From the NCBI RefSeq assembly GCF_928097925.1, contig NZ_CAKMRI010000001.1, positions 558,001-622,000 on the forward strand: DNA of 64,000 nt. Direction: 5' to 3'. Of the stretch, positions 1 through 64,000 are shown piece after piece; the first letter of the stretch is position 1; the number at the start of each line of letters is the position of its first letter. The notes beneath the pieces were generated by a model. It saw only the letters and a list, made by a program, of their open reading frames with translations, did no database searches and was not told the origin of the DNA. Made by a program: the position numbers and the translations under genes. Source of the DNA: Mediannikoviicoccus vaginalis. GTDB lineage: Bacteria; Bacillota; Clostridia; Tissierellales; Peptoniphilaceae.

Positions 1-278
1 ACCCTCAATAACTTATCTTTTCCAATAAAAACATTTCGAACTTTAGGGCTGTTTATATACTTCCCTATATAATAAAGTGCAACAGCACCTAGTACAGATC
101 CCATTGTTGCTGCAAATAGTACGGAAACAAAAGTAAGTTGTGTTTTTGATATAAAGAGTCCACCAATTCCTAAAACCGCCTCCGATGGTATAGGTGGAAA
201 AATATTTTCGATGAAAATTAATAAAAAAATTCCTAAACTTCCAAAATTTTCTGTTAGATTTAAAAATAATTGATTCAT
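1..278 (-). CDS. DedA/SNARE-associated family membrane protein (partial, N-terminal 92 residues)
   Basis: Only the N-terminal part lies in the window; the C-terminus runs off the left edge. The start is ATG at 276-278 with a GGAGGAC ribosome site just upstream. The translation carries the early DedA signature ENIFPPIPSE near residue 20, followed by GIGGLFI and a second hydrophobic stretch around residues 48-67. DedA proteins are polytopic membrane proteins; several are linked to lipid-carrier flipping and proton-motive-force homeostasis. The substrate cannot be told from this fragment. It is separated from the ATPase operon by a terminator. Confidence 0.8.
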   Translation of the reverse strand, partial: MNQLFLNLTENFGSLGIFLLIFIENIFPPIPSEAVLGIGGLFISKTQLTFVSVLFAATMGSVLGAVALYYIGKYINSPKVRNVFIGKDKLLR

Positions 279-380
279 GCCGTCCTCCAAGCTAAATTAT
301 ATCAAATAGCAGGACTCAATACTAATTTCTAAAACTTTATCTTTTTTTCTTACATCTCACTTCTACTTCTTTCTTCTAAT

Positions 381-410
381 TAAAAAAGAAACCTCTTTTC
401 TAAAGGTTTC
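381..410 (-). terminator. Intrinsic terminator of the V-ATPase operon
   Basis: The 7-bp arms GAAACCT (388-394) and AGGTTTC (404-410) flank a 9-nt loop. On the minus strand they are followed by a run of six T. It lies directly after the stop of the subunit D gene. Confidence 0.8.
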
Positions 411-412
411 TC

Positions 413-1033
413 TTATTTCTTAGATTTAACTTTTTTCAATCGGAAGAACTCTTCAATATCTTTTTCTTCCAATATCTCTTCAAGTTTTTTTATATTTCTT
501 TGTAGTTTTGGTATTTGTATCTTATCCAGTGCATTGGCCCTCTTTTGCGTCTTATTTATTTCATTGGCCAAATTGTAAACTGCATTTTCAATTTCAGTCA
601 ATTTATAAATCAACTTTCTAAGCTTTTTAAATTCCATTAAAAGCCTGTCAAAGCCTGGGTAGGTGTCGTGAATACCAAAGCTAAGGGAGGTTTTTTTATC
701 GTCTTTATCAAGTATTATCTTAGGAACAGTTGCCCCCATGACAGACTTATAAAGAATTTCATAGTCCTTTTCCGAAGATATGGCATCGATTATATTGTCC
801 AAGTTTTCTTTACCAAGCACCATATTCACCTGATTTAAAAGTTCATATGCCTTTGAGAACTGTTCTTCAATATTTTTTTGAACTTCCTTAGCTTCATCAA
901 CTAAGGTCATCATTTCCTTTATTAAAACGACCCTCTTTCTATCTAAAAGATTGTATCCTTTTTTGGCAAAGTTCAAAGACTTCTTTAATTTAATTAAGTT
1001 GCCCTTGGTATATGCCATGTTGTTTTTAGCCAT
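413..1033 (-). CDS. ntpD: V/A-type ATPase subunit D (central stalk)
   Basis: This 206-residue protein is the last gene of the ATPase operon. It is almost entirely helical, with long N- and C-terminal coiled-coil segments (about residues 10-80 and 125-195), as expected for the rotor shaft subunit that turns inside the A3B3 head. Length matches the family (about 200-220). It starts 5 nt after the subunit B stop, so translation is probably coupled. The assignment rests on length, coiled-coil layout and position after A and B. Confidence 0.9.
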   Translation of the reverse strand: MAKNNMAYTKGNLIKLKKSLNFAKKGYNLLDRKRVVLIKEMMTLVDEAKEVQKNIEEQFSKAYELLNQVNMVLGKENLDNIIDAISSEKDYEILYKSVMGATVPKIILDKDDKKTSLSFGIHDTYPGFDRLLMEFKKLRKLIYKLTEIENAVYNLANEINKTQKRANALDKIQIPKLQRNIKKLEEILEEKDIEEFFRLKKVKSKK

Positions 1034-1038
1034 TTAAA

Positions 1039-2418
1039 TCACCTTTTCAGATACTTTTCTTTTAATTTTGGATCCAGTCTATCAAGTTGTTCATCGGGTA
1101 AAATTTTCATAAGCTCCCATGCAAGGTCAAGTGTCTCTATGATACTTCTATTTTCATATGGATCTTGTTTTACAAATCGCTCTTCAAACTCTTCACCAAA
1201 TTCCAAAATCTTCTTGTCCGAATCCTGCAGGTCGTCTTCTCCAAGTATTTGAGCAAGGTCTCTTACTTCTTGCACCTTTGAATAGGATGCGAAAAGTTGG
1301 TTTGCCACATCTTGATGATCCTCCCTTGTGTAGCCTTCTCCTATACCGTCCTTCATAAGTCTTGATAGTGAAGGAAGCACATTTATTGGAGGGTACACGT
1401 CTTTAAAGGTAAGTTGTGGATCCAATGCGATTTGCCCCTCTGTAATATAACCTGTTAAGTCTGGAATTGGATGTGTAATGTCACCATTTGGCATGGTAAG
1501 AATTGGAATAAGTGTAAGCGAACCCTTATGCCCCTTAAGCATGCCCGCCCTTTCATATAGACTGGCAAGGTCTGAATACATATAACCAGGATATCCCTTT
1601 CTACTAGGCACTTCTTCCCTTAGTGAAGATACTTCTCTAAGTGCTTCTCCATATGAAGTAATGTCTGTCATAAGCACAAGCACATGTTTATTTTCTTCAA
1701 ATGCAAGATACTCCGCCGCTGTAAGGGCACATTTTGGTACAATTAGTCTTTCCATAATTGGATCATCTGCATAATTTAAAAACATTACTACATTTCCAAT
1801 TACACCGGAGTTTCTAAATTCATTTTCAAAATAAAGTCCTTCATCATGCTTTACACCTATGGCTGCAAAAACTATGCAAAAGTCTTCATCTTCATTGTCG
1901 TCGCCACTAACTACCTTTGCCTGTCTTATGATTTGTGATGCAAGTTTGTTGTGGTCTAAGCCGTTTTCAGAAAATATAGGAAGTTTTTGTCCCCTTATAA
2001 GTGTAGTTAAGCAGTCGATTGTTGAAATTCCCGTTTGAATAAAGTTTCTTGGATATACTCTGGCAACTGGGTTCATTGGTCTACCGTTGATGTTATATAG
2101 TTTTTTAGAATAGATATCTCCAAGGCCATCTATTGGCTCGCCTATTCCATTAAACTTTCTGCCCAATATGTCCTTTGATAGCGGAAGTTCAAATGGTTTT
2201 GTTGTAAATGAAACTTCTGTATTATTTGAAGACATTCCAGTTAAGTCACCGAAAACTTGTATTTGAGCTGTCTCTTCTCTTATGGCTAAAACCTGTCCAA
2301 GGAAAGTTTTGTCTTCAAACTCAACCTTTACAAGTTCTCCATAAAACATATTCTTAACATTTTCTATTTCAATTAATGAACTCTTTATCTTTGAAGCTTT
2401 AATGTATTTCTTAATCAT
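1039..2418 (-). CDS. ntpB: V/A-type ATPase subunit B (non-catalytic head subunit)
   Basis: This 459-residue protein is a full-length B subunit. Family landmarks are [19 protein letters not shown] (substrate-gripping region), [19 protein letters not shown] (degenerate P-loop position) and the C-terminal [13 protein letters not shown]. As in other B subunits, the Walker A lysine motif is absent, so it binds nucleotide without catalysis. Its start overlaps the end of the A subunit gene by 8 nt. Confidence 0.95.
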
Positions 2419-4195
2419 CTAAGCCTCCTTCGTCGTGTCTGCTTTCCAGATTTTCAAAAAATTGTTCTATTTCTTCTTTTAATTCATCTATCTTTTCAAG
2501 CTTGTCGTTTTCGATATTGTACTTCATTCCAACTATACTTGTATAAATTGTGGAAGATGTGATTTCATTTATAGGAATGTTCTTCTTCACCGCTTCAAGA
2601 CCAAGGTCGTAAAACTCTTTTATTACTTCAAGCATCTTGTACTGTTTCAACAATGGCACATAGGAATCTATTTTGTTAAAGGCATTTTGTTGTAAGAATC
2701 CTACTTTAATCATCTTTGCAACAAATAGAGTAAGCCTTTGGTCATCCGGTAGTACATCTTCTCCTATAAGCATTACAATCTCTTGAAGTTTGTCTTCTTC
2801 AAATAAAATCTTCATCATTTTATTTTTCAAAGTGACCACATCTTTGCCAATTAACTCAACATAATCCTCTTTGAGTTCGTCACTGTATTTTGAATACGAA
2901 GTCAACCAGTTAATGGCAGGGTAATGTCTTGCATATGCAAGATTTTTATCAAGGCCCAAAAATACATTTACATATCTCTTTGTATTCTCAGTAACAGGTT
3001 CTGAAAAGTCTCCTCCCTGAGGTGAAACCGCACCGATTATGGTTACAGATCCAAGCTCGTTTCCTAAAGTCTTCACATATCCGGCTCTTTCGTAAAAGCC
3101 TGCAATTCGTGATGGCAAATATGGAGGGAAACCTTCTTCCGCTGGCATCTCTTCAAGTCTGCCTGAAATCTCTCTAAGGGCTTCTGCCCATCTTGATGTA
3201 GAGTCCGCCATTATTGCAACATCATAGCCCATGTCTCTAAAGTATTCTGCAATTGTGATTCCAGTATAAATGGAAGCCTCCCTTGCAGCTACTGGCATAT
3301 TTGAGGTGTTTGCTATTAAAACAGTTCTCTCCATAAGAGGTCTTCCTGTGTTAGGGTCAATAAGCTTTGGAAAGTCTTCAAGAACTTCCGTCATTTCATT
3401 TCCTCTTTCGCCACAGCCGATATAAACTATTATATCCGCATCACAATACCTTGCAAATTGATGTTGTGTCATGGTTTTACCTGTACCAAAGCCTCCAGGT
3501 ATTGCAACTGTTCCACCTTTTGCAACTGGGAAAAATACGTCTAAAATTCTTTGTCCTGTCTTTAATAGTTTTGAAACTTCAAGTCTTTCTTCAATTGGCC
3601 TTGGAAATTTTATTGGCCATTCTTGATATAGCTTTATTTCATGAAGCTCTCCACTTTCATCTTCTATCTTTAAAATAACTTCATTTATATTATATTTTCC
3701 AGAGGGCTTTACATCTAAAACCCTTCCCTTAACTCCGTATGGAACTAGGATTTTATGTGTTATGGAATCTGTTTCTTTTATAGTTGCAACCACTTCTCCT
3801 TGGGAGATTAGTCCACCTTCTTTTACTATAATATCCACATCCCAAAGTTTTTCTTCATCAAGGGACATAAGGCCAATTCCTTCTGGAATAAACTCTCCGA
3901 ATTTTTCTTCAATTACCTTTAGTGGCCTTTCAATTCCGTCAAACATATTTCCTATAAGTCCTGGGCCTAGCTTTACTGAAAGTGGCATATTTGTATGAAT
4001 CACATCATCCCCTGCACTTAGCCCCTCTGTATCTTCATAAACCTGTATGGTCCCCTGGTCGTCGTCTAAAGAGATTACCTCTCCTATTAATTTTTTCGGT
4101 CCAACTAGAACCATCTCTTTTGCTTGGAAGTTTGACATGTTATTTGCATTTATAACTGGTCCATTTATAGATGTTACTACCGCATTATTTTCCAT
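2411..4195 (-). CDS. ntpA: V/A-type ATPase catalytic subunit A
   Basis: This 594-residue catalytic subunit hydrolyses or makes ATP. The P-loop GGFGTGKT lies at residues 234-241, close to the family GPFGSGKT. It is followed by [12 protein letters not shown] and the [19 protein letters not shown] block. The non-homologous insert typical of V/A-type A subunits (about residues 110-200) is present and separates it from F-type beta. It overlaps subunit E upstream and B downstream by about 10 nt each, so it is tightly coupled. Confidence 0.97.
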
Positions 4196-4781
4196 CTACC
4201 TTACCTCCCACCTTGTTTATGAAATCTTGAATAACAAAACCAATAACCTTTCTGTTATTCTTCACAAATTCACTAATTGTGTTATCTTCAATGCTATTTT
4301 CTTTTTTATTCTCTAAAGTATAGCCACCTATAACATCATCTTTTAAAATTTTAATCTTCGATTCATCAAGAGAAAGTCTCTTTATATCATTTAAAGTTAA
4401 TCCTATTATAAAATCTGGGTCGTTATAAAAAGGCATAACTTTATCCTTTAAACTTTCCACATATTTTTCTTCTGCAACATAGGACTTATATTGATTTAAA
4501 ACATCTTTGTTTATATCTTCAATCATTCTCTCTCTAAATTTTAGAATTTCTTCTCTACTCTTATTTTCTTGAATTTGAAGTTTTTCATTTATATCTTTAG
4601 TGATATCTCTTTTTTTCTTTGCAACTTGTAGCTCAAATTGATTTTCCTTTTCTTCTTTGAAGCTAGTAAAGTCGTCTCTTAATTTAGAATAGAGTTTTTG
4701 ATAATGTTCTTCCAGCTCTTCTCTCTTTTTATCATAAGTTACCTTTTTAAATAACTCATATTTATTTTCAAGTAAAATCAT
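4185..4781 (-). CDS. ntpE: V/A-type ATPase subunit E (peripheral stalk)
   Basis: This 198-residue protein has a charged coiled coil over about residues 10-105 and a compact C-terminal domain, the layout of the peripheral-stalk subunit E that pairs with the G/H helix. AGGTGAT precedes the start. Sequence conservation in E is low, so identity rests on architecture, length and position between F and A. Confidence 0.85.
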   Translation of the reverse strand: MILLENKYELFKKVTYDKKREELEEHYQKLYSKLRDDFTSFKEEKENQFELQVAKKKRDITKDINEKLQIQENKSREEILKFRERMIEDINKDVLNQYKSYVAEEKYVESLKDKVMPFYNDPDFIIGLTLNDIKRLSLDESKIKILKDDVIGGYTLENKKENSIEDNTISEFVKNNRKVIGFVIQDFINKVGGKVDGK

Positions 4782-4789
4782 AATATCAC

Positions 4790-5101
4790 CTAGTCAATCT
4801 TTACGCCTAAGGACTCTTTAACAGATCTTAGTATAAAATCCTTATCTCTTAATCCACCTTGTCCTGGAATTATAACAATCAGTGGTTTTGCTTTACGCTT
4901 TTTCCTATGTTCAATAAGCAAATCATGTACTATTTCAGAAACATCTTCCGTCAATATTACTGTGCCGATTTTTTCATCTTTTAAAGTATTTTTAAAAATA
5001 CTTCTCAAATTTTCTCTGTCCTTACTGAATGTTCCCCTAATTCCTGAAAGTTTTAATCCCTGAACAATGCTTTCGTCATTTGATATAAGGTAGGAATACA
5101 T
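4790..5101 (-). CDS. ntpF: V/A-type ATPase subunit F (rotor)
   Basis: The length of 103 residues is typical of subunit F, a small Rossmann-like protein bound to the D shaft. Supporting pieces are IGTVILTEDVSEIV (residues about 46-59) and the C-terminal PLIVIIPGQGG, which matches the family pattern I-x-P/E-x-P/G. The start codon overlaps the stop of subunit K by one base (TAATG). Confidence 0.9.
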   Translation of the reverse strand: MYSYLISNDESIVQGLKLSGIRGTFSKDRENLRSIFKNTLKDEKIGTVILTEDVSEIVHDLLIEHRKKRKAKPLIVIIPGQGGLRDKDFILRSVKESLGVKID

Positions 5102-5523
5102 TATAATCTTCCAAGAATCATGATGGAAATTACAAGGCCGTAAATTGCGATACCTTCTGCAAGACCAACATAGATAAGTGTTTTACCAAGAAGCGTATCA
5201 TCTTCTGAAACAGCACCTAGGGCCGCAGATCCTACAACACCTACTGCATAACCTGTACCTATTGTTGCCATACCAGTTGAAAGAGCTGCCGCCAACATTC
5301 CAAGTCCATTAGCTGAAGTTTCAGCAGAAGTTGCTGCAAGTGATGAGTCTGGTGAAATTATGATAAGAGCCATAAGTATTAATGGTATAAAGCTCATTAG
5401 ATTTGCACCTAAAGCTTTTTTTAACTTTCTCTTTGAGTTGTCTCTATTGTTATTTTTTAAATAAATTCCTGATGCTATTGTGGTTAAGACCACGATTATT
5501 GATAATCCTATAATTAATTCCAT
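5101..5523 (-). CDS. ntpK: V/A-type ATPase membrane-ring subunit K (c subunit)
   Basis: This 140-residue proteolipid has four hydrophobic segments (about 1-22, 41-63, 73-103, 114-138). The last two form the real c hairpin. The ion-binding carboxylate is most likely Glu123 in GLAEGIAIYG. The N-terminal pair looks like an extension rather than a second ion-binding hairpin, because it has no carboxylate at the matching place. The Thr/Gln residues known to coordinate sodium in the Enterococcus hirae ring are not evident after Glu123, so the coupling ion is unclear from sequence. Confidence 0.9.
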   Translation of the reverse strand: MELIIGLSIIVVLTTIASGIYLKNNNRDNSKRKLKKALGANLMSFIPLILMALIIISPDSSLAATSAETSANGLGMLAAALSTGMATIGTGYAVGVVGSAALGAVSEDDTLLGKTLIYVGLAEGIAIYGLVISIMILGRL

Positions 5524-5532
5524 TTCTTCCTC

Positions 5533-7458
5533 CTAAAATATGTTTTTGTCGGGAACAAATTCCCTTCCGTCTCCAATGTAATATTTACTAAACATTTCGT
5601 AATATTCAAGTCTTAGTGATTGAATAAATACAATTAACCCTTCCAGGCCAAGTATTACAATATTTCCTATGATAATCATTGCGATTGATCCAGTCTTTGT
5701 ACCAATCATATTTCCAATGGTTGAAAAAGCTAAGAATAAACCAACGTGGTTTATTGCAAAAGCTCCAACCCTTATAAAGGAAATTGTTCCAGAAAATATT
5801 GAAATTATGGTTTCAACAATTGAAAAGCTAGATTCTATAAAATATCCACTTGGTAAATTAGTTTCTTCTTTTAATACAAACTTTTGATATAGTACCTTTT
5901 TAAACACCATTGCCAAGATACATAAAACTGCAACTATTATAAAAACATTAAGTACTATGTTACTTAATCTAAATAGCTTTGTACTGGCAATTCCTAAAAT
6001 TGATAAATATAACAAAAATCCTGCAATACCCTTTTCTCCAAAGTAAAGCTCTTCAAAATTTTTAGTTCTAACAAAGTTAGTGACTCCAAGGGAGTAACTC
6101 ATTATAAGTAAGATAACCCCAAGGACTATTGCCATTATAAGAATTGTGTTTATATTTTCATATGGATTGAATAAAATTGGCTTTACAATGGTTTCAAGAC
6201 CAAACACAGAGCCATATAAAAATCCAAATATGGTTGAACTGATTCCAAGTCTAGTCACAAGTCCTCCAAAGTCTCTATTTACAAACTTGCCAACCAGTAT
6301 GCCTGCTAAAGCAAAGAAAAGTCCCTGCCCAACATCGCCAAACATTGAACCAAATAAGAGCATATAAGTTATTGCAAAGAAAGGTGTTGGGTCAATCTCT
6401 TCATAATTAGGCACACCATACATCTTTACAAGTAATTCAAAGGGTTTAAACACATTGTTGTTTTTCAACTTTGTCGGTGGTTTTATTTCATAGTCGTCAA
6501 CTTCGTGGAAAGTTACATCAACCTTGTACTTGCTTGTTAATTCGTTGTAAAGATATTCGCTGTCCTGTTTTGAAATCCAACCGGCCAAGTAAAAATATCT
6601 ATCTGAAACCGCCAAAGAGGTCTTTGTGTTTTCAAGATTTAATTTATTATACTTGTCCTTTAAAATTTGGACTATGCCATCTTCGTTGTTCTTTTTATAA
6701 TCTTCAATGAAATTTTTACTCTTTTCTATTTCAGTTTCAAGCTCTTTACTTTCTTTCTTTAGTCTTTCAATTATCTCTGAAGGCTTTCTTTCAAAACCTG
6801 AAGGTATTTTAATTTCCTTAAAGTTTAAAGATCTTAAAACCCTACCAATATCAACCTCCATGTCACTAGGGTAAATAATAAAATAAACTTCCCCTTCTTT
6901 TAAAGCCCCCATATGAAAAATTGCTGCAAAAATATTTTCATAGTTCTTCTTTATCTTAAGCCTATCTTCCTTAGATAGAATTCCAAATTTAAAGTTGAAA
7001 TTTTTTAAATCCAAAAGTTTTGCCATGGAGATATTTATATTGCCAAACATGTGGAATATATCCATGTCTCTATTTTTTTCTTCTAATCTTTCTTGAAGTC
7101 TATCTAAATTTTCCATTTCATCGGAAATCTTTTCAAAATCAGACTCTGAAATAGGCGAACCTGAACTTCTTAAATACTTTTTCTTATTTAAGTCAATATT
7201 CAAATGATTACAGATGCTATCAAGCTTTTCTTTTTCTTCATTTAAATTTAAATCGCTATGATATTTTTTTATATAATTAAAGTCGATGGCCATATTTACA
7301 TTTTCACTGCTTATTGGAAACATAAATTGGCTATTTTCTATTAACTCAGATGCTTCTATTATCTCAGTGGTTTTTGAATTTACAATATCATTTAGGATAT
7401 TTTCCATATCTTCAAACTGCCCGATAACATTCATCATGTACATTCTTTGAGATTTCAT
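5533..7458 (-). CDS. ntpI: V/A-type ATPase subunit I (a subunit, ion channel stator)
   Basis: This 641-residue protein is the normal size for the family. The N-terminal half (about 1-330) is cytosolic with coiled coils. The C-terminal half has seven or eight membrane segments, starting near PTPFFAITYMLLFGSMFGD, a highly conserved family block. The later ISFIRVGAFAINHVGLFLAF carries the conserved arginine that faces the ring carboxylate. Its start overlaps the stop of subunit C by one base. Confidence 0.95.
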   Translation of the reverse strand: MKSQRMYMMNVIGQFEDMENILNDIVNSKTTEIIEASELIENSQFMFPISSENVNMAIDFNYIKKYHSDLNLNEEKEKLDSICNHLNIDLNKKKYLRSSGSPISESDFEKISDEMENLDRLQERLEEKNRDMDIFHMFGNINISMAKLLDLKNFNFKFGILSKEDRLKIKKNYENIFAAIFHMGALKEGEVYFIIYPSDMEVDIGRVLRSLNFKEIKIPSGFERKPSEIIERLKKESKELETEIEKSKNFIEDYKKNNEDGIVQILKDKYNKLNLENTKTSLAVSDRYFYLAGWISKQDSEYLYNELTSKYKVDVTFHEVDDYEIKPPTKLKNNNVFKPFELLVKMYGVPNYEEIDPTPFFAITYMLLFGSMFGDVGQGLFFALAGILVGKFVNRDFGGLVTRLGISSTIFGFLYGSVFGLETIVKPILFNPYENINTILIMAIVLGVILLIMSYSLGVTNFVRTKNFEELYFGEKGIAGFLLYLSILGIASTKLFRLSNIVLNVFIIVAVLCILAMVFKKVLYQKFVLKEETNLPSGYFIESSFSIVETIISIFSGTISFIRVGAFAINHVGLFLAFSTIGNMIGTKTGSIAMIIIGNIVILGLEGLIVFIQSLRLEYYEMFSKYYIGDGREFVPDKNIF

Positions 7459-8477
7459 TAAAACCTCCTTTCTTCATAACAAATCAAATAATTTTTTATA
7501 TCTTCCTTATCCATATTCAATTCTTTCCCCTGCATTATTACCATGATATCTTTAATTTGAAACTCATAGATTAAAATATATCCCAGTGCCTTGCCAATGT
7601 CGAAATTCATACTTTTAAAATATTCTTTGAACTTTGAATATAAAAACTTATCATTTGTAAGGCTCATTTCAATATCTGTGCCTTCTCCTGCAAAGAACTT
7701 CACACTATACTCAGTTCCCTTAACAAAATTCAAAAATGAATCAAGGTCCATCTTTGACATTTCTAAAAGGGCGTCTTCTCCAAACTTTAAACCTCTAAAT
7801 ATACTATAGTTATAGATTAAAGTATCATCAACATCGTAATACTTCTTTGCCCTATAAATCCAAGTGAGATTTTTTAAGTCTATAATTGTTCCAAAGAGTT
7901 CCTTTGCTTTTTTTCTGCTCCTTTTATCAAGCTTGTCACAATATTTATAAAGATCTGAATAATGAAACCTATCCAAAGACATCTCCAAGTAAAAAAGAAT
8001 TTCTCCGCCTATCTTTTCGTTATAACTTCTTATATAGTCGTAATATCTTTCTTTACTTAAAGATTTTATAAAGTCAGAAATAGAAATCCTTGAATTAACA
8101 GAGTTATAAAAGCCTTCTTCTATAATAAAGTTTTCTTTGGCTAAGTTTTCATTGCTGTTATATATATTCCTTACGGCTTTTTTAACATCATCAATTTTAT
8201 ATCTATCTATCATTAAATCCATAAGTACTTTATAGTCATTAGCCATAAAATTACTTAAAGCCTCCATCTTTTCAATTAGAATTCTCTTAATATGCACAGA
8301 TAGATAATCTAATTCTTGAAAATCGGTGGCTTTAATAAATTCTTTCTCCATTAGAAAGTTTAATATTTCTCTTTGTGATAAATTCAATATATAATCATAG
8401 TCAGAACTCTTTAGCAAATTCTTTCCCATGCCAGATATCTTGGTGTTAACAGCAGAAAAATCTTTAGCTCCTGCCAT
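7458..8477 (-). CDS. ntpC: V/A-type ATPase subunit C (central-stalk socket, subunit d-like)
   Basis: This 339-residue helical protein links the D/F shaft to the membrane ring. The N-terminus (AKDFSAVNTKISGMGKNLL) and the repeated three-helix layout fit the C/d family. I prefer the ATG at 8477, preceded by GAAGGTG. A GTG at 8489 in the same frame would add four residues but has poorer spacing. It overlaps the upstream coiled-coil subunit gene. Confidence 0.88.
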   Translation of the reverse strand: MAGAKDFSAVNTKISGMGKNLLKSSDYDYILNLSQREILNFLMEKEFIKATDFQELDYLSVHIKRILIEKMEALSNFMANDYKVLMDLMIDRYKIDDVKKAVRNIYNSNENLAKENFIIEEGFYNSVNSRISISDFIKSLSKERYYDYIRSYNEKIGGEILFYLEMSLDRFHYSDLYKYCDKLDKRSRKKAKELFGTIIDLKNLTWIYRAKKYYDVDDTLIYNYSIFRGLKFGEDALLEMSKMDLDSFLNFVKGTEYSVKFFAGEGTDIEMSLTNDKFLYSKFKEYFKSMNFDIGKALGYILIYEFQIKDIMVIMQGKELNMDKEDIKNYLICYEERRF

Positions 8478-8796
8478 CTTTATAATCACCTTCCAAAACC
8501 GTTTTGGTTATATAATCTATTATTCCCGGTTTTTCTAAACGGTATCTCTCCATAATAAGGTCCAATTTCTTTTCCAGTGAATTTTTAATCTCATGCTCCC
8601 TAGATTTAAAATCACTCTTAGCCTCTTCTTCAAAGACCTGGATCCTTTCATCAAGCTTTTGTTCAAGTTTCTTTTCAAAATCTGCCTTTGACTTGTTGAA
8701 ACTAGCTCTTAGCTCTTGTTCCTTTAATCGATACTCCTCGTCTAGAGATGAAGTCATTTCATCAAGCTCTACAATTTTTTCTATAAATTCATTCAT
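8464..8796 (-). CDS. V/A-type ATPase peripheral-stalk coiled-coil subunit (G/H type)
   Basis: This first gene of the ATPase operon encodes 110 residues that are nearly all charged coiled coil (about 1-95), the form of the G/H helix that pairs with subunit E. It has a strong site, AGGAGGAGG, before the ATG. The gene order coiled coil-C-I-K-F-E-A-B-D differs from the Enterococcus ntp order but holds all main subunits. Subunit letters vary between species, so I give no symbol. Confidence 0.75.
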   Translation of the reverse strand: MNEFIEKIVELDEMTSSLDEEYRLKEQELRASFNKSKADFEKKLEQKLDERIQVFEEEAKSDFKSREHEIKNSLEKKLDLIMERYRLEKPGIIDYITKTVLEGDYKDGRS

Positions 8797-8816
8797 CTCT
8801 TACCTCCTCCTAATTA

Positions 8817-8845
8817 ATCATATACCTTAATAAGGAATATGTTAA
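8817..8845 (-). promoter_or_regulatory. Sigma-A-type promoter of the V-ATPase operon
   Basis: Read on the minus strand, TTAACA (8840-8845) and TATGAT (8817-8822) are separated by exactly 17 bp. The spacer contains the small palindrome CCTTATTAAGG. The leader before the first ATG would be only about 15-20 nt and consists mainly of the ribosome site. Confidence 0.6.
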
Positions 8846-9040
8846 ATTCGAATCGTTTTCTTTTTTAATATTTTTTGCTATTTGTTACATTTTCTTAATA
8901 ATTTTTATGTGGTATATTAGATTATTATTCATAATCACAAACTAATATATTTTTCTGAACAGCTAAATTTAGAGGATTAATTTTTAATCCGTAAAAGATG
9001 TTTAATAATTATTTGCTTTAGTAAATTTAGATTATCAAAA

Positions 9041-9067
9041 GAAAAAGACCCGCTCACGCAAGGTCTT
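9041..9067 (-). terminator. Terminator of the J-domain protein gene
   Basis: The arms AAGACC/GGTCTT (9045-9050 and 9062-9067) extend through a bulge to a GTGA tetraloop. A T-rich tract follows on the minus strand. Upstream, the stretch 8846-9040 is AT-rich and I see no gene in it. Confidence 0.8.
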
Positions 9068-9075
9068 ATCGCAAA

Positions 9076-9870
9076 TTAATTTGTATATTGATTGTATCTC
9101 TTTATATTTTCTTCAGTTAAAAACTCATAGGCTTCATTTACCTTTTGAAACATCTCCGTTGCAGATTCACTCTTATTTATATCTGGATGATACTTCTTTG
9201 CCATTTTTCTATAAGCTGTTTTTACTTCATAGGTATTTGTATTAACTGGAACTTCCAAAATAGCACAACTATTTTCATACTTCTTTTTAAAATCTTCCAG
9301 TGGATTGGAGTAATTTTGACTTTGGTTTTGATAGTATCCACCATATCCATTTGAACTCTGTTGCCCAGTTCTATAGGTCCTATAATAAGTTCCAGATCCT
9401 GAAGAACCTTCTGAGAAGTTTCTAAATACCTCTTCCCAAAATTCGTTTTGAGCTCTCTCTTGCTCCCTTCTTTTTCTTTCCTCTTCTTCTTTCTTATCTC
9501 TATAGGCTTTTTTAAATTCTTCGTAGCTCTTGTAGTTTTCCCTGTTATTAATTAAATAGTCTCCGTAGTTTCTCAAGTATTCAACTGCGGAGTAATGTAA
9601 AAATTCCAAGTAGCTAATAAACTTTCGACCAAGTAGTGGTATTACAATAAAAAATACAAATACAATTAAAAAAACCGGTAGGTATATAATTAAAATCGGT
9701 AAGAAAAATACAAAGCCGGAGCAGGCTAGTAGCGCCACTATACTAAGTACGCTTTTGCCAAGTCTCGAAATTACATCTACAATTACTTGAAGTATCTTTA
9801 TTAATCCACCTATTAAAAAGTCCAGCACATCTGCAAGCACTAAGATGAACTTTCCCCAAAATTTTCTCAT
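9076..9870 (-). CDS. Membrane-anchored J-domain (DnaJ-like) protein
   Basis: This 264-residue protein has hydrophobic segments between about residues 10 and 100, then a charged Lys/Arg/Glu helix (about 118-145) and a Ser/Gly/Tyr/Gln-rich linker (about 155-190). A C-terminal J domain holds the diagnostic HPD in KKYHPDINKS. J domains recruit and stimulate Hsp70 (DnaK). No Gly/Phe or zinc-finger region of true DnaJ is present, so it is a specialised membrane co-chaperone. It sits alone between two terminators. Confidence 0.85.
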   Translation of the reverse strand: MRKFWGKFILVLADVLDFLIGGLIKILQVIVDVISRLGKSVLSIVALLACSGFVFFLPILIIYLPVFLIVFVFFIVIPLLGRKFISYLEFLHYSAVEYLRNYGDYLINNRENYKSYEEFKKAYRDKKEEEERKRREQERAQNEFWEEVFRNFSEGSSGSGTYYRTYRTGQQSSNGYGGYYQNQSQNYSNPLEDFKKKYENSCAILEVPVNTNTYEVKTAYRKMAKKYHPDINKSESATEMFQKVNEAYEFLTEENIKRYNQYTN

Positions 9871-9925
9871 ATTTCACCTTCTACTACATAATATTAAAAT
9901 TATATCATCTAATAACTCTTTTTCA

Positions 9926-9960
9926 AAATAAAAAAGAGATAGACTTTCGCCTACCTCTTT
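9926..9960 (-). terminator. Terminator of the hydrogenase operon
   Basis: The 10-bp arms AAAGAGATAG (9933-9942) and CTACCTCTTT (9951-9960), with one G-T pair, are followed on the minus strand by a T-rich run. It lies directly after the hydA stop. Confidence 0.85.
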
Positions 9961-9965
9961 ATAGT

Positions 9966-11702
9966 TTATAGTTTTGGTTTTTTCTCATATGAAGTGTGAA
10001 GTAATTCAATAGCAAGTGGACTTGCAACTCCACCAAAGAACTCATCATAAAGTTTTTGTACTTTTTCGTTCTCATGAGATTTTCTCTTTGCTTTGCCCTT
10101 GTCTATGGAATAAATTCCTTCAGCCCTTCTTTTTAATACGGATAGGTCGCCGTGGTGATACGGTTGTCCACCTCCACCTATACAGCCTCCTGGACAAGCC
10201 ATTACTTCTATTGCGTGAATTTCTTCTTCTCCACTTTGTACTTTTTCAAGTAATCTTCTTGTATTACCTAGGCCGTTTGCAACTGCTATTCTGATTTTTT
10301 TGCCGTCAATTTCAACTTCAGTTTCTTTAATTCCCGTTAGTCCTCTAAGGTCTGTGAATTCAAGCTCCCCAAGTTCTTCACCAGTAATCTTTTCATATGC
10401 AGTTCTTACGGTAGCTTCAATAACTCCACCTGTTGCTCCGAAGATTGCTCCCGCTCCTGTTGACTCTCCCAGTGGATCATCAAAGTCTTCGTCATCAAGC
10501 TCTTGGAAATTTATTCCCGCTTCTTTTATCATTGAAGCAAGTTCTCTCGTTGTGATTACAACGTCAACGTCTGAGTTTCCGTCTTCTGATTCAAGTTCTG
10601 GTCTTGCTGCTTCAAATTTCTTTGCAATACATGGCATAACTGAAACTACAACTAGGTCTTTAGGGTCTATGTCCATCTTTTTACATAGATAAGACTTTGC
10701 AACCGCTCCAAACATTTCGTGTGGACTCTTACAGCTACTTGGAATGTCGATTAAGTCACTAAATTGTTGCTCCATGAAGTTTACCCAACCTGGACAGCAT
10801 GATGTTAGTATAGGAAGGGTTCCATTTCCCTTTAATCTTTCCACAAATTCATTTGACTCTTCCATTATTGTAAGGTCTGCAGCAAAGTTTGTGTCAAATA
10901 CCTTTTTAAAACCAAGTCTTCTAAGGGCATTTACCATTTTGCCTGTAACTACAGTGCCTGGTTCTAAACCGAATTCTTCTCCAAGAGCAACTCTAACTGC
11001 AGGTGCCGTTTGAACAACTACAATCTTATCTGAACGAAGTAGTTCCCACACCTTGTCCACGTTTGATACTTCTGTTAATGCTCCTGTTGGACATACTGAT
11101 AGACATTGTCCACAGAATGTACATGTTGTTTCAAACATGGATCTGTCGAAAGTACTTCCTACATAGGTATTAAATCCTCTACCTACTTCTGCCAACGCCC
11201 CAACTGTTTGAACTTCGTTACACATGGTTTCACATCTTCTACAAAGAATACATTTATTTGCATCTCTAACTAGTGATAGAGAACGGTCATCTATTGGAAG
11301 GTCTCTCTTCTCTCCTTCATATGGAATTTCCCTTACATTTAAATCCCTAGCTAATGTTTGTAGTTGACAATTTAAGTTCTTTGGACATGTTAAGCAGCTA
11401 TTAGGGTGATCTGAAAGTAGAAGCTCTACAATGGCCCTTCTAGCCTTAACAGCTTTAACGCTGTCAGTATTTATATCCATGCCTTCTTTAACTGGAGTTG
11501 CACATGCTGGAAGAAGTTTACCGTTTCGTAAATCTTCAACCATACAAACTCTACAGCTGGCAAGTTTATTTACAAATTTTATATCATGAAGATTCAAATG
11601 GCAAAGCGTAGGTATTTTAATACCAATGGTGTTTGCAGCTTCTAATATGGTAGTGTTTTTTTCAACCGCCATTTCTACTCCATTTATTTTAATATTTACC
11701 AT
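9966..11702 (-). CDS. hydA: [FeFe] hydrogenase catalytic subunit (NADH-dependent/bifurcating type)
   Basis: This 578-residue protein interconverts protons and H2. In order it has an N-terminal [2Fe-2S] domain (Cys near 34, 50, 53, 67), a His-Cys3 cluster (DHPNSCLTCPKNLNC), two [4Fe-4S] motifs (CILCRRCETMC and CTFCGQCLSVC) and the H-cluster domain. The H-cluster domain carries the three signatures TSCCPGWVNF, MPCIAKKFEA and MACPGGCIGGGGQPY. The ATG at 11702 follows AGGAGG; the open frame reaches 23 codons further but into hydB. It ends without the extra C-terminal [2Fe-2S] domain of Thermotoga HydA. Confidence 0.96.
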   Translation of the reverse strand: MVNIKINGVEMAVEKNTTILEAANTIGIKIPTLCHLNLHDIKFVNKLASCRVCMVEDLRNGKLLPACATPVKEGMDINTDSVKAVKARRAIVELLLSDHPNSCLTCPKNLNCQLQTLARDLNVREIPYEGEKRDLPIDDRSLSLVRDANKCILCRRCETMCNEVQTVGALAEVGRGFNTYVGSTFDRSMFETTCTFCGQCLSVCPTGALTEVSNVDKVWELLRSDKIVVVQTAPAVRVALGEEFGLEPGTVVTGKMVNALRRLGFKKVFDTNFAADLTIMEESNEFVERLKGNGTLPILTSCCPGWVNFMEQQFSDLIDIPSSCKSPHEMFGAVAKSYLCKKMDIDPKDLVVVSVMPCIAKKFEAARPELESEDGNSDVDVVITTRELASMIKEAGINFQELDDEDFDDPLGESTGAGAIFGATGGVIEATVRTAYEKITGEELGELEFTDLRGLTGIKETEVEIDGKKIRIAVANGLGNTRRLLEKVQSGEEEIHAIEVMACPGGCIGGGGQPYHHGDLSVLKRRAEGIYSIDKGKAKRKSHENEKVQKLYDEFFGGVASPLAIELLHTSYEKKPKL

Positions 11703-11710
11703 TTTTCCTC

Positions 11711-13288
11711 CTAAGCTAAAATAATAGTTCCAACTGGACATGCATCCATACATTGACCACATTTTATACATTTATCTTGGTCAATAACATGTTGCTTTCT
11801 AACTTCTCCTGAAATACAATCCACAGGACAGTTTCTTGCACATTTAGTACAGCCAATACACTTTTCAGTAATAACGTAATTTAATACGCCCTTACATTTC
11901 TTTGCAGGACATGTTTTATTTTCGCCTACATGTGCATAGTACTCTTCTGGGAAGTACTTTAGAGTTGAAAGTATTGGGTTTGGACTTGATTGACCAAGGC
12001 CACAAAGACTTGTAGATGCAACTATTTCTGAAAGTTCTTCAAGTTTTGCAATAGTTTCTTCAGTTGCTCTACCTTGAGTTATGTCATCAAGCATTTCAAG
12101 TAGTCTCTTGTTTCCAATTCTACATGGTGTACACTTTCCACATGACTCGTCTACGGAGAACTCCAAGAAGAATCTGGACACGTCAACCATACAGTCATCT
12201 TCGTCCATAACAACCATTCCGCCTGAACCCATTATAGAGCCAATGGCCTTTAATGATTCGAAGTCGCAGCCAGTGTCAAAAAGACTTGTTGGTATACAAC
12301 CACCAGAAGGTCCACCAGTTTGAACCGCCTTTGCCTTCTTATCATTTTGGATGCCCTCTCCTATGTCATAAACTATTTCTCTTATGGTTGTTCCCATTGG
12401 AACTTCCACAAGGCCAGAGTGATTTATCTTACCTACAAGGGCAAATACCTTTGTCCCAGTAGACTTTTCTGTACCAATTGACTTAAACCAATCGCTACCT
12501 CTATTTAAAATTTGAGCTATATTTGCAAATGTCTCAACATTATTTATTACAGTAGGTTTCCCCCAAAGTCCTTTAGTGGTAGTTCTAAATTCCTTGTTTC
12601 TAGGCATACCTCTCTTACCTTCTATGGACTCCATAAGCGCAGTTCCTTCACCACATACAAAGGCTCCCGCACCAAGTCTTAGGCTAATGCTAAATGAGAA
12701 GTCTGTTCCCATTATGTTGTCCCCTAAAAGGTTTAGCTTTTCAGCTTCTTCTATTGCTTTCATAAGACTCTTTACTGCCTTTGGATACTCGGCTCTAACA
12801 TATATATAGCCCTTTGATGCTCCAATGGCCTTACCACATATTGCCATGCCTTCAAGAACTGAATGAGGATCTTTTTCTAGTACAGATCTGTCCATAAATG
12901 CACCTGGGTCTCCCTCGTCTGCATTACAGATAACATACTTTTGATCTGCATCTTGAACTAAAGCTGACTCCCACTTGATTCCTGTTGGGAAACCTGCTCC
13001 ACCTCTTCCTCTTAGGCCAGAGTCTTTTATTATGTCAACAACTTCTTGTGGAGAAATACTATGTAGAGATTTTTCAAGTGCAAAGTAACCATCTCTCGCA
13101 ATATATTCTTCAACTGAGTCTGGGTTTATTACGTCACAGTTTCTTAAAACAACCCTTGTTTGACTCTCATAAAACTTACCTTTAGGGCAAATGTTTTCTC
13201 CATCTATAACAAATTCCTCTTGTTCAAGTCTTTTTAATAGAACTGGGTAAGTTTTTTCTTTTATACTTAAAAGTTGCTCCTTATTCAC
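11711..13288 (-). CDS. hydB: Hydrogenase diaphorase subunit (NuoF-like, FMN/NAD(H))
   Basis: About 525 residues. The NuoF core has the FMN/NAD fingerprints GRGGAGFPTGIKWE and CNADEGDPGAFMDRS, then the ESCGKCTPCRIG cluster motif. A C-terminal ferredoxin module carries two [4Fe-4S] motifs (CIGCTKCARNC, CIKCGQCMDAC). The best start is GTG at 13288: AAGGAGG lies 5 nt upstream. An ATG at 13309 would read through that site and overlap hydC by 29 nt. It joins HydA and HydC in an NADH-linked, possibly electron-bifurcating, complex. Confidence 0.95.
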   Translation of the reverse strand: MNKEQLLSIKEKTYPVLLKRLEQEEFVIDGENICPKGKFYESQTRVVLRNCDVINPDSVEEYIARDGYFALEKSLHSISPQEVVDIIKDSGLRGRGGAGFPTGIKWESALVQDADQKYVICNADEGDPGAFMDRSVLEKDPHSVLEGMAICGKAIGASKGYIYVRAEYPKAVKSLMKAIEEAEKLNLLGDNIMGTDFSFSISLRLGAGAFVCGEGTALMESIEGKRGMPRNKEFRTTTKGLWGKPTVINNVETFANIAQILNRGSDWFKSIGTEKSTGTKVFALVGKINHSGLVEVPMGTTIREIVYDIGEGIQNDKKAKAVQTGGPSGGCIPTSLFDTGCDFESLKAIGSIMGSGGMVVMDEDDCMVDVSRFFLEFSVDESCGKCTPCRIGNKRLLEMLDDITQGRATEETIAKLEELSEIVASTSLCGLGQSSPNPILSTLKYFPEEYYAHVGENKTCPAKKCKGVLNYVITEKCIGCTKCARNCPVDCISGEVRKQHVIDQDKCIKCGQCMDACPVGTIILA

Positions 13289-13775
13289 TGTCGCCTCCTT
13301 TTGCATCATATATGATCTTGTGAATCATATCAGGCTTAACATATCCAATGTTTTCTCCATCAACAGTTACAACCGGTGCTATACCACACTCTCCAACACA
13401 TCTTGTTTCAATTACAGAAAACTCGCCATCTTCCGTTGTTTGTCCCGGTTCTATTTCAAGAGCTTCACAGAAGTCATTAAGTAATCTGTCAGCTCCCTTA
13501 ACATAGCAAGCTGTACCTAAGCATACACATATTTCATGTTTACCTCTAGGTTCAAAGGTAAACTGTGAATAAAATGTAGCTACCCCATAGATTTCGCTTG
13601 AATGTTTTTTTAACTTCAAAGCCATAAGGTCAACAATCGGTTCTGGAATGTATCCAAATACTTTTTGTGCTTCTTGAAGTACTGGCATTACAGCGCCCGG
13701 CTCGTCCTTATGGTCCTCAATGAATTGAACAAAGTTATCAAACTTGTCCCTATCCTTTTCTAAACAAAAAGCCAT
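13281..13775 (-). CDS. hydC: Hydrogenase [2Fe-2S] subunit (NuoE-like)
   Basis: This 164-residue thioredoxin-like ferredoxin is the first gene of the hydCBA unit. The cluster ligands are seen in CLGTACYVKGA and ETRCVGECGIAP (C-x4-C then C-x3-C). GGGGG precedes the ATG. The stop codon lies inside the ribosome site/start region of hydB, which implies coupled translation. Confidence 0.95.
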   Translation of the reverse strand: MAFCLEKDRDKFDNFVQFIEDHKDEPGAVMPVLQEAQKVFGYIPEPIVDLMALKLKKHSSEIYGVATFYSQFTFEPRGKHEICVCLGTACYVKGADRLLNDFCEALEIEPGQTTEDGEFSVIETRCVGECGIAPVVTVDGENIGYVKPDMIHKIIYDAKGGDSE

Positions 13776-13953
13776 ATTTTCCCCCTATTTTTATATTCCA
13801 TAATATTTTAACATATTCGGAGATAAAAATCATGCTTAGGAAAATATTTTCAAGATTTTAAATACATATGTTTTATCTATAATTAAAAATAGTGTAAAAA
13901 ACTTTTTTTGTGCTATGATAATGATGTAGTAATTTTTTAAAAAGGAGAATCAA
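13776..13953. other. Divergent intergenic region
   Basis: These 178 bp separate the leftward hydrogenase unit from the rightward ABC importer, so both promoters must lie here. A TATGATAAT box (13914-13922) could be the -10 for the importer, but I found no convincing -35. No riboswitch fold was recognised. Confidence 0.5.
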
Positions 13954-14931
13954 ATGAAAAATAAATTATTTAGTATTTTGCTTTTACTTACACTGATACT
14001 TACTTCATGTGCAAGTAAAGCGCCAATTAATGAAACAGAAACAAATTCTGTCGCTGAAACTAACGCTACTGTAGAAGAAGTTTCAAGTGAACTAACGATT
14101 TCTTCCATGAAGGGACCAACTGGAATGTCTTTGGCTCCACTAAAGGAAGAAGGCTACAACATTTCAATTAAGGGAAGCATAGAAGAGCAAATGGCAGCCA
14201 TACAAAAGGACGAGGCTGATGTGTTTTTAATTCCATCAAACCTATATGCCAAGCTCCAAAATAAATCGGGCAATTTAAAGCTGTTAGCGCCTAATGTTGG
14301 AATGGCCCTTAGCTTAGTTGGACAACATGAAATAAACTCTGTGGAAGAATTAAAGGGAAAGACAATTGCCCTTACTGGACAAGGTGCAATGCCAGAAGTT
14401 ATTTTAAGAACGCTTTTAAAATCTTTCAATATGGAAGATGAAGTGAACTTAAATTTCGTAAAAGATCCTACAGAGGCAGTGCCAATGCTTATTAAGGACG
14501 AAAACTCTTTTGCGCTTTTACCTGAACCATTTGCCACAGCAGTGCTTAGTAAAAATGAAAATCTTTTAAAGGTAATTGATTTAAAGGAAATTTGGAAGGA
14601 AAAAGAACTTCCAAATATAATTACATCTGTTATTGTTGCAAAGTCCGATGTGTATGAAAGTAAGAAAGATGATATAGACGCCTTTGTCACAGACTATCAA
14701 AACAAAATTGTAGATTTTGTTAATAGTCCTCTTTCAAGCACTAACGTAAACTACGGAAAAGCTATTGAAGAACTTGATATTATAAAGGCACCTATTGCAA
14801 TAAAATCTATTCCTTCAATTGAGTTCTTAGGTGATGTTAATAATTATAAAGAAGATTTAAAAGCGTTTTTAGAATATGTTTTGGAGCTTAATCCTGAACT
14901 AATCGGCGGAAAAGTTCCTGATATGGAGTAA
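13954..14931 (+). CDS. ABC transporter substrate-binding lipoprotein (NMT1/SsuA-like)
   Basis: This 325-residue secreted protein has signal peptide and lipobox ILTSC, with the lipidated Cys near residue 19. A periplasmic-binding fold of the NMT1/nitrate-sulfonate-thiamine-precursor type follows. It includes SVEELKGKTIALTGQGAMPE, typical of this group, and LLPEPFATA. AAGGAG precedes the ATG. The permease starts 3 nt after its stop. The ligand is not evident; aromatic sulfonates, thiamine precursors or other small organics are all possible. Confidence 0.85.
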   Translation: MKNKLFSILLLLTLILTSCASKAPINETETNSVAETNATVEEVSSELTISSMKGPTGMSLAPLKEEGYNISIKGSIEEQMAAIQKDEADVFLIPSNLYAKLQNKSGNLKLLAPNVGMALSLVGQHEINSVEELKGKTIALTGQGAMPEVILRTLLKSFNMEDEVNLNFVKDPTEAVPMLIKDENSFALLPEPFATAVLSKNENLLKVIDLKEIWKEKELPNIITSVIVAKSDVYESKKDDIDAFVTDYQNKIVDFVNSPLSSTNVNYGKAIEELDIIKAPIAIKSIPSIEFLGDVNNYKEDLKAFLEYVLELNPELIGGKVPDME

Positions 14932-14934
14932 AAG

Positions 14935-15666
14935 ATGATTAATTTAAAAAAGTTTCTAGGATATATTTTTTTAATACTCATTTGGACTATAGCTTACTAT
15001 GTAGTAAATAATCCAATAATACTTCCATCTATTTGGCAGGTACTTGTGAGAACCTTTGAACTTTTTAAAACCGGGGAGATACTTTCTCCCCTATTGTCTT
15101 CTCTATACAGAGTCTTTGCGGCAATTTTAATCTCTGTTCTATTAGGTGTACTATTCTCAATGATATCTTATTCATTTAAGATGAGGGATTTTTTCTCTCC
15201 ACTGATGTCTATACTAAAGTCAACTCCCGTGGTGTCCTTGGTTTTGATTATTTTATTTTTTACAAATAGCGAAAACCTATCATCCATAGTTGTCATACTT
15301 ATAATTACGCCAATAGTCTATGCAAATATTTTAAATGGACTGGACAGTATAGTTAGGGAAAAGTTTGAACTTGCGAAAGTCTTTAAACTCTCTCCCTGGG
15401 TGAAGTTTAGATATATTGAGCTACCTGTTATTATAAATAAAATACTCTTTTCTGTGGTTTTATGTGTTGGAATTGCACTAAAGGCGGCGGTTACTGCAGA
15501 AGTTATTGCCGGTGGGTCAAAGGGGCTTGGGAGTATGCTATACCTATCAAAGATTTCATTTGAAATGGTGGACTTACTTTCCATTACAATTATAATTGTC
15601 TTGAGTTCATATATTATTGAAGAATTCTTTAAAGTTTTTCTTAGAAAGTGGTGTAAATATGATTAA
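14935..15666 (+). CDS. ABC transporter permease (SsuC/ThiX-like)
   Basis: This 243-residue protein has six hydrophobic segments. The coupling-loop motif near residues 160-205 (AAVTAEVIAGGSKGLGSMLY) matches the nitrate/sulfonate/taurine permease family (EAA-like loop with G-x(9)-G spacing). It is the membrane part of the importer served by the preceding lipoprotein. Its last codons overlap the start of the ATPase gene. Confidence 0.9.
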   Translation: MINLKKFLGYIFLILIWTIAYYVVNNPIILPSIWQVLVRTFELFKTGEILSPLLSSLYRVFAAILISVLLGVLFSMISYSFKMRDFFSPLMSILKSTPVVSLVLIILFFTNSENLSSIVVILIITPIVYANILNGLDSIVREKFELAKVFKLSPWVKFRYIELPVIINKILFSVVLCVGIALKAAVTAEVIAGGSKGLGSMLYLSKISFEMVDLLSITIIIVLSSYIIEEFFKVFLRKWCKYD

Positions 15667-16219
15667 TCTTAATTTAAAGGAAAAGTCATTTGACGACAAA
15701 GTTATTTTAAAAGATATTTCACTACAGATTGAAAAGGGAGATATTTTATCCATTACGGGCCAGTCGGGCATTGGGAAAAGCACCTTGCTTCGAATACTTA
15801 CTGGCCTTGACAATGACTTTGTTGGAGAAATTACTAATACTTTCAAATCAGCTTCCATATCCTTCCCAGAAAAAATTTTTTTTGGAAGACTAAGCGCCAT
15901 AAAGGAGATAAAGGCCGTTACAAAGAAAAATAGTTCTGATATAGAAGAGGCAATGGAATATTTTGGACTGTTAAAACAAAAAAACAATTTAGTAAAGACC
16001 ATGTCCACTGGACAAAGGACACGGCTTTCACTAATAAGAAGTTTTCTAAGTGACAGTGAGATTATTTATTTAGATGAGCCTTTAATGGGCCTATACTTTC
16101 ACAATAAGAAACTTGCCACTGAGTATATTATAAATAATCTTAATGGACGGGCTTTAGTGTACACTGGCTCACCACTTAATTTTAAAAACGAAAAAATTAT
16201 CGAATTAAAAACCAAGTAA
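15659..16219 (+). CDS. ABC transporter ATP-binding protein of the importer
   Basis: The preferred start is ATG at 15659, overlapping the permease stop; an upstream ATG at 15617 lies inside the permease gene. The 186 residues carry Walker A (GQSGIGKST), a signature variant STGQRTRLS and Walker B (IIYLDEP). This is short for the SsuB family (about 250) because the C-terminus is trimmed, but all catalytic motifs are present. The signature has T instead of the first G of SGGQ. Confidence 0.88.
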   Translation: MINLNLKEKSFDDKVILKDISLQIEKGDILSITGQSGIGKSTLLRILTGLDNDFVGEITNTFKSASISFPEKIFFGRLSAIKEIKAVTKKNSSDIEEAMEYFGLLKQKNNLVKTMSTGQRTRLSLIRSFLSDSEIIYLDEPLMGLYFHNKKLATEYIINNLNGRALVYTGSPLNFKNEKIIELKTK

Positions 16220-16234
16220 GAATACTTGGTTTTT
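16207..16234. terminator. Bidirectional terminator between convergent operons
   Basis: A perfect 12-bp stem (16207-16218 and 16223-16234, core AACCAAGTA) with an AGAA loop has A-runs on the left and T-runs on the right. It can end both the importer on the plus strand and the exporter operon on the minus strand. Confidence 0.88.
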
Positions 16235-17445
16235 TATGATAGTATTTCAATAACATTTTTATTTGCGGCGGACTTTGCTGGAGCATATGAGAACACAACT
16301 CCTATTACAAGGGATATTAAAAGTGCCACAACTATTGGGCCAACTTCAACCGCTGCTTTAAATGGAAGAAATGCGGAGATAACCATGGCCATTAGTAGAC
16401 CAAATAGGTATCCGAAGATTCCTCCAATTACTGTAACAACTATGCCTTCCAGCAAAAACTGCATTGTAATATTTCCCTTTGTTGCTCCTATGGCACGCCT
16501 TATTCCAATCTCTTTCGTTCTTTCTGAAACTGAAATAAACATCATGTTCATCATTCCTATTCCCGCAATAAATAGAGATATGCCTCCAATTAGTGCAATG
16601 AATATGGTTATTTGATTTAAAACCTTTGATATACCCTCCAGCATCTCAGAGATATCAAAGTAGTTATAAGTTCCTAGGTCCTTCATTGAACCACTGGATT
16701 TTAATTTGTCCACAACTTCTTTAGCAGTGTCCTTCACACTAACTCCCGATTCTAAAAACACTTGAATTCCTGGGGAGTTTCTCTCTTCAGGTCTAAGGCT
16801 CTCGTAGGTTTGTTTTGGAATGGATATATCCGAAAAACCTCCTCCACCTATTCCCATACTAAAGGCTTCGTCTTTATAAATTCCAACGACTTTGTAACCG
16901 ACTCCATTAATATTTATTGAAGAGCCAAGTTTTTCGTTATAGTTTTTTAGAATTTCATCCGCCTTGTCTTCGCTTAATATGGCAACTCTCTGTTTCATGT
17001 CGTTGTCCAGTGAGTTTAGGTTTCTACCTTCCACCATTTCCTTATCAGTGTTCTTTACTGTTTCAACCATGGAAGAAGCTTTTCCATTTCGTGTTTCCAC
17101 TTCCAAATTCTGACTTGCAGACTCGTTGTCTTCGTTTCCAAACTTCACATCCTTAACCCCGGGAATACTTTTTATTGTAGATATATCCTCTGAATTAAAA
17201 AATACAATATTTGGATCTTCATACATGCTCTGTTTATTAGGCACAAAGGAGATGGCAATGGATACACTTTCGTCTCCCTCTTCAGTCAAGTTTTCCATAA
17301 CATAGTTTTGAAAGCCATTACCTATGGAAATTATTGTAATTACAGCTCCTATTCCTATGATTATCCCAAGCATTGTAAGGATGGATCTCTTCTTGTTCCT
17401 CTTCAAGGCATTTAATGCATCATAAAATAGTACAGAAAATTTCAT
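16234..17445 (-). CDS. MacB/YknZ-type ABC exporter permease (FtsX domain)
   Basis: This 403-residue protein has an N-terminal membrane helix (about 20-42), a large extracytoplasmic MacB_PCD domain (about 45-270) and three C-terminal helices of the FtsX domain. The conserved cytoplasmic loop reads SERTKEIGIRRAIGAT. It belongs to the mechanotransmission exporters of the MacB/YknZ type. Last gene of a four-gene unit; it directly abuts the ATPase gene. Confidence 0.9.
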   Translation of the reverse strand: MKFSVLFYDALNALKRNKKRSILTMLGIIIGIGAVITIISIGNGFQNYVMENLTEEGDESVSIAISFVPNKQSMYEDPNIVFFNSEDISTIKSIPGVKDVKFGNEDNESASQNLEVETRNGKASSMVETVKNTDKEMVEGRNLNSLDNDMKQRVAILSEDKADEILKNYNEKLGSSININGVGYKVVGIYKDEAFSMGIGGGGFSDISIPKQTYESLRPEERNSPGIQVFLESGVSVKDTAKEVVDKLKSSGSMKDLGTYNYFDISEMLEGISKVLNQITIFIALIGGISLFIAGIGMMNMMFISVSERTKEIGIRRAIGATKGNITMQFLLEGIVVTVIGGIFGYLFGLLMAMVISAFLPFKAAVEVGPIVVALLISLVIGVVFSYAPAKSAANKNVIEILS

Positions 17446-18131
17446 TACACATCTGTCCTTTCTTGTAAGTCTCCATCCTTCATAAATAATACCTTGGAGC
17501 AGTAACTCTTCAAACTTCTGTCATGGGTTACCATAACCACAGTTGTATTATTTTCGCTGTTAAGTCTTTTAAAAATATCCATTATTTCAATGGAGGTTAC
17601 CGAGTCCAGGGCTCCCGTAGGTTCGTCAGCCAATAAAAAGTCTGGCCTATGAACAATTGCCCTTGCTATGGCAACTCTTTGCTTCTGTCCTCCAGAAAGT
17701 TGATTTGGATACTTGTCAATCTTGTCCAGTATTCCAACGGACTGAAGGGCATTTTCAACGGAAGTCCTTATGTCCTTTGGCCTCTTGCCTGCATATAGTA
17801 GTGGCAACTCCACATTTTCTCTTACAGTGTAGTTTTCAATTAGATTAAAGTTCTGAAACACAAAACCTACCGCTTTATTTCTAAGTCTTGACATTTCATC
17901 ATCATCTAAGTTTTTCACAGATTGTCCATTAAATATATAGCTTCCTGTAAACTTTCCATCGATGAAACCAATTATATTCATAAGTGTGGACTTTCCAGAA
18001 CCAGACTCACCCATTATACCGACAAATTCACCTTTTTCAATGTTAAAGCTCACATCCTTCAGTACATGAAGTTTTTCTTCCCCAGTGGTATAAACTTTAT
18101 TAACCTTTTTGACTTGAATCATTTTGGTCAT
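17445..18131 (-). CDS. MacB/YknY/LolD-type ABC exporter ATPase
   Basis: These 228 residues hold a complete ATPase: Walker A GESGSGKST, Q-loop FQNFNLIENYT, signature LSGGQKQRVAIARA, Walker B FLLADEPTGALDS and the H-loop THDRS. The ADEPTGALD form is typical of the lipoprotein/macrolide/antimicrobial peptide exporter group. The start overlaps the fusion-protein gene by about 30 nt; an ATG three codons later (18122) is also possible. Confidence 0.93.
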   Translation of the reverse strand: MTKMIQVKKVNKVYTTGEEKLHVLKDVSFNIEKGEFVGIMGESGSGKSTLMNIIGFIDGKFTGSYIFNGQSVKNLDDDEMSRLRNKAVGFVFQNFNLIENYTVRENVELPLLYAGKRPKDIRTSVENALQSVGILDKIDKYPNQLSGGQKQRVAIARAIVHRPDFLLADEPTGALDSVTSIEIMDIFKRLNSENNTTVVMVTHDRSLKSYCSKVLFMKDGDLQERTDV

Positions 18132-19491
18132 TGTCCTTTTCTATATTTTCACTGTCTGTATCTTTTTCAGTTGAATCTGTCCTATCCTTTACTTCCACAT
18201 TTACATTGCCAGATTTTTCATCCTTGCTTTTGGAATCAGTATTATTTTCAGTTTTATTTTCTTTTTCATCCTTTGTATCTTCACTGTCGCTTATCTTTAC
18301 ATCAATCTCTTCACCATCTGAAACGCCAGTAATATCTTCAATAATACTATCTCCAAGTTTTAAACCCTTAAGTACCTTGTATGCGCCCTCATCTTTCATA
18401 AGTGTAACTTCAACTTTTTTAGCCTTTCCATCTTCATACATGTACACATATGTCTTTCCATCTTCCTCTTCCACTGAAGACTCTGGTAGATATAGTCCAT
18501 CTTCTGTGATTTCAACATTTACTGAAAACCCATATTGTATAAAGCCATCTGGAATTACATTAAATTCAAACTCTGACATACTATTTCCCGATCCAGTTCC
18601 TGGTATGGCACCGTCTTCCTTTGGCATATTTGATATATAGGACACCCTTCCCTTTTGAGTTTCGCCGGTGGATATAACCTTTAAGTCGACAACGTCGTCT
18701 AAGTGAAGTTTGTCGTAGTCAAACTCTGAAACAGTAGAAACTATTTTAGTCTCTTTTGAAACTATTTTAATAAGTGGATCCGTCATACCTTGACTTTGTT
18801 CCGCCTTGCTCTTGTCTAAGTAAACAGTTCCCTTTACCTTTGACTTTTCAACTTCATACTGTTTATTTTTTAAATTTGCAATCTGTTCACTAACTCCGTC
18901 CATTTGTGCCTTCGCCTCTGACACAGCTCTTTTTGAAGGTGAAATTTGTGCTTCATAGGCCTTTACTTCTTGTTTCGCACCTTCTATTGAAGCCTTTGTC
19001 TGTTCAATGTCCATTTGCGCTTTAGCATACTCTTCTGGATTATCAGGATTTAAAGACTTGTTTAAAGTGTTAAGCTTGTCTTGAAGATTTGAAAGATTTT
19101 TCTTTGCCTCTGCATAGTCGGAGTTTGCTTTTGAAAGGTCACTATTTGCAAAACCCAATGAGTTTTTCATAGAGTCATATTGCCTTTGAAGCTCGTCGAT
19201 TTGTTCTTTAACTCCAGGAGTTTCATATTTAAATAGATTTGCTCCCGCTTCCACATCGTCCTTATCCTTAACATAGTACTCTATAATCTTTCCCTTTGAA
19301 GGATCATAAAAAATATTTTCTGTTTCAATGGGAACTGAATTTCCAGTAAATGTAATTGGAGCTTTTTTGCTCACAGTGTATAGATCATACTCCTTTTTCG
19401 TCTTCTTTTTAGGTAAAAAAAGATTTAAAAGAGCAGCTGTAAGTAAAACTACAGCCACTACTGAAATAATTATTTTATTTTTCTTACTCAT
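18100..19491 (-). CDS. MacA/YknX-type membrane fusion protein of the ABC exporter
   Basis: This 463-residue protein has an N-terminal membrane anchor (about 7-27) followed by a long coiled-coil hairpin (about 85-215). Lipoyl/beta-barrel domains run to about residue 395. The last 65 or so residues are unusual: a hydrophilic Asp/Glu/Lys/Ser/Asn-rich tail with no predicted fold. In Gram-positives such proteins sit outside the membrane and couple to the MacB-like permease. Confidence 0.88.
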   Translation of the reverse strand: MSKKNKIIISVVAVVLLTAALLNLFLPKKKTKKEYDLYTVSKKAPITFTGNSVPIETENIFYDPSKGKIIEYYVKDKDDVEAGANLFKYETPGVKEQIDELQRQYDSMKNSLGFANSDLSKANSDYAEAKKNLSNLQDKLNTLNKSLNPDNPEEYAKAQMDIEQTKASIEGAKQEVKAYEAQISPSKRAVSEAKAQMDGVSEQIANLKNKQYEVEKSKVKGTVYLDKSKAEQSQGMTDPLIKIVSKETKIVSTVSEFDYDKLHLDDVVDLKVISTGETQKGRVSYISNMPKEDGAIPGTGSGNSMSEFEFNVIPDGFIQYGFSVNVEITEDGLYLPESSVEEEDGKTYVYMYEDGKAKKVEVTLMKDEGAYKVLKGLKLGDSIIEDITGVSDGEEIDVKISDSEDTKDEKENKTENNTDSKSKDEKSGNVNVEVKDRTDSTEKDTDSENIEKDNDQNDSSQKG

Positions 19492-20050
19492 ATACTTCCT
19501 CTTCTTCAGGTAACTTCTTTAATTTAGAATTTAAAACAAGCATTCTAATTGAAGGAAGTAGTTTTATTAAAAGTGCAATAAGGGCTATAAAAACTGCTAT
19601 ACCAATTCCTGCAGCTAATGCGCCTTTTGGTACGTTTTCCATTGACTTAGTAACTTCTTCACTCATATTTGAAGTAGCTGCTCCAGTTTTATTTATAGAT
19701 GTGAAAATTCCAGATACAAAGCTATAAGCTGCCAAAATTAATGTAAGGGCATAAGGTATGATGTCAACTTTTACCTTTTCTATAATCCTGTTTCTGTTTT
19801 TAAAAGCCACAACCACACAATAAATACCAATAATTACAGTTAAAACAAGTATTATTTTATCAAATGTTGTTGGTTCAAAGTCTGCAGGATTAACTCCTAA
19901 GTCTTTAAGTTGTTCCAATTGTTTTAAGTAGGACTTTGTAATAAAGGTGTCTATTATACTCTTAATTCCAAATAGCGCCGATATTACTGCAATAACCAAA
20001 TAAAAGTTATTCCAAAATCCCATTTTTTTATAAATTTCATCTCTTTTCAT
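19484..20050 (-). CDS. Four-helix membrane protein of the exporter operon (YknW-like position)
   Basis: This 188-residue protein has four hydrophobic segments (about 12-35, 55-75, 92-115, 140-165). The ATG at 20050 has AGGAGG eight bases upstream; a longer reading is possible but lacks this site. I do not recognise the family. As first gene before the fusion protein, ATPase and permease it occupies the place of YknW in the Bacillus YknWXYZ exporter, so it may assist assembly. It overlaps the next gene by 8 nt. Confidence 0.75.
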   Translation of the reverse strand: MKRDEIYKKMGFWNNFYLVIAVISALFGIKSIIDTFITKSYLKQLEQLKDLGVNPADFEPTTFDKIILVLTVIIGIYCVVVAFKNRNRIIEKVKVDIIPYALTLILAAYSFVSGIFTSINKTGAATSNMSEEVTKSMENVPKGALAAGIGIAVFIALIALLIKLLPSIRMLVLNSKLKKLPEEEEVYE

Positions 20051-20075
20051 AATTAACCTCCTTAGTGTATTAGCA

Positions 20076-20117
20076 TTATGATACATTAATCATAACATCA
20101 ATTTTTATTTTTGTAAA
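20076..20117 (-). promoter_or_regulatory. Promoter with overlapping palindromic operator (exporter operon)
   Basis: On the minus strand, TTTACA (20112-20117) and TATGAT (20089-20094) are 17 bp apart. A 7-bp inverted repeat TTATGAT-N6-ATCATAA (20076-20095) covers the -10 box. This suggests a repressor site controlling the exporter. Confidence 0.6.
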
Positions 20118-20152
20118 CAACTTTACACATATTTTGCAAAATTTTTTTAATT

Positions 20153-20186
20153 GTTGAGGCGGTATGTTAATTCATACCCCCCCAAC
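20153..20186. repeat. Imperfect hairpin between nrdG and the exporter promoter
   Basis: Arms GTTG/CAAC and GGTATG/CATACC surround a TTAATT loop with a run of seven C. It lies upstream of the exporter promoter and downstream of the nrdG terminator. It has no clear T-tract on the minus strand; on the plus strand T-rich sequence follows. Role unknown. Confidence 0.5.
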
Positions 20187-20202
20187 AGTTTCTTTTGTTC
20201 CT

Positions 20203-20228
20203 AAAAAAAGAGATGGATAACCATCTCT
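20203..20228 (-). terminator. Terminator of nrdDG, overlapping the nrdG stop codon
   Basis: The 8-bp arms AGAGATGG (20209-20216) and CCATCTCT (20221-20228) have an ATAA loop. A run of seven T follows on the minus strand. The base of the stem overlaps the TAG stop of nrdG at 20227-20229. Confidence 0.9.
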
Positions 20229-20721
20229 AAATTTTTATTTCTATGACTTCATTTGCTTTTAAAGTTTTTTTCAAGTCAATTAACCTTTGGTTTGAAGAAC
20301 CTCTAAATTTTAATTTCAAATCTTTTAAATCTTCAACAAATGGACCATCCACCAGCACATCACAGTTTTCTAAAATCTTTTTAGAGTCTTTGTCTTTAAT
20401 GAGTTTTTCATAGACGTATCCGGAAAAGATCCAAATATTTTTATCAGTGTTTTCTCTTATATATTCTACCTTTTCACAAAGCTCATGTGCATTGTCAAAT
20501 GGTTCTCCTCCCAATATGGTAAGGCCTTCCACTTCTTCTTTAGAAAGATTTCTTAAAATTTTTTCAGTAACTTCATCTGTCCACAAATTTCCAAACTCAA
20601 AGTCTTGGTACTCAGGGTTAAAACAATTTTTGCAGCCTATGGTACATCCCGTTACAAAAATTGTAGTTCGTATGCCTGGGCCATTTGCCACATCATAATC
20701 TCTAATCTGAGCAAATCTCAT
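20227..20721 (-). CDS. nrdG: Anaerobic ribonucleotide reductase activating enzyme (radical SAM)
   Basis: This 164-residue protein generates the glycyl radical on NrdD using S-adenosylmethionine and a [4Fe-4S] cluster. The radical SAM motif CTIGCKNC (C-x3-C-x2-C) is at about residues 26-33. The SAM-binding glycine stretch TILGGEPFDN follows. It begins at the nrdD stop codon, a shared boundary typical of nrdDG. Confidence 0.95.
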   Translation of the reverse strand: MRFAQIRDYDVANGPGIRTTIFVTGCTIGCKNCFNPEYQDFEFGNLWTDEVTEKILRNLSKEEVEGLTILGGEPFDNAHELCEKVEYIRENTDKNIWIFSGYVYEKLIKDKDSKKILENCDVLVDGPFVEDLKDLKLKFRGSSNQRLIDLKKTLKANEVIEIKI

Positions 20722-22841
20722 TAGATGTGAAGAACCCTTTCTTTAATCTCTTTAGTTCTTCCTTCGTTCCAGAAATTTTCTCCAAGGTAACCACAGGTTC
20801 TTCTTGTTACATTCATCTTTGAAGTGTCTTGGTTGTGACATTGTGGGCAGGTCCAGTTATTATCTTCGTCTAAAACTATTTCTCCATCGTATCCACAAAC
20901 TTGGCAGTAATCTGACTTTGTATTGAACTCTGCATATTGAATGTGATCATAGATGTATGAAACCATTGTTTCAAGAGCCTCTAGATTATGTGACATATTT
21001 GGAATTTCCGCATATGAAATACATCCGCCCCTTGAAAGGTCTTGGAATTGTGCTTCAAATTCAAACTTTGAAAATACATCTATATTTTCTCTAACGTCAA
21101 CGTGGAATGAGTTTATATAATATCCCTTGTCTGTAACGTCTTTAATAACGCCAAATCTCTTTCTGTCGATGGAGTTAAATCTGTGAGTTAGTGACTCTGC
21201 AGGTGTACCGTATAATGCAAAGCCAAGTCCAGTTTCAGCCTTCCACTCACTTACCTTTTCATTTAACTTTTTCATAACCTTTAGGGCAAACTCTGTCCCC
21301 TTAGGATCTGTATGGCTAACTCCCTTAGTTAGTAAAGTTGCTTCATAAACTCCGATGTACCCAAGGGTTACTGTGGCATATCCATTTATTAATAATTCTT
21401 GTATTGATTCGTGCTTTCCAAGTCTTGCTATGGCACCATGTTGCCAGTGAATTGGACTTGAGTCTGAATTTGCTCTTTGTAACAATTCATATCTTAGCAT
21501 ACAAACTTTTTTACAAAGTTCCAGTCTCTTTTCCAAAATATGGAAGAACTTTTCTTCATTTCCCTCTGCAAGAATACCAATTTGTGGGAGGTTTATTGTA
21601 ACAACACCCATGTTGAATCTTCCATCAAATTTATAGCTGCCATGTTCATCTTGCCATGGTGAAAGGAATGCTCTACATCCCATTGGTGAAAATACATTGC
21701 CTTCATAGTTTTCTCTCATCTTCTTAGCTGAGATATAATCAGGGTACATTCTCTTAGCAGTACATCTTATTGAAAGAGCAGTTAAGTAGTAGTACTTGCT
21801 GTCCTTATGGATATTATTTTCATCCAATACATATATCAGTTTAGGGAATGCCGGTGTAACATATACTCCAACTTCATTTTTTATTCCCTCTATTCTCTGT
21901 TTTAAAATTTCCTCAATTATTCTAGCAACTTCTTCTTCGTATTCGCTACCCTCTTCAATATGCATAAATAGCGTAACAAATGGAGCTTGTCCATTACTTG
22001 TCATAAGGGTATTTATTTGATATTGAATTGTTTGAATACCGGACTCTAAATCCTTTTGAGTCATTTCTTCAGCCATTTTTTCAGCTAGAGTAAGGTCCTT
22101 CATAACATTAAGTGCAAGATTTAGATTTTTTTCATAAGATCTTCTTAAATACTTTCCTAAGCACTTGATGTCAATACTTTGACCGCCATATTGATTTGAT
22201 GCAATCTGTGCAATTATTTGAGTCATTACATTACATGCAACTTGGAATGACTTTGGAGATTCTATCATCTTGCCATTAACTACAGTTCCATTATCCAACA
22301 TATCCTTCATGTTGACTAAGCAACAGTTAAACATAGGCTGTACAATGTAGTCCATGTCGTGAATATGTATTGCACCTTCGTCGTGGGCTTGAATAAGTTC
22401 TACTGGAATAATCTTTCTTCTAGCTATGTCCTTAGAAACTTCACCTGCAATTAAATCCCTTTGAGTTGAAGCGATGTATGCATTCTTATTTGAATTTTCC
22501 TTCATCAACTCATCATTTTCAGTTTCAAGCAGTCCTATTATACTATCGTCGGTAGTGTTCTTTTCTCTCTTATATGTCTGTACCGCTTTGTAGTTTTCAT
22601 ATGATCTTGCTGTAGCAGGGTTGTTGTTTTGAATAAGTTTATAATAAACTTGGTCTTCTATATCAAAAATAGACATAGTTCTTCCAGTGGTTTTTGCAAA
22701 GTCTTCTATTTCAGAAGCTATCTTTTCTGCCAGTCCCTCTTCATAAATTCCTGTGCTGGAATTCATTGCCTTTTCAATTGCAACAATTATTTTGTTTTTG
22801 TTAAATTCAACTAAATTTCCATCTCTCTTTTTTACTTTCAT
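20721..22841 (-). CDS. nrdD: Anaerobic ribonucleoside-triphosphate reductase (class III)
   Basis: About 706 residues. It reduces ribonucleotides to deoxyribonucleotides without oxygen. An N-terminal ATP-cone (about 1-90, KKRDGNLVEFNKNKI) serves allosteric control. Active-site cysteines occur in MFNCCLVNMKD and later blocks. The C-terminus has the structural zinc site (CQVCGYDG, CPQCHNQD) and the glycyl-radical loop RRTCGYLGENFWNEGR. ATG at 22841 has AGGTG upstream; a GTG at 22850 is the only longer choice. Confidence 0.97.
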   Translation of the reverse strand: MKVKKRDGNLVEFNKNKIIVAIEKAMNSSTGIYEEGLAEKIASEIEDFAKTTGRTMSIFDIEDQVYYKLIQNNNPATARSYENYKAVQTYKREKNTTDDSIIGLLETENDELMKENSNKNAYIASTQRDLIAGEVSKDIARRKIIPVELIQAHDEGAIHIHDMDYIVQPMFNCCLVNMKDMLDNGTVVNGKMIESPKSFQVACNVMTQIIAQIASNQYGGQSIDIKCLGKYLRRSYEKNLNLALNVMKDLTLAEKMAEEMTQKDLESGIQTIQYQINTLMTSNGQAPFVTLFMHIEEGSEYEEEVARIIEEILKQRIEGIKNEVGVYVTPAFPKLIYVLDENNIHKDSKYYYLTALSIRCTAKRMYPDYISAKKMRENYEGNVFSPMGCRAFLSPWQDEHGSYKFDGRFNMGVVTINLPQIGILAEGNEEKFFHILEKRLELCKKVCMLRYELLQRANSDSSPIHWQHGAIARLGKHESIQELLINGYATVTLGYIGVYEATLLTKGVSHTDPKGTEFALKVMKKLNEKVSEWKAETGLGFALYGTPAESLTHRFNSIDRKRFGVIKDVTDKGYYINSFHVDVRENIDVFSKFEFEAQFQDLSRGGCISYAEIPNMSHNLEALETMVSYIYDHIQYAEFNTKSDYCQVCGYDGEIVLDEDNNWTCPQCHNQDTSKMNVTRRTCGYLGENFWNEGRTKEIKERVLHI

Positions 22842-22871
22842 TTTAATCACCTGCTATTATTTTATAGGAAA

Positions 22872-22919
22872 TAACTACATATAGCAACCACAAGATGTAG
22901 GACACACTACATATAGTTA
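22872..22919 (-). promoter_or_regulatory. Tandem NrdR-like boxes upstream of nrdD
   Basis: The same 10-mer CTACATATAG occurs at 22875-22884 and 22907-22916, exactly 32 bp apart (three helical turns). Both fit the known NrdR box pattern acaCwAtATaTwGtgt in most positions; the upstream copy reads ACACTACATATAGTTA. Paired, phased boxes are the hallmark of NrdR control of reductase genes. No convincing core promoter was assigned. The rest of 22920-23040 shows no gene. Confidence 0.8.
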
Positions 22920-23040
22920 TTTGTCCTATGCAGTTCTTATGAATAATATTTACATTTAAACTACCCTTCAGCCATTTGTCGTGAGTAAATATGCATATAA
23001 AATAGTTTTAACAAATTTTCCTTGTGGAATTTTTTTAAAC

Positions 23041-23073
23041 ACAAGAAAACCGACAATTTTTTCAATCGTCGGT
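23041..23073 (-). terminator. Terminator of the envelope gene pair
   Basis: The 10-bp arms ACCGACAATT (23049-23058) and AATCGTCGGT (23064-23073) include one G-T pair. A T-rich tract follows on the minus strand. It lies after the polysaccharide deacetylase stop. Confidence 0.85.
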
Positions 23074-23083
23074 GTCTTTAATA

Positions 23084-23989
23084 TTATTTAAATTTTCCAA
23101 ACTTATAACCTAGGTCTTTGTAGTAGGCTATAATTTGTGGTAATGCTTGTATGGTTAGTTCCTTTGAAACATTGTCATGCATAAGTATTACTTGCATATT
23201 GGTTGTTGAACCCTCTGTAAGTTGTTTAACCATGTTGAACATACCTTCAGCTGTGGAAGGTCTTCTTGACTTAGGCTCTGCATCACCTGTCATATTGTTC
23301 CAGTCAATCCACTCAACGCCTCTTTCTTTTAAAGCAGCGTCTGCTCCTTCCAAATTTTGCCATGACATGTGCCCACCTGGATATCTCCAAGTATAATATT
23401 TGAAATCATCTCCCAAATATTTTTTTGTAACTTGGTCTATTTGATTAAACTCAGAAATTATATTTTCTGTATTGCCAACTCTACCTGGATATAAATAGCT
23501 ATAATCATGGCTATAGCTATGGGCTGCAATGGTGTGACCATCATCATGAATTTGTTTTAAAATGTCCTTTGTGTTGTCGTTTACATACTTACCTTGAACA
23601 AAAAATGTTCCCGGAACCTTATTGTCGTTCAATATTTTTAAAATCCTTGGAGAAGATGATGTGTCCGGACCGTCATCAAATGTTAAGAAAACCACTTTTT
23701 CACCAGTGTATTCCTTTTGTTTTCTAATAATGTCGCTAACTTCTCCCGCGTCGTATACCGCATCCGCATATGGATCTTTTAATTTTGGTTCTGTAGGTTT
23801 AGTTTCAGAAGGTTTTTCTGTTTCTTTTTCAGTTTCTTTTTCTTTCTTCGCTTTCTTCTCTTCAATTGCAATCTTTTTTATTTCAGCATCCTTTTCTGAA
23901 AAAGACTTCTGCTCCTTCATAAAAATTCCTACGATTAGGGCTAGTAGCACTAAAGATAATGCAATTATCGTTCCCTTTACCTTATTCAA
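23084..23989 (-). CDS. Membrane-anchored polysaccharide deacetylase (NodB domain)
   Basis: This 301-residue protein has an N-terminal anchor (about 5-24), a Lys/Glu/Pro-rich linker (about 40-75) and a NodB domain. All five motifs are visible: TFDDGPD, HSYSHD (metal His pair), RYPGGH, DWNNMTGD and the final ILMHD. It probably deacetylates peptidoglycan sugars outside the cell, which in other Firmicutes gives lysozyme resistance. Its start lies 15 nt downstream of the protease gene, so the two are likely cotranscribed. Confidence 0.9.
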   Translation of the reverse strand: MNKVKGTIIALSLVLLALIVGIFMKEQKSFSEKDAEIKKIAIEEKKAKKEKETEKETEKPSETKPTEPKLKDPYADAVYDAGEVSDIIRKQKEYTGEKVVFLTFDDGPDTSSSPRILKILNDNKVPGTFFVQGKYVNDNTKDILKQIHDDGHTIAAHSYSHDYSYLYPGRVGNTENIISEFNQIDQVTKKYLGDDFKYYTWRYPGGHMSWQNLEGADAALKERGVEWIDWNNMTGDAEPKSRRPSTAEGMFNMVKQLTEGSTTNMQVILMHDNVSKELTIQALPQIIAYYKDLGYKFGKFK

Positions 23990-24004
23990 CTAATCATCTC
24001 CTAG

Positions 24005-25207
24005 TTACTTCAATATTTCTATAGCTTTTTGTAATTGTGTATCTGTGTCTATGAAATCTGGGCCGAAGTTTATTATATCGTCAGGAAGCTTTACTTCAAT
24101 GTCTGGCTTAACACCAATTTCATGAATTTTATTATCCTTAGGTGTAAAGTACTCTTGTACCGTTAATTTTATTGCACCATTGTCATCAATTCCAAAGCTC
24201 TTTGCTGGAGCAATTGTTTGAACAATTCCCTTACCATAACTATTTTCTCCAACTATGGTTGCCTTCTTATAATCCTTTATTGCCCCTGACAAAATTTCCG
24301 ATGCTGAAGCTGAACCTCCATTTATAAGGACTACCATTGGAATGTTTTCTTCTTTAGCATCTGACATATCAACTTCTTCTTTTTTATTCTTGTCAACGGT
24401 CTTTACTATTGGTCCCTCTGGAAGTAAATAGTCTGCAATCTTAACACAGCTGTCCTTTAATCCTCCAGGATTATTTCTAAGGTCAATAATAATTCCCTTA
24501 ACATTTTGTGACTTAAGCTCTTCATAATTTTCTGTGAACTCTTTATAAGTGTGCTCACCAAACTGTGATATGTGTAGATATCCCAAATCATCAATAACTT
24601 TAGACTCAACTGTCAATAGTTTAATCTTTTCTACTTTTAAATCCATATCAATGCTGTCGTACGCGCCAGTAGAGTTCTTTCTCTTAATAACCAGCTTAAC
24701 TTCATCTCCGTCCTTGCCCTTCATAATGGCAGTGGCTTCGTTTAGTTTGTCTCCTGGATACACCTTTCCATTTACAGAATAGATTATATCGTCTGGTTTT
24801 ATTCCCGCTTTAAAAGCCGGCGAGTCCTTAATTGGAGACACAACTTGTATTAAGTTATCTTCCGTTACAGTTATAAAGATTCCTATTCCCTTGTACTCTC
24901 CAGAGGTTGATTGTTTAAAAGAATCAAACTCCTCTTTGGTTAAGTACTCGGAATATGGATCATTAAGACCTTTGAAAAGCCCTTTGTAAACTCCGTCTTC
25001 AAGTTTTCTCTCGTCTACGTCAAAGAGAAAGTACTTGTCTATTACTGCCTTCATTTGATTGGTCTTAGAGTATATATTAAAATCACTTTTATTTAAAATA
25101 ACTTTGTCGCCTGTTGTTATTGCCATTTTATTCCCCAATAAAAATGAACCTAACATCAGTGCAACAACCAATAGCGTCATGAAGACATATTTAAAACCCT
25201 TTTTCAT
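24005..25207 (-). CDS. C-terminal processing protease, S41 family (CtpA/CtpB-like)
   Basis: This 400-residue protein has an N-terminal membrane anchor (about 8-30), a PDZ domain (about 100-195) and an S41 serine protease domain. The catalytic dyad is visible: Ser301 in NGGSASASEI and Lys326 in NSYGKGIVQ, 25 residues apart as in the family. RNNPGG forms the oxyanion region. Such proteases cut extracytoplasmic substrates, for example in sporulation or envelope signalling. A putative substrate cannot be named. Confidence 0.93.
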   Translation of the reverse strand: MKKGFKYVFMTLLVVALMLGSFLLGNKMAITTGDKVILNKSDFNIYSKTNQMKAVIDKYFLFDVDERKLEDGVYKGLFKGLNDPYSEYLTKEEFDSFKQSTSGEYKGIGIFITVTEDNLIQVVSPIKDSPAFKAGIKPDDIIYSVNGKVYPGDKLNEATAIMKGKDGDEVKLVIKRKNSTGAYDSIDMDLKVEKIKLLTVESKVIDDLGYLHISQFGEHTYKEFTENYEELKSQNVKGIIIDLRNNPGGLKDSCVKIADYLLPEGPIVKTVDKNKKEEVDMSDAKEENIPMVVLINGGSASASEILSGAIKDYKKATIVGENSYGKGIVQTIAPAKSFGIDDNGAIKLTVQEYFTPKDNKIHEIGVKPDIEVKLPDDIINFGPDFIDTDTQLQKAIEILK

Positions 25208-25304
25208 ATTTCACCTCTATTTATAGTAACACAAATTTACATTTGTAAATATTACAAATTTCTTACAAATTTAATTTGCATTAACATCCTTCTATATTAT
25301 TATA

Positions 25305-25331
25305 CAAAAAAAGTGTGACTTAATCACACTT
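25305..25331 (-). terminator. Terminator overlapping the udp stop
   Basis: The 8-bp arms AAGTGTGA (25311-25318) and TCACACTT (25324-25331) enclose the TAA stop codon in the loop. A run of T follows on the minus strand. Confidence 0.88.
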
Positions 25332-26096
25332 ATCTTTTTTTATTTGAATCTTCAAAGCTTCTATGCCCGCTTTTATAACCAGGTCCACATCTTCAAAAAG
25401 TTCATTTGATAGGCCTTGCTTTTGTCTTTCTTGATTATTTATACATAGAAATAACGCGCCTGCCTTAACTTTTCTATATGAAGCCACTGTGAATAGTGTT
25501 GATGACTCCATTTCAGATGCTAAGCATCCCAGTCTTAGCCATGCATTCCACTTATTTTGAAGTTCGTAATAAACTGGCTTTGTTTCAGGACTATGTTGTC
25601 CATAAAAAGAGTCTTTGCTTTGAACAACTCCAACATGGTGTTTTAATTTTAATTTTTTTGCCCCTTCAATTATTGAGCTACATACTTCAAAGTTTGAAAC
25701 TGCAGGAAATTCCATTGGTGCATACTCCCTTGAAGTACCGTCCATTCTAATTGCTCCCGTAGCTATAACCAAGTCTCCTGCTTCTACGTCCAAATCCATT
25801 CCTCCACAGGTTCCAACCCTTATAAAAGTATGGGCTCCAATGTTTGCAAGCTCTTCAACTGCAATTGCTGTAGAAGGTCCACCTATTCCAGTTGAGCAAA
25901 CTGTAACAAGCTCTCCATCTAAATATCCATTGTAGATTGCATATTCTCTGTTGTTTGAAACTTCCACAGGATTATCGAAGTACTGTGATATTAACTTTGC
26001 TCTCTTAGGGTCTCCGGGAAGAAGTACATATCTTCCCACGTCCCCTTTTTTAAGTTTTATGTGAAATTGTTCATTTCCTAAAATCTCTTTTGCCAT
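25320..26096 (-). CDS. udp: Uridine phosphorylase
   Basis: This 258-residue nucleoside phosphorylase splits uridine to uracil and ribose-1-phosphate. Phosphate and ribose-binding motifs are LPGDPKRAKLI, STGIGGPSTAIAVEEL and IRVGTCGG. The EMESSTLFTVAS block and SKDSFYGQHSPE insert are of the Udp type rather than purine phosphorylase (DeoD). It serves pyrimidine salvage. It follows the subtilase gene by only 8 nt, an association without obvious functional logic. Confidence 0.9.
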   Translation of the reverse strand: MAKEILGNEQFHIKLKKGDVGRYVLLPGDPKRAKLISQYFDNPVEVSNNREYAIYNGYLDGELVTVCSTGIGGPSTAIAVEELANIGAHTFIRVGTCGGMDLDVEAGDLVIATGAIRMDGTSREYAPMEFPAVSNFEVCSSIIEGAKKLKLKHHVGVVQSKDSFYGQHSPETKPVYYELQNKWNAWLRLGCLASEMESSTLFTVASYRKVKAGALFLCINNQERQKQGLSNELFEDVDLVIKAGIEALKIQIKKDKCD

Positions 26097-26104
26097 TTTT
26101 ACTC

Positions 26105-28417
26105 CTATTTTGTTATCATCTCAAAAATATTATATGAGTTTTGTACTGTAATGGAATTTGTTCCACCAAGTATATAAAAATCTGAAATAGTCTTTCCTCT
26201 GTAATATGACTTTATTCCCTCTGGTAAATAATCTTGAGGAATAATTTGTAGTGGTGCATTAAGACGACCAAGAACCGGTCCTATGGAAAGTGCATCGGCA
26301 ACATTGTAGCCATTTGCAAAGAATATTGGATTATATTCTTCATAATAATTTTCATTTACCTTTGTTCCTGTTAGGAATCTGTCCTTGCCACTTAGTCTCT
26401 TTACTTCTTTTATACCAATTGACTTTAATTCATTTTCAACTGAGGTAGATACTGCGGAGTTTCCTCCAACAATAGTAACCTTGTTAACACCATATGACTT
26501 CAACATATTCTTTGCTGAAGCGCTCATTTTGTCCTTTGCCGTAAAGATTACAGGTACACCATCTCTAGATGATACTGAAACTATATTTATGGAGTCCGCT
26601 TCAATATAGCCATTTACTAAAAATACTTCCTTTGTGTTTTCAATGTCTGTTTTTCTTGCGATTTCCAAAGATGTTTCAATTCTATTTTTACCTGAAACTC
26701 TCTCCACTTCTGCATAGGACTTAAGCTCACTTTCAAGAGATTTTCCAATTGTAGATTCCCCACCAATGATAATTATCTTCTTCGGTTGAAGTTTATTTAA
26801 AGTAACCTTTGTGTCTACAGTTAAGTTATGGTTTGGAATTAACAATAATGGTCCATTTTGAAGATTTGTAAGTGAACCCATGCTAAGTCCATCTGCAAAT
26901 GAGTTTTGATTTGTTACATAAACATAGTCTGAATTGTCATAGAATTTGTTTGCAATTTTTAATGATGTTTCAGATCTATTCTTACCACTTATTCTCTGTT
27001 CACCAGAAAAATCATTATATTTTAATGATAACTCTACAGCCTTCGCTGCATCCACAAGGCCATATCCATATCCCATGTTAGGGCTTGTTGGAAACTGACT
27101 ATCTGTAAGTCTTTTTGCAGTTAAGGTTAAAATACTCTTCATTTGAGCATTGTCTAGATTTTTGTTAGCTTCTAGCATAAGTGCCATTACACCTGTAACT
27201 GTTGGAGTCGCAAGGGAAGTACCCTTCCATAATGAATAGGTGTTTTCTGAGTCAGCTGCATATACATCAACTCCTGGAGCAACCAATTCTGGCTTTATAA
27301 CTGACTTTGAGTCATCCAGTGGTGATGGCCCAAGTTTTGAAAAATATGCTAAATCATTATTTTTATCAACGGCACCTACTGCAATCGTCTTTAGGTTTGA
27401 TGCTGGATAGTCTATTGTACCAAGCTTATTGTTTTGCTCCTTATTTCCCGATGCAAAAACAGGAATGATACCTGCGTTTATCCAAGCGTCAATCATAGGA
27501 TCGAACCATTTTTCCAATGTGTTTTTACCCCATGAGTTATTTACTATATTTGGCGCAAGTTCCGCTCTTCCACCGGGCGCTAAGAACCATTGTGCCGCTC
27601 TTAAAATATTGCTATTATTTGTTGTCTTTTCTTTAAAGGCCCTTGCCGCAATCCACTTTGCCTTTGGTGCAACTCCAATATTTTTACCAACCGCCAGTGA
27701 CACCACTGCAGTACCATGGCCAGAGCTTGAAGAAATTGGCTCTTCAGACTCATCAAAAACGTCATACCAAGATGTGGATGCACCTTCTGTGTGGCCTCTC
27801 CAGTTTTCATATATTTCACTGTTCTTATATGTGGATCCTTGTAAATCCACGCCGCTATCTAAAAATCCGATTACTATATCTGTTCCATAAAGTTTATATT
27901 TATCTCTAACTTCTAAAACTCTAGTATCTTTAAGACTGCGTGTTTTATCGACTGATGCATAGTTAGAACTTCCTTTTTCAAGGTCTTTAAGTTCTACTTC
28001 TCCATTTTCAACAACTTCAATAATATTATCTAGTTTTATAACTTCCTTTATTAAAGATGTGTCTGCCTTAAGTCTAATGGAGTTTGTAATGTAAAAAGAC
28101 TCAACCTCTTGAACCTTTTCACTATTTTTCTCGATTATCTCTAAAGCTTCTTTTTGTGAAATATCAGCATTTTCTTTAAGCTCTTTAATAAATTCTTTCC
28201 TTTGATTTACCTGAGACGTTTTTGAACCTGAAAGGTCAACTTTATTTTTATTGTCCTTTTCATTTTCAAAAGTAATCAGTACGTCAATGGCCTCTCTACT
28301 TTCAATCTTATTTAAAAGCTCATCTGAAATTATAAATTCATTTCCCTTACTCACCGTTACTGTTATGGTTGTTAAAAAAATTGTCAACGCCATTATAAAC
28401 GAAATTATTCTCTTCAT
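26105..28417 (-). CDS. Cell-wall-anchored subtilisin-like protease with CWB2 repeats
   Basis: This 770-residue secreted protein has a signal peptide (1-24) and an inhibitor-like propeptide (about 28-145). The S8 catalytic domain has Asp187 (FLDSGVD), His234 (SSGHGTAV), oxyanion Asn (VNNSWG) and Ser401 (GTSLATP). From about residue 478 to the end there are three CWB2 modules, each starting RxSGKxRxxT and each with an IIGG or VGG turn. In Clostridioides, CWB2 triplets bind wall anionic polymers, so this is probably a non-covalently anchored surface protease. Confidence 0.93.
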   Translation of the reverse strand: MKRIISFIMALTIFLTTITVTVSKGNEFIISDELLNKIESREAIDVLITFENEKDNKNKVDLSGSKTSQVNQRKEFIKELKENADISQKEALEIIEKNSEKVQEVESFYITNSIRLKADTSLIKEVIKLDNIIEVVENGEVELKDLEKGSSNYASVDKTRSLKDTRVLEVRDKYKLYGTDIVIGFLDSGVDLQGSTYKNSEIYENWRGHTEGASTSWYDVFDESEEPISSSSGHGTAVVSLAVGKNIGVAPKAKWIAARAFKEKTTNNSNILRAAQWFLAPGGRAELAPNIVNNSWGKNTLEKWFDPMIDAWINAGIIPVFASGNKEQNNKLGTIDYPASNLKTIAVGAVDKNNDLAYFSKLGPSPLDDSKSVIKPELVAPGVDVYAADSENTYSLWKGTSLATPTVTGVMALMLEANKNLDNAQMKSILTLTAKRLTDSQFPTSPNMGYGYGLVDAAKAVELSLKYNDFSGEQRISGKNRSETSLKIANKFYDNSDYVYVTNQNSFADGLSMGSLTNLQNGPLLLIPNHNLTVDTKVTLNKLQPKKIIIIGGESTIGKSLESELKSYAEVERVSGKNRIETSLEIARKTDIENTKEVFLVNGYIEADSINIVSVSSRDGVPVIFTAKDKMSASAKNMLKSYGVNKVTIVGGNSAVSTSVENELKSIGIKEVKRLSGKDRFLTGTKVNENYYEEYNPIFFANGYNVADALSIGPVLGRLNAPLQIIPQDYLPEGIKSYYRGKTISDFYILGGTNSITVQNSYNIFEMITK

Positions 28418-28461
28418 GTACTTCTCCTAATAATTTTATTTTTTTCATTAGAATAAAAATT

Positions 28462-30306
28462 CTACTCATTTAACATGTACTTGACCAAAAGCCCTTTTTC
28501 TTTTATCAAGTAGCCCTTGTCAGTTAAGTCTTCTAAAATGTTCTTTAATTGTTCAACTGAGTATACCTGTCCCCTATTATCTTGGATGTCTTTACATACG
28601 GACATCAAATTAAGTTCATTGACAGGCAAAAAATCTTTAATCAGTTCTATCATATCAGAAACAGCTTGTTCTTGTCTATCGTAAAGTTCATCAAAAGGGT
28701 TTTCTCCATGTGGTGTAAGTGTGTGGGATGCCCTTACTCTTACATACATGGTCCTTCCTATGGCAGACTCTGACAAAAATACATCTCCCGTCTTTAAATA
28801 TGGAAGTCTTGCCGTCTGTTCCACTGAAAGGTCCGTCTCTTCTTTTATGGTTTGAATGTCTGTGGACCTCGTAGTTCTATAAATAAATTTAGTGTTTAGC
28901 TGTGCTGTTATGGTGCTGTCAAGTAGTGATGGCCTTTGGGTCGCTAGGACCAAAAATACTCCATATTTTCTACCTTCTTGAGCAATCTCTCTTAAGATGT
29001 ACTTCGAGCTTAAATCACCATTGCCATCAAAGCTTTGAGGTGCAAAGTTATGTGCCTCGTCGGTGATTATAAAAAATGGTGGAAAGTAGTCCATGCTCTT
29101 CTCATTAATAATGCTGTCCTTATAATCCCTTCTAAGGTCGTAGAGACTGCTTATTATATAGGTGGAATACACTTGAATTATCTTTACAGAGCCTTGGATA
29201 ACAGCAATCTTTCCCATTTTAATGCAGTCGTAAACAAGATTTGAATCATGCTCAAAAATCTTTAGCTTTAGTAGTCTATTAAATCTCCAGCTCACACCAA
29301 AAACAGAACTTGGTGGGCATTTGTCATTGTAGATGTTGTATACCTTTAAAATCTCTTCTAGATTTCTTCTCTCTTCCCCTTCTGAAGACAAAGCCATGTC
29401 TTGAATCTTTTGCGAGTTTCCAATTTTTTGTCCATCAATTAAACGCTTTAGTCTATTTGAAAAGCTTTCAAGGGAATCATTTGGCTTATGAAGGCTTTCT
29501 ATAACAGACTCCATGCCTTCCGTAAGTTTTGATGATGTTCCTATAAGGGCCTTAAGCTCCCTTGTATTTATGTCCGTGAATCTTATTCCAGTATTTTCTC
29601 CAATGACAAACTTCGAAAAGTTTGCACTATAGTCAGGGCCATATCCATCTTTGGACCTTAATGTAAAATCCATTTCGTAATGAGGATCTAAAATAATTCC
29701 TGGAACATTTTTTTGCATTAGCTCTTCTATTAAAACTCTCAGTCCATATGACTTTCCCGATCCTGACCCACCAAATATACCTATGTGTGGATATTGATGC
29801 ATGCCATATAGATTTAATAGATATGGAAGTTCTCTTTGCTCTTTAAACTCGCCGTCTTCTAAAGTTTCACATAGATTTTTATATTCATCGGGACAGGTCT
29901 TAAAAATATCGTAGGTATTTCTAATTAAACCGATATTCAAAGATTTATTTAGTGACTCTGTCATAAAATATTTTTTTACTTCGTCAAATAGTGGCACCCT
30001 GCATGATGATCCTGTTTCGATTGGATAATTGCTCTCTTCCAATAGCCTTATCTTTCCAAGATAGACCGTATCTTCTTCCAAGTTGAAACCAAGGGCAACT
30101 AGGTTTTCAATAAGTTCTTGATTTAGCATTTCCCCTTCCTTGGGCATGGTGATATAACGGTTGTAAGTGTGAACCTCTACAACCTCTCCCAGAATATCTC
30201 CCATGGGGTCTTCTATTATTAAAAACTCATTTATCCTAAACTTTCTGTCATTGGAACCAACATAGGCCTCCTGTTGATCCGTCATTCCAATTATTTTAAT
30301 GTCCAT
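28462..30306 (-). CDS. herA: HerA-type DNA translocase ATPase
   Basis: This 614-residue protein has an N-terminal HAS-barrel-like domain (about 1-100) followed by a RecA/FtsK-class ATPase. It carries Walker A GGSGSGKS (179-186), Walker B FFIITDEAHNF and the sensor-like LATQRPSLLDSTI. HerA hexamers drive DNA through the NurA nuclease during end resection. The start codon overlaps the nurA stop by one base, so the pair is co-translated. Confidence 0.88.
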   Translation of the reverse strand: MDIKIIGMTDQQEAYVGSNDRKFRINEFLIIEDPMGDILGEVVEVHTYNRYITMPKEGEMLNQELIENLVALGFNLEEDTVYLGKIRLLEESNYPIETGSSCRVPLFDEVKKYFMTESLNKSLNIGLIRNTYDIFKTCPDEYKNLCETLEDGEFKEQRELPYLLNLYGMHQYPHIGIFGGSGSGKSYGLRVLIEELMQKNVPGIILDPHYEMDFTLRSKDGYGPDYSANFSKFVIGENTGIRFTDINTRELKALIGTSSKLTEGMESVIESLHKPNDSLESFSNRLKRLIDGQKIGNSQKIQDMALSSEGEERRNLEEILKVYNIYNDKCPPSSVFGVSWRFNRLLKLKIFEHDSNLVYDCIKMGKIAVIQGSVKIIQVYSTYIISSLYDLRRDYKDSIINEKSMDYFPPFFIITDEAHNFAPQSFDGNGDLSSKYILREIAQEGRKYGVFLVLATQRPSLLDSTITAQLNTKFIYRTTRSTDIQTIKEETDLSVEQTARLPYLKTGDVFLSESAIGRTMYVRVRASHTLTPHGENPFDELYDRQEQAVSDMIELIKDFLPVNELNLMSVCKDIQDNRGQVYSVEQLKNILEDLTDKGYLIKEKGLLVKYMLNE

Positions 30307-31247
30307 TACATGCTCCTCTTGTCTCTTTGGCTATGAAATAAAAGCTCAAATCTGCCCTTTGTAATATAGCTTTCCGATAAATACTTCATCTTCTTATTTG
30401 TAAGTCTCGCCTTCATATCCACCAGGTCCAATATATAGGGAATTCCTCTGCTATTTCTATTTGTTAGCGAAAGAACTAAACTTAATATGTCTTTGATATT
30501 TGAAAACTGTTCCTCCATCATATCAACGGCAATTACCGCAGGCTCAAAGGAAGATCTTATAAATGAGGACCTTATTTTATAGCTATCTTTTCCCGAGTCT
30601 TTTTCATTTGGGATGTAGGCTTCTTTGTATTCAAGGCAATTAAATAAGAATTCTCTATCATAGAAAAAATCAGAATTATAATCCTCTTTTATGTTTTCGT
30701 AAACTATATTGGTCTTTATGTCTTCAATAACTCCGACGATGTAAATATTTTTTTCTATTGCAATATTTTTTAGTTTTTCCCATTTATTTTCATTTAGTAT
30801 TCTATATCTTATTAATGAACCATCCATCATTATTACAGCTGGATTATCTGAGGCAGCTTCTATGGCAGCTTCAAGTTCCACCGACGCAAGAAGCTTATCC
30901 AAGGTCTTGTTTTCTTCGTAAATGTCTATGTCTTCAAGTAGCGGACAGTAAACTTCCACCGACTCCTTGCTCTCTTTAATATCCTTAATGGCAAGGCCAC
31001 GAAAAATTTGAATATAATGTGGAAAGGCTCCACCATATCTATTGGTTGATCCATCCACCCCATAGACTCCTCCAAGCTCTCTTAGCTTTTCAAGGCTTTC
31101 TTTATTCATTGGTTCTATATTTTCAAATACCCCAAAACCATTTAATATTTTCTTTTTTTCAGGAATACTGAAAGAGTCCAGTAGAAAATATTTCTTATTT
31201 AACTCTTCGTTTAGCGTCTTTAATTTGGATATGATTTTATCTTCCAT
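30306..31247 (-). CDS. nurA: NurA-domain nuclease
   Basis: This 313-residue protein has the NurA domain. GVDGSTNRYGGAF near residue 75 carries the first metal-binding Asp, IMMDGSLIRYRIL (about 140-152) the second, and AVDMMEEQ the later acidic position. NurA is a 5'-3' nuclease that acts with HerA. It lies directly upstream of herA and downstream of rsmI with 1-nt spacing, so it appears part of a stable housekeeping operon. Confidence 0.85.
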   Translation of the reverse strand: MEDKIISKLKTLNEELNKKYFLLDSFSIPEKKKILNGFGVFENIEPMNKESLEKLRELGGVYGVDGSTNRYGGAFPHYIQIFRGLAIKDIKESKESVEVYCPLLEDIDIYEENKTLDKLLASVELEAAIEAASDNPAVIMMDGSLIRYRILNENKWEKLKNIAIEKNIYIVGVIEDIKTNIVYENIKEDYNSDFFYDREFLFNCLEYKEAYIPNEKDSGKDSYKIRSSFIRSSFEPAVIAVDMMEEQFSNIKDILSLVLSLTNRNSRGIPYILDLVDMKARLTNKKMKYLSESYITKGRFELLFHSQRDKRSM

Positions 31248-31248
31248 G

Positions 31249-32082
31249 TTAATCCTCTAATTCCAAACTGGCTTGGTATACTTCATTTTTTCTAAGATTA
31301 TATTTTTTTGATACCTCTTTTACAGCCATCTTCTTACTAAGTCCCTTTTCAATTTCCGATTTTAAAAGCTCTGCAACATCATAAGAAGTCTCTTCTGAAG
31401 AGGCTTCTAAAACTATTACAAACTCTCCTTTAATATTTTCCTTATGACTATACTCTTCGTAAACTTCTTTTAAAGTACCCCTTGTAACTTCTTCATAAAC
31501 CTTTGTCATTTCACGAATAACTGCAACTCTTCTTTCAGGAAATTTCTCTGATAACAATTCAAGACATTCTAGAACCCTATGCACCGATTCGTATATTATA
31601 GAAGTTTCTTTTCTATCCTCAAGATTTTCTAAAAACACTTCCCTCTCTCCCTTTTTTCTAGGGAAAAATCCTAGAAAGCTAAAGCTGTCATTTGGAAGTC
31701 CAGAAAGAACTAGCGCAGTTACTGTGGCGCTTGCCCCTGGAAGAACTTCAAAGGGAAGGTTCTCTTTAATAAGCTCCTTTATAATTACATGGCCAGGGTC
31801 TGATATACCAGGCATTCCCGCATCGGAAACTAGGGATAGAACTTTACCACTTCGTAAATTTTCTACGATTTCATCTACTCTGCTCTTCTCGTTGTGTTCA
31901 TGGTATGAAACAAGATTTGCCTCTATGTCAAAATGATTTAATAGTTTTATGGTGTTTCTACTGTCTTCACAATAGACTATGTCTGAAGCTTTTAACACCT
32001 CCAAAGCCCTTAGTGTAATATCTTTTAAATTACCTATTGGTGTTGGTACTACATATAACTTTTTTTCCATCATAAAGTTCAA
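31249..32082 (-). CDS. rsmI: 16S rRNA (cytidine-1402-2'-O)-methyltransferase
   Basis: About 277 residues of the tetrapyrrole-methylase fold. Family landmarks are YVVPTPIGNLKDITLRAL, CEDSRNTIKLLNHF, SDAGMPGISDPG and LPGASATVTAL. The likely start is TTG at 32082, with AAAGGA five bases upstream; ATGs at 32073 and 32070 have the site too far away. It overlaps the upstream methyltransferase gene by 53 nt if TTG is used. Confidence 0.93.
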   Translation of the reverse strand: MNFMMEKKLYVVPTPIGNLKDITLRALEVLKASDIVYCEDSRNTIKLLNHFDIEANLVSYHEHNEKSRVDEIVENLRSGKVLSLVSDAGMPGISDPGHVIIKELIKENLPFEVLPGASATVTALVLSGLPNDSFSFLGFFPRKKGEREVFLENLEDRKETSIIYESVHRVLECLELLSEKFPERRVAVIREMTKVYEEVTRGTLKEVYEEYSHKENIKGEFVIVLEASSEETSYDVAELLKSEIEKGLSKKMAVKEVSKKYNLRKNEVYQASLELED

Positions 32083-32776
32083 CTATTTCCTTTCTATACT
32101 CTTCCCCGTCATATATTACAAGAGGCTTTTCATAAGTAAAAAACTCTCCGCCCCTTTTTACAAACTCCATTAGTATAAACCTTGGCTTTTCATTTTCCCT
32201 GGACATAACTGGAATCATTCTCTTTGGTTCTATTTTATAAGTCCTACCCAAATGCATCATATCAACTAGCCTTTCAGGTTTATTTATCATATAGAGTTTT
32301 CCCTTTTCCTTTAACTTTGCACTTGAAAACCTAAAAATATCTTCAAGCTTTAAACACTTTTCATACCGCGATATTAAATGATTTTCACTTTTGTTGTCTA
32401 TACCACAACCGTACTTAAAATAGGGTGGATTTGTTACAATGCCGTCTAAACTATTGTCTTTAATAATTTCATAACAATCATTTAAATCCCTATGTACTGC
32501 ATGTATGGAGTCTGAAAGTTTATTCTCATCAATATTTTTCTGTAGTATTTCAAAATTGTCATCTTGAATTTCAACTGCATATATTTTTTCAGGATTATAA
32601 AGTGAGTGAACTCTTAATGCTATGACTCCTGTTCCTGAACCAATTTCCAAAACACTGTCTTTCTTTTTAAATTTGCAAAATGAAGAAATGAGTATGGCGT
32701 CAATGCCAAATGAAAATTTTGATTTATCAGAATATATATCTAAATCCGTTCCCGGAATATAATTTTTTGTAAGCAT
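32030..32776 (-). CDS. trmN6: tRNA1(Val) (adenine-37-N6)-methyltransferase-like protein
   Basis: This 248-residue class I methyltransferase has the SAM motif VLEIGSGTGVIALR near residue 42. The adenine/amino-methylation motif VTNPPYF lies near 117. The combination of NPPY and position beside rsmI matches YabB/TrmN6 of Firmicutes. The first gene of the trmN6-rsmI-nurA-herA unit. Confidence 0.85.
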   Translation of the reverse strand: MLTKNYIPGTDLDIYSDKSKFSFGIDAILISSFCKFKKKDSVLEIGSGTGVIALRVHSLYNPEKIYAVEIQDDNFEILQKNIDENKLSDSIHAVHRDLNDCYEIIKDNSLDGIVTNPPYFKYGCGIDNKSENHLISRYEKCLKLEDIFRFSSAKLKEKGKLYMINKPERLVDMMHLGRTYKIEPKRMIPVMSRENEKPRFILMEFVKRGGEFFTYEKPLVIYDGEEYRKEIVELYDGKKVICSTNTNR

Positions 32777-32810
32777 CTAATCACCTATTATAATTATAGT
32801 ATGAAAAAAG

Positions 32811-32839
32811 AATAAAAAAAAGAAAGCGAAAGCTTCCTT
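32811..32839 (-). terminator. Terminator of the pyridoxal kinase gene
   Basis: The stem at 32820-32827/32832-32839 has a GAAA (plus) loop and one mismatch. A run of T follows on the minus strand. It overlaps the kinase stop codon. Confidence 0.75.
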
Positions 32840-33671
32840 AATCATTCTTTAACATATGCAAATATTTTTCAATACTTATTCCCTCAGTCCTGTCAATGTG
32901 CTTCCTCTTTTCAGATTCAACAATGGCATGATAAATAAAGTCCCTTGCAATTATGGAAGAGTCCTTTAAAGGGTAGCCTTTTAATGTGTAAGACAGTATA
33001 ATCGCCGAAAAAATATCTCCTGTTCCTGGATAGTTTACATCGATTTTTTTATATGGAACTTTAAAGTATTCGTTATTCTTTTCATCATAGCCTGCGATAA
33101 AATAGTTTTTATTATTGTCACACACAGAAGTTATAATAACAGACTTTGAGCCTATATGCCTTATGCCGTTGATAAGATCTTTAAGTTCTTCGTCACTATC
33201 CACATCAACGCAGTTAAACTTTTCATCAAGAAGCAAATAGCTTTCAGTAATATTTGGTATTGAAAGGTCTGCAAAGGAGATTAACTCCCTCATTATCTCT
33301 ATTCTATCTTTTTCGATGCCATTATATAAAGATCCATTGTCTCCCATAATAGGATCCACCATAACATATGGATTGTTTTGCTTTTTTATAACCTCTTCGC
33401 AGATTTCAATCTGTTTGTAATTTGTAGTGTAGCCTATTCCCATGGCAGATATATTAAATCCAAGCTCTTCCCAAACCCTTAATGCGTTTTCCATGTATTT
33501 TGTAGTATCCAGTATAGAAAACTTTCCATAGTCCAAAGTGTTTGAGATAACCATGGTTGGTAAGCTTAAAACAGAATATCCCATGTAATACATAATTGGA
33601 TTCATGGATGAAAGGGCAACTCTGCTATAACCTGGCCAGTCATTTACTAATAACACATTATCTTTTCCCAT
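32838..33671 (-). CDS. Pyridoxal/pyridoxamine kinase (ribokinase fold)
   Basis: About 277 residues. It probably phosphorylates B6 vitamers in the PLP salvage path. PdxK/PdxY-like pieces are NDWPGYSRVALSSM near the N-terminus, VMVDPIMGDNGSLY and the ribokinase anion hole YPGTGDIFSA. ATG at 33671 follows GGGGG; the frame extends 19 codons upstream without a ribosome site. A hydroxymethylpyrimidine kinase role is an alternative, as the two activities mix in this family. Confidence 0.85.
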   Translation of the reverse strand: MGKDNVLLVNDWPGYSRVALSSMNPIMYYMGYSVLSLPTMVISNTLDYGKFSILDTTKYMENALRVWEELGFNISAMGIGYTTNYKQIEICEEVIKKQNNPYVMVDPIMGDNGSLYNGIEKDRIEIMRELISFADLSIPNITESYLLLDEKFNCVDVDSDEELKDLINGIRHIGSKSVIITSVCDNNKNYFIAGYDEKNNEYFKVPYKKIDVNYPGTGDIFSAIILSYTLKGYPLKDSSIIARDFIYHAIVESEKRKHIDRTEGISIEKYLHMLKND

Positions 33672-33712
33672 ATTTCCCCCATTTATCAAAGACTTTCTTT
33701 TTGCTTTTAATA

Positions 33713-33736
33713 TCAAAAAGGAGCCCATAGGCTCCT
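33713..33736 (-). terminator. Terminator after the ferredoxin gene
   Basis: The 7-bp arms AGGAGCC (33719-33725) and GGCTCCT (33730-33736) have a 4-nt loop. A T-tract follows on the minus strand. Confidence 0.85.
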
Positions 33737-33758
33737 CTTTAGTTTACTTATGTACCCC

Positions 33759-33926
33759 TTATTTTGCTTCAATAGCGTCTGTTGGACAAACGTCAGCGCA
33801 AGCTCCACAATCAGTACATGCATCAGCGTCAATTACGTAAATGTCTCCTTCAGAAATACAATCTACTGGACATTCTGGTTGACATGAACCACATGCGATA
33901 CAAGCGTCAGTTATAAAATGTGCCAT
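33759..33926 (-). CDS. 2[4Fe-4S] clostridial-type ferredoxin
   Basis: This short gene encodes 55 residues. Two classic motifs are visible: CIACGSCQPECP and CTDCGACADVCP, with C-x2-C-x2-C-x3-C-P spacing. It carries electrons at low potential, for example between pyruvate:ferredoxin oxidoreductase and hydrogenase. A GGGGG site precedes the ATG at 33926. It is monocistronic, ended by its own terminator. Confidence 0.96.
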   Translation of the reverse strand: MAHFITDACIACGSCQPECPVDCISEGDIYVIDADACTDCGACADVCPTDAIEAK

Positions 33927-33983
33927 TTTGTTACCCCCTTTTTAATATCTTCACCAATATTATTACATATATTTATAATAAAA

Positions 33984-34829
33984 TCAAGAAATTTCATCTT
34001 CATTTTTTTTAGATTTAAACTTCTTAAATTCTATTTCATCAACGTGAAACGGAAGTATCTCTTCAGTTTCTTCATCTATTTTTATTTTGACCTTCACAAA
34101 TTCAGTAAGTGTATTTGTATCAACAACTTCTCCATGTCCTAGGTCGGTCTTTACATGGTAACCAATTTTTGGCATTCTCTTTAACTTTTCTTCATAGCCT
34201 TCTTGTTCATATCTCAAGCAGCACATAAGTCTACCACACATTCCAGATATCTTTGTAGGATTAAGTGAAATGTTTTGATCCTTTGCCATCTTTATGGACA
34301 CAGGAGCAAACTCAGATAAAAATCTTGCACAACAACATTCTTGTCCACAAGTTGCAAGACCAGATACAATCTTTGCATGATCTCTGACACCAATCTGTCT
34401 AAGTTCAATTCTCATTCTAAATATTGCTGCTAAATCTCTAACAAGCTCTCTAAAGTCAACCCTATCATCAGATGTAAAGTAAAAAATAACTTTGTTGTTG
34501 TCAAAAGTGTACTCACAGTCAACAAGTTTCATATCGAGATTATGCTCTTTAATCTTCTCTTTACAAATCTCCATGGCTTCTTTAGATTTTTTTAAATTTT
34601 CTCTATTTATATATTTATCCGTCTCGTCCGCCATTCTCAAAACAGGTTTTAAATCGGAAATTATTTCATCACCTGAAACCTCTTTGGTTTCAATTACACA
34701 ATAACCATATTCGATTCCCCTTGCTGTTTCAACAATAACAGGATCATTCAGTTTTATTTCATAACCGTTAGGGTCGAAATAATAAACTTTACCGGCTTTT
34801 TTAAATCGTATGCCAACGACCTTAACCAT
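33984..34829 (-). CDS. ricT: RicT/YaaT PSP1-domain protein
   Basis: This 281-residue protein has the PSP1 C-terminal domain. The Cys-rich patch CGQECCCARF and SGMCGRLMCCLRYE (about residues 178-230) binds iron-sulfur clusters in the Bacillus RicAFT complex, which affects RNase Y-dependent mRNA processing. Placement directly after holB is the conserved Firmicutes arrangement; the genes overlap by 8 nt. Confidence 0.93.
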   Translation of the reverse strand: MVKVVGIRFKKAGKVYYFDPNGYEIKLNDPVIVETARGIEYGYCVIETKEVSGDEIISDLKPVLRMADETDKYINRENLKKSKEAMEICKEKIKEHNLDMKLVDCEYTFDNNKVIFYFTSDDRVDFRELVRDLAAIFRMRIELRQIGVRDHAKIVSGLATCGQECCCARFLSEFAPVSIKMAKDQNISLNPTKISGMCGRLMCCLRYEQEGYEEKLKRMPKIGYHVKTDLGHGEVVDTNTLTEFVKVKIKIDEETEEILPFHVDEIEFKKFKSKKNEDEIS

Positions 34830-35637
34830 TTTGTTCCTCCATTATATATAGTAAAAGCTTCTCATATGAAAGCTGAAAATTTACATTAGTTTTAAAATTA
34901 TCCCAAATTTCCACTATTTTATCGAGAATTAAATATATATTCTCACGATTGAAGTTCGAAACATTTTTGTATATGGAAATATTATTTGGAATTATTAGTT
35001 CTAAGTTCTTTTTACTTTCTGTTTTATACAGGTATAAGTCATAAAAGAAGCTGTAGATATAGTTGTAGAGTCTGTCCGTTTCAGTTTTTAAGCTATTTAA
35101 ATACTCTTTTTCATCAAACATTTCTAAGATGTCCCTTTTAAAGCACCTAATAAGTATATCATTTATCTCTTTCCAAGATTCTAACTTTTCAGTTTCACTA
35201 AAAAAGAAATTTATAATCTGGCATCTTGAATAAAGTGTTTCAATAATTGCCATCTCGTTATTGGTCTGAAGAATGAACAGTGCATAGCTTGGTGGCTCTT
35301 CCAGCACCTTGAGAAGTGCATTGGCAGACTCCTTATTAAATTTGTGAGCCTCTTCTATTAAAATAATTTTACGCTCTTTAACCGTGGGAGCTGTGTTTAA
35401 AAATTTAATAGCATCTCTAATTGATGCAATTTTAATCACATTCCCATCTGGTTTCACTCTCAATAAGTCGGGACTATAGTAATCACTTAAGTTTTTTTCG
35501 TTTGATTCCTCTTTAAAGATTTCTTTAATAAACTTTGTCGTATTTTTTTCTAATAGCCCTTCATCATAAGATTGAAAAATATAAGCGTGACTCAAATTTT
35601 TATTTTTTATTTGTGCATCTAGTACTCTATTTAACAC
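34822..35637 (-). CDS. holB: DNA polymerase III delta-prime subunit
   Basis: This 271-residue clamp-loader subunit is recognised by KNKNLSHAYIFQSYDEG at the N-terminus, the SRC-containing block LYSRCQII (SRC arginine finger) and NALLKVLEEPPSYALFIL. The Walker A motif is degraded, as usual for delta-prime. Short for the family (about 320). It sits between darA paralogues and ricT. Confidence 0.9.
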   Translation of the reverse strand: MLNRVLDAQIKNKNLSHAYIFQSYDEGLLEKNTTKFIKEIFKEESNEKNLSDYYSPDLLRVKPDGNVIKIASIRDAIKFLNTAPTVKERKIILIEEAHKFNKESANALLKVLEEPPSYALFILQTNNEMAIIETLYSRCQIINFFFSETEKLESWKEINDILIRCFKRDILEMFDEKEYLNSLKTETDRLYNYIYSFFYDLYLYKTESKKNLELIIPNNISIYKNVSNFNRENIYLILDKIVEIWDNFKTNVNFQLSYEKLLLYIMEEQNG

Positions 35638-35639
35638 GA

Positions 35640-35918
35640 CTAAACCCTTTTCATGCTTTCAAGGTCTAGCACAAATATATTTATATTGTAAGAAGTATCA
35701 TCATCTGGATCTCTAAGTCTATTTTTACTCATATCATCCATAAGATTTAAAATTTCATCTTCCATGTCCTCTTCATAACCTATCATAAGTGTGGTGTTGC
35801 CCTTTCGAAGAGCTCCCCCTGTAGATGAAAGTTTTGTACATCTCACTTTGCTAATTGCTAGCATCTTTATAATATCATGAGCAATGTCATCTTCGACAAT
35901 TGCAATCATCAGTTTCAT
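35640..35918 (-). CDS. DarA/PstA-like PII-fold protein, short divergent paralogue
   Basis: These 92 residues resemble the neighbouring c-di-AMP receptor: CTKLSSTGGALRKGNTTLMIG aligns with the core ligand loop. Compared with it, the region between the second helix and the last strand is about 16 residues shorter, so most of the B-loop is missing. The Phe after the GG pair is Ala. It may have lost or changed c-di-AMP binding. Lies 2 nt before holB and 8 nt after the longer paralogue. Confidence 0.8.
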   Translation of the reverse strand: MKLMIAIVEDDIAHDIIKMLAISKVRCTKLSSTGGALRKGNTTLMIGYEEDMEDEILNLMDDMSKNRLRDPDDDTSYNINIFVLDLESMKRV

Positions 35919-35926
35919 TAAATCAC

Positions 35927-36253
35927 CTAAAATCTAAAATATTTATCAACATCTAATACAAATACTGTTGCTCCGCCTATAGTCACTTCTACAGGATATG
36001 GAATATATGAATCAACTGGAGCAGAAATATTTAAAAGTGATGAATCTGCTTGTCTTGATTTGCAATCTTCCTCTATTATTTGTAAACATTCATCAAGTCT
36101 TTCATCTTCCACACCAATTAAAAGAGTAGAGTTTCCTATCTTTAAAAAACCACCTGATGAAGATAGTTTTGTCATTCTGAAATCTTTTTTAGCCAAGTCC
36201 TCTCTTAGTAAATAAAGATCTTGATCTTGTACTATTGCTACAATAAGTTTCAT
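35927..36253 (-). CDS. darA: Cyclic di-AMP receptor DarA/PstA
   Basis: This 108-residue PII-like trimeric protein matches the usual length of DarA (about 109). RMTKLSSSGGFLKIGNST holds the Arg/Thr/Phe/Asn residues that contact c-di-AMP in characterised homologues. The C-terminal GGATVFVLDVDKY is the typical last strand. Located between tmk and holB, its conserved location in Firmicutes. Confidence 0.93.
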   Translation of the reverse strand: MKLIVAIVQDQDLYLLREDLAKKDFRMTKLSSSGGFLKIGNSTLLIGVEDERLDECLQIIEEDCKSRQADSSLLNISAPVDSYIPYPVEVTIGGATVFVLDVDKYFRF

Positions 36254-36255
36254 TT

Positions 36256-36876
36256 TTACCTCCTATAATTATCTAAAATAATGGAAATACAATATGATGT
36301 AATCTCCGAAATGCCTTTATTTGCATCAACTATATAGAAGTTTTCATCATCTTGAAATTTCTCCTTAATATAATTATACCCTTTATAGACCTTTTTGTGA
36401 AAGTTAAGTTCCTCTTTTTCTAATCTATCAGATGTGTTCCTCTTTTTTCTTCTACTTAAAAGATTTTCTTCAGTAACATCAAAAAACAAAATCATATCCG
36501 GTTTAGTACCTAGCGTTGCAAACTCATTGAGTTTAAGAATTTTATCTATTCCTAAGTCTCTAGCATAACCTTGATACACAAGGCTAGATATTACAAATCT
36601 ATCACATAGAACTATCTTTTTTTCATTTATGGCAGGTATGATGAGTTCCTCCACATGTTGGCTTCTGGAAGCTGCCATAAGTAAACTTTCTGTCACAGCC
36701 GTAAGCTCTTTGTTGTTCTCATCTAAAATAATATTTCGAAGTTCTTCAGAAATTCTCGTGCCACCAGGTTCTCTAGTTTTAATTGCGGAAATGTCTAGGT
36801 CAATTAACTTTTCATAAACTTCTTTTAATATAGTCGACTTTCCACATCCGTCAGGACCTTCAAATGTAATAAACAT
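36256..36876 (-). CDS. tmk: Thymidylate kinase
   Basis: About 206 residues. It phosphorylates dTMP to dTDP. The P-loop reads FEGPDGCGKST near the N-terminus; TREPGGTRISEELR is the DR(E/Y) nucleotide-binding region; SSLVYQGYARDLG and the LID follow. ATG at 36876 has GGAGGG five bases upstream and is preferred over the ATG four codons earlier. Confidence 0.95.
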   Translation of the reverse strand: MFITFEGPDGCGKSTILKEVYEKLIDLDISAIKTREPGGTRISEELRNIILDENNKELTAVTESLLMAASRSQHVEELIIPAINEKKIVLCDRFVISSLVYQGYARDLGIDKILKLNEFATLGTKPDMILFFDVTEENLLSRRKKRNTSDRLEKEELNFHKKVYKGYNYIKEKFQDDENFYIVDANKGISEITSYCISIILDNYRR

Positions 36877-36900
36877 ATAGCCCTCCATCTATTTAATACT

Positions 36901-36947
36901 AAAAAACCCTCAATATTCGATAGGTTCAATAATCAAATATTAAGGGT
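36901..36947 (-). terminator. Terminator of the rplK-rplA unit
   Basis: The 12-bp arms ACCCTCAATATT (36906-36917) and AATATTAAGGGT (36936-36947), with one G-T pair, are followed by six T on the minus strand. It ends transcription right after rplA, so no rplJ-rplL follow. Confidence 0.9.
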
Positions 36948-36955
36948 TATGTTAT

Positions 36956-37663
36956 CTATTTGCTTCTATTAACAAAGTTAGCTGGATTTAAAGTAATTCC
37001 AGGTCCCATTGTAGATGAAATGGAAATTGATCTTAGGTATTTACCTTTTGATGAAGCAGGTTTTGCCTTTATAATAGCGTCCATTAAAGCGTCTAAGTTG
37101 TCTTCAATCTTTTCTTTACCGAAAGATACTTTTCCGATTGGTGTATGAACAATGTTAGCTTTTTCAGTTCTATACTCAACCTTACCTGCTTTAATGTCTT
37201 TAATAGCGTCTTCTACATCAAATGTAACTGTTCCTGATTTAGGGTTTGGCATAAGTCCCTTTGGTCCAAGGATTCTACCAATCTTACCTACAATGCCCAT
37301 CATGTCAGGTGTTGCAACGGCAACATCGAAGTCAAACCAGTTTTCGTTTTTAATCTTGTCAGCTAGTTCTTCTCCACCAACATAGTCTGCTCCAGCAGCT
37401 TCAGCTTCTTCAGCCTTTGCTCCCTTAGCGAAAACTAAAACCTTAACTTCTTTACCTGTTCCATGAGGAAGAACAATTGCTCCTCTAACTTGTTGGTCTG
37501 CATGTCTTGAGTCAACTCCAAGCTTAACGTGAAGCTCAACAGTTTCGTCAAATTTTGCCTTTGCAGTGTCTAATAATAATTCTATTCCTTCTGAAGTATC
37601 ATATAATTTAGTTCTATCTACTAATTTAGATGCCTCTTGATATCTTTTACCTCTTTTTGCCAT
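36956..37663 (-). CDS. rplA: Ribosomal protein L1
   Basis: These 235 residues are full length for L1. Landmarks are KRGKRYQEA near the start, [18 protein letters not shown] and [14 protein letters not shown] at the end. It forms the L1 stalk of the large subunit and in many bacteria represses its own operon. Confidence 0.97.
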
Positions 37664-37702
37664 AATAAACCTCCTTGTGGTATTAACGAATTTTTTCTCC
37701 CA

Positions 37703-38128
37703 CTAATCTTCTACGGTGATACCCATACTTCTTGCTGTTCCTGCAACCATGCTCATTGCAGCTTCAAGTGAACCAGCATTGATATCAGGTCTCTTTATTT
37801 CAGCTATCTTTTCAACTTGTGCTTTTGTCAAAGTCCCAACCTTGTCCTTGTTAGGCACTCCTGATGCCTTGTTTAGTCCTAATTCCTTCTTGATTAAAAC
37901 TGGAACCGGTGGAGTCTTTGTAATAAAAGTGAATGATCTGTCTTGGTATACAGTCAAAACAACCGGGATAATCATTCCCATTTGGTCTTGAGTCTTTGCG
38001 TTAAACTCTTTTGTAAACTGCATTATATTTACACCATGAGGTCCTAGTGCAGTACCTACTGGTGGTGCCGGAGTTGCTTTACCGGCTGGAATTTGTAATT
38101 TAACAATTGCTTGTACTTTTTTTGCCAT
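37703..38128 (-). CDS. rplK: Ribosomal protein L11
   Basis: These 141 residues match L11: [20 protein letters not shown] at the N-terminus, [16 protein letters not shown] and the C-terminal [11 protein letters not shown]. It forms part of the GTPase-associated centre. Precedes rplA as usual. Confidence 0.97.
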
Positions 38129-38216
38129 TTTAGTCCTCCTAAATTAACTAATGTGGTTTTAGCGGTTTTTCCCTCCCACTGGAATATATAAAAACGATTA
38201 AATCATAATATTCAAA

Positions 38217-38768
38217 TTAAATTTTTTCAATATCGGAAAAGTTTACTTCAACTGAAGTGTCTCTACCAAATATAGAAACTAAGGCTTTGACTTTTTTCTT
38301 TTCCTTATTTACTTCTTCAACAGTACCTATAACACCTTCAAAAGCATCTGAGACAATTCTTATGCTGTCTCCTACTTCTACGTCTATATCTACTACTGGA
38401 GCAGATCCAACTCCGAAGGATTTCATTTCTCTTTCTGTCAATGGTACCGGCTTTGAACCTGGGCCTACAAATCCCGTAACACCTCTGGTATTTCTAACTA
38501 GATACCAAGAAACATCATTGATTATCATCTTAACGAAAACATATCCTGGGAAGAGTTTTCTCTCTTTTGTCTTTGAAACGCCGCCAACCTTGGACACATA
38601 TTCTTCTGTTGGTACCATAACCTCAAAGATATCATCTATATGTCCTCTGTTTTCAACCATCTTTTCAATATTTACCTTTACCTTATTTTCATGTCCTGAA
38701 TAAGTGTGTACAACATACCATTTAGCATCTTTTTCTCTTTCGCTAAAGGTTTTGTTTTCATCGGTCAT
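38217..38768 (-). CDS. nusG: Transcription termination/antitermination factor NusG
   Basis: This 183-residue protein has the NGN domain (KWYVVHTYSGHENKVKVNIE, LFPGYVFVKM, VRNTRGVTGFVG) and the C-terminal KOW domain (VGDSIRIVSDAFEGVIGTV). It binds RNA polymerase. Lies between secE and rplK, the conserved order. Confidence 0.97.
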   Translation of the reverse strand: MTDENKTFSEREKDAKWYVVHTYSGHENKVKVNIEKMVENRGHIDDIFEVMVPTEEYVSKVGGVSKTKERKLFPGYVFVKMIINDVSWYLVRNTRGVTGFVGPGSKPVPLTEREMKSFGVGSAPVVDIDVEVGDSIRIVSDAFEGVIGTVEEVNKEKKKVKALVSIFGRDTSVEVNFSDIEKI

Positions 38769-38793
38769 TTCATTTTCCCCCTTTATAATTCTA

Positions 38794-38988
38794 CTACTTA
38801 ATTATTAAACTAAATAGAAAATGGAAAAGTGAGTCCAGACCGAAAACTATAAGCGCTACTGCCAGTGATATAAGAATCACGACAATTGCATAGTTTAAAA
38901 CTTCCTTTGGTGTTGGCCATATGATTTTTTTCCACTCTGACGCTACACCTTTGGCAAATGTCTTTTTACCCATATTTTTTTGAGCCAT
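38794..38988 (-). CDS. secE: Preprotein translocase subunit SecE
   Basis: The 64 residues have one C-terminal membrane helix (about 37-60) and the amphipathic motif ASEWKKIIWPTPKEVLNYA, the SecE signature. Part of the SecYEG channel. Order rpmG-secE-nusG is standard. Confidence 0.95.
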   Translation of the reverse strand: MAQKNMGKKTFAKGVASEWKKIIWPTPKEVLNYAIVVILISLAVALIVFGLDSLFHFLFSLIIK

Positions 38989-39008
38989 TTAAACCCTCCA
39001 ATACTGAC

Positions 39009-39158
39009 TTATCTTGTTTCCTTATGCGGAGTATGTTTCTTACAGAATTTACAATACTTTTTAAGTTCAACTCTATCAGTCGTATTCTTCTTGTTCTTAG
39101 AAGTTGTATAGTTTCTGTTCTTACATTCAGTACATTCTAAAGTTATAGAATCTCTCAT
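39009..39158 (-). CDS. rpmG: Ribosomal protein L33
   Basis: This short gene encodes 49 residues with two zinc-binding CxxC pairs (CTEC and CKFC) and [15 protein letters not shown], typical of the zinc-containing form of L33. The C-terminus HTPHKETR is standard. AGGTGTG precedes the ATG at 39158. First gene of the rpmG-secE-nusG-rplK-rplA unit. Confidence 0.96.
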
Positions 39159-39265
39159 TAGCACACCTCCATGTTAGATTTATGGAATATCCATACCCAA
39201 ATACTTTACCATAACTTACATGCCATGTCAATTAAAACTGATATTTTTAGCGTTATTTGATTAAA

Positions 39266-39297
39266 TTTAAAATCTCCCACCAAAGCAGGAGATTTTA
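39266..39297 (-). terminator. Terminator after the acidic protein gene
   Basis: The 9-bp arms AAAATCTCC (39269-39277) and GGAGATTTT (39288-39296) form a strong stem. The T-tract on the minus strand is short. It ends the efp unit. Confidence 0.7.
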
Positions 39298-39303
39298 ATA
39301 ATC

Positions 39304-39615
39304 TTATTCTTCATCTTCGTCTTCTAGATCTTCATCATCTAGAAATTCTTCATAGTCAAAGTCGTCATCAAAATCGAAATAATCTTCATCAAAATCGAAA
39401 ACAACTTCTTCAACGTCAGTTAAATCATCATCCAGGAAGGTTAAATACTCTTCCACATCATCAAAGTCATAGCATAGGTCTTCAACTTCAGCAGTTAAAT
39501 CTTCTAAGACATCGATGATACCAACTAATAATTTTCCCTCTTTAGATTCCTCTTCTACTGAAATTCCTTCAGCTAGTCCTCTTAAGTAAGCAATATTTTC
39601 ATATAGATCTCTCAT
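39304..39615 (-). CDS. Acidic protein with CD1247-type N-terminal domain
   Basis: These 103 residues begin with a helical domain (YLRGLAEGISVEEESKEGKL, then IIDVLEDLTAEVEDL) that I recognise as the family often found after efp in Clostridia. From about residue 50 it becomes a run of Asp, Glu, Phe and Tyr ending in a nearly all-acidic tail. Function is not established. Follows efp by 11 nt and is likely cotranscribed. Confidence 0.7.
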   Translation of the reverse strand: MRDLYENIAYLRGLAEGISVEEESKEGKLLVGIIDVLEDLTAEVEDLCYDFDDVEEYLTFLDDDLTDVEEVVFDFDEDYFDFDDDFDYEEFLDDEDLEDEDEE

Positions 39616-39626
39616 ATTCTACCTCC

Positions 39627-40184
39627 CTATACTCTTGATAAGTACTCGTTGCTTCTTGTATCTATCTTTATAACATCACCTTCGTTGATGAATAAAGGCA
39701 CTTGTACAGTTGCTCCTGTTTCAACAGTTGCAGGTTTGTTTGCTCCTGTTGCTGTATCTCCCCTAACTCCAGGTTCAGTTTCAGTTACAACTAACTCTAC
39801 AAAGTTAGGTGGTGCAACGTTAAAAGGTTTCCCTTGATAGAACTTAATGGTTGCATTGTCATTTTCTTTAATGTATTGCATTGCTTCTTCCACTGCGTCC
39901 TTTTCAATAGGAATTTGTTCATATGTTTGTCCATCCATAAAGTAGTATAGGTTGCCGTCGTTGTAAAGATATTGCATCTCTTTAGTTTCAATTCTGGCTT
40001 CCTGGAATTTTTCTGACGGGTTAAAAGTTGTATCTTTGTTAGCGCCGGTCATGACGGATCTAATCTTTGTTCTAACAAATGCTGCCCCTTTACCCGGTTT
40101 TACGTGTTGAAAGTCAACTATTTGCCAAACGTCACCGTCCATTTCAAAAGTTGTTCCCTTTCTAAAATCTCCAGCTGAAATCAT
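39627..40184 (-). CDS. efp: Translation elongation factor P
   Basis: This 185-residue protein has the three beta-barrel domains of EF-P. The tip of domain I reads [11 protein letters not shown] with Lys in the position modified or exposed in other species. The C-terminus has the family signature around [16 protein letters not shown]. It rescues ribosomes at polyproline stretches. Heads a two-gene unit. Confidence 0.96.
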
Positions 40185-40258
40185 AAATATTCCTCCCGTT
40201 ATTAAATTCTATTCTTATTATAACACCTTAATAGAATAGGCACAATTAATTATAGGTA

Positions 40259-40750
40259 TTATTTTCTCGCACATTCAGAGTCCACACCCTTAAGTATTTT
40301 AAGGCCATGATCCAAATCATTAATTACATATTCCAGTGACTCTTTAACTGCCTTTGGACTACCAGGTAGGTTTACAATAAGAGTTTCGTTTCTAATTACA
40401 GAAACCGCCCTGGAAAGCATGGCTCTTTTAGTTATGGTCATTGAAAAAGCTCTTATGGCTTCGCTTATGCCAAAGGCATTTCTAGTCATAACTTCAAGGG
40501 TCGCTTCCGGTGTTACATCTCTTTTTGAAAACCCAGTTCCCCCAGTGGTTAAAACCAAATCACATTTAAGTTCATCAGAACATTTTATTAATTCTTTCTT
40601 TATATCTTCTACTTCGTCTGGGATTATGTTGTAGTAGTTCACTTCGTAACCAAAGTCTTCTACAATATCTTTTATTGCCTTCCCGCTCTCATCCACTCTT
40701 TCATTTCTAGATGCCTTGTCTGAAATCGTCAAAACTCCAACTTTAAACAT
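40259..40750 (-). CDS. MogA/MoaB-type molybdopterin adenylyltransferase
   Basis: This 163-residue protein has the MPT-binding signature LTTGGTGFSKRDVTPEAT near residues 68-85 and NLPGSPKAVKESLE near the C-terminus. It would activate molybdopterin with ATP. No other molybdenum cofactor gene is in the window, so it stands alone here, 9 nt after yraN. Confidence 0.88.
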   Translation of the reverse strand: MFKVGVLTISDKASRNERVDESGKAIKDIVEDFGYEVNYYNIIPDEVEDIKKELIKCSDELKCDLVLTTGGTGFSKRDVTPEATLEVMTRNAFGISEAIRAFSMTITKRAMLSRAVSVIRNETLIVNLPGSPKAVKESLEYVINDLDHGLKILKGVDSECARK

Positions 40751-40759
40751 AAATCCTCC

Positions 40760-41107
40760 TTATGGAAATGCATTTTCAATATGCTCAATATAATTATCTT
40801 CTATTAAAATTTCAACCACATCAAACCTTGGTTGATAATTATATAGTTCATTAATTGCAATATAATTTTGTGCAGTTTTTATTATCCTGTCCTGCTTTAA
40901 TGGAGTTACAAAATCCCTTGGCCTTCCAAAGTCATCGTTTTTTCTTAACTTAACTTCTACAAAAACTAACATGTCTTCATGCTGCATGATTAAGTCAATC
41001 TCTCCAAGGCCCCAGGAATAGTTTCTCTCCACAAAATTATACCCTTTTTTCTCCAGGTATTCCTTTGCTAGGGTTTCACCTCTACTACCAATGTCTTTAG
41101 TTGTCAT
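40760..41107 (-). CDS. YraN/UPF0102 family nuclease-fold protein
   Basis: This 115-residue protein has the restriction-endonuclease-like core GLGEIDLIMQHEDMLVFVEVK (D-x(n)-E-x-K) preceded by GSRGETLAKEYLEKKGY. Biochemical role unsettled; often next to rnhB, as here, where it overlaps by 11 nt. Confidence 0.9.
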   Translation of the reverse strand: MTTKDIGSRGETLAKEYLEKKGYNFVERNYSWGLGEIDLIMQHEDMLVFVEVKLRKNDDFGRPRDFVTPLKQDRIIKTAQNYIAINELYNYQPRFDVVEILIEDNYIEHIENAFP

Positions 41108-41720
41108 TTTTTGCTCCCAGAATCTTCTTTAAAAAAGTCTTTCTATGAATAGGCGTTGGGCCAAGTTCTAATAGAGCCTCTCTGTGTTTCTTTGTTCCAT
41201 AGCCCTTGTTATTTAAAAAGTCATATCCAGGATATTTTTCATCAAGTTCTATAAAGTAGGAGTCCCTTAAAACCTTAGCTACAATTGACGCACATGATAT
41301 TTCATATACTAGCTCGTCTCCTTTAATAAGCGATACCTGTTCAATGTCAATGTCTATATGTTCCGCATCAATCATAACAACATCCGGGCGAACTGCTCCC
41401 CCTTGCTTATCCTTTAAGTCTTCCACAGCTATTTTCATTGCAAGCCTTGTGGCCTGTTTAATATTGATTTCATCAATGACTTTTTCGTCAATTACTCCAA
41501 TGCCAATGGCCTTTGCCTTGTCTATTATCTCTTTGTTGAGAGCTTCTCTTTTCTTTGCAGAAAGTTTTTTTGAGTCCTTAACTCCCTCTATCTTTTCTTC
41601 ACCCATGATAACGGCGCAGGCTACCACGGGACCTGCAAGTGGCCCCCTGCCAACTTCGTCAACACCACAGATTAATTTCCCTGAATATTTTTTTAATACA
41701 TCATTATCCATTGTAATCAT
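41097..41720 (-). CDS. rnhB: Ribonuclease HII
   Basis: About 207 residues. It removes RNA from RNA/DNA hybrids. Active-site acids are seen in CGVDEVGRGPLAGPVV (DE) and VMIDAEHID. ATG at 41720 has AAGGG four bases upstream; a TTG at 41732 and an ATG at 41711 are alternatives. Overlaps the end of rbgA by 17 nt. Confidence 0.93.
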   Translation of the reverse strand: MITMDNDVLKKYSGKLICGVDEVGRGPLAGPVVACAVIMGEEKIEGVKDSKKLSAKKREALNKEIIDKAKAIGIGVIDEKVIDEINIKQATRLAMKIAVEDLKDKQGGAVRPDVVMIDAEHIDIDIEQVSLIKGDELVYEISCASIVAKVLRDSYFIELDEKYPGYDFLNNKGYGTKKHREALLELGPTPIHRKTFLKKILGAKNDN

Positions 41721-42570
41721 CTGGCCCTTCAAGGGTTATTCTACCTAGAACTCCCTTTCTAAATTCATCTAAAACTATATTTGAAATTTTTTCATAGTCG
41801 AACTCTCCGCCTCTAATTAGGCAGCCTCTCTTTTGTCCTATGGCTTCCATAGTTTCTAATGTGCTAAGTCCTTCAGTTTCAATTTTGTATCTTGTTTCAA
41901 TAATACCTTTGTCTATGTGGTTTAGTTTCTCAATAAGTTTAAATGCAAGGGTCTCTGTGTCCATAATCTCATCTTTTATGGCTCCAGTAAAGGCAAGGTC
42001 TAAGCCGATTTCTTCACTTTCAAACTTTGGCCATAAAACTCCCGGCGTATCTAGTAGTTCAAAGTCCTTTCCAGTTTTTATCCACTGGTTTTGTCTTGTA
42101 ACTCCAGGTCTGTTTCCAACCTTTGCAGATCTTCTATTGGCGATTCTATTTATTAATGTGGACTTACCTACATTTGGCACACCAACAATCATTGCCCTAA
42201 CTCTTTTTAAATTTAAATTCTTCTCTTCCAGCTTTTTAAATTTTTCTGTCAGAAGCTGTCTTGAAGTGCTTTCAATTTTATTTAAGTTAGTGCCTTTAAC
42301 AGAGTCGATTAAAATCGCTTCATATCCCTTTGCTTTAAAATATTCCAGCCATTTCTTATTCATGGATTCATTTGCCAAATCCATTTTATTTAAAAGCACA
42401 ACCCTTGGTTTGTCCCCTAACACTTCATCAAGAAGTGGATTTCTTGACGCTATAGGAATTCTTGCATCAACAATCTCTAAAACCACATCTACAAGTTTTA
42501 AGGAAGATTTTATATTGTCCATGGTCTTTTTCATATGCCCAGGGTACCAGTTAATATTTAGATTTGTCAT
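41704..42570 (-). CDS. rbgA: Ribosome biogenesis GTPase RbgA (YlqF)
   Basis: This 288-residue circularly permuted GTPase matures the 50S subunit. The G motifs occur in permuted order: NKMD (G4), GVPNVGKSTLINRI (G1), RPGVTRQNQW (G2) and DTPG (G3). NINWYPGHMKKTM is the N-terminal family signature. ATG at 42570 follows GGAGG; a longer frame lacks a site. Confidence 0.95.
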   Translation of the reverse strand: MTNLNINWYPGHMKKTMDNIKSSLKLVDVVLEIVDARIPIASRNPLLDEVLGDKPRVVLLNKMDLANESMNKKWLEYFKAKGYEAILIDSVKGTNLNKIESTSRQLLTEKFKKLEEKNLNLKRVRAMIVGVPNVGKSTLINRIANRRSAKVGNRPGVTRQNQWIKTGKDFELLDTPGVLWPKFESEEIGLDLAFTGAIKDEIMDTETLAFKLIEKLNHIDKGIIETRYKIETEGLSTLETMEAIGQKRGCLIRGGEFDYEKISNIVLDEFRKGVLGRITLEGPDDYNG

Positions 42571-42590
42571 TTTTTCCTCCTTAACCAAAT

Positions 42591-42615
42591 CAAGCACTCA
42601 AAAAATGAGTGCTTG
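42591..42615 (-). other. Intercistronic hairpin between rplS and rbgA
   Basis: A perfect 10-bp stem (CAAGCACTCA/TGAGTGCTTG) with a 5-nt loop sits between the rplS stop and the rbgA ribosome site. No T-tract follows on the minus strand, so it is more likely an RNA processing or stability element, or a partial attenuator, than a terminator. Confidence 0.7.
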
Positions 42616-42620
42616 TAAAA

Positions 42621-42965
42621 CTAGTTTTTCTTTTCTTTTACCTTAGCAGCCTTACCTACTCTGTCTCTTAAGTAGTAAAGTCTTGCTCTTCTTGCTCTAC
42701 CTCTTCTTGTTACCTTTAGAGCTTCAATTCTTGGTGAATGAACAAAGAAAGTTCTTTCAATGCCTGTTCCATAAGCAACTCTTCTTACAGTAAATGTTTG
42801 TCTAAGTCCGCTTCCTTGAATCTTAATAACAGTTCCTTCAAACTTTTGAAGTCTTTCTTTTCCACCTTCTCTGATTCTGTAGTCAAGAACTACAGTGTCT
42901 CCAACATGAAAATCATAATTTTCTTTTCTTAATTGTTCATCTTCAATTTGTTTAATTATATCCAT
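42621..42965 (-). CDS. rplS: Ribosomal protein L19
   Basis: The 114 residues match L19: [38 protein letters not shown] and the basic C-terminus. It lies at the subunit interface. Usual place after trmD. Confidence 0.97.
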
Positions 42966-42974
42966 TCTATCCTC

Positions 42975-43679
42975 CTAAAATCCTTTATTAGGACCATGTT
43001 CTTCTAAATATTTTTTGTATAAATCAGGTCTTTTCTTCTTAGTATTTTCTAAGGCCGACTCTTCTTTCCACTGTTCAATGAGTTTGTGATTTCCACTAAA
43101 TAAAACTTCTGGCACTTTGTGTCCCATAAAGTCCCTTGGTCTTGTGTAAATATTATGTTGTAATAAAAAGTTGTAGTGGGAATCCGTAAGAGGACTCTCT
43201 TCGTTTCCAAGCACTCCCTTTACAAGTCTTGAAACAGAATCGATAAGTACAAGTGCTCCTATCTCTCCACCTGACAGACAATAATCTCCAATAGAGATTT
43301 CCATGTCGACAAATTCATCGGTTATACGAGAGTCGATTCCCTCGTAATGGCCACATAATAATGTCATTTCATCAAGACTTGCCAATTCGTTACAAAGCCT
43401 CTGATTAAGCACACGCCCCTGTGGAGAAAGATATATTACAGGAACCCCTTCCTTTTTAACAGAATTTATACTGTCATATAGAGGTTGAGGCGTCATAAGC
43501 ATACCTGCGCCACCGCCATATAACTCATCATCCACTCTCTTGTGCTTGTCCGTAGAGAAGTCTCTAATGTTTATCTTGTTTATTTCAATAACTTTTCTTT
43601 CGATTGCCCTGCCAATAACTCCATAATCATCTAACAAGTTAAAAAACTCTGGAAACAGTGTGAGTATATTAAATTTCAT
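42975..43679 (-). CDS. trmD: tRNA (guanine-37-N1)-methyltransferase
   Basis: This 234-residue SPOUT enzyme has LTLFPEFF at the start, DDELYGGGAGMLM, LCGHYEGID and the knot region SIGDYCLSGGE. It methylates G37 and prevents frameshifting. Overlaps the rimM stop by 4 nt. Confidence 0.97.
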   Translation of the reverse strand: MKFNILTLFPEFFNLLDDYGVIGRAIERKVIEINKINIRDFSTDKHKRVDDELYGGGAGMLMTPQPLYDSINSVKKEGVPVIYLSPQGRVLNQRLCNELASLDEMTLLCGHYEGIDSRITDEFVDMEISIGDYCLSGGEIGALVLIDSVSRLVKGVLGNEESPLTDSHYNFLLQHNIYTRPRDFMGHKVPEVLFSGNHKLIEQWKEESALENTKKKRPDLYKKYLEEHGPNKGF

Positions 43680-44170
43680 TCCAACATTCCTTCAATTAAT
43701 TCAACATAGAGTTTTTTATTTTCAACATCCACATCTTTAACAAAAGCCTTTACAGCAGGAATCATAAATTCCTTTCCGTCCTTTGAAACACATCTGTAAA
43801 TGTCGTTAGTTTGATTAAACAAAACTTCCTTAACCACTCCAACACACTTACCACTATCAATAACATCCATCCCTTCAAGGTCGTGGATGAAATATGTGTC
43901 CTCTGGCAACTCAACCAAGTCATCTTTCTTAACATAGATGTACTTGTCCTTGAATTTCAAAACTTCGTTTATGTTGTCGTAATCTTTAAGGCTTACATAT
44001 ACCAATCCTCTGTAGTATCTTACCTTGGTAATATTTACCTTTACCTTTTCATCAATATAAAAGTCTATATCTTCTTTAAATCTCTCAGGGAAATCCGTTA
44101 GCGGATAGATTTTTATATCTCCCTTGATACCATGAGTATTAGTTATATATCCTACTTTAATAAACTCCAT
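43676..44170 (-). CDS. rimM: 16S rRNA processing protein RimM
   Basis: About 164 residues: N-terminal RimM domain (VGYITNTHGIKGD) and PRC-barrel (EDTYFIHDLEGMDV). Assists 30S maturation. ATG at 44170 begins right after the khpA stop without a clear ribosome site, so coupling is likely; a TTG at 44188 with AAGG upstream is an alternative start. Confidence 0.92.
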   Translation of the reverse strand: MEFIKVGYITNTHGIKGDIKIYPLTDFPERFKEDIDFYIDEKVKVNITKVRYYRGLVYVSLKDYDNINEVLKFKDKYIYVKKDDLVELPEDTYFIHDLEGMDVIDSGKCVGVVKEVLFNQTNDIYRCVSKDGKEFMIPAVKAFVKDVDVENKKLYVELIEGMLE

Positions 44171-44171
44171 A

Positions 44172-44402
44172 TTATTGAAGAATGTCAACTGCTACCTTTG
44201 TGCCATCTTTAATAGCAGAAGCCTTTACAACTGTTCTTATAGCCTTAGCTATACGTCCTTCTTTTCCTATAATTCTTCCAAGATCATCCTTGTCAGCTCT
44301 TATCTCAATTACAAAGGTGTTTCCTTCTTGCCTACTGGTAACAACAACCTCTTCAGGCTTTGTAACCAATTCCTTGGCAATTAGTTCAACTAATTCTAAC
44401 AT
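44172..44402 (-). CDS. khpA: KH-domain RNA-binding protein KhpA
   Basis: The 76 residues form a single KH domain with the signature loop LGRIIGKEGRIAKAIRTV. Partner of KhpB in several Firmicutes. Located between rpsP and rimM, its conserved place. Confidence 0.94.
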   Translation of the reverse strand: MLELVELIAKELVTKPEEVVVTSRQEGNTFVIEIRADKDDLGRIIGKEGRIAKAIRTVVKASAIKDGTKVAVDILQ

Positions 44403-44418
44403 AATACCCCCTAAAGGA

Positions 44419-44739
44419 TTACTCAGCTACCTCTTGTGAAGATTCTTCTGTTTCTACTTCTTCTACTACTTCCTTCTTAGCTTCTTGCGCCTTTTCTTCA
44501 TAAACGCCATTTTCTTTGAATAATCTGTGAACTGTGTCAGTTGGTTTTGCACCATTCTTAATCCATTTGTTAACTTTTTCTGCATCTACCTTAACAACCT
44601 TTGGCTCAGTTAGAGGATTGTAATATCCAATCTCTTCAATGAACTTACCATCTCTAGGTGCTCTGATATCTGCAACTACAATTCTGTAAAAAGGATTCTT
44701 CTTTGAACCCATTCTCTTTAATCTTATTTTTACTGCCAT
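44419..44739 (-). CDS. rpsP: Ribosomal protein S16
   Basis: These 106 residues start with [20 protein letters not shown], the S16 signature. The C-terminal 25 residues are an extra Glu/Ala/Val-rich tail beyond the usual 80-90 residues. Follows ffh by 16 nt. Confidence 0.96.
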
Positions 44740-44755
44740 TTAAATACCTCCAATT

Positions 44756-46099
44756 TTATCTAAAGAAAGGCATTTGGAATTTACCTCTCTTTTTCATACC
44801 TTTACTCATATTTCCAAATTGTTTCATCATTTTTCTGGTTTCCTTAAACTGCTTTAATAACTTGTTCAGTTCAGCAACCGTAACACCAGATCCCTTTGCT
44901 ATTCTCTTCCTTCTGGAAGCGTCAATAATTTCGGGATTTTCTCTTTCCTCCAAGGTCATAGACTTAATCATCGCTTCAACCTTTCCTATCTCCTTACCAT
45001 CAAGGGATAGTCCTTTTAGGGCCTTGGAATTCACACCTGGAATCATCCCTAAAAGTTCTTCCAAAGGTCCCATGCTCCTAATCTGTTCCAGTTGATCCAA
45101 GAAGTCATTGAAAGAGTACTTTGAAGAACGAATCTTTTGCTCAAGTTCCCTTGCCTTCTTTTCATCAATAGCAGCTTCCGCCTTTTCAATAAGAGATAAA
45201 ACATCTCCCATGCCAAGAATTCTTGAAGCCATTCTGGAAGGATAAAAAGGTTCCAGTTGATCAAGCTTTTCACCTACACCTATAAACTTTATAGGTTTTT
45301 CAGCAACCCTTCTAATTGATAGAGCAGCTCCGCCCCTTGCATCACCATCAAGCTTAGTAAGTATAATACCGGTAATATCAAGTCTGTCATTAAATGTCTT
45401 TGCAACATTTACCGCGTCTTGTCCCGTCATAGAGTCAACAACAAGTAAAATCTCATCAGGGCTAACTTCAGTTTTAATATCTTGAAGTTCCTGCATAAGT
45501 TCGTTGTCAATATGAAGACGTCCCGCAGTATCTATAATAACAAGGTCATTGCCCTTTGCCTTAGCTTCCTCAATACCCTTTTTTGCAATCTCCACAGGAC
45601 TTACTTTGTCCCCCATGGAAAACACCGGAACCTCTACAGAGTTTCCAACTACTTGAAGTTGCTTTATAGCCGCAGGTCTGTAAACATCACATGCAACAAG
45701 AAGAGGCTTCTTTCCTTTTTTCTTAAAATGTAATGCAAGCTTTCCTCCATGGGTAGTCTTACCAGCACCTTGAAGTCCACATAACATAACAACAGTAGGT
45801 GGTTTAGAAGAGAAATTTATCTTAGCTTCTTCTTCACCCATAAGCGCCGTAAGCTCTTCGTTAACTATCTTAATAACCTGTTGGCCCGGAGTTAAAGATT
45901 CCATAACATCCGCTCCAAGAGCCCTTTCCTTTACAGTCTTTGTAAAGTCCTTTACAACCTTGAAGTTAACATCGGCTTCCAGTAGGGCAAGCTTAACCTC
46001 TCTCAAAGCTAAGTCTAAGTCTTTTTCAGAAATCTTTCCCTTACCAGTAAGTGTGGACAGGGCGTTTTGTAACTTGTCAGATAAATTTTCAAATATCAT
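44756..46099 (-). CDS. ffh: Signal recognition particle protein Ffh
   Basis: These 447 residues comprise the N and G domains (GLQGAGKTT, DTAGRL, TKLDGDARGG) and the Met-rich M domain (about 300-447, with MGPLEELLGMIPG and KGMKKRGKFQMP). It targets nascent membrane proteins. Start overlaps the ylxM stop by 4 nt. Confidence 0.97.
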   Translation of the reverse strand: MIFENLSDKLQNALSTLTGKGKISEKDLDLALREVKLALLEADVNFKVVKDFTKTVKERALGADVMESLTPGQQVIKIVNEELTALMGEEEAKINFSSKPPTVVMLCGLQGAGKTTHGGKLALHFKKKGKKPLLVACDVYRPAAIKQLQVVGNSVEVPVFSMGDKVSPVEIAKKGIEEAKAKGNDLVIIDTAGRLHIDNELMQELQDIKTEVSPDEILLVVDSMTGQDAVNVAKTFNDRLDITGIILTKLDGDARGGAALSIRRVAEKPIKFIGVGEKLDQLEPFYPSRMASRILGMGDVLSLIEKAEAAIDEKKARELEQKIRSSKYSFNDFLDQLEQIRSMGPLEELLGMIPGVNSKALKGLSLDGKEIGKVEAMIKSMTLEERENPEIIDASRRKRIAKGSGVTVAELNKLLKQFKETRKMMKQFGNMSKGMKKRGKFQMPFFR

Positions 46100-46449
46100 A
46101 GCTCTCCCATATCCTCCTTTATGAAATCATCTATCTTCTTTAATAGAGTTTCCCTTTCTTCTGTTTCAAATGACTTCGAATTTTTTAAATCTTCCTTTAT
46201 AAACTCCAAAAACTCAGTAGTCCTTTCAGACCTCTTCTTAAGATGAAGTTTATTTTCAAAAGAATAAAGTCTTCTCTCGGCTCTCTTTATATTTTCAGAA
46301 ACGGCCTGCTTTGAAACATCATACAAGTCTCCAATTTCATTTAAAGATAGATCTTCGTTATAGTACTTGTCCACCATGGACCTCTGCCTTTCAGAAAGAA
46401 GAGAGCCATAGTAGTCAAATAATATTCCTACTTCAACTAATTTTTTCAT
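46096..46449 (-). CDS. ylxM: YlxM-family helix-turn-helix protein
   Basis: The 117 residues contain a sigma-70 region 4-like HTH (SLNEIGDLYDVSKQAVSENI) after YYGSLLSERQRSMVDKYY. It is the standard partner gene upstream of ffh and stimulates SRP function in other species. First gene of the ylxM-ffh-rpsP-khpA-rimM-trmD-rplS-rbgA-rnhB-yraN series. Confidence 0.93.
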   Translation of the reverse strand: MKKLVEVGILFDYYGSLLSERQRSMVDKYYNEDLSLNEIGDLYDVSKQAVSENIKRAERRLYSFENKLHLKKRSERTTEFLEFIKEDLKNSKSFETEERETLLKKIDDFIKEDMGEL

Positions 46450-46465
46450 TTATAACCTCTTGTCT

Positions 46466-46532
46466 GTCAACCTATTACGTTGACCTTTAATATTATAAGG
46501 GACCATCAGGCATAAGTCAACACTTTGTTGAC
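46466..46532 (-). promoter_or_regulatory. ylxM-ffh promoter flanked by two GTCAAC inverted repeats
   Basis: On the minus strand, TTGACT (46515-46520) and TATAAT (46492-46497) are 17 bp apart, a near-consensus promoter. GTCAAC-N5-GTTGAC (46516-46532) overlaps the -35 box. GTCAAC-N7-GTTGAC (46466-46484) lies at the expected transcript start and would form a 5' hairpin in the RNA. Confidence 0.75.
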
Positions 46533-46628
46533 ATTTTTTTCGGTTTTTTAAACAGATTGCTGCTTTTATTATTTTGGTATATTTTTTGTAAGTTAACTAC
46601 AGAAATTATATCAATCGATTTTGGAATA

Positions 46629-46656
46629 AAATTAGCACCTACTCTTGTAGATGCTA
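46629..46656 (-). terminator. Terminator of the methyltransferase/hydrolase unit
   Basis: The 10-bp arms TAGCACCTAC (46633-46642) and GTAGATGCTA (46647-46656), with one G-T pair, have a 4-nt loop. ATTTTATT follows on the minus strand. Confidence 0.75.
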
Positions 46657-46663
46657 GTTAAAG

Positions 46664-47161
46664 TTAATTACTTTTTCTTCTGATACATGGTATTACTCTA
46701 TTTACTTCCTTTAAATATATTTCGTATTCTTTTCCAAATTCATTTTTTAACCATTTTTCTTCTGTGTTTTTCATTAATATTGTTAAGAAGGCCCAGAATA
46801 TAAATGGTAATATTAATAAGAAATAGTTTTCTGTAAATAATAAAACACCTGTAAATATAAAAATAAATGCCGAATAAACAGGGTTTCTTACCATGCTATA
46901 CACTCCCGTTGTAATCAACTTATTCTCTTTTACATTTTTGTTTATTTTCTGAACTATAACTGCTTGTACCCATAAGTATAGGCCAAATAATATTAAGAGA
47001 ATTCCAAGAAGAATAAAAAATATTTTTCCTTTGTTTATTTCTCCCATACTTAGGTATCCTTTAATATACAAATATATTCCTGCTATTGTTAAAAATAAAC
47101 AGATTATAACATATATTGGTCCAACTCCAAAGGATGGCATTTTAAATTCTTGCGATTTCAT
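46664..47161 (-). CDS. Isoprenylcysteine carboxyl methyltransferase-family membrane protein
   Basis: This 165-residue integral membrane protein has four hydrophobic segments (about 13-32, 45-66, 90-110, 112-130). The C-terminal motif GVYSMVRNPVYSAF and EEKWLKNEFGKEYEIYLKEV match the ICMT/PEMT-type methyltransferase family. In bacteria the substrate is usually unknown. Follows the hydrolase gene by 13 nt. Confidence 0.85.
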   Translation of the reverse strand: MKSQEFKMPSFGVGPIYVIICLFLTIAGIYLYIKGYLSMGEINKGKIFFILLGILLILFGLYLWVQAVIVQKINKNVKENKLITTGVYSMVRNPVYSAFIFIFTGVLLFTENYFLLILPFIFWAFLTILMKNTEEKWLKNEFGKEYEIYLKEVNRVIPCIRRKSN

Positions 47162-47174
47162 TTCATGTCCTCTA

Positions 47175-48113
47175 TCAGTATTTTAACAGTTCAATAATTT
47201 CATCCTGTGCCTCTCTGCCTTCTTTAAAAAATCTCGCCAGTGGATAGCAGTGGCACATTCCCTTTCCAACAATAATTTCATATGGAGCATTATATTTTTC
47301 CATTGCTTTTTTAAACTCTTCTGCAAAGGCATAAAGGCATTCATTTTCTCCAAAATAATAATAAGTTTTCGGAAATTCGGTAAAGTCTCCTACAGTTCCA
47401 TCTAACATATATTCAGGTAAATCTTTATCCCCCTTTAAAATTTCTCTTGCAGTTTTAATATACGTAGGTTCAATCATTATGTCTTTATTGTTAAGTTTTT
47501 TTAGTTTCTCCCATAAATCTCTATTTTCATCGAGAGTTACATCGGGTATTCCTCCCGGAGAAACTGAAATAATCTTGCCTGGCATTGGAAGTGGTCTTCC
47601 TAAAGCATTATTATGTAAAAAAATCCCAAGTGATAAACAGGCTCCTGAAGAAAATCCCAGTACGCTTATATTTTGTTCATTATAAGTTTCTGTCATCAAC
47701 CTATAGGTTTCAAAGCAAACTTCATATGTCTTATCCACCTTTACATCTTCCGAGCAAAGAGGATAAAATAAAAACCAAACATCTTTATCAGTTTGTTCCA
47801 TTATTCTTTCCGCTAATTTAAAATCTAGTTTATTTGGTTGTGTAATCATGCCACCACCAAAGAGATATAGAACTGCCCCCTTTGAAAAACTTTTATTTTT
47901 TTGATAAGAGAGAAGTCTATATCCCATAACATCTCTGTCAAAAAGAAAATAGTTTTTTCTTTCTGCTCTCTTCATCGCCCTTTCTAAATCAAAAACTACT
48001 TTAGCATTTTCTCCTTTTGCATACTCAAGCATCTCTTCTTTGTATTTTAAAAACATTTTTTTGACTCCAAGAAGTTTCACTATTTCTGCAGCTATTTTAT
48101 AAGTCAAACTCAT
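47175..48113 (-). CDS. Alpha/beta hydrolase (esterase, fold-3 type)
   Basis: This 312-residue protein has the oxyanion motif YLFGGGM near residue 84 and the nucleophile elbow GFSSGA near residue 151. The distal acid and His lie in the C-terminal GENECLYAF and GMCHCYPLARFF. No signal peptide is seen, so it is cytosolic. Substrate unknown; similar to hormone-sensitive-lipase-like esterases. Confidence 0.85.
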   Translation of the reverse strand: MSLTYKIAAEIVKLLGVKKMFLKYKEEMLEYAKGENAKVVFDLERAMKRAERKNYFLFDRDVMGYRLLSYQKNKSFSKGAVLYLFGGGMITQPNKLDFKLAERIMEQTDKDVWFLFYPLCSEDVKVDKTYEVCFETYRLMTETYNEQNISVLGFSSGACLSLGIFLHNNALGRPLPMPGKIISVSPGGIPDVTLDENRDLWEKLKKLNNKDIMIEPTYIKTAREILKGDKDLPEYMLDGTVGDFTEFPKTYYYFGENECLYAFAEEFKKAMEKYNAPYEIIVGKGMCHCYPLARFFKEGREAQDEIIELLKY

Positions 48114-48218
48114 TATGTCCCTCCATTCACCTTAAATTATTAACGTTAAACAACTTTCACTTAACATAATTAGATCTTTTTGAATATTTCTACAATCTCT
48201 TAGACATTTTTATCTGAT

Positions 48219-48244
48219 TGATATTAGTTATCATCTATATTATA
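48219..48244 (-). promoter_or_regulatory. Fur-like palindrome next to a -10 box (hydrolase operon)
   Basis: TGATATTAGTTATCA (48219-48233) matches the classical 7-1-7 Fur pattern TGATAATnATTATCA at 12 of 14 defined positions. A TATAAT (minus, 48239-48244) lies just upstream, so the site would cover the transcript start. The -35 is weak. Rest of 48114-48336 holds no gene. Confidence 0.45.
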
Positions 48245-48336
48245 GCACTTTTTTTCTTCAAGTTTAATGTAATATAAGCAATATCGCAACAAAGCATTAC
48301 CCTATTATGAATCACAGTGATCCTTGTATTTATTAA

Positions 48337-48371
48337 ATAAAAAAGCCCCGAAGTCAAAATCTCCAAGGCTT
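48337..48371 (-). terminator. Terminator of the acetyltransferase gene
   Basis: The 11-bp arms AAGCCCCGAAG (48343-48353) and CTCCAAGGCTT (48361-48371) contain several G-T pairs. A T-tract follows on the minus strand. Confidence 0.75.
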
Positions 48372-48390
48372 ATATCAAATTATATTTTTA

Positions 48391-48792
48391 TTATAGTCTC
48401 ATAAACCCACAGCAATCTATTTCCGAAAGCTCACTAAATCCTACGGACTTATAAAATGCTATTGTTTTTGGATCGATGTCAGTAGTCAACTGAATCTGTC
48501 TAACATTTGGATAGGAATCTAACATAGCTTTAATAAGGGCTTTGCCGATCCCCTTCCCCTGTTCTTCGGGAAACACCAAAATATCTTGAATAAAAACAAC
48601 AGTGAATCCATCACCTACTGCACGTATTATTCCTAATAATTTATCATCTTCATATGCCGCCAGTATTTTCAAAGAATTTTCATAGCCTTTCTCTAAAGAA
48701 CCCATATCATCTGTATAAGCTGTCCAACCAACTGCATCATAAAGCTTATTTATCTCATCAAAATTAAACTTGGTATATTCTTTAATCTGCAT
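48391..48792 (-). CDS. GNAT-family N-acetyltransferase
   Basis: About 133 residues. The acetyl-CoA site is DILVFPEEQGKGIGKALI (Q/R-x2-G-x-G/A). The substrate is unknown. ATG at 48792 has GGAGG five bases upstream; the frame extends four codons further. Single gene ended by its own terminator. Confidence 0.88.
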   Translation of the reverse strand: MQIKEYTKFNFDEINKLYDAVGWTAYTDDMGSLEKGYENSLKILAAYEDDKLLGIIRAVGDGFTVVFIQDILVFPEEQGKGIGKALIKAMLDSYPNVRQIQLTTDIDPKTIAFYKSVGFSELSEIDCCGFMRL

Positions 48793-48868
48793 ACTTACCT
48801 CCATGTACTTTAATAATTTTAATTTATTACATTAATAGCAGGTTGAAGTGTATTGCCTACTATGAATA

Positions 48869-49759
48869 TCAATCCAAAATTGACAGGTATAAATCAAGTC
48901 TTTGATTTAAATACACTGCAAACATATCTGCCATTGCCGAAATATTATTCCTTACATGATATTCATCAAAAGCTTCATAATATTTCAAGCGATCTGTAAA
49001 CTTTATATCTATTGGTGGATAACCTGCTTTCATTAGCTCTAAATTAACTAATAGCCTTCCTGTTCTTCCGTTTCCATCAATAAAAGGGTGAATACTTTCA
49101 AATTCTATATGAAAACGAGCAAGTTTGGTTACAATATCTTCCCTACTATTTTCATACTGTCTCAATAACTCTTCCATTTTTGGAATAATTAAATATGGTT
49201 GAACAGGTTCATGTGCTGCCCCCATGATTCGAACAGGAATTTTTCTATATATTCCTCTATCCTCTTTCTTATCAGCTAAAACCAAATAGTGGATATCTTT
49301 TATTACCTTTTCCGATATTTGTGCGTTTTCACTAACAAGTTGTCGGACATAATCAAAGGCTTCTTTATGTCCAATGACCTCTAAATGTTCTTTTAATGAT
49401 TTTTGATCAATTGTAAGTCCTCTAAGAACCATATCCGTTTCACGCAAAGTCAATGTGTTACCTTCAATGGCATTTGAATTATATGTGTATTCGATTAGAA
49501 ACTCTTCATTTAGTCTTTCCAACTCTCCTTCGGTTAGAGGTCTTCTTTTTTTAAGAGCTTCTAATTTATCTTCTATAATTGGAATGAGTGATTTGTTATT
49601 TTGATATCTCCCATCGCTGGGCTTTACAGCATCGTTTGGTATCTTCCAAGCTCTTCCATCTCGGTATGCTCCAGGAATTTTTCCTTCTTGACATAGAGCC
49701 CTTACTCTCCTGTCGGATATATTCCATTTTTCTGCTGCTTGTTTTACAGTTATGTACAT
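48869..49759 (-). CDS. Fic-domain protein with N-terminal HTH and inhibitory motif
   Basis: The 296 residues start with a MerR/excisionase-like HTH (ITVKQAAEKWNISDRRVRAL, 1-45). Next comes a helix with the inhibitory motif SNAIEGN ([ST]-x3-E-[GN], near residue 95) and a Fic domain with the complete catalytic loop HPFIDGNGRTGR (near residue 217). Fic enzymes transfer AMP to target proteins; the inhibitory helix upstream makes this a class II, self-inhibited type. The HTH plus repeats at the promoter suggests autoregulation. Confidence 0.92.
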   Translation of the reverse strand: MYITVKQAAEKWNISDRRVRALCQEGKIPGAYRDGRAWKIPNDAVKPSDGRYQNNKSLIPIIEDKLEALKKRRPLTEGELERLNEEFLIEYTYNSNAIEGNTLTLRETDMVLRGLTIDQKSLKEHLEVIGHKEAFDYVRQLVSENAQISEKVIKDIHYLVLADKKEDRGIYRKIPVRIMGAAHEPVQPYLIIPKMEELLRQYENSREDIVTKLARFHIEFESIHPFIDGNGRTGRLLVNLELMKAGYPPIDIKFTDRLKYYEAFDEYHVRNNISAMADMFAVYLNQRLDLYLSILD

Positions 49760-49782
49760 AAATCATCCCTCCAATTTCTTTT

Positions 49783-49843
49783 ATTATACCATTTTATCGG
49801 AACAATATTAATTTATCGGAATGACATAAGTCATTTATCGGAA
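49783..49843 (-). promoter_or_regulatory. Triple direct repeat TTTATCGGAA at the fic promoter
   Basis: Identical 10-mers at 49793-49802, 49812-49821 and 49834-49843 (19 and 22 bp apart) lie upstream of the fic start. A TATAAT -10 box (minus, 49783-49788) directly follows the nearest copy. The repeats have the form of multiple protein-binding sites. Confidence 0.75.
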
Positions 49844-49871
49844 TAATACAGTTTTCCCTAAGTAATTTACA

Positions 49872-49900
49872 AATAAAAAGCACCTACCAAAGTAAGTGCT
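49872..49900 (-). terminator. Terminator of the methyltransferase gene
   Basis: The 9-bp arms AGCACCTAC (49879-49887) and GTAAGTGCT (49892-49900), with one A-C/G-T position, have a CAAA loop. A T-rich tract follows on the minus strand. Confidence 0.85.
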
Positions 49901-49921
49901 AACTCAAAAATTTTATTAACT

Positions 49922-50539
49922 TTATTTTTTCAATGTAATTAATCCTGCGCAGTCTGAAAATTTTTCAAATTTCATTTCTGGAAAATATTTCTTCATCTCA
50001 GCTGCCACAAAGTAGAATTCGTCTTCGTCCCAAGCTTCCCCTACTTCGTTTCTACATTTGTCATGGTCAAGACGGGTTTCAAAGGCTACATCGCCAATAT
50101 ATATAACTCCACCTTCATTTAATTGATTAAGCAGATCTTTTAAAAATGTAACTTTTTTATCATCGGTTAAATGATGAAGTGAATATGTGGCAATTATTGC
50201 ATCGTATTTATTTTCTAATAGTGGTTCTACCAGTCCATTAGAAATATCTCCAATAAAAAGTTTGGCATCGGGCATTTTCTCTTGTGCTATCTCGAACATT
50301 TTCTCAGAAAAGTCCTGTCCATAAATTTCACATCCATGTTCATATAGTTTTGATATCAAAGTTCCTGTACCAAAACCAATGTCTAAAGCATTTTTATGAT
50401 GCGCGTCTAATATACGATTATATATTTCATTTAGTATTATCTTATATCCTGCAAATGGATAGGAATTTTCTTCGTCAGAAATATCTACGCTTTCATCGTA
50501 ATCATCCGCCCATAAATCAAATCCTTTGTTACTTAACAT
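49922..50539 (-). CDS. Class I SAM-dependent methyltransferase
   Basis: The 205 residues contain ALDIGFGTGTLISKLY (SAM motif I, near residue 51), then an Asp-containing strand end (EIYGQDFSEKM) and YDAIIATYSLHHL (motif post-I/IV). Small-molecule methyltransferase type; substrate unknown. GGAGGG precedes the ATG. It starts 39 nt after an AbiEi-like remnant and may use that gene's promoter. Confidence 0.88.
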   Translation of the reverse strand: MLSNKGFDLWADDYDESVDISDEENSYPFAGYKIILNEIYNRILDAHHKNALDIGFGTGTLISKLYEHGCEIYGQDFSEKMFEIAQEKMPDAKLFIGDISNGLVEPLLENKYDAIIATYSLHHLTDDKKVTFLKDLLNQLNEGGVIYIGDVAFETRLDHDKCRNEVGEAWDEDEFYFVAAEMKKYFPEMKFEKFSDCAGLITLKK

Positions 50540-50577
50540 TTTCCCTCCAATTTTTATTTTTTGTCAACAATGACACA

Positions 50578-50745
50578 CTAACGATAACTTGTCATTAAAG
50601 ATAAACTGTTTGTCACCCTCTCAAGTTTGCCATTTCGAACCATATCTGTAAGATACCATGAATCTATGCTATTCTCCGCTACTTAAGATGCTGTGACTAT
50701 ACCATTATTTTTTTCTATTATCTTTTTTATTTTACTTTTATTCAT
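50578..50745 (-). pseudogene. AbiEi-type antitoxin N-terminal remnant
   Basis: ATG at 50745 with AGGAAG upstream opens a frame of 55 codons broken by TAA at codon 21 (50683-50685). The pieces KSKIKKIIEKNNGIVTAS and SWYLTDMVRNGKLERV are the winged-helix N-terminal domain seen in AbiEi/type IV antitoxin regulators. The rest of the antitoxin (normally about 200 residues) and the nucleotidyltransferase toxin are absent. So this is a decayed toxin-antitoxin locus. Confidence 0.6.
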
Positions 50746-50759
50746 AATAGTACTTCCTT

Positions 50760-50797
50760 TCAAGCTTTATTATATGAATTGTAAAGCTTGAATACAA
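50760..50797 (-). promoter_or_regulatory. Promoter and inverted-repeat operator of the AbiEi remnant
   Basis: On the minus strand, TTGTAT (50792-50797) and TATAAT (50769-50774) are 17 bp apart. A perfect 10-bp inverted repeat TCAAGCTTTA-N12-TAAAGCTTGA (50760-50769, 50782-50791) flanks and overlaps the -10 box. AbiEi proteins repress their own promoter through inverted repeats. The remaining sequence to 50917 shows no gene. Confidence 0.7.
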
Positions 50798-50917
50798 GAA
50801 TTGACAAAAAATTATTTCTCATCTAACCAAAACAATTCCGACAATAATTCAAAAGATTTAATATCGATGTCTTATTAAGAAATATATCTGTCCCAATATT
50901 TTTCCCTAACCTTTTAC

Positions 50918-51424
50918 CTAACTAAAATAATATACGTTTCCTTCTCCTCCCAAATCATCAAAATCTCTATTGTATTTTAAACCTAATGACTCTGCAGTTT
51001 TTCTTGAAGGAATATTTTTATTTAAAGTCAACGCGACTACTTTGTATTCGTTATTTAATTCACTTGTAATAATATCAATTATTTTAGTAGCCGCTTCTTT
51101 TACAAAGCCTCTCCTCATCTTAGATGGATCTATTCTGTAATACAAGTTCAAATACTTTTTATCATTAATTGTTGTAAATCTTAAACCGCACAGACCGAAA
51201 ACTCTATTGTCAGCTTTATCTACTAAAGCATAATATCCGAAGCCATGCTTTTTATGGTGGTCAATCATTGTGTTTAATGTCTCTAAAAATTCTTCCCTAC
51301 TTGGCTTTTCCCATCCTGGATTAAAAATATTTGTTTCAGGATTTGCATGAACCGAATATAATTCATCAAAATCATCAAGAGTGGGAACTCTAAGTATTAA
51401 ACGTTCTGTTTCTATTATTTTCAT
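50918..51424 (-). CDS. RimJ/RimL-like GNAT acetyltransferase
   Basis: The 168 residues start with IIETERLILRVPTLDDFDEL, the opening of the RimJ/RimL-type acetyltransferases. Later pieces are FGLCGLRF, LYYRIDPSKMRRGFVKEA (acetyl-CoA loop) and ALTLNKNIPSRKTAESLGLK. Acceptor unknown: ribosomal protein, drug or amino acid. The 179 bp after its start (51425-51603) contain nothing recognisable. Confidence 0.87.
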   Translation of the reverse strand: MKIIETERLILRVPTLDDFDELYSVHANPETNIFNPGWEKPSREEFLETLNTMIDHHKKHGFGYYALVDKADNRVFGLCGLRFTTINDKKYLNLYYRIDPSKMRRGFVKEAATKIIDIITSELNNEYKVVALTLNKNIPSRKTAESLGLKYNRDFDDLGGEGNVYYFS

Positions 51425-51603
51425 ATTTAACTCCTTCGCAAAGTTTATTTTCTTAATTTACGAAATTCATCCTGATGACATGTCCTAAATTAAAATATCT
51501 AAATGATTTTTTAAACGACTTACGAGTGTTATCTCTTAACACCAACTCGTATATACCAAAATTATATTCTATAGGTCGTGTCAGTTACATATACTGGGTT
51601 TTA

Positions 51604-52159
51604 TTAGTCAAGATATTCTCCATTATTTATTTTCTCTAGTTGGTTAATTAACTTAGGAAATTTAGAAATTAATTTATCTGGTATCTTCCCATCTAAAACT
51701 TCAAACCTAATTATTCTATCAAGAATATGATTAGAAATCATACTTTTATATTCCTTTGAACTTTTATAAAGATTAAGAATAATATTACCTGCTTTAACTT
51801 CATCCATTAAATAACCATATAAATCATCAATTTTTATTTCTCTAACTACCACTGTTGGATGCTCTGAAACTAATTCCGGTTCCCAACTTGTCATGCCTTT
51901 CATAAAACCATCATCATCTAACTCATATATTGAGCAACTTTTATTACTGTAAATTTCTTTGAAGGCATCTTTATAACATTCATAAACAATAGGTTTGCCA
52001 TCTATCTCATCTAATATAAAATCAAAATCATCTTTTTTAGCACCAAATAATAGGGCTGTATCTACATTTTCAATAGCATAAACATATGGAATTTTATGTG
52101 TAGATTTTCTAGGTTCTATAATTTTTTAAATCACTTGTTTTAGATACATGATACAACAT
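51604..52159 (-). pseudogene. Frameshifted conserved hypothetical protein (about 184 residues)
   Basis: ATG at 52159 with GGAGG upstream gives MLYHVSKTSDLK, then the frame is lost at a run of six T (plus, 52122-52127). In the +1 frame it continues as KIIEPRKSTHKIPYVYAI and runs to the stop at 51604. The total is 556 nt, one more than a whole number of codons, so one base was gained. I recall similar uncharacterised proteins in Clostridia; no function known. The frameshift could be real or a homopolymer sequencing error. Confidence 0.75.
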
Positions 52160-52316
52160 ATTTTTGCCTCCGCAAATTTATGCTTGTTTAATTAATTTAT
52201 TTTGTTTCTAATAATTAATTTTTATTAACTCTATCCCACCATCTTAACTACTTGCTACAACCTAATCAATATCTAAAAGGTGTTAAGTTTAAAGTTTGGA
52301 CAATAATGCCACACAC

Positions 52317-54071
52317 TCACAATGCATTGTCTTTTGCTTGGGAACATAATTTTTTATCCTCGTCATTCTTGTAGGAACACAATTTATTAATGTCATTGTC
52401 TTTGGCATTTTTTCTTTTATCTTTGAAATTATTAGAATCTTGACTATCTTTAACTCCTGTTTTGAAATAGAATGTTAAGTCATAAGGATGAACTGTTCCG
52501 TCTTTATCAATTCTCCCCACTACGACTTTATCAACTATGCTTTCAAATACTGTTCTATTAAATTCCTCTATAATTTCTTTATTTTCTAATATCTTTTTAA
52601 ATTGCTTTAGTCTTTCTTTAATAGAGTCTTCATCTTTTATCGTTAGTTCCAGTGTTTTCTTTTCATCAAGTAATTCTTCTTTTTGTTTTGTCAGTTTTTT
52701 ATACTTTTTAGCATAAACTTCTTCGTCTATACTATCTTCTAAATGAAGATCAACTAACTTTCTTTCTTAACTAATGATTCTGTTTAATTGGTTTTCTAAC
52801 TTTTTCAGATCCTTGACTAAAGATTCATCATTTATTTCTTCTTCTACAATTTTTAAAAAGTCATCTATTACTGTTGAATCTGCATGGCATAATTGCCTAT
52901 AGCTTTCAACAAATGCTTTTTCTATTGCTGCTTCTTGTATTCCTTTTGAATGAGGACAATATTTTTTACCTTTTTTTGTTGATTTTACACATTGCCAGTT
53001 AATTTTTTTATAAATTGAACTAGTGTGCCATGTTCTTCTTGAAAGTATTTCACCACAAAATCCACATTCCAGCATACTTGAAAAAGCGTATTGTCTTGAT
53101 AGTTTTTCTCTTTTTCTATCCTTATTAGCAATAGTGTTTCTATTTTGTGCTCTCCTGAGTCTAATCTCCTGTGCCTTTTCAAAATCTTCTTTTGATATAA
53201 TTGGCTCGTGATGATTTTCAATGTGATATTTATCAGATTCACCAAAATTTGCTAGTCTTCTTTTTGTTATAGGATCGACTGTAAAGGTCTTTCCCATTAG
53301 TATATCACCAATATACTTTTCATTTTTAATTATTCCTAACACTGTAGTATCAGACCATTTTGTTTTACCTCTCGGGGTGAGATATCCTTGCTCTTCTAGT
53401 TCCCTGCCAATGACTGAGCCACCATTGCCCTCTAAATATCTTTTAAAGATGTATCTGACAATTTTGGCTTCTTCTTCATTTATAGAGATACTTTTTGTTG
53501 TAGGGTCATAATCGTATCCAAGACAACCTTGAAAACCAATAAGCTCCCCCTTTTCCATCTTCATTTTCAGTCCTTTTTTCACATGGGCTGAGGTATTTTC
53601 TACTTCTTGTTGAGCTACTGAACTTAATATTGTTAATAGTAACTCTCCATCCATTGTCAAAGTATCTATATTTTCTTCTTCAAATACTACACCAACATTG
53701 TTTTCCTTTAATAGTCTTACATACTTTAAGGTATCTAATGTATTTCTAGCAAATCTTGATATAGATTTAGTAATTATCATGTCTATATCTCCATTTTGGC
53801 AATCACTTATTAGCCTCATGAAATCAGCTCTTTTAGTAGCAGTTGTTCCTGTTGTTGCTTCATCTGCATATATACCAGCCAGAGTCCAGTTCTTATTATT
53901 TTTTATTAGATTTGAATAATAATCAACTTGCGATTTATATGATTCAAGTTGGTCTTTACTATCTGTACTTACTCTACAATATGCTGCAACGCGTTTTAGA
54001 TCTAAATGTAGCGCATTTCTATTTCTTGCTCCTGTATTTGAAGCTTTTATTACTTTTACTTTAGTATTCAT
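52317..54071 (-). pseudogene. Large serine recombinase interrupted by one nonsense codon
   Basis: Full frame of 584 codons before the stop with a single TAA at 52767-52769. N-terminal resolvase domain: AAYCRVSTDSKDQLESYKSQ (catalytic Ser in RVSTD) and ISRFARNTLD. Recombinase domain: YLEGNGGSVIGRELEEQGYL. Zinc ribbon: CGFCGEIL and CVKSTKKGKKYC. After the stop the same frame continues with coiled coil and C-terminal domain. The 434-residue upstream part keeps the catalytic core. Type as in TndX/TnpX-like integrases of mobile elements. Confidence 0.85.
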
Positions 54072-54126
54072 TTTACCTCCTTCCCATTTTGTATCTTTCT
54101 ACAGTGTTATTATATCACAAGATTAA

Positions 54127-54264
54127 CTACTTTCTATCTCTCTTTTTATAATCATTTTCTATTCTATTTTTTATTTTTGTATATTCCTTATCATTAATTA
54201 ATTTAAGATCATAAAGTCTACATAACATAGCAACTCTCATGCTATAAACTTTTATTGCTTGCAT
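54127..54264 (-). CDS. Small SHOCT-like protein next to the recombinase
   Basis: This gene encodes 45 residues. ATG at 54264 has GGAGG upstream. The segment LCRLYDLKLINDKEYTKIKNRI has the pattern of a SHOCT domain (short helical, seen in mobile-element and membrane proteins). It precedes the recombinase by 56 nt. Basic C-terminus (KKRDRK). Role unknown. Confidence 0.6.
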   Translation of the reverse strand: MQAIKVYSMRVAMLCRLYDLKLINDKEYTKIKNRIENDYKKRDRK

Positions 54265-54656
54265 TTTAACCTCCTATGTAAGTTGAATTTTTTTCCTAGA
54301 TAAGTGAATTAAATATGAAATATGCTAATTTCATCTAAGCATTTTCAAGAATATTCACACTTCAAAGTATTTGGATTTTTATAGCAAGATGACAAAATAC
54401 CCCTCACTTTATAAAGTGAAATTTGCCCTCTTTGGTAACCAGAATTTTTATTTTTCTATAGCATTTTGAAGTTTTAATGATTAATTTGAGCATAAAAAAA
54501 AAAGAGGACTTATGCTATTAGGCATAAATCCTCTAAAATGAAAAAATATTATAAAATTTATTTTATGGAGTATCATGAAAAATACTATTTACGACTTCTC
54601 GTTTTTCTTGCTTATTTATCATATGTCCCTCTTGTAATTTACTAATGTATGCATTT
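54265..54656. other. Intergenic region with no gene
   Basis: About 390 bp between the mobile-element remnant and the transporter block. AT-rich. The only feature recognised is the terminator at 54493-54534. An attachment site may lie here, but none can be identified from one sequence. Confidence 0.5.
54493..54534 (-). terminator. Strong terminator of the TetR/ABC/ECF transporter block
   Basis: The 13-bp arms AGAGGACTTATGC (54503-54515) and GCATAAATCCTCT (54522-54534), with one G-T pair, are followed by ten T on the minus strand. Confidence 0.92.
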
Positions 54657-56048
54657 TCATAAGTAAGTAAAATCAATCACTTTATCACAAACTGAATCTA
54701 AAAACTCAACATCATGGGATATTATTAAAATCAACTTATCTTCTTCCTTTACTTTCTTTATGTTTTTAGCTACTATTTTCATATTTCTATAGTCCAATCC
54801 ACTGGTTGGTTCATCGAAAAATAGAATTTTCTTGTCGGATAGTAAAGCGGATAAGATAATTACTCTCTGTTTTTGTCCTCCTGACAAGGTGTGAGGATTC
54901 CTATCACTGATATTTTTCAACTCCATATCTTTTAACCAAGTATCTAAAGCATTATCATCTTTAATATTTGATGTTAATACTATTTCATCTTTAACGCTGT
55001 CCGTGAATAACTGACAGTTCACTTCCTGCATAATAAGCAGGCTCTCATTTAGCCTACTTTTTATATTTAAATTCTCATCATCTTTTAAAATTTTACCTTT
55101 ATTTTCTTTGTTTAAGCCACATATAATTTTTGCTAATGTAGACTTCCCAATTCCATTTTCTCCAACAATTCCAATAATATTCCCATAAAAAAATTTAAGA
55201 TCCTCAATGGACAAAATTATTTTGGTATTTCTTTTGAATATTAGATTTTTTAACTCTAATAAAGTCCCTTTATTTGAAGTTTCAAAATCATCAAATCTTT
55301 CAATAGCTTTATAATCAGAATGCCTAAGTCCTGTTCTCATTCGTTCATCTTCACTTAGATTTTCAATTTCGTCCATACTATATTCTCTGATGATTTTTCC
55401 ATCCTCTAAGTATATTGCTCTATCAACAATGTCTTTTAAATACCACAACCTGTGTTCTGCAATAATAATAGTTTTTCCTAAAGATTTAAGCTTTTTTATT
55501 GTAAGCGATAGTTCTTTCATTGACTTTATGTCTAAGCTTGAAGATGGTTCATCAAGAATAAATATCTCAGGGTTTAATGCGTAAATGCTTGCTATAGCAA
55601 TCTTCTGCTTTTCTCCTCCAGAAAGATTGAATATATTTTTATTCATCAAGTTTTCAAGATGAAGCTCTTTTTCAACTTCTTCAATCCTTTTGTTAATTAC
55701 TTCTCTTTCTATTCCGTAATTTTCTAAACCAAAAGCAATCTCATCTGTAGTGTTTGTTGTATAAAATTGTGTTTTAGGATTTTGAAAAACCGAGCCTACA
55801 TTATTAGATAATTTATAAATTGGTGTGGTAAATGTATTCATACCATTGACCATAACACTGCCAGAAATGTCCCCATCATAAAACTCAGGTATTATACCGT
55901 TCATAAGCTTTAATAGAGTCGACTTTCCGCAACCGCTCCTACCACATAGAAGAATGCATTCCCCTTTTTTGATTTTCAAGTTTATATCTTTTAATGAGTA
56001 ATCAGATCCTCCCTTATACTTAAAACTTAATTCTCTAATTTCAATCAT
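54657..56048 (-). CDS. ECF transporter double ATPase (fused A components)
   Basis: This protein of about 463 residues holds two ABC domains. Domain 1 (1-225): GRSGCGKST, LSGGEKQKIAIAS, FILDEPSSSLD. Domain 2 (about 265-463): GENGIGKST, LSGGQKQRVIIL, FFDEPTSGLD. It powers an energy-coupling-factor importer with the adjacent T and S components. ATG at 56048 overlaps the EcfT stop (ATGA); a GTG three codons earlier is unlikely. Confidence 0.92.
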   Translation of the reverse strand: MIEIRELSFKYKGGSDYSLKDINLKIKKGECILLCGRSGCGKSTLLKLMNGIIPEFYDGDISGSVMVNGMNTFTTPIYKLSNNVGSVFQNPKTQFYTTNTTDEIAFGLENYGIEREVINKRIEEVEKELHLENLMNKNIFNLSGGEKQKIAIASIYALNPEIFILDEPSSSLDIKSMKELSLTIKKLKSLGKTIIIAEHRLWYLKDIVDRAIYLEDGKIIREYSMDEIENLSEDERMRTGLRHSDYKAIERFDDFETSNKGTLLELKNLIFKRNTKIILSIEDLKFFYGNIIGIVGENGIGKSTLAKIICGLNKENKGKILKDDENLNIKSRLNESLLIMQEVNCQLFTDSVKDEIVLTSNIKDDNALDTWLKDMELKNISDRNPHTLSGGQKQRVIILSALLSDKKILFFDEPTSGLDYRNMKIVAKNIKKVKEEDKLILIISHDVEFLDSVCDKVIDFTYL

Positions 56049-56773
56049 AAGTCCCACCCTGATACTTTCATAAATATTACTATTGATAAAATTAAAATCA
56101 TAAGAATTAGAACACCAATATCATTTTTTCTAAACTTAATTAGGTGTCTACTTGTTTTGTTAACAGGAGCATCGAGTCCCCTTATAATGGCTGATTGAGA
56201 GAGCTCATCCCCAATTTCTATCACACTTACGAACAATGGCACAAAAAAATATTCCATAATTAATGTTGGTCTTCTTGTTAAATTGATTAAGTTAAAATTA
56301 ATTCCTCGAGTTTTCATCGCCATATTTATATGACTCCATTCGTCTTTAATAGTAGGCAAACATCTAAATATTACAGAAATCATTATGAGCGAGTCTTTTG
56401 AAAGTTTTAATTTTTGTAAAGTTGCCACTGCACTGGAAACAGATGTTGAATTTAAAATCCATTTACCCACGATAATACATGGCAGAAATTTTCTTCCAAT
56501 TGCCAAGATAAATAAAATTAAATTCAAAAGAAAATTCATATTAAAATAGGCTAAAGATTTTTCCAATACTACACTTATTACAAAAAATAAAATATACCTT
56601 ATAGCGGATTTTTTATAACCATCGCTAATAATGATGACAAGGAAAAATAATGTAATAAGGCTTTGATAGATCCAATCAAACCCTAAAAAAATTAAAATAT
56701 TCGCACCCATAAGCAAGATAAGTTTTGTTCTGAGGTCATATTTTGACCCCAGAACAAACTTTGAATTTTCCAT
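56045..56773 (-). CDS. ECF transporter T component
   Basis: The 242 residues have about five or six hydrophobic segments. The two coupling helices with the family A-x-x-x-R-G pattern are visible: AMKTRGIN and AIIRGLDAP. Couples the ATPases to the S component. Start and the S-component stop share one base (TAATG). Confidence 0.92.
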   Translation of the reverse strand: MENSKFVLGSKYDLRTKLILLMGANILIFLGFDWIYQSLITLFFLVIIISDGYKKSAIRYILFFVISVVLEKSLAYFNMNFLLNLILFILAIGRKFLPCIIVGKWILNSTSVSSAVATLQKLKLSKDSLIMISVIFRCLPTIKDEWSHINMAMKTRGINFNLINLTRRPTLIMEYFFVPLFVSVIEIGDELSQSAIIRGLDAPVNKTSRHLIKFRKNDIGVLILMILILSIVIFMKVSGWDL

Positions 56774-57363
56774 TATAAAACTCCTGCGGATTCCAACTTT
56801 TTATTTAATATTTTTTTTGTAAAATAAGAACCAATCAAAGAGAATATAAATGTTCCTATAATCATAACTGGTAACATCCATATTGGTGTCCATGCTCTTA
56901 CTGTGTTACAAAAGCTTTGATCTAAGCCACCTTTTATTACACTTTCAAAAAACGCTTCTCTCATAACCCAAATTGGTAAAAAGCCTCCAAATAAGTTTAG
57001 AGAAAAAAACATATGACTAATTGTATTTTTCTTAAAGTCTGTATAATTTCCACCTTTTGCTATGAACATAGCAATTATTCCGGCAGGCACTGCCACTAAT
57101 GGTGCAATTGGAATATGCCCAGTTGCAACTAATAAAATACTTGGTAAAATAGCTGCGATTACAATAGCAGTAGCTGACTTTGTCTTTGCAAGAAGCATAT
57201 GATAGGTTGGTGCAGCAAATAGTGCTACAAGCATAGGCATTAGTAAAAATAAAACAGGGACAGGCATAGATATTGCCCCAATGACTGCATATGTTACAAA
57301 GTAAAGTGCAATTAAAACACCGGCTGTAACTGCATTTTTTGATGATTTCTTTTGTGTTTTCAT
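56773..57363 (-). CDS. ECF transporter S component, MptD/Trep_Strep-like
   Basis: This 196-residue membrane protein has six hydrophobic segments, starting AVTAGVLIALYFVTYAVIGA. Pattern and gene context fit the Trep_Strep/MptD family of S components, whose ligands are not established. No vitamin riboswitch precedes it. It lies 25 nt after the second half-transporter gene. Confidence 0.8.
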   Translation of the reverse strand: MKTQKKSSKNAVTAGVLIALYFVTYAVIGAISMPVPVLFLLMPMLVALFAAPTYHMLLAKTKSATAIVIAAILPSILLVATGHIPIAPLVAVPAGIIAMFIAKGGNYTDFKKNTISHMFFSLNLFGGFLPIWVMREAFFESVIKGGLDQSFCNTVRAWTPIWMLPVMIIGTFIFSLIGSYFTKKILNKKLESAGVL

Positions 57364-57388
57364 AAATTTCCTCCTTTAAAATTGATTG

Positions 57389-59113
57389 TTACTGTACAAT
57401 CTTCCATTCTTTAGACTTTTCTTGATAATTCCATAAGTCTTTATATAGTCCTTCATTTTTAATAAGTTCTTCATGTTTCCCAACTTCTTCTACCTTTCCT
57501 TTGTTTAAAACAACAATTTTATCAGCTCCCATTACGCTCCTTAATTTATGAGCTACAACCACAACTGTTTTATTTTTAATTAAATTTGATATTGCTTCTT
57601 GTATAATAAGTTCATTTTCAGGATCAAGCGAAGATGTTGCTTCATCAAGTAGTATTATTGGGGCGTTTTTTAATATTGCTCTCGCTATTGATATTCTTTG
57701 TTTCTCACCTCCAGACAGAGTCGCACCTCCTTGTCCAATCATAGTGTCAAATCCATCATCTTTATTGACTATAAAGTCATAAGCTCCTGCCATTTTTGCA
57801 GCATTCATGATTTCATCTTTACTTGCATCTTCATTTCCAAATTTTATATTGTTATAAATTGTGTCTTTAAAAAGATACACATCTTGAAAAACAACAGAAA
57901 ATTTATCCATTAATTTATCAGGGTCGGCTGTTAGCAAATCTACTCCACCAATTTTAATTGTCCCTTCATTAGGATCATAAAATCTGGAAATTAATTTAAT
58001 TAGTGTAGATTTTCCAGAGCCAGAGTAACCAACAAAAGCAGTTAATTCATTTTCATTAATGTCTAATGAAACATTATCGATAACCTTAGATTCCTTGTAA
58101 GAAAATGAAACATCGTGGATTTCAATTTTGTTGCTTTCGTTTACAACGGAATTTCCTGACATAGGTTTAGCGTTAAGTAAGTTAATGATTCTCTCTCCTG
58201 AAACCGATGCCATTTGTAGACCTGTATAATTTACAAGTGCAAGCTCCAAGGGATCAAAAATCCTTGTGCCTACAAATAAGAACATTAAAAATGTATCAAT
58301 TTCCAAAGATCCATTTATAAACAAATAGGAACCCGCTAAACTCATCAAAGGAAGTCCTATTCTTAAAATCATACTTGCTATAGTAGTTAATGAACCAACT
58401 CCTTTCTCACTCTTAATATTTGCGTCTCTCGAGTTATCTATATCTTCTTCAAACTTTGTTAATGTATCATCTAAGCTGTTATAAGCTTTTAGAGTCTTAA
58501 TAGCATCCAAATATTCGTTTATATCTTCTTCCTCTTTTATCCTCATTTTCTTTGTTTTCAAATAAATTTTTTTCTGAAAGTTTTGCATGAGTGTAAGAAG
58601 TAGAACAGAAATCGGCAATCCAATAAGTGTTGCTATTCCCATTTTTACATTAATTACCAAAAATAATATTGAGCAAAGAACCGCTACACATATACCACTG
58701 AAAAATTGAGGTAATTGATGAGTTACTGCCGTTTCAACTTTGAAAAAATCATTCATTAATGTATCTAAGATCTCTGCTGAGCTTTTCCCTGAGATATAAC
58801 CTATTGGTAGTTTTCTTATGTGGTCTGCAAGCTCTATTCTCCCATCTGCACTTGTCTTGTAACCAAGTTCATAGGTATATTTTGTAGCTAAATTTTCCAA
58901 TAAGAATGTTACAAAGAAAAATATTGCCATTATCCCAAAATACTTCCATAAAATGCTCGTATCTATACTATCTGCACCTCTATTTAAAAATAGTGTTTCT
59001 ACAATTTTCGCCAAAGCAATAAATGGTATAAGGTTTGAAATAGATGCCAAAACATTTAATATAATGGATTTTCTTATGTTATTCATCTTCCCTAAAGTAA
59101 TATTTCTTATCAT
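57389..59113 (-). CDS. Half-type ABC transporter (membrane domain + ATPase), partner 2
   Basis: This 574-residue protein has six membrane segments (about 15-300). Its ATPase has VGYSGSGKST, VFQDVYLFKD, LSGGEKQRISIARAI and ILLDEATSSLDPENE. It overlaps its partner gene by 4 nt, so the two probably form a heterodimer. Export-type fold, but relatives of this group (YbtP/Q, IrtA/B) import metal-siderophores, so direction is open. Confidence 0.9.
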   Translation of the reverse strand: MIRNITLGKMNNIRKSIILNVLASISNLIPFIALAKIVETLFLNRGADSIDTSILWKYFGIMAIFFFVTFLLENLATKYTYELGYKTSADGRIELADHIRKLPIGYISGKSSAEILDTLMNDFFKVETAVTHQLPQFFSGICVAVLCSILFLVINVKMGIATLIGLPISVLLLTLMQNFQKKIYLKTKKMRIKEEEDINEYLDAIKTLKAYNSLDDTLTKFEEDIDNSRDANIKSEKGVGSLTTIASMILRIGLPLMSLAGSYLFINGSLEIDTFLMFLFVGTRIFDPLELALVNYTGLQMASVSGERIINLLNAKPMSGNSVVNESNKIEIHDVSFSYKESKVIDNVSLDINENELTAFVGYSGSGKSTLIKLISRFYDPNEGTIKIGGVDLLTADPDKLMDKFSVVFQDVYLFKDTIYNNIKFGNEDASKDEIMNAAKMAGAYDFIVNKDDGFDTMIGQGGATLSGGEKQRISIARAILKNAPIILLDEATSSLDPENELIIQEAISNLIKNKTVVVVAHKLRSVMGADKIVVLNKGKVEEVGKHEELIKNEGLYKDLWNYQEKSKEWKIVQ

Positions 59114-60879
59114 TCATTCTCACTCCCTTCTATATCCATTTGCCAAATATTTGTCTTCTTATAAATATCAAAGAGTCTCTTATATATTCCATCTGCAACG
59201 ATTAAATCTTCATTCTTACCTCTTTCTGCAATTTTTCCATCAGATATTACTAAAATTTGATTTGCATGCTCTATGGTATTTAACCTATGAGCAATCATGA
59301 TAACTGTCTTATCTTTAACCAATTCAGACAAAGCTTCCTGCATAAGATATTCATTTTCAGAATCAGCAAAACTTGTTGCTTCGTCTAATACTAATATTGG
59401 TGCGTCCTTTAAAATCGCTCTTGCTACGGCAATACGTTGTTTCTCTCCTCCAGATAAATAAGTTCCTTTACCCAAAACTGTGTCATATCCTTCAGGAAGT
59501 TTTATAATAAAATCATGACATCTTGCTTTTTTACATGCTTTTATGACATCTTCTTTTGTAGAGCCTGTTTTTGCCATAGCAACATTATTGAAGACTGTAT
59601 CTGTGATAAGATCACTATCTTGAAAAACGAATGCTATCCTGTCCATTAAGGCGTTCATCGGAATATTTTTTAAATTAACTCCACCGATTTTAATAGAGCC
59701 TTCTGAAGGATCGTAAAATCTTGGTATTAGCGTTCCAATGGTAGATTTGCCTGCTCCTGAATAGCCAACTAATGCTGTAACTTCTCCTTGTTTAGCAAAG
59801 AAGCTTATATTCTTTAAAACCTCTTCATTTCCATAAGAAAAGCTTACATTCCCAAATTCAAGATCATGACCTTTTATCTCTTCGTCACTATTTTCAATTT
59901 CCAATTCTTTTTCATCTATAATTTCATAGATCCTCAAAACAACTTCATTTAGTAAATTCATCCCTTCTGCAAAATCTCTGAGTTTTAATGCAGGTACACT
60001 AATAGCAGGTGCAAGAATCAAATAGAAAATAAATACTGTAGCAAAATCCAAATTATTATTTCGTGACATTAAAAGTATTCCTACAGGAACTATGAATGTA
60101 GCAACAGATAGAATAAACATTCTAAATGAGACAAATCCCGGTCTTATCATTGATGTCATCGAACTTGTAAAGTCTCTATATTCTCCTACTGACTCTGAAA
60201 AAGTTTTAAATGATTTTGCTCCTGTTCCAAAGATTTTCACTTCCGGCATACCTTTAACATATTCAGTAGTTGCTGAATTAATTTGATCCAGAATCGCAAA
60301 GTTTTTCTCAAGTCCACCCGACTTTATAATCTTTGCCATGATTGCAATCTGAATTCCTAAACCAACAAATATAATTAACAAAGTCGTAAGACCTAATATT
60401 AAATTCATCTTCAACATAACAATTATCATTGCTAAAATTAGTGCTAAAGTTGAAATTAAATTTGGTAATTGATGAGAAAAATATCCCTCAATTTGATTCA
60501 TGTCTGATCCTAATACTTGCCTTATTTTTGACTTGTTGTCTCCGGTAAAAAACCCTAAAGGAAGATTCCCAATATGAAATAATATCTTCTTTTTTAAGTT
60601 AGCTATTAAAACATATGAAAACTTATGGCATAAAATACCGCCAATGTAAGTTAAGCAATATGACAATACCACTGCTGCAAGTCCATAGATGCAAAACTGT
60701 ATTGTACTTTGTTCTAATTTCCCATATAAAAATAGGGATTTTATAACTTTGTATATCACCAAAATTGGACAAATACTTAATAGCATACCAAGACTAACAA
60801 ATAATATTCCTCCTACAAGTTTTCCTTTTTTTATTTCACTGTAGGAAATAATATCTTTAATAGATTTCTTCTTTTTCAT
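59110..60879 (-). CDS. Half-type ABC transporter, partner 1
   Basis: About 589 residues. Six membrane segments then an ATPase with VGYSGAGKST, VFQDSDLITD, LSGGEKQRIAVARAI and VLDEATSFADSENE. The SFAD D-loop instead of SALD recalls the DEATAFAD form I associate with YbtPQ/IrtAB-type transporters. Start: ATG at 60879, about 10 nt after GGAGG; ATG at 60888 is too close to the site. First gene after the TetR-like operator. Confidence 0.9.
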   Translation of the reverse strand: MKKKKSIKDIISYSEIKKGKLVGGILFVSLGMLLSICPILVIYKVIKSLFLYGKLEQSTIQFCIYGLAAVVLSYCLTYIGGILCHKFSYVLIANLKKKILFHIGNLPLGFFTGDNKSKIRQVLGSDMNQIEGYFSHQLPNLISTLALILAMIIVMLKMNLILGLTTLLIIFVGLGIQIAIMAKIIKSGGLEKNFAILDQINSATTEYVKGMPEVKIFGTGAKSFKTFSESVGEYRDFTSSMTSMIRPGFVSFRMFILSVATFIVPVGILLMSRNNNLDFATVFIFYLILAPAISVPALKLRDFAEGMNLLNEVVLRIYEIIDEKELEIENSDEEIKGHDLEFGNVSFSYGNEEVLKNISFFAKQGEVTALVGYSGAGKSTIGTLIPRFYDPSEGSIKIGGVNLKNIPMNALMDRIAFVFQDSDLITDTVFNNVAMAKTGSTKEDVIKACKKARCHDFIIKLPEGYDTVLGKGTYLSGGEKQRIAVARAILKDAPILVLDEATSFADSENEYLMQEALSELVKDKTVIMIAHRLNTIEHANQILVISDGKIAERGKNEDLIVADGIYKRLFDIYKKTNIWQMDIEGSENE

Positions 60880-60899
60880 ATAAAACATACCTCCTTACC

Positions 60900-60913
60900 G
60901 AACGAGTTCGTTC
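60900..60913. promoter_or_regulatory. Palindromic operator before the ABC/ECF genes
   Basis: GAACGAGTTCGTTC is a perfect 6-bp inverted repeat with a 2-bp centre, located just upstream of the first transporter ribosome site. A related sequence occurs at the tetR promoter, which suggests TetR binding to both. Confidence 0.65.
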
Positions 60914-60986
60914 ATTTGCCCTAAAACTAATACAAGGAAAACACTGTTGATGTTTCCCTTGTAAAATACTTATATTTTATTTTTCT

Positions 60987-61601
60987 CTAATGAGGTCTTT
61001 GAAATAGTTCGCTTATTATTCCAAAGGCTTCACTTGAATTTGTTTTGTTTTCTCCCTTAATAATATAGTCGTTATATATTGTTCCAACAGCTCCGTATAA
61101 AATAAAAGCTGCAAAACTTCTCACATTTCCTCTATTTATTCCCATATTATTTTCTATTTTTTTATTTTCTATTCCTTCAATTATAAACTCTGAATAGACA
61201 TCTATAAATTTCCCAATGTAATGAATCAATTCCCATAGCCTGTAAGAGTTATCTGTAATTGAATTCTCTTTTGAAAAATTATATCTTGTTGTAAATTGAC
61301 TGATATCTTTTACTATGAGTTCTCTAAAAATCTTTATTCTTTCTTCGTAATCTATTTCCTTGTTTTGAAGGATACCTAACTTATTTTTTAATTTTTTATC
61401 AAAGTATGTTTCCATACACGCCAAGAAAATATCTTCTTTTGATTTGAAATAATAATAAAACATTCCCGGCGCTCCATTAACTTCTGCGAGAATATCTCTA
61501 ACAGAAACTTTCTCATACCCATACTTTTCAAAAAGTCTGGATGCTATGTTTATAAGCTCCTGTTTTCTTTCTTCTGGATCCTTTACATTTCTCTTTGCCA
61601 A
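60987..61601 (-). CDS. TetR-family transcriptional regulator
   Basis: The 204 residues have an N-terminal HTH (SRLFEKYGYEKVSVRDILAE then APGMFYYYFKSKEDIF). The C-terminal ligand domain is diverse. The only in-frame start is TTG at 61601, following GGTGAGG, an unusual start that limits expression. It lies upstream of the transporter genes in the same direction and likely represses them and itself. Confidence 0.92.
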   Translation of the reverse strand: MAKRNVKDPEERKQELINIASRLFEKYGYEKVSVRDILAEVNGAPGMFYYYFKSKEDIFLACMETYFDKKLKNKLGILQNKEIDYEERIKIFRELIVKDISQFTTRYNFSKENSITDNSYRLWELIHYIGKFIDVYSEFIIEGIENKKIENNMGINRGNVRSFAAFILYGAVGTIYNDYIIKGENKTNSSEAFGIISELFQRPH

Positions 61602-61617
61602 AACCTCACCACCTATT

Positions 61618-61669
61618 GACCGACACTCGTTCTTTAATAAAGAATATCATTTTCTTATACTTTTGTCAA
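61618..61669 (-). promoter_or_regulatory. tetR promoter with operator at the transcript start
   Basis: On the minus strand, TTGACA (61664-61669) and TATTCT (61641-61646) are 17 bp apart. GACCGACACTCGTTC (61618-61632) covers the expected start region and resembles the operator at 60900-60913 (half sites GAACGA/GACCGA). Confidence 0.75.
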
Positions 61670-61756
61670 TAGTGCCCTGAAATTATATTCTGAGTATGGT
61701 ATAATTTTATTTACTATAAATAAGCACGCTTAACGCTTATAGTCTTAATTACACAA

Positions 61757-61920
61757 TAACAGGGTCTGTAAATAATTTTGTGTATCAACCTAAATCCTGT
61801 TTAAAGGGTAATGGTTGATACATTTTTTATGCTTCAATCATCATTGGTGTAGCTACAACTTTTTCTACATCAACATTTTTATCTTCTAGATTATCTTCAA
61901 AATTCCCATATTGATTTAGG
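61757..61920. repeat. Inverted repeat and possible insertion-sequence end remnant
   Basis: TGTATCAACC (61781-61790) and GGTTGATACA (61813-61822) are perfect 10-bp arms, followed on the plus strand by six T. AGGGTCTGTAAATAATTTTG (61761-61780) looks like an IS256-family terminus, and a short minus-strand frame ends in this stretch. The evidence is weak. The remainder of 61670-62003 shows no gene. Confidence 0.35.
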
Positions 61921-61923
61921 AAC

Positions 61924-61962
61924 GAAAAAAAGAGCAAGTGGTTTTTCTTGTCCACCTGCTCT
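61924..61962 (-). terminator. Terminator of the second half-transporter pair
   Basis: The 11-bp arms AGAGCAAGTGG (61931-61941) and CCACCTGCTCT (61952-61962), with one G-T pair, are followed by six T on the minus strand. Confidence 0.9.
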
Positions 61963-62003
61963 AAATATTTTTCATGTTCAGAGACTTTAAATATTTCTTC
62001 CTA

Positions 62004-63740
62004 TCAATTATTTAATTTCCATGATTCCGCCTTAGTTTTTGCATTGATAAGGTCAGAATAAAGTCCATTATTTTTAATCAGTTCTTCATGATTACCACGT
62101 TCTACTATTTCTCCATCTTTTAAGACTAAAATCTGGTCAGCATTTCTAATTGTCTTTAGTCTATGAGCAATCATTATTACTGTCTTATTTTTTGTTAATG
62201 ATTCTATTGCTTCTTTAAGTTTATCTTCATTTTCTGGGTCTATATTTGCTGTTGCTTCATCAAAAATAATTATGTCTGCATCTTTTAGCATGGCTCTGGC
62301 TATGGAGATTCTTTGTTTTTCTCCACCAGATAGACTTGCTCCACCTTCCCCAATGATAGTGTTATATCCATCTGGTAAAGCTTCTATAAATTCATGACAC
62401 CTTGCTTTTTTAGCAGCTTGAACTACTTCTTCATGGCTCGCATTTTGTTTTCCAAATTTTATATTGTTTTCAATTGTATCCTCAAATAGGTATACATCTT
62501 GAAATACCATGGAAATTGAATTCATAAGGTTTTCTATCTTATAGTCCTTAATATTCTTTCCACCTATTAAAATTTCTCCAGAATTTACATCCCAAAATCT
62601 TGCTATTAGATTACAAAATGTTGTTTTACCAGATCCAGATGGTCCGACAATGGCAGTCATAGTATTTTCTTTTATCTCTGCTGATACATTTTTTAAAATT
62701 TGTCTATCATCATAAGAAAAGCTGACATTTTTAAATACAATATCATGATTTTTTATTGGCTCTGTAATACTTCCTTCTTTCATATCTTCCATATCATTTA
62801 CATAAGAATAAGAATCTATTGCATTCTCAACCATTCTTAGCATAGCCATAGCAGAGCCAGATGTTATAAGCCCATCAAATATTACAAAACTTGCTATAAG
62901 TATCATAATAGTATTAACTATTTGACCATTTTCAACAAAATATAATTTTATTGAAATAAACAACATCAAACAAATTGTTATAGCTATTATGATTTTAGCT
63001 AATAAACTATATGGCATTATAGTTTTTTCTAAATCAAAAGAATATTCACTAGCACTATCAAAGCTCTTGTCAAGTTTTTTATTATTACTTCCTCGTAGAT
63101 TATATGATTTTATAATTTGCATTCCTTGCAATGTTGATAAGACTTCTTTGGTAAGTGATACCTGAATCTCATGAATCTTATCTGCATTTTTACTTGACCT
63201 TTTTTGCATACGAGCAATGATCATTAAAAATACAATAGAACCAACTATTGCTACAATACCTACCTTATAAGAAAACAAAAATAAGGATAAGATAAAAACA
63301 ATAGCATTAAGCATGCCACCGAAAACCATAATACACAAAGTTGGAACCCAAGTCTCTACATTATCTAAGTTAGTAGTCGCAATAGTTGTTAAATTTCCTA
63401 AACTTAAACTTGAGAAGAATCCCATGGGAACTTTTTTTATTTTTTCACCTAATTCAATTCTCTTGTGTCCAGCCATAAAATATCCGGCATGTGTTTGTTT
63501 GAGCATAGAGGAATTTTTTGAAATAATTACTCCGGCTATACTAATTAATAAAAATAAACTTGATATTCCTATTGTTTTAATGCTTATATCCTTGTTTACT
63601 ATCCCAAAAATCGCATAATAAATGGCTGCAAATTGTAGAGCATTAAAAATAGAACCGAAAAAATTAGCAAAGATTGATTTTTTTAGATACACTTGTTCTT
63701 CAATAGAAAAATTCCATATTTTTTTAAAAACACTAAGCAT
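62004..63740 (-). CDS. Half-type ABC transporter, second pair, partner B
   Basis: This 578-residue protein has six membrane segments (about 20-300) and an ATPase with VGPSGSGKTT, VFQDVYLFED, LSGGEKQRISIARAM and IFDEATANIDPENE. Same family as the pair at 57-61 kb. Overlaps the upstream partner by 8 nt, so heterodimer expected. Confidence 0.9.
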   Translation of the reverse strand: MLSVFKKIWNFSIEEQVYLKKSIFANFFGSIFNALQFAAIYYAIFGIVNKDISIKTIGISSLFLLISIAGVIISKNSSMLKQTHAGYFMAGHKRIELGEKIKKVPMGFFSSLSLGNLTTIATTNLDNVETWVPTLCIMVFGGMLNAIVFILSLFLFSYKVGIVAIVGSIVFLMIIARMQKRSSKNADKIHEIQVSLTKEVLSTLQGMQIIKSYNLRGSNNKKLDKSFDSASEYSFDLEKTIMPYSLLAKIIIAITICLMLFISIKLYFVENGQIVNTIMILIASFVIFDGLITSGSAMAMLRMVENAIDSYSYVNDMEDMKEGSITEPIKNHDIVFKNVSFSYDDRQILKNVSAEIKENTMTAIVGPSGSGKTTFCNLIARFWDVNSGEILIGGKNIKDYKIENLMNSISMVFQDVYLFEDTIENNIKFGKQNASHEEVVQAAKKARCHEFIEALPDGYNTIIGEGGASLSGGEKQRISIARAMLKDADIIIFDEATANIDPENEDKLKEAIESLTKNKTVIMIAHRLKTIRNADQILVLKDGEIVERGNHEELIKNNGLYSDLINAKTKAESWKLNN

Positions 63741-64000
63741 TTTCTTCTCCTTTCAAGGCAGTTTCCCAAAGATTGTGATAATCTTTTGATTCCTTCAAAA
63801 GCTCTTCATGACTCCCTTTACATGCAAGTTCTCCATTTTTAATTACAAATATATTATCTACATCTGTTATTGTCTTTAAACGATGGGCAATTATAATTAG
63901 AGTTTTCCCTTTGACAAGCTCTGATATTGCATCTTGAATCAAGGCTTCATTTTCAGGATCGATATAAGAGGTAGCCTCGTCTAAAATAACTATTGGAGCA
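63733..64000 (-). CDS. Half-type ABC transporter, second pair, partner A (C-terminal part)
   Basis: Only the C-terminal 88 residues lie in the window: VILDEATSYIDPENE (Walker B and D-loop) and IIIAHRLKTITD (H-loop). The gene continues beyond the right edge. Confidence 0.88.
   Translation of the reverse strand, partial: APIVILDEATSYIDPENEALIQDAISELVKGKTLIIIAHRLKTITDVDNIFVIKNGELACKGSHEELLKESKDYHNLWETALKGEENA

What the first reader, a model, noticed from the sequence alone, without database searches (positions are those of the whole stretch)
48869..49843. Self-inhibited Fic protein with an HTH and three identical promoter repeats
TTTATCGGAA occurs three times in 51 bp directly upstream of fic, with one copy next to the -10 box. 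The protein has its own N-terminal HTH and both the active HPFxxGNGR loop and the inhibitory S-x3-E-G motif. The combination suggests that the Fic protein senses something by its own catalytic state and controls its promoter. A Fic switch linked to transcription is little described.
Basis: partly seen in the sequence, partly recalled or inferred. Interest (0 to 1): 0.58.

Follow-up and report, generated by a model that had tools for sequence, protein, structure and literature searches.

The report
Self-regulating Fic enzyme with operator array
A gene for a self-inhibited protein-modifying (Fic) enzyme carries its own DNA-binding domain, and its promoter carries a matching set of repeats that has been kept across very distant bacteria and in prophages, so the enzyme most likely controls its own production.

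Summary
Three exact TTTATCGGAA copies lie within 51 bp upstream of a class II Fic gene with an N-terminal HTH_17 domain; no 10-mer clusters this way elsewhere in the window or in 60 shuffles. Comparative evidence strongly supports an operator array. 86 of 88 distinct orthologues (mainly Bacillota, also Fusobacteriota, Gardnerella and others) keep it within 300 bp of the gene; matched controls gave 0 of 83, 0 of 84 and 0 of 88. The last copy sits between -35 and -10, mostly in one register. The site follows the HTH, not the Fic domain: HTH-less Fic relatives lack it, a sister clade with a changed recognition helix has a changed site there, and stand-alone relatives of the HTH have a third version. 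Exact sites outside fic promoters are at chance level, which suggests a private autoregulator. The unit from array to stop codon has moved between phyla; in 8 of 8 viral contigs with a full copy it lies between terminase and portal. Fic proteins acting on their own promoter (CccR) or switched by DNA (CbFic2) are published, so this is a new variant. Repression and sensing remain inference.

The parts
48869..49759 (-). HTH_17-Fic protein gene, 296 aa
   Evidence: ORF; Pfam HTH_17 res 2-45 (E 2.8e-8) and Fic res 148-241 (E 3.4e-21)
49625..49756 (-). N-terminal winged HTH (residues 2-45); recognition helix near residues 16-24 with R17, R18, R20 invariant in 88 of 88
   Evidence: AF2 model; HTH-only model; structural neighbours lambda Xis and BldC
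49586..49624 (-). flexible linker between HTH and Fic (residues 46-58; pLDDT under 50 at residues 50-54)
49460..49477 (-). inhibitory motif SNAIEG (residues 95-100); S or T-NAIEG in 88 of 88 orthologues
49055..49090 (-). catalytic Fic loop HPFIDGNGRTGR (residues 224-235); His in 87 of 88
49793..49802 (+). operator copy 3 (nearest the gene), in the -35/-10 spacer (reads TTCCGATAAA with the gene)
   Evidence: same register in 67 of 88 orthologues
49812..49821 (+). operator copy 2, just upstream of -35
   Evidence: conserved column block
49834..49843 (+). operator copy 1 (outer), about 4 helical turns from copy 3
   Evidence: conserved column block
49806..49811 (-). predicted -35 box TTAATA
49783..49788 (-). 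predicted -10 box TATAAT, extended (TG before it), 17-bp spacer
   Evidence: spacer 17 in 76 of 88 orthologues
49879..49900 (-). terminator-like hairpin of the upstream methyltransferase gene, which sets the fic promoter apart

Best explanation
This is a one-gene, self-controlled Fic module. The N-terminal Xis/BldC-type winged HTH recognises RTTCCGATAA and binds the three copies in the fic promoter. The last copy lies between -35 and -10, so bound protein blocks RNA polymerase and the protein represses its own gene (negative feedback). The outer copies help binding, through Fic-Fic contacts and the flexible linker. The operator appears private: the protein regulates itself and not a regulon. 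Enzyme activity is held in check separately by the S-x3-E-G helix, so the module keeps a potentially toxic AMPylator low and off with no separate antitoxin. It travels between phyla as promoter plus gene, often in prophages between terminase and portal, where a role in host takeover or defence against other phages is likely. Shown here by sequence: array, register, co-variation with the HTH, privacy, mobility. Inferred: binding, repression, cooperativity, role, AMPylation.
For: Array in 86 of 88 orthologues against 0 of 83, 0 of 84 and 0 of 88 in controls. Conserved columns at all three sites, as strong at sites 2 and 3 as at the -10 box, although two sites lie outside the core promoter elements. 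TTCC begins 14 bp before -10 in 67 of 88; spacer 17 bp in 76 of 88. HTH-less Fic relatives: 0 of 17 have the site. Sister clade with S/T instead of R at position 18: TTGCCGAT present in all 17 and in the same register in 14 of 17; inverted second copy 42-45 bp upstream in 15 of 17. Stand-alone HTH relatives, mostly with Q at position 20: TTCG at 14-15 bp before -10 in 14 of 17. A Fic with a Cro-type HTH instead (L180) has a different inverted repeat there. Reverse test in the family: 10 of 12 arrays found by DNA pattern lie at HTH-Fic genes. Exact site in 23 carrier genomes or records: 33 of 43 at fic promoters; the other 10 compare with 9 for the reversed control. HTH-only model closest to lambda Xis (Z 6.2) and BldC (Z 6.1). 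CccR shows autorepression by a Fic protein.
Against: No binding or expression data exist. L094 (intact gene) has no array; L006 has one intact site and one degenerate one. Spacing is 18-24 bp, mainly 20 and 22-23, not the 9-bp steps of BldC; 20 and 23 bp differ by about 100 degrees in helical phase. In a group of close orthologues (such as L033 and L037) the middle copy is degenerate, so three copies are not essential. Direct versus inverted arrangement differs between clades. A separate host regulator binding the site is not excluded by sequence alone, and the residue-site association rests on few independent switches. The fold matches for the HTH have middling Z.
Confidence: 0.83

Rival explanations
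1. The array is a switch on enzyme activity as well as on transcription: the promoter-bound protein is paired up and inhibited or deAMPylating, while protein that leaves the array is an active AMPylase, as proposed for CbFic2 and FICD. (An extension of the best explanation, not exclusive with it.)
For: CbFic2 goes from AMPylase monomer to deAMPylase dimer on DNA binding (PMC10628234, passages). Best Foldseek matches of the whole model are FICD structures. Inhibitory Glu and active site are kept together in nearly all members and lost together in 3 loci (L192, L193, L198).
Against: CccR's regulatory and toxic activities are reported as independent. L192, L193 and L198 keep the operator although inhibitory Glu and Fic loop are altered, so operator use does not need the switch. 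Few protein molecules can be on the promoter at any time.
Confidence: 0.3
2. The HTH activates, MerR-like, rather than represses the fic promoter.
For: A site between -35 and -10 is typical of MerR-type activators (recalled), and the HTH is of the MerR/Xis/BldC fold.
Against: Spacer is the standard 17 bp in 76 of 88, not the 19-20 bp that MerR activators correct (recalled); -35 and -10 are near consensus. CccR, the closest tested case, represses.
Confidence: 0.1
3. The repeats are bound by another regulator (host or phage) and the HTH of the Fic protein serves to bring it to DNA or to its target.
For: No binding data; HTH domains joined to enzymes can serve in localisation (stated in PMC10628234, passage).
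Against: The array is kept in hosts of several phyla, a 40-kb phage and an 18-kb plasmid; the site changes with the HTH and is missing with HTH-less Fic; sites outside fic are at chance level.
Confidence: 0.06
4. The repeats are chance or a mobile-element end feature and not an operator.
For: DNA homology between distant carriers starts at the array, as a mobile unit's end would.
Against: Shuffles 0 of 60; position tied to the -10 box across diverged promoters; changed in parallel with the HTH; no such array at the other end, 0 of 83 downstream.
Confidence: 0.01

Closest known systems
CccR of Yersinia pseudotuberculosis (PMC9755527)
   Same: Class II Fic protein with S-x3-E-G and an HTH in one chain; site near -35/-10 of its own promoter; represses itself (passages read)
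   Different: HTH is C-terminal; site is an inverted repeat of 10 bp separated by 26 bp; it is a T6SS effector. Here the HTH is N-terminal HTH_17 and the sites are direct repeats (inverted pairs in sister clades).
CbFic2 of Coxiella burnetii (PMC10628234)
   Same: Class II Fic enzyme with an HTH, DNA binding linked to dimer formation and activity (passages read)
   Different: C-terminal DeoR-type HTH plus DUF4172; high affinity for nonspecific DNA; histone target in the host.
BldC (PMC5859096) and lambda Xis
   Same: Xis/BldC-type winged HTH by fold; direct repeats (BldC passages)
   Different: Stand-alone small proteins; each BldC protomer takes a 9-bp repeat head-to-tail and here spacing is 18-24 bp; here the HTH is tethered to an enzyme.
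SoFic and PADLOC candidate PDC-S04
   Same: Fic domain matches PDC-S04 (3.6e-40) and SoFic (6.1e-29); SoFic is described as an anti-phage abortive-infection AMPylator (PMC12249575, start of abstract in a listing)
   Different: No protection shown here; the N-terminal HTH_17 lies outside those models' match.
Phd-Doc type II toxin-antitoxin
   Same: Fic-fold toxin with autoregulated promoter (recalled)
   Different: Doc has a separate antitoxin gene that binds DNA (recalled); here inhibition motif and DNA-binding domain are in one chain and no partner gene recurs at most of the 88 loci.

Membership tests
Class II Fic (fido) proteins | Fic loop HxFx(D/E)GNGRxxR | tested here: met
   HPFIDGNGRTGR, His in 87 of 88 orthologues; Pfam Fic 3.4e-21
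Class II Fic (fido) proteins | inhibitory (S/T)xxxE(G/N) N-terminal to the Fic loop in the same chain | tested here: met
   SNAIEG at 95-100; S/T-NAIEG in 88 of 88
Class II Fic (fido) proteins | Fic fold | tested here: met
   AF2 pLDDT 89.7; Foldseek FICD E 5e-15, 3cuc, CdFic 4x2d
Class II Fic (fido) proteins | AMP transfer activity | not testable with these tools
   needs purified protein
CccR-type autoregulating Fic | Fic and DNA-binding domain in one chain with repeats near -35/-10 of its own promoter | tested here: met
CccR-type autoregulating Fic | C-terminal HTH and inverted repeat with 26-bp gap | tested here: not met
   HTH N-terminal; direct repeats with 19 and 22 bp spacing
CccR-type autoregulating Fic | binding and repression of own promoter | not testable with these tools
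   needs EMSA and a reporter
BldC/Xis winged-HTH family | Xis/BldC-type winged HTH fold | tested here: met
   HTH-only model: 1rh6 Z 6.2, 6ama Z 6.1 (middling Z, rows within 1 are tied); TIGR01764 excise 34.4 bits, above its cut-off of 28.8
BldC/Xis winged-HTH family | binding to direct repeats in adjoining 9-bp steps (BldC) | tested here: not met
   spacing mainly 18-24 bp against 9 bp in BldC
Type II toxin-antitoxin (Phd-Doc) | separate antitoxin gene in an operon | tested here: not met
   no partner family recurs at most of the 88 loci; the commonest neighbours are phage terminase and portal; only ORFs of 70 aa or more were clustered, so a very small partner could be missed
Prophage moron | own promoter, inserted among phage structural genes | tested here: inconclusive
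   met in relatives: Javan422 and 8 of 8 viral contigs; in the window copy itself no phage structural neighbour was seen
SoFic / PDC-S04 phage defence | match to the defence models | tested here: met
SoFic / PDC-S04 phage defence | protection from phage | not testable with these tools
   needs plaque assays

The most novel reading that the evidence does not exclude
The promoter array is the sensor of the enzyme: protein parked on its own operators is held as an inhibited or deAMPylating pair, and a change in operator number or occupancy (for example prophage replication multiplying the sites, or phage attack on the DNA removing them) frees single molecules that AMPylate a host target. A single gene would then be toxin, antitoxin, repressor and detector, spread by prophages across phyla.
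Probability: 0.1. Interest if true: 0.85.

Novelty: new variant of a known kind. Interest (0 to 1): 0.55.

Why it matters
It turns one odd repeat into a testable rule for a whole group of bacterial Fic enzymes: an HTH joined to a Fic enzyme predicts an operator word at a fixed place in its own promoter, and when the HTH changes, the operator changes. It extends self-control by Fic proteins from the published C-terminal-HTH case to a mobile N-terminal-HTH family found in several phyla, phages and a plasmid. It also offers a simple system in which to ask whether DNA binding sets the catalytic state of a Fic enzyme. Stand-alone relatives of the same HTH lie beside restriction-modification and other defence-like genes with a site in the same register, so the rule may reach beyond Fic.

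Tried and rejected
Rejected: chance repeats (controls). Global regulator: exact sites outside fic are at the level of the reversed control, and a looser pattern in the own genome gave 8 matches against 17 for the reversed control. Two-gene toxin-antitoxin: no recurring partner gene. RNA element: no Rfam match in 48700-50600.

Led nowhere: a sequence search of the HTH alone against solved structures gave nothing up to E = 1, so the fold route was used. A phylum-wide pattern search (398 genomes) gave 12 matches in 10 genomes, two of the matches being the window's own array; the ones outside lie at no HTH-Fic gene and the reversed control had similar numbers. That sample held few carriers of this clade, so it is weak as a test. 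The first count of arrays with 150 bp upstream gave 84 of 88; looking further upstream raised it to 86 because L061 and L065 carry extra DNA between array and gene. An inverted-repeat search for L180 first missed the promoter and was repeated at the right place. Paper searches found no report of this N-terminal HTH_17 Fic group with its operator; the library lacks most subscription journals, so absence is not proof. The association of residues 18 and 20 with site type was not tested on a tree and rests on few switches.

Rows dropped: 4 duplicate loci of 92 (L086, L102, L104, L109) before all counts of 88. The tandem upstream copy in L066 is not among the 17 of clade 2; it has no clean site, so 17 of 18 with it. 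L019 has only about 50 bp of upstream DNA among the 17 HTH-less relatives. L025/L128 is a broken HTH-Fic gene and was counted in no group. The family search covered 121 genomes, own included; one search covered 130.

Full report
What is there. The ORF at 48869-49759 on the - strand encodes 296 aa with Pfam HTH_17 at residues 2-45 and a Fic domain at 148-241. Three exact copies of TTTATCGGAA (TTCCGATAAA read with the gene) lie at 49793, 49812 and 49834. A sigma-70-type promoter, TTAATA-17-TATAAT with an extended -10, is predicted at 49811-49783, so the copy nearest the gene lies inside its spacer; a terminator-like hairpin of the upstream gene lies just beyond the array (the scan finds no more promoter-like sites than shuffles do, so the promoter rests on the comparison below). 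No other 10-mer in the window has three copies within 60 bp, and none of 60 shuffles had one.

Is the array conserved? A scan of genome contigs returned 80 orthologues with 70-91% identity, and a search of 121 family and order genomes gave 12 loci with the full protein, the window's own included. After removal of 4 duplicates, 88 loci remained. Of these, 86 have two or more YRTTCCG words on the gene's strand at array spacing within 300 bp upstream. The same test gave 0 of 83 downstream of the gene, 0 of 84 at 400-700 bp upstream and 0 of 88 on the opposite strand. Named hosts include Streptococcus, Lactococcus, Eggerthia, Fusobacterium, Leptotrichia, Veillonella and Gardnerella, and a Mycoplasmopsis outside the 88. 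A profile anchored on the -10 box shows the consensus TTCCG..AA, then TATTATTCCGATA, then TTGATATTATTCCGATAA-GTGGTATAAT; sites 2 and 3 carry as much information as the -10 box, and the outer site less. TTCC of the last copy begins exactly 14 bp before the -10 box in 67 of 88, with a 17-bp spacer in 76 of 88. Spacing peaks at 20 and 22-23 bp, so the outer copies are about 42-43 bp apart. The exceptions are L094 (no array) and L006 (one intact, one degenerate site).

Does the site belong to the HTH? Four results say so. First, Fic relatives without this HTH: none of 17 has the site in 200 bp upstream. Second, a sister HTH-Fic clade (about 35% identical to the window protein) has S or T instead of R at position 18 of the recognition helix. 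It carries TTGCCGAT instead of TTCCGAT; the site is present in all 17 promoters, in the same register in 14 of 17, with an inverted second copy 42-45 bp upstream in 15 of 17. Of 13 further diverged members that keep R18, 8 have TTCC at the same 14-bp register and 5 have an inverted copy 41 bp upstream. Third, 17 stand-alone or nearly stand-alone relatives of the HTH, mostly with Q at position 20, have TTCG at 14-15 bp before the -10 box in 14 of 17. Fourth, Fic proteins close to the sister clade but with a Cro/C1-type HTH (L180, L182) do not show the site, and L180 has an 18-nt inverted repeat there instead. These switches are few in number and were not counted on a tree.

Is it a regulon? The exact site ATTRTTCCGATAA was counted in 23 carrier genomes or records (one phage record is also contained in its host). 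Of 43 places, 33 lie in fic promoters by comparison of coordinates; the other 10 compare with 9 for the reversed control. In the family (130 genomes), 10 of 12 places found by a two-site pattern lie directly upstream of an HTH-Fic gene. The operator is therefore mostly private to the gene.

How it moves. In the 14 nearest loci from other genomes (L033-L046), DNA homology with the window begins at -96 to -88 and ends at +880 to +897, that is, from the array to the stop codon, with unrelated flanks. In Streptococcus phage Javan422 the gene lies between terminase large subunit and portal. All 8 viral contigs with a full copy have terminase upstream and portal downstream; among the 88 genome loci 14 have terminase sequence upstream and 10 have portal downstream (only 70 of 88 loci have 1 kb on both sides). 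A Leptotrichia shahii plasmid carries it beside toxin-antitoxin genes. The window copy lies among ordinary accessory genes with no phage structural neighbour seen.

Protein. AF2 gives pLDDT 89.7 with a weak linker around residues 46-58. Foldseek places the whole model nearest to FICD, a Bacteroides Fic and CdFic. The HTH alone is nearest to lambda Xis (Z 6.2) and BldC (Z 6.1, 5.9); these Z values are middling and rows within 1 are tied. R17, R18, R20 and the motif S/T-NAIEG are invariant in 88 of 88, and the catalytic His is kept in 87 of 88. In three loci of one genus (L192, L193, L198) the inhibitory Glu and the Fic loop are both altered while the promoter sites remain.

Mechanism. Binding by the HTH to its own promoter, with repression, is the best reading (0.83). 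Shown by sequence: conservation, register, co-variation, privacy, mobility. Inferred: binding itself, repression by occlusion, help from Fic-Fic contacts across about four helical turns, and low-level upkeep of an auto-inhibited AMPylator. Coupling of DNA binding to catalytic state is open. CbFic2 argues for it. CccR and the loci with altered active sites argue that promoter control can stand alone.

Known or new. CccR is the closest tested case of a Fic protein that represses itself; CbFic2 is the closest case of DNA-switched activity; BldC and Xis are the closest HTH folds. The HTH position, the site arrangement and the prophage-borne family differ. The searches found no account of this group. 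PADLOC matches the Fic domain to PDC-S04 and SoFic, which makes phage defence a fair guess and not a result.

Noticed in passing
L113, L114, L119, L120, L122, L131: Small stand-alone HTH_17 proteins related to this HTH lie next to defence-like genes (LmuA-like, type I and C5 methyltransferases, PLD-like), and 14 of 17 promoters of such genes carry TTCG in the -35/-10 spacer. They look like a family of autoregulating controllers of defence operons; others lie beside response regulators or unknown genes. L131 is a fusion of such an HTH to a C5 methyltransferase.
   Followed up: partly
L192, L193, L198: HTH-Fic proteins of one genus that lost the inhibitory Glu and changed DGNGR to NGNSR together, yet keep the promoter sites: possibly a Fic protein turned pure regulator.
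   Followed up: no
L066, -1794..-874 relative to its fic: Two HTH-Fic genes of different clades lie in tandem in one genome.
   Followed up: no
L061 and L065, upstream of fic: A GC-rich stretch ending in a new TATAAT has come between the array promoter and the gene.
   Followed up: no
L154 (G025:C1:587644-587674): A two-site array like the fic operator with no HTH-Fic gene beside it, perhaps a relic.
   Followed up: no
window 52767-54071 (-): Large serine recombinase (CcrB/XisF-like, below those models' cut-offs) about 3 kb from fic; an integrated element or remnant may lie here.
   Followed up: no
L025/L128 (G026:C35): A broken HTH-Fic gene with many stops and degenerate promoter sites.
   Followed up: no
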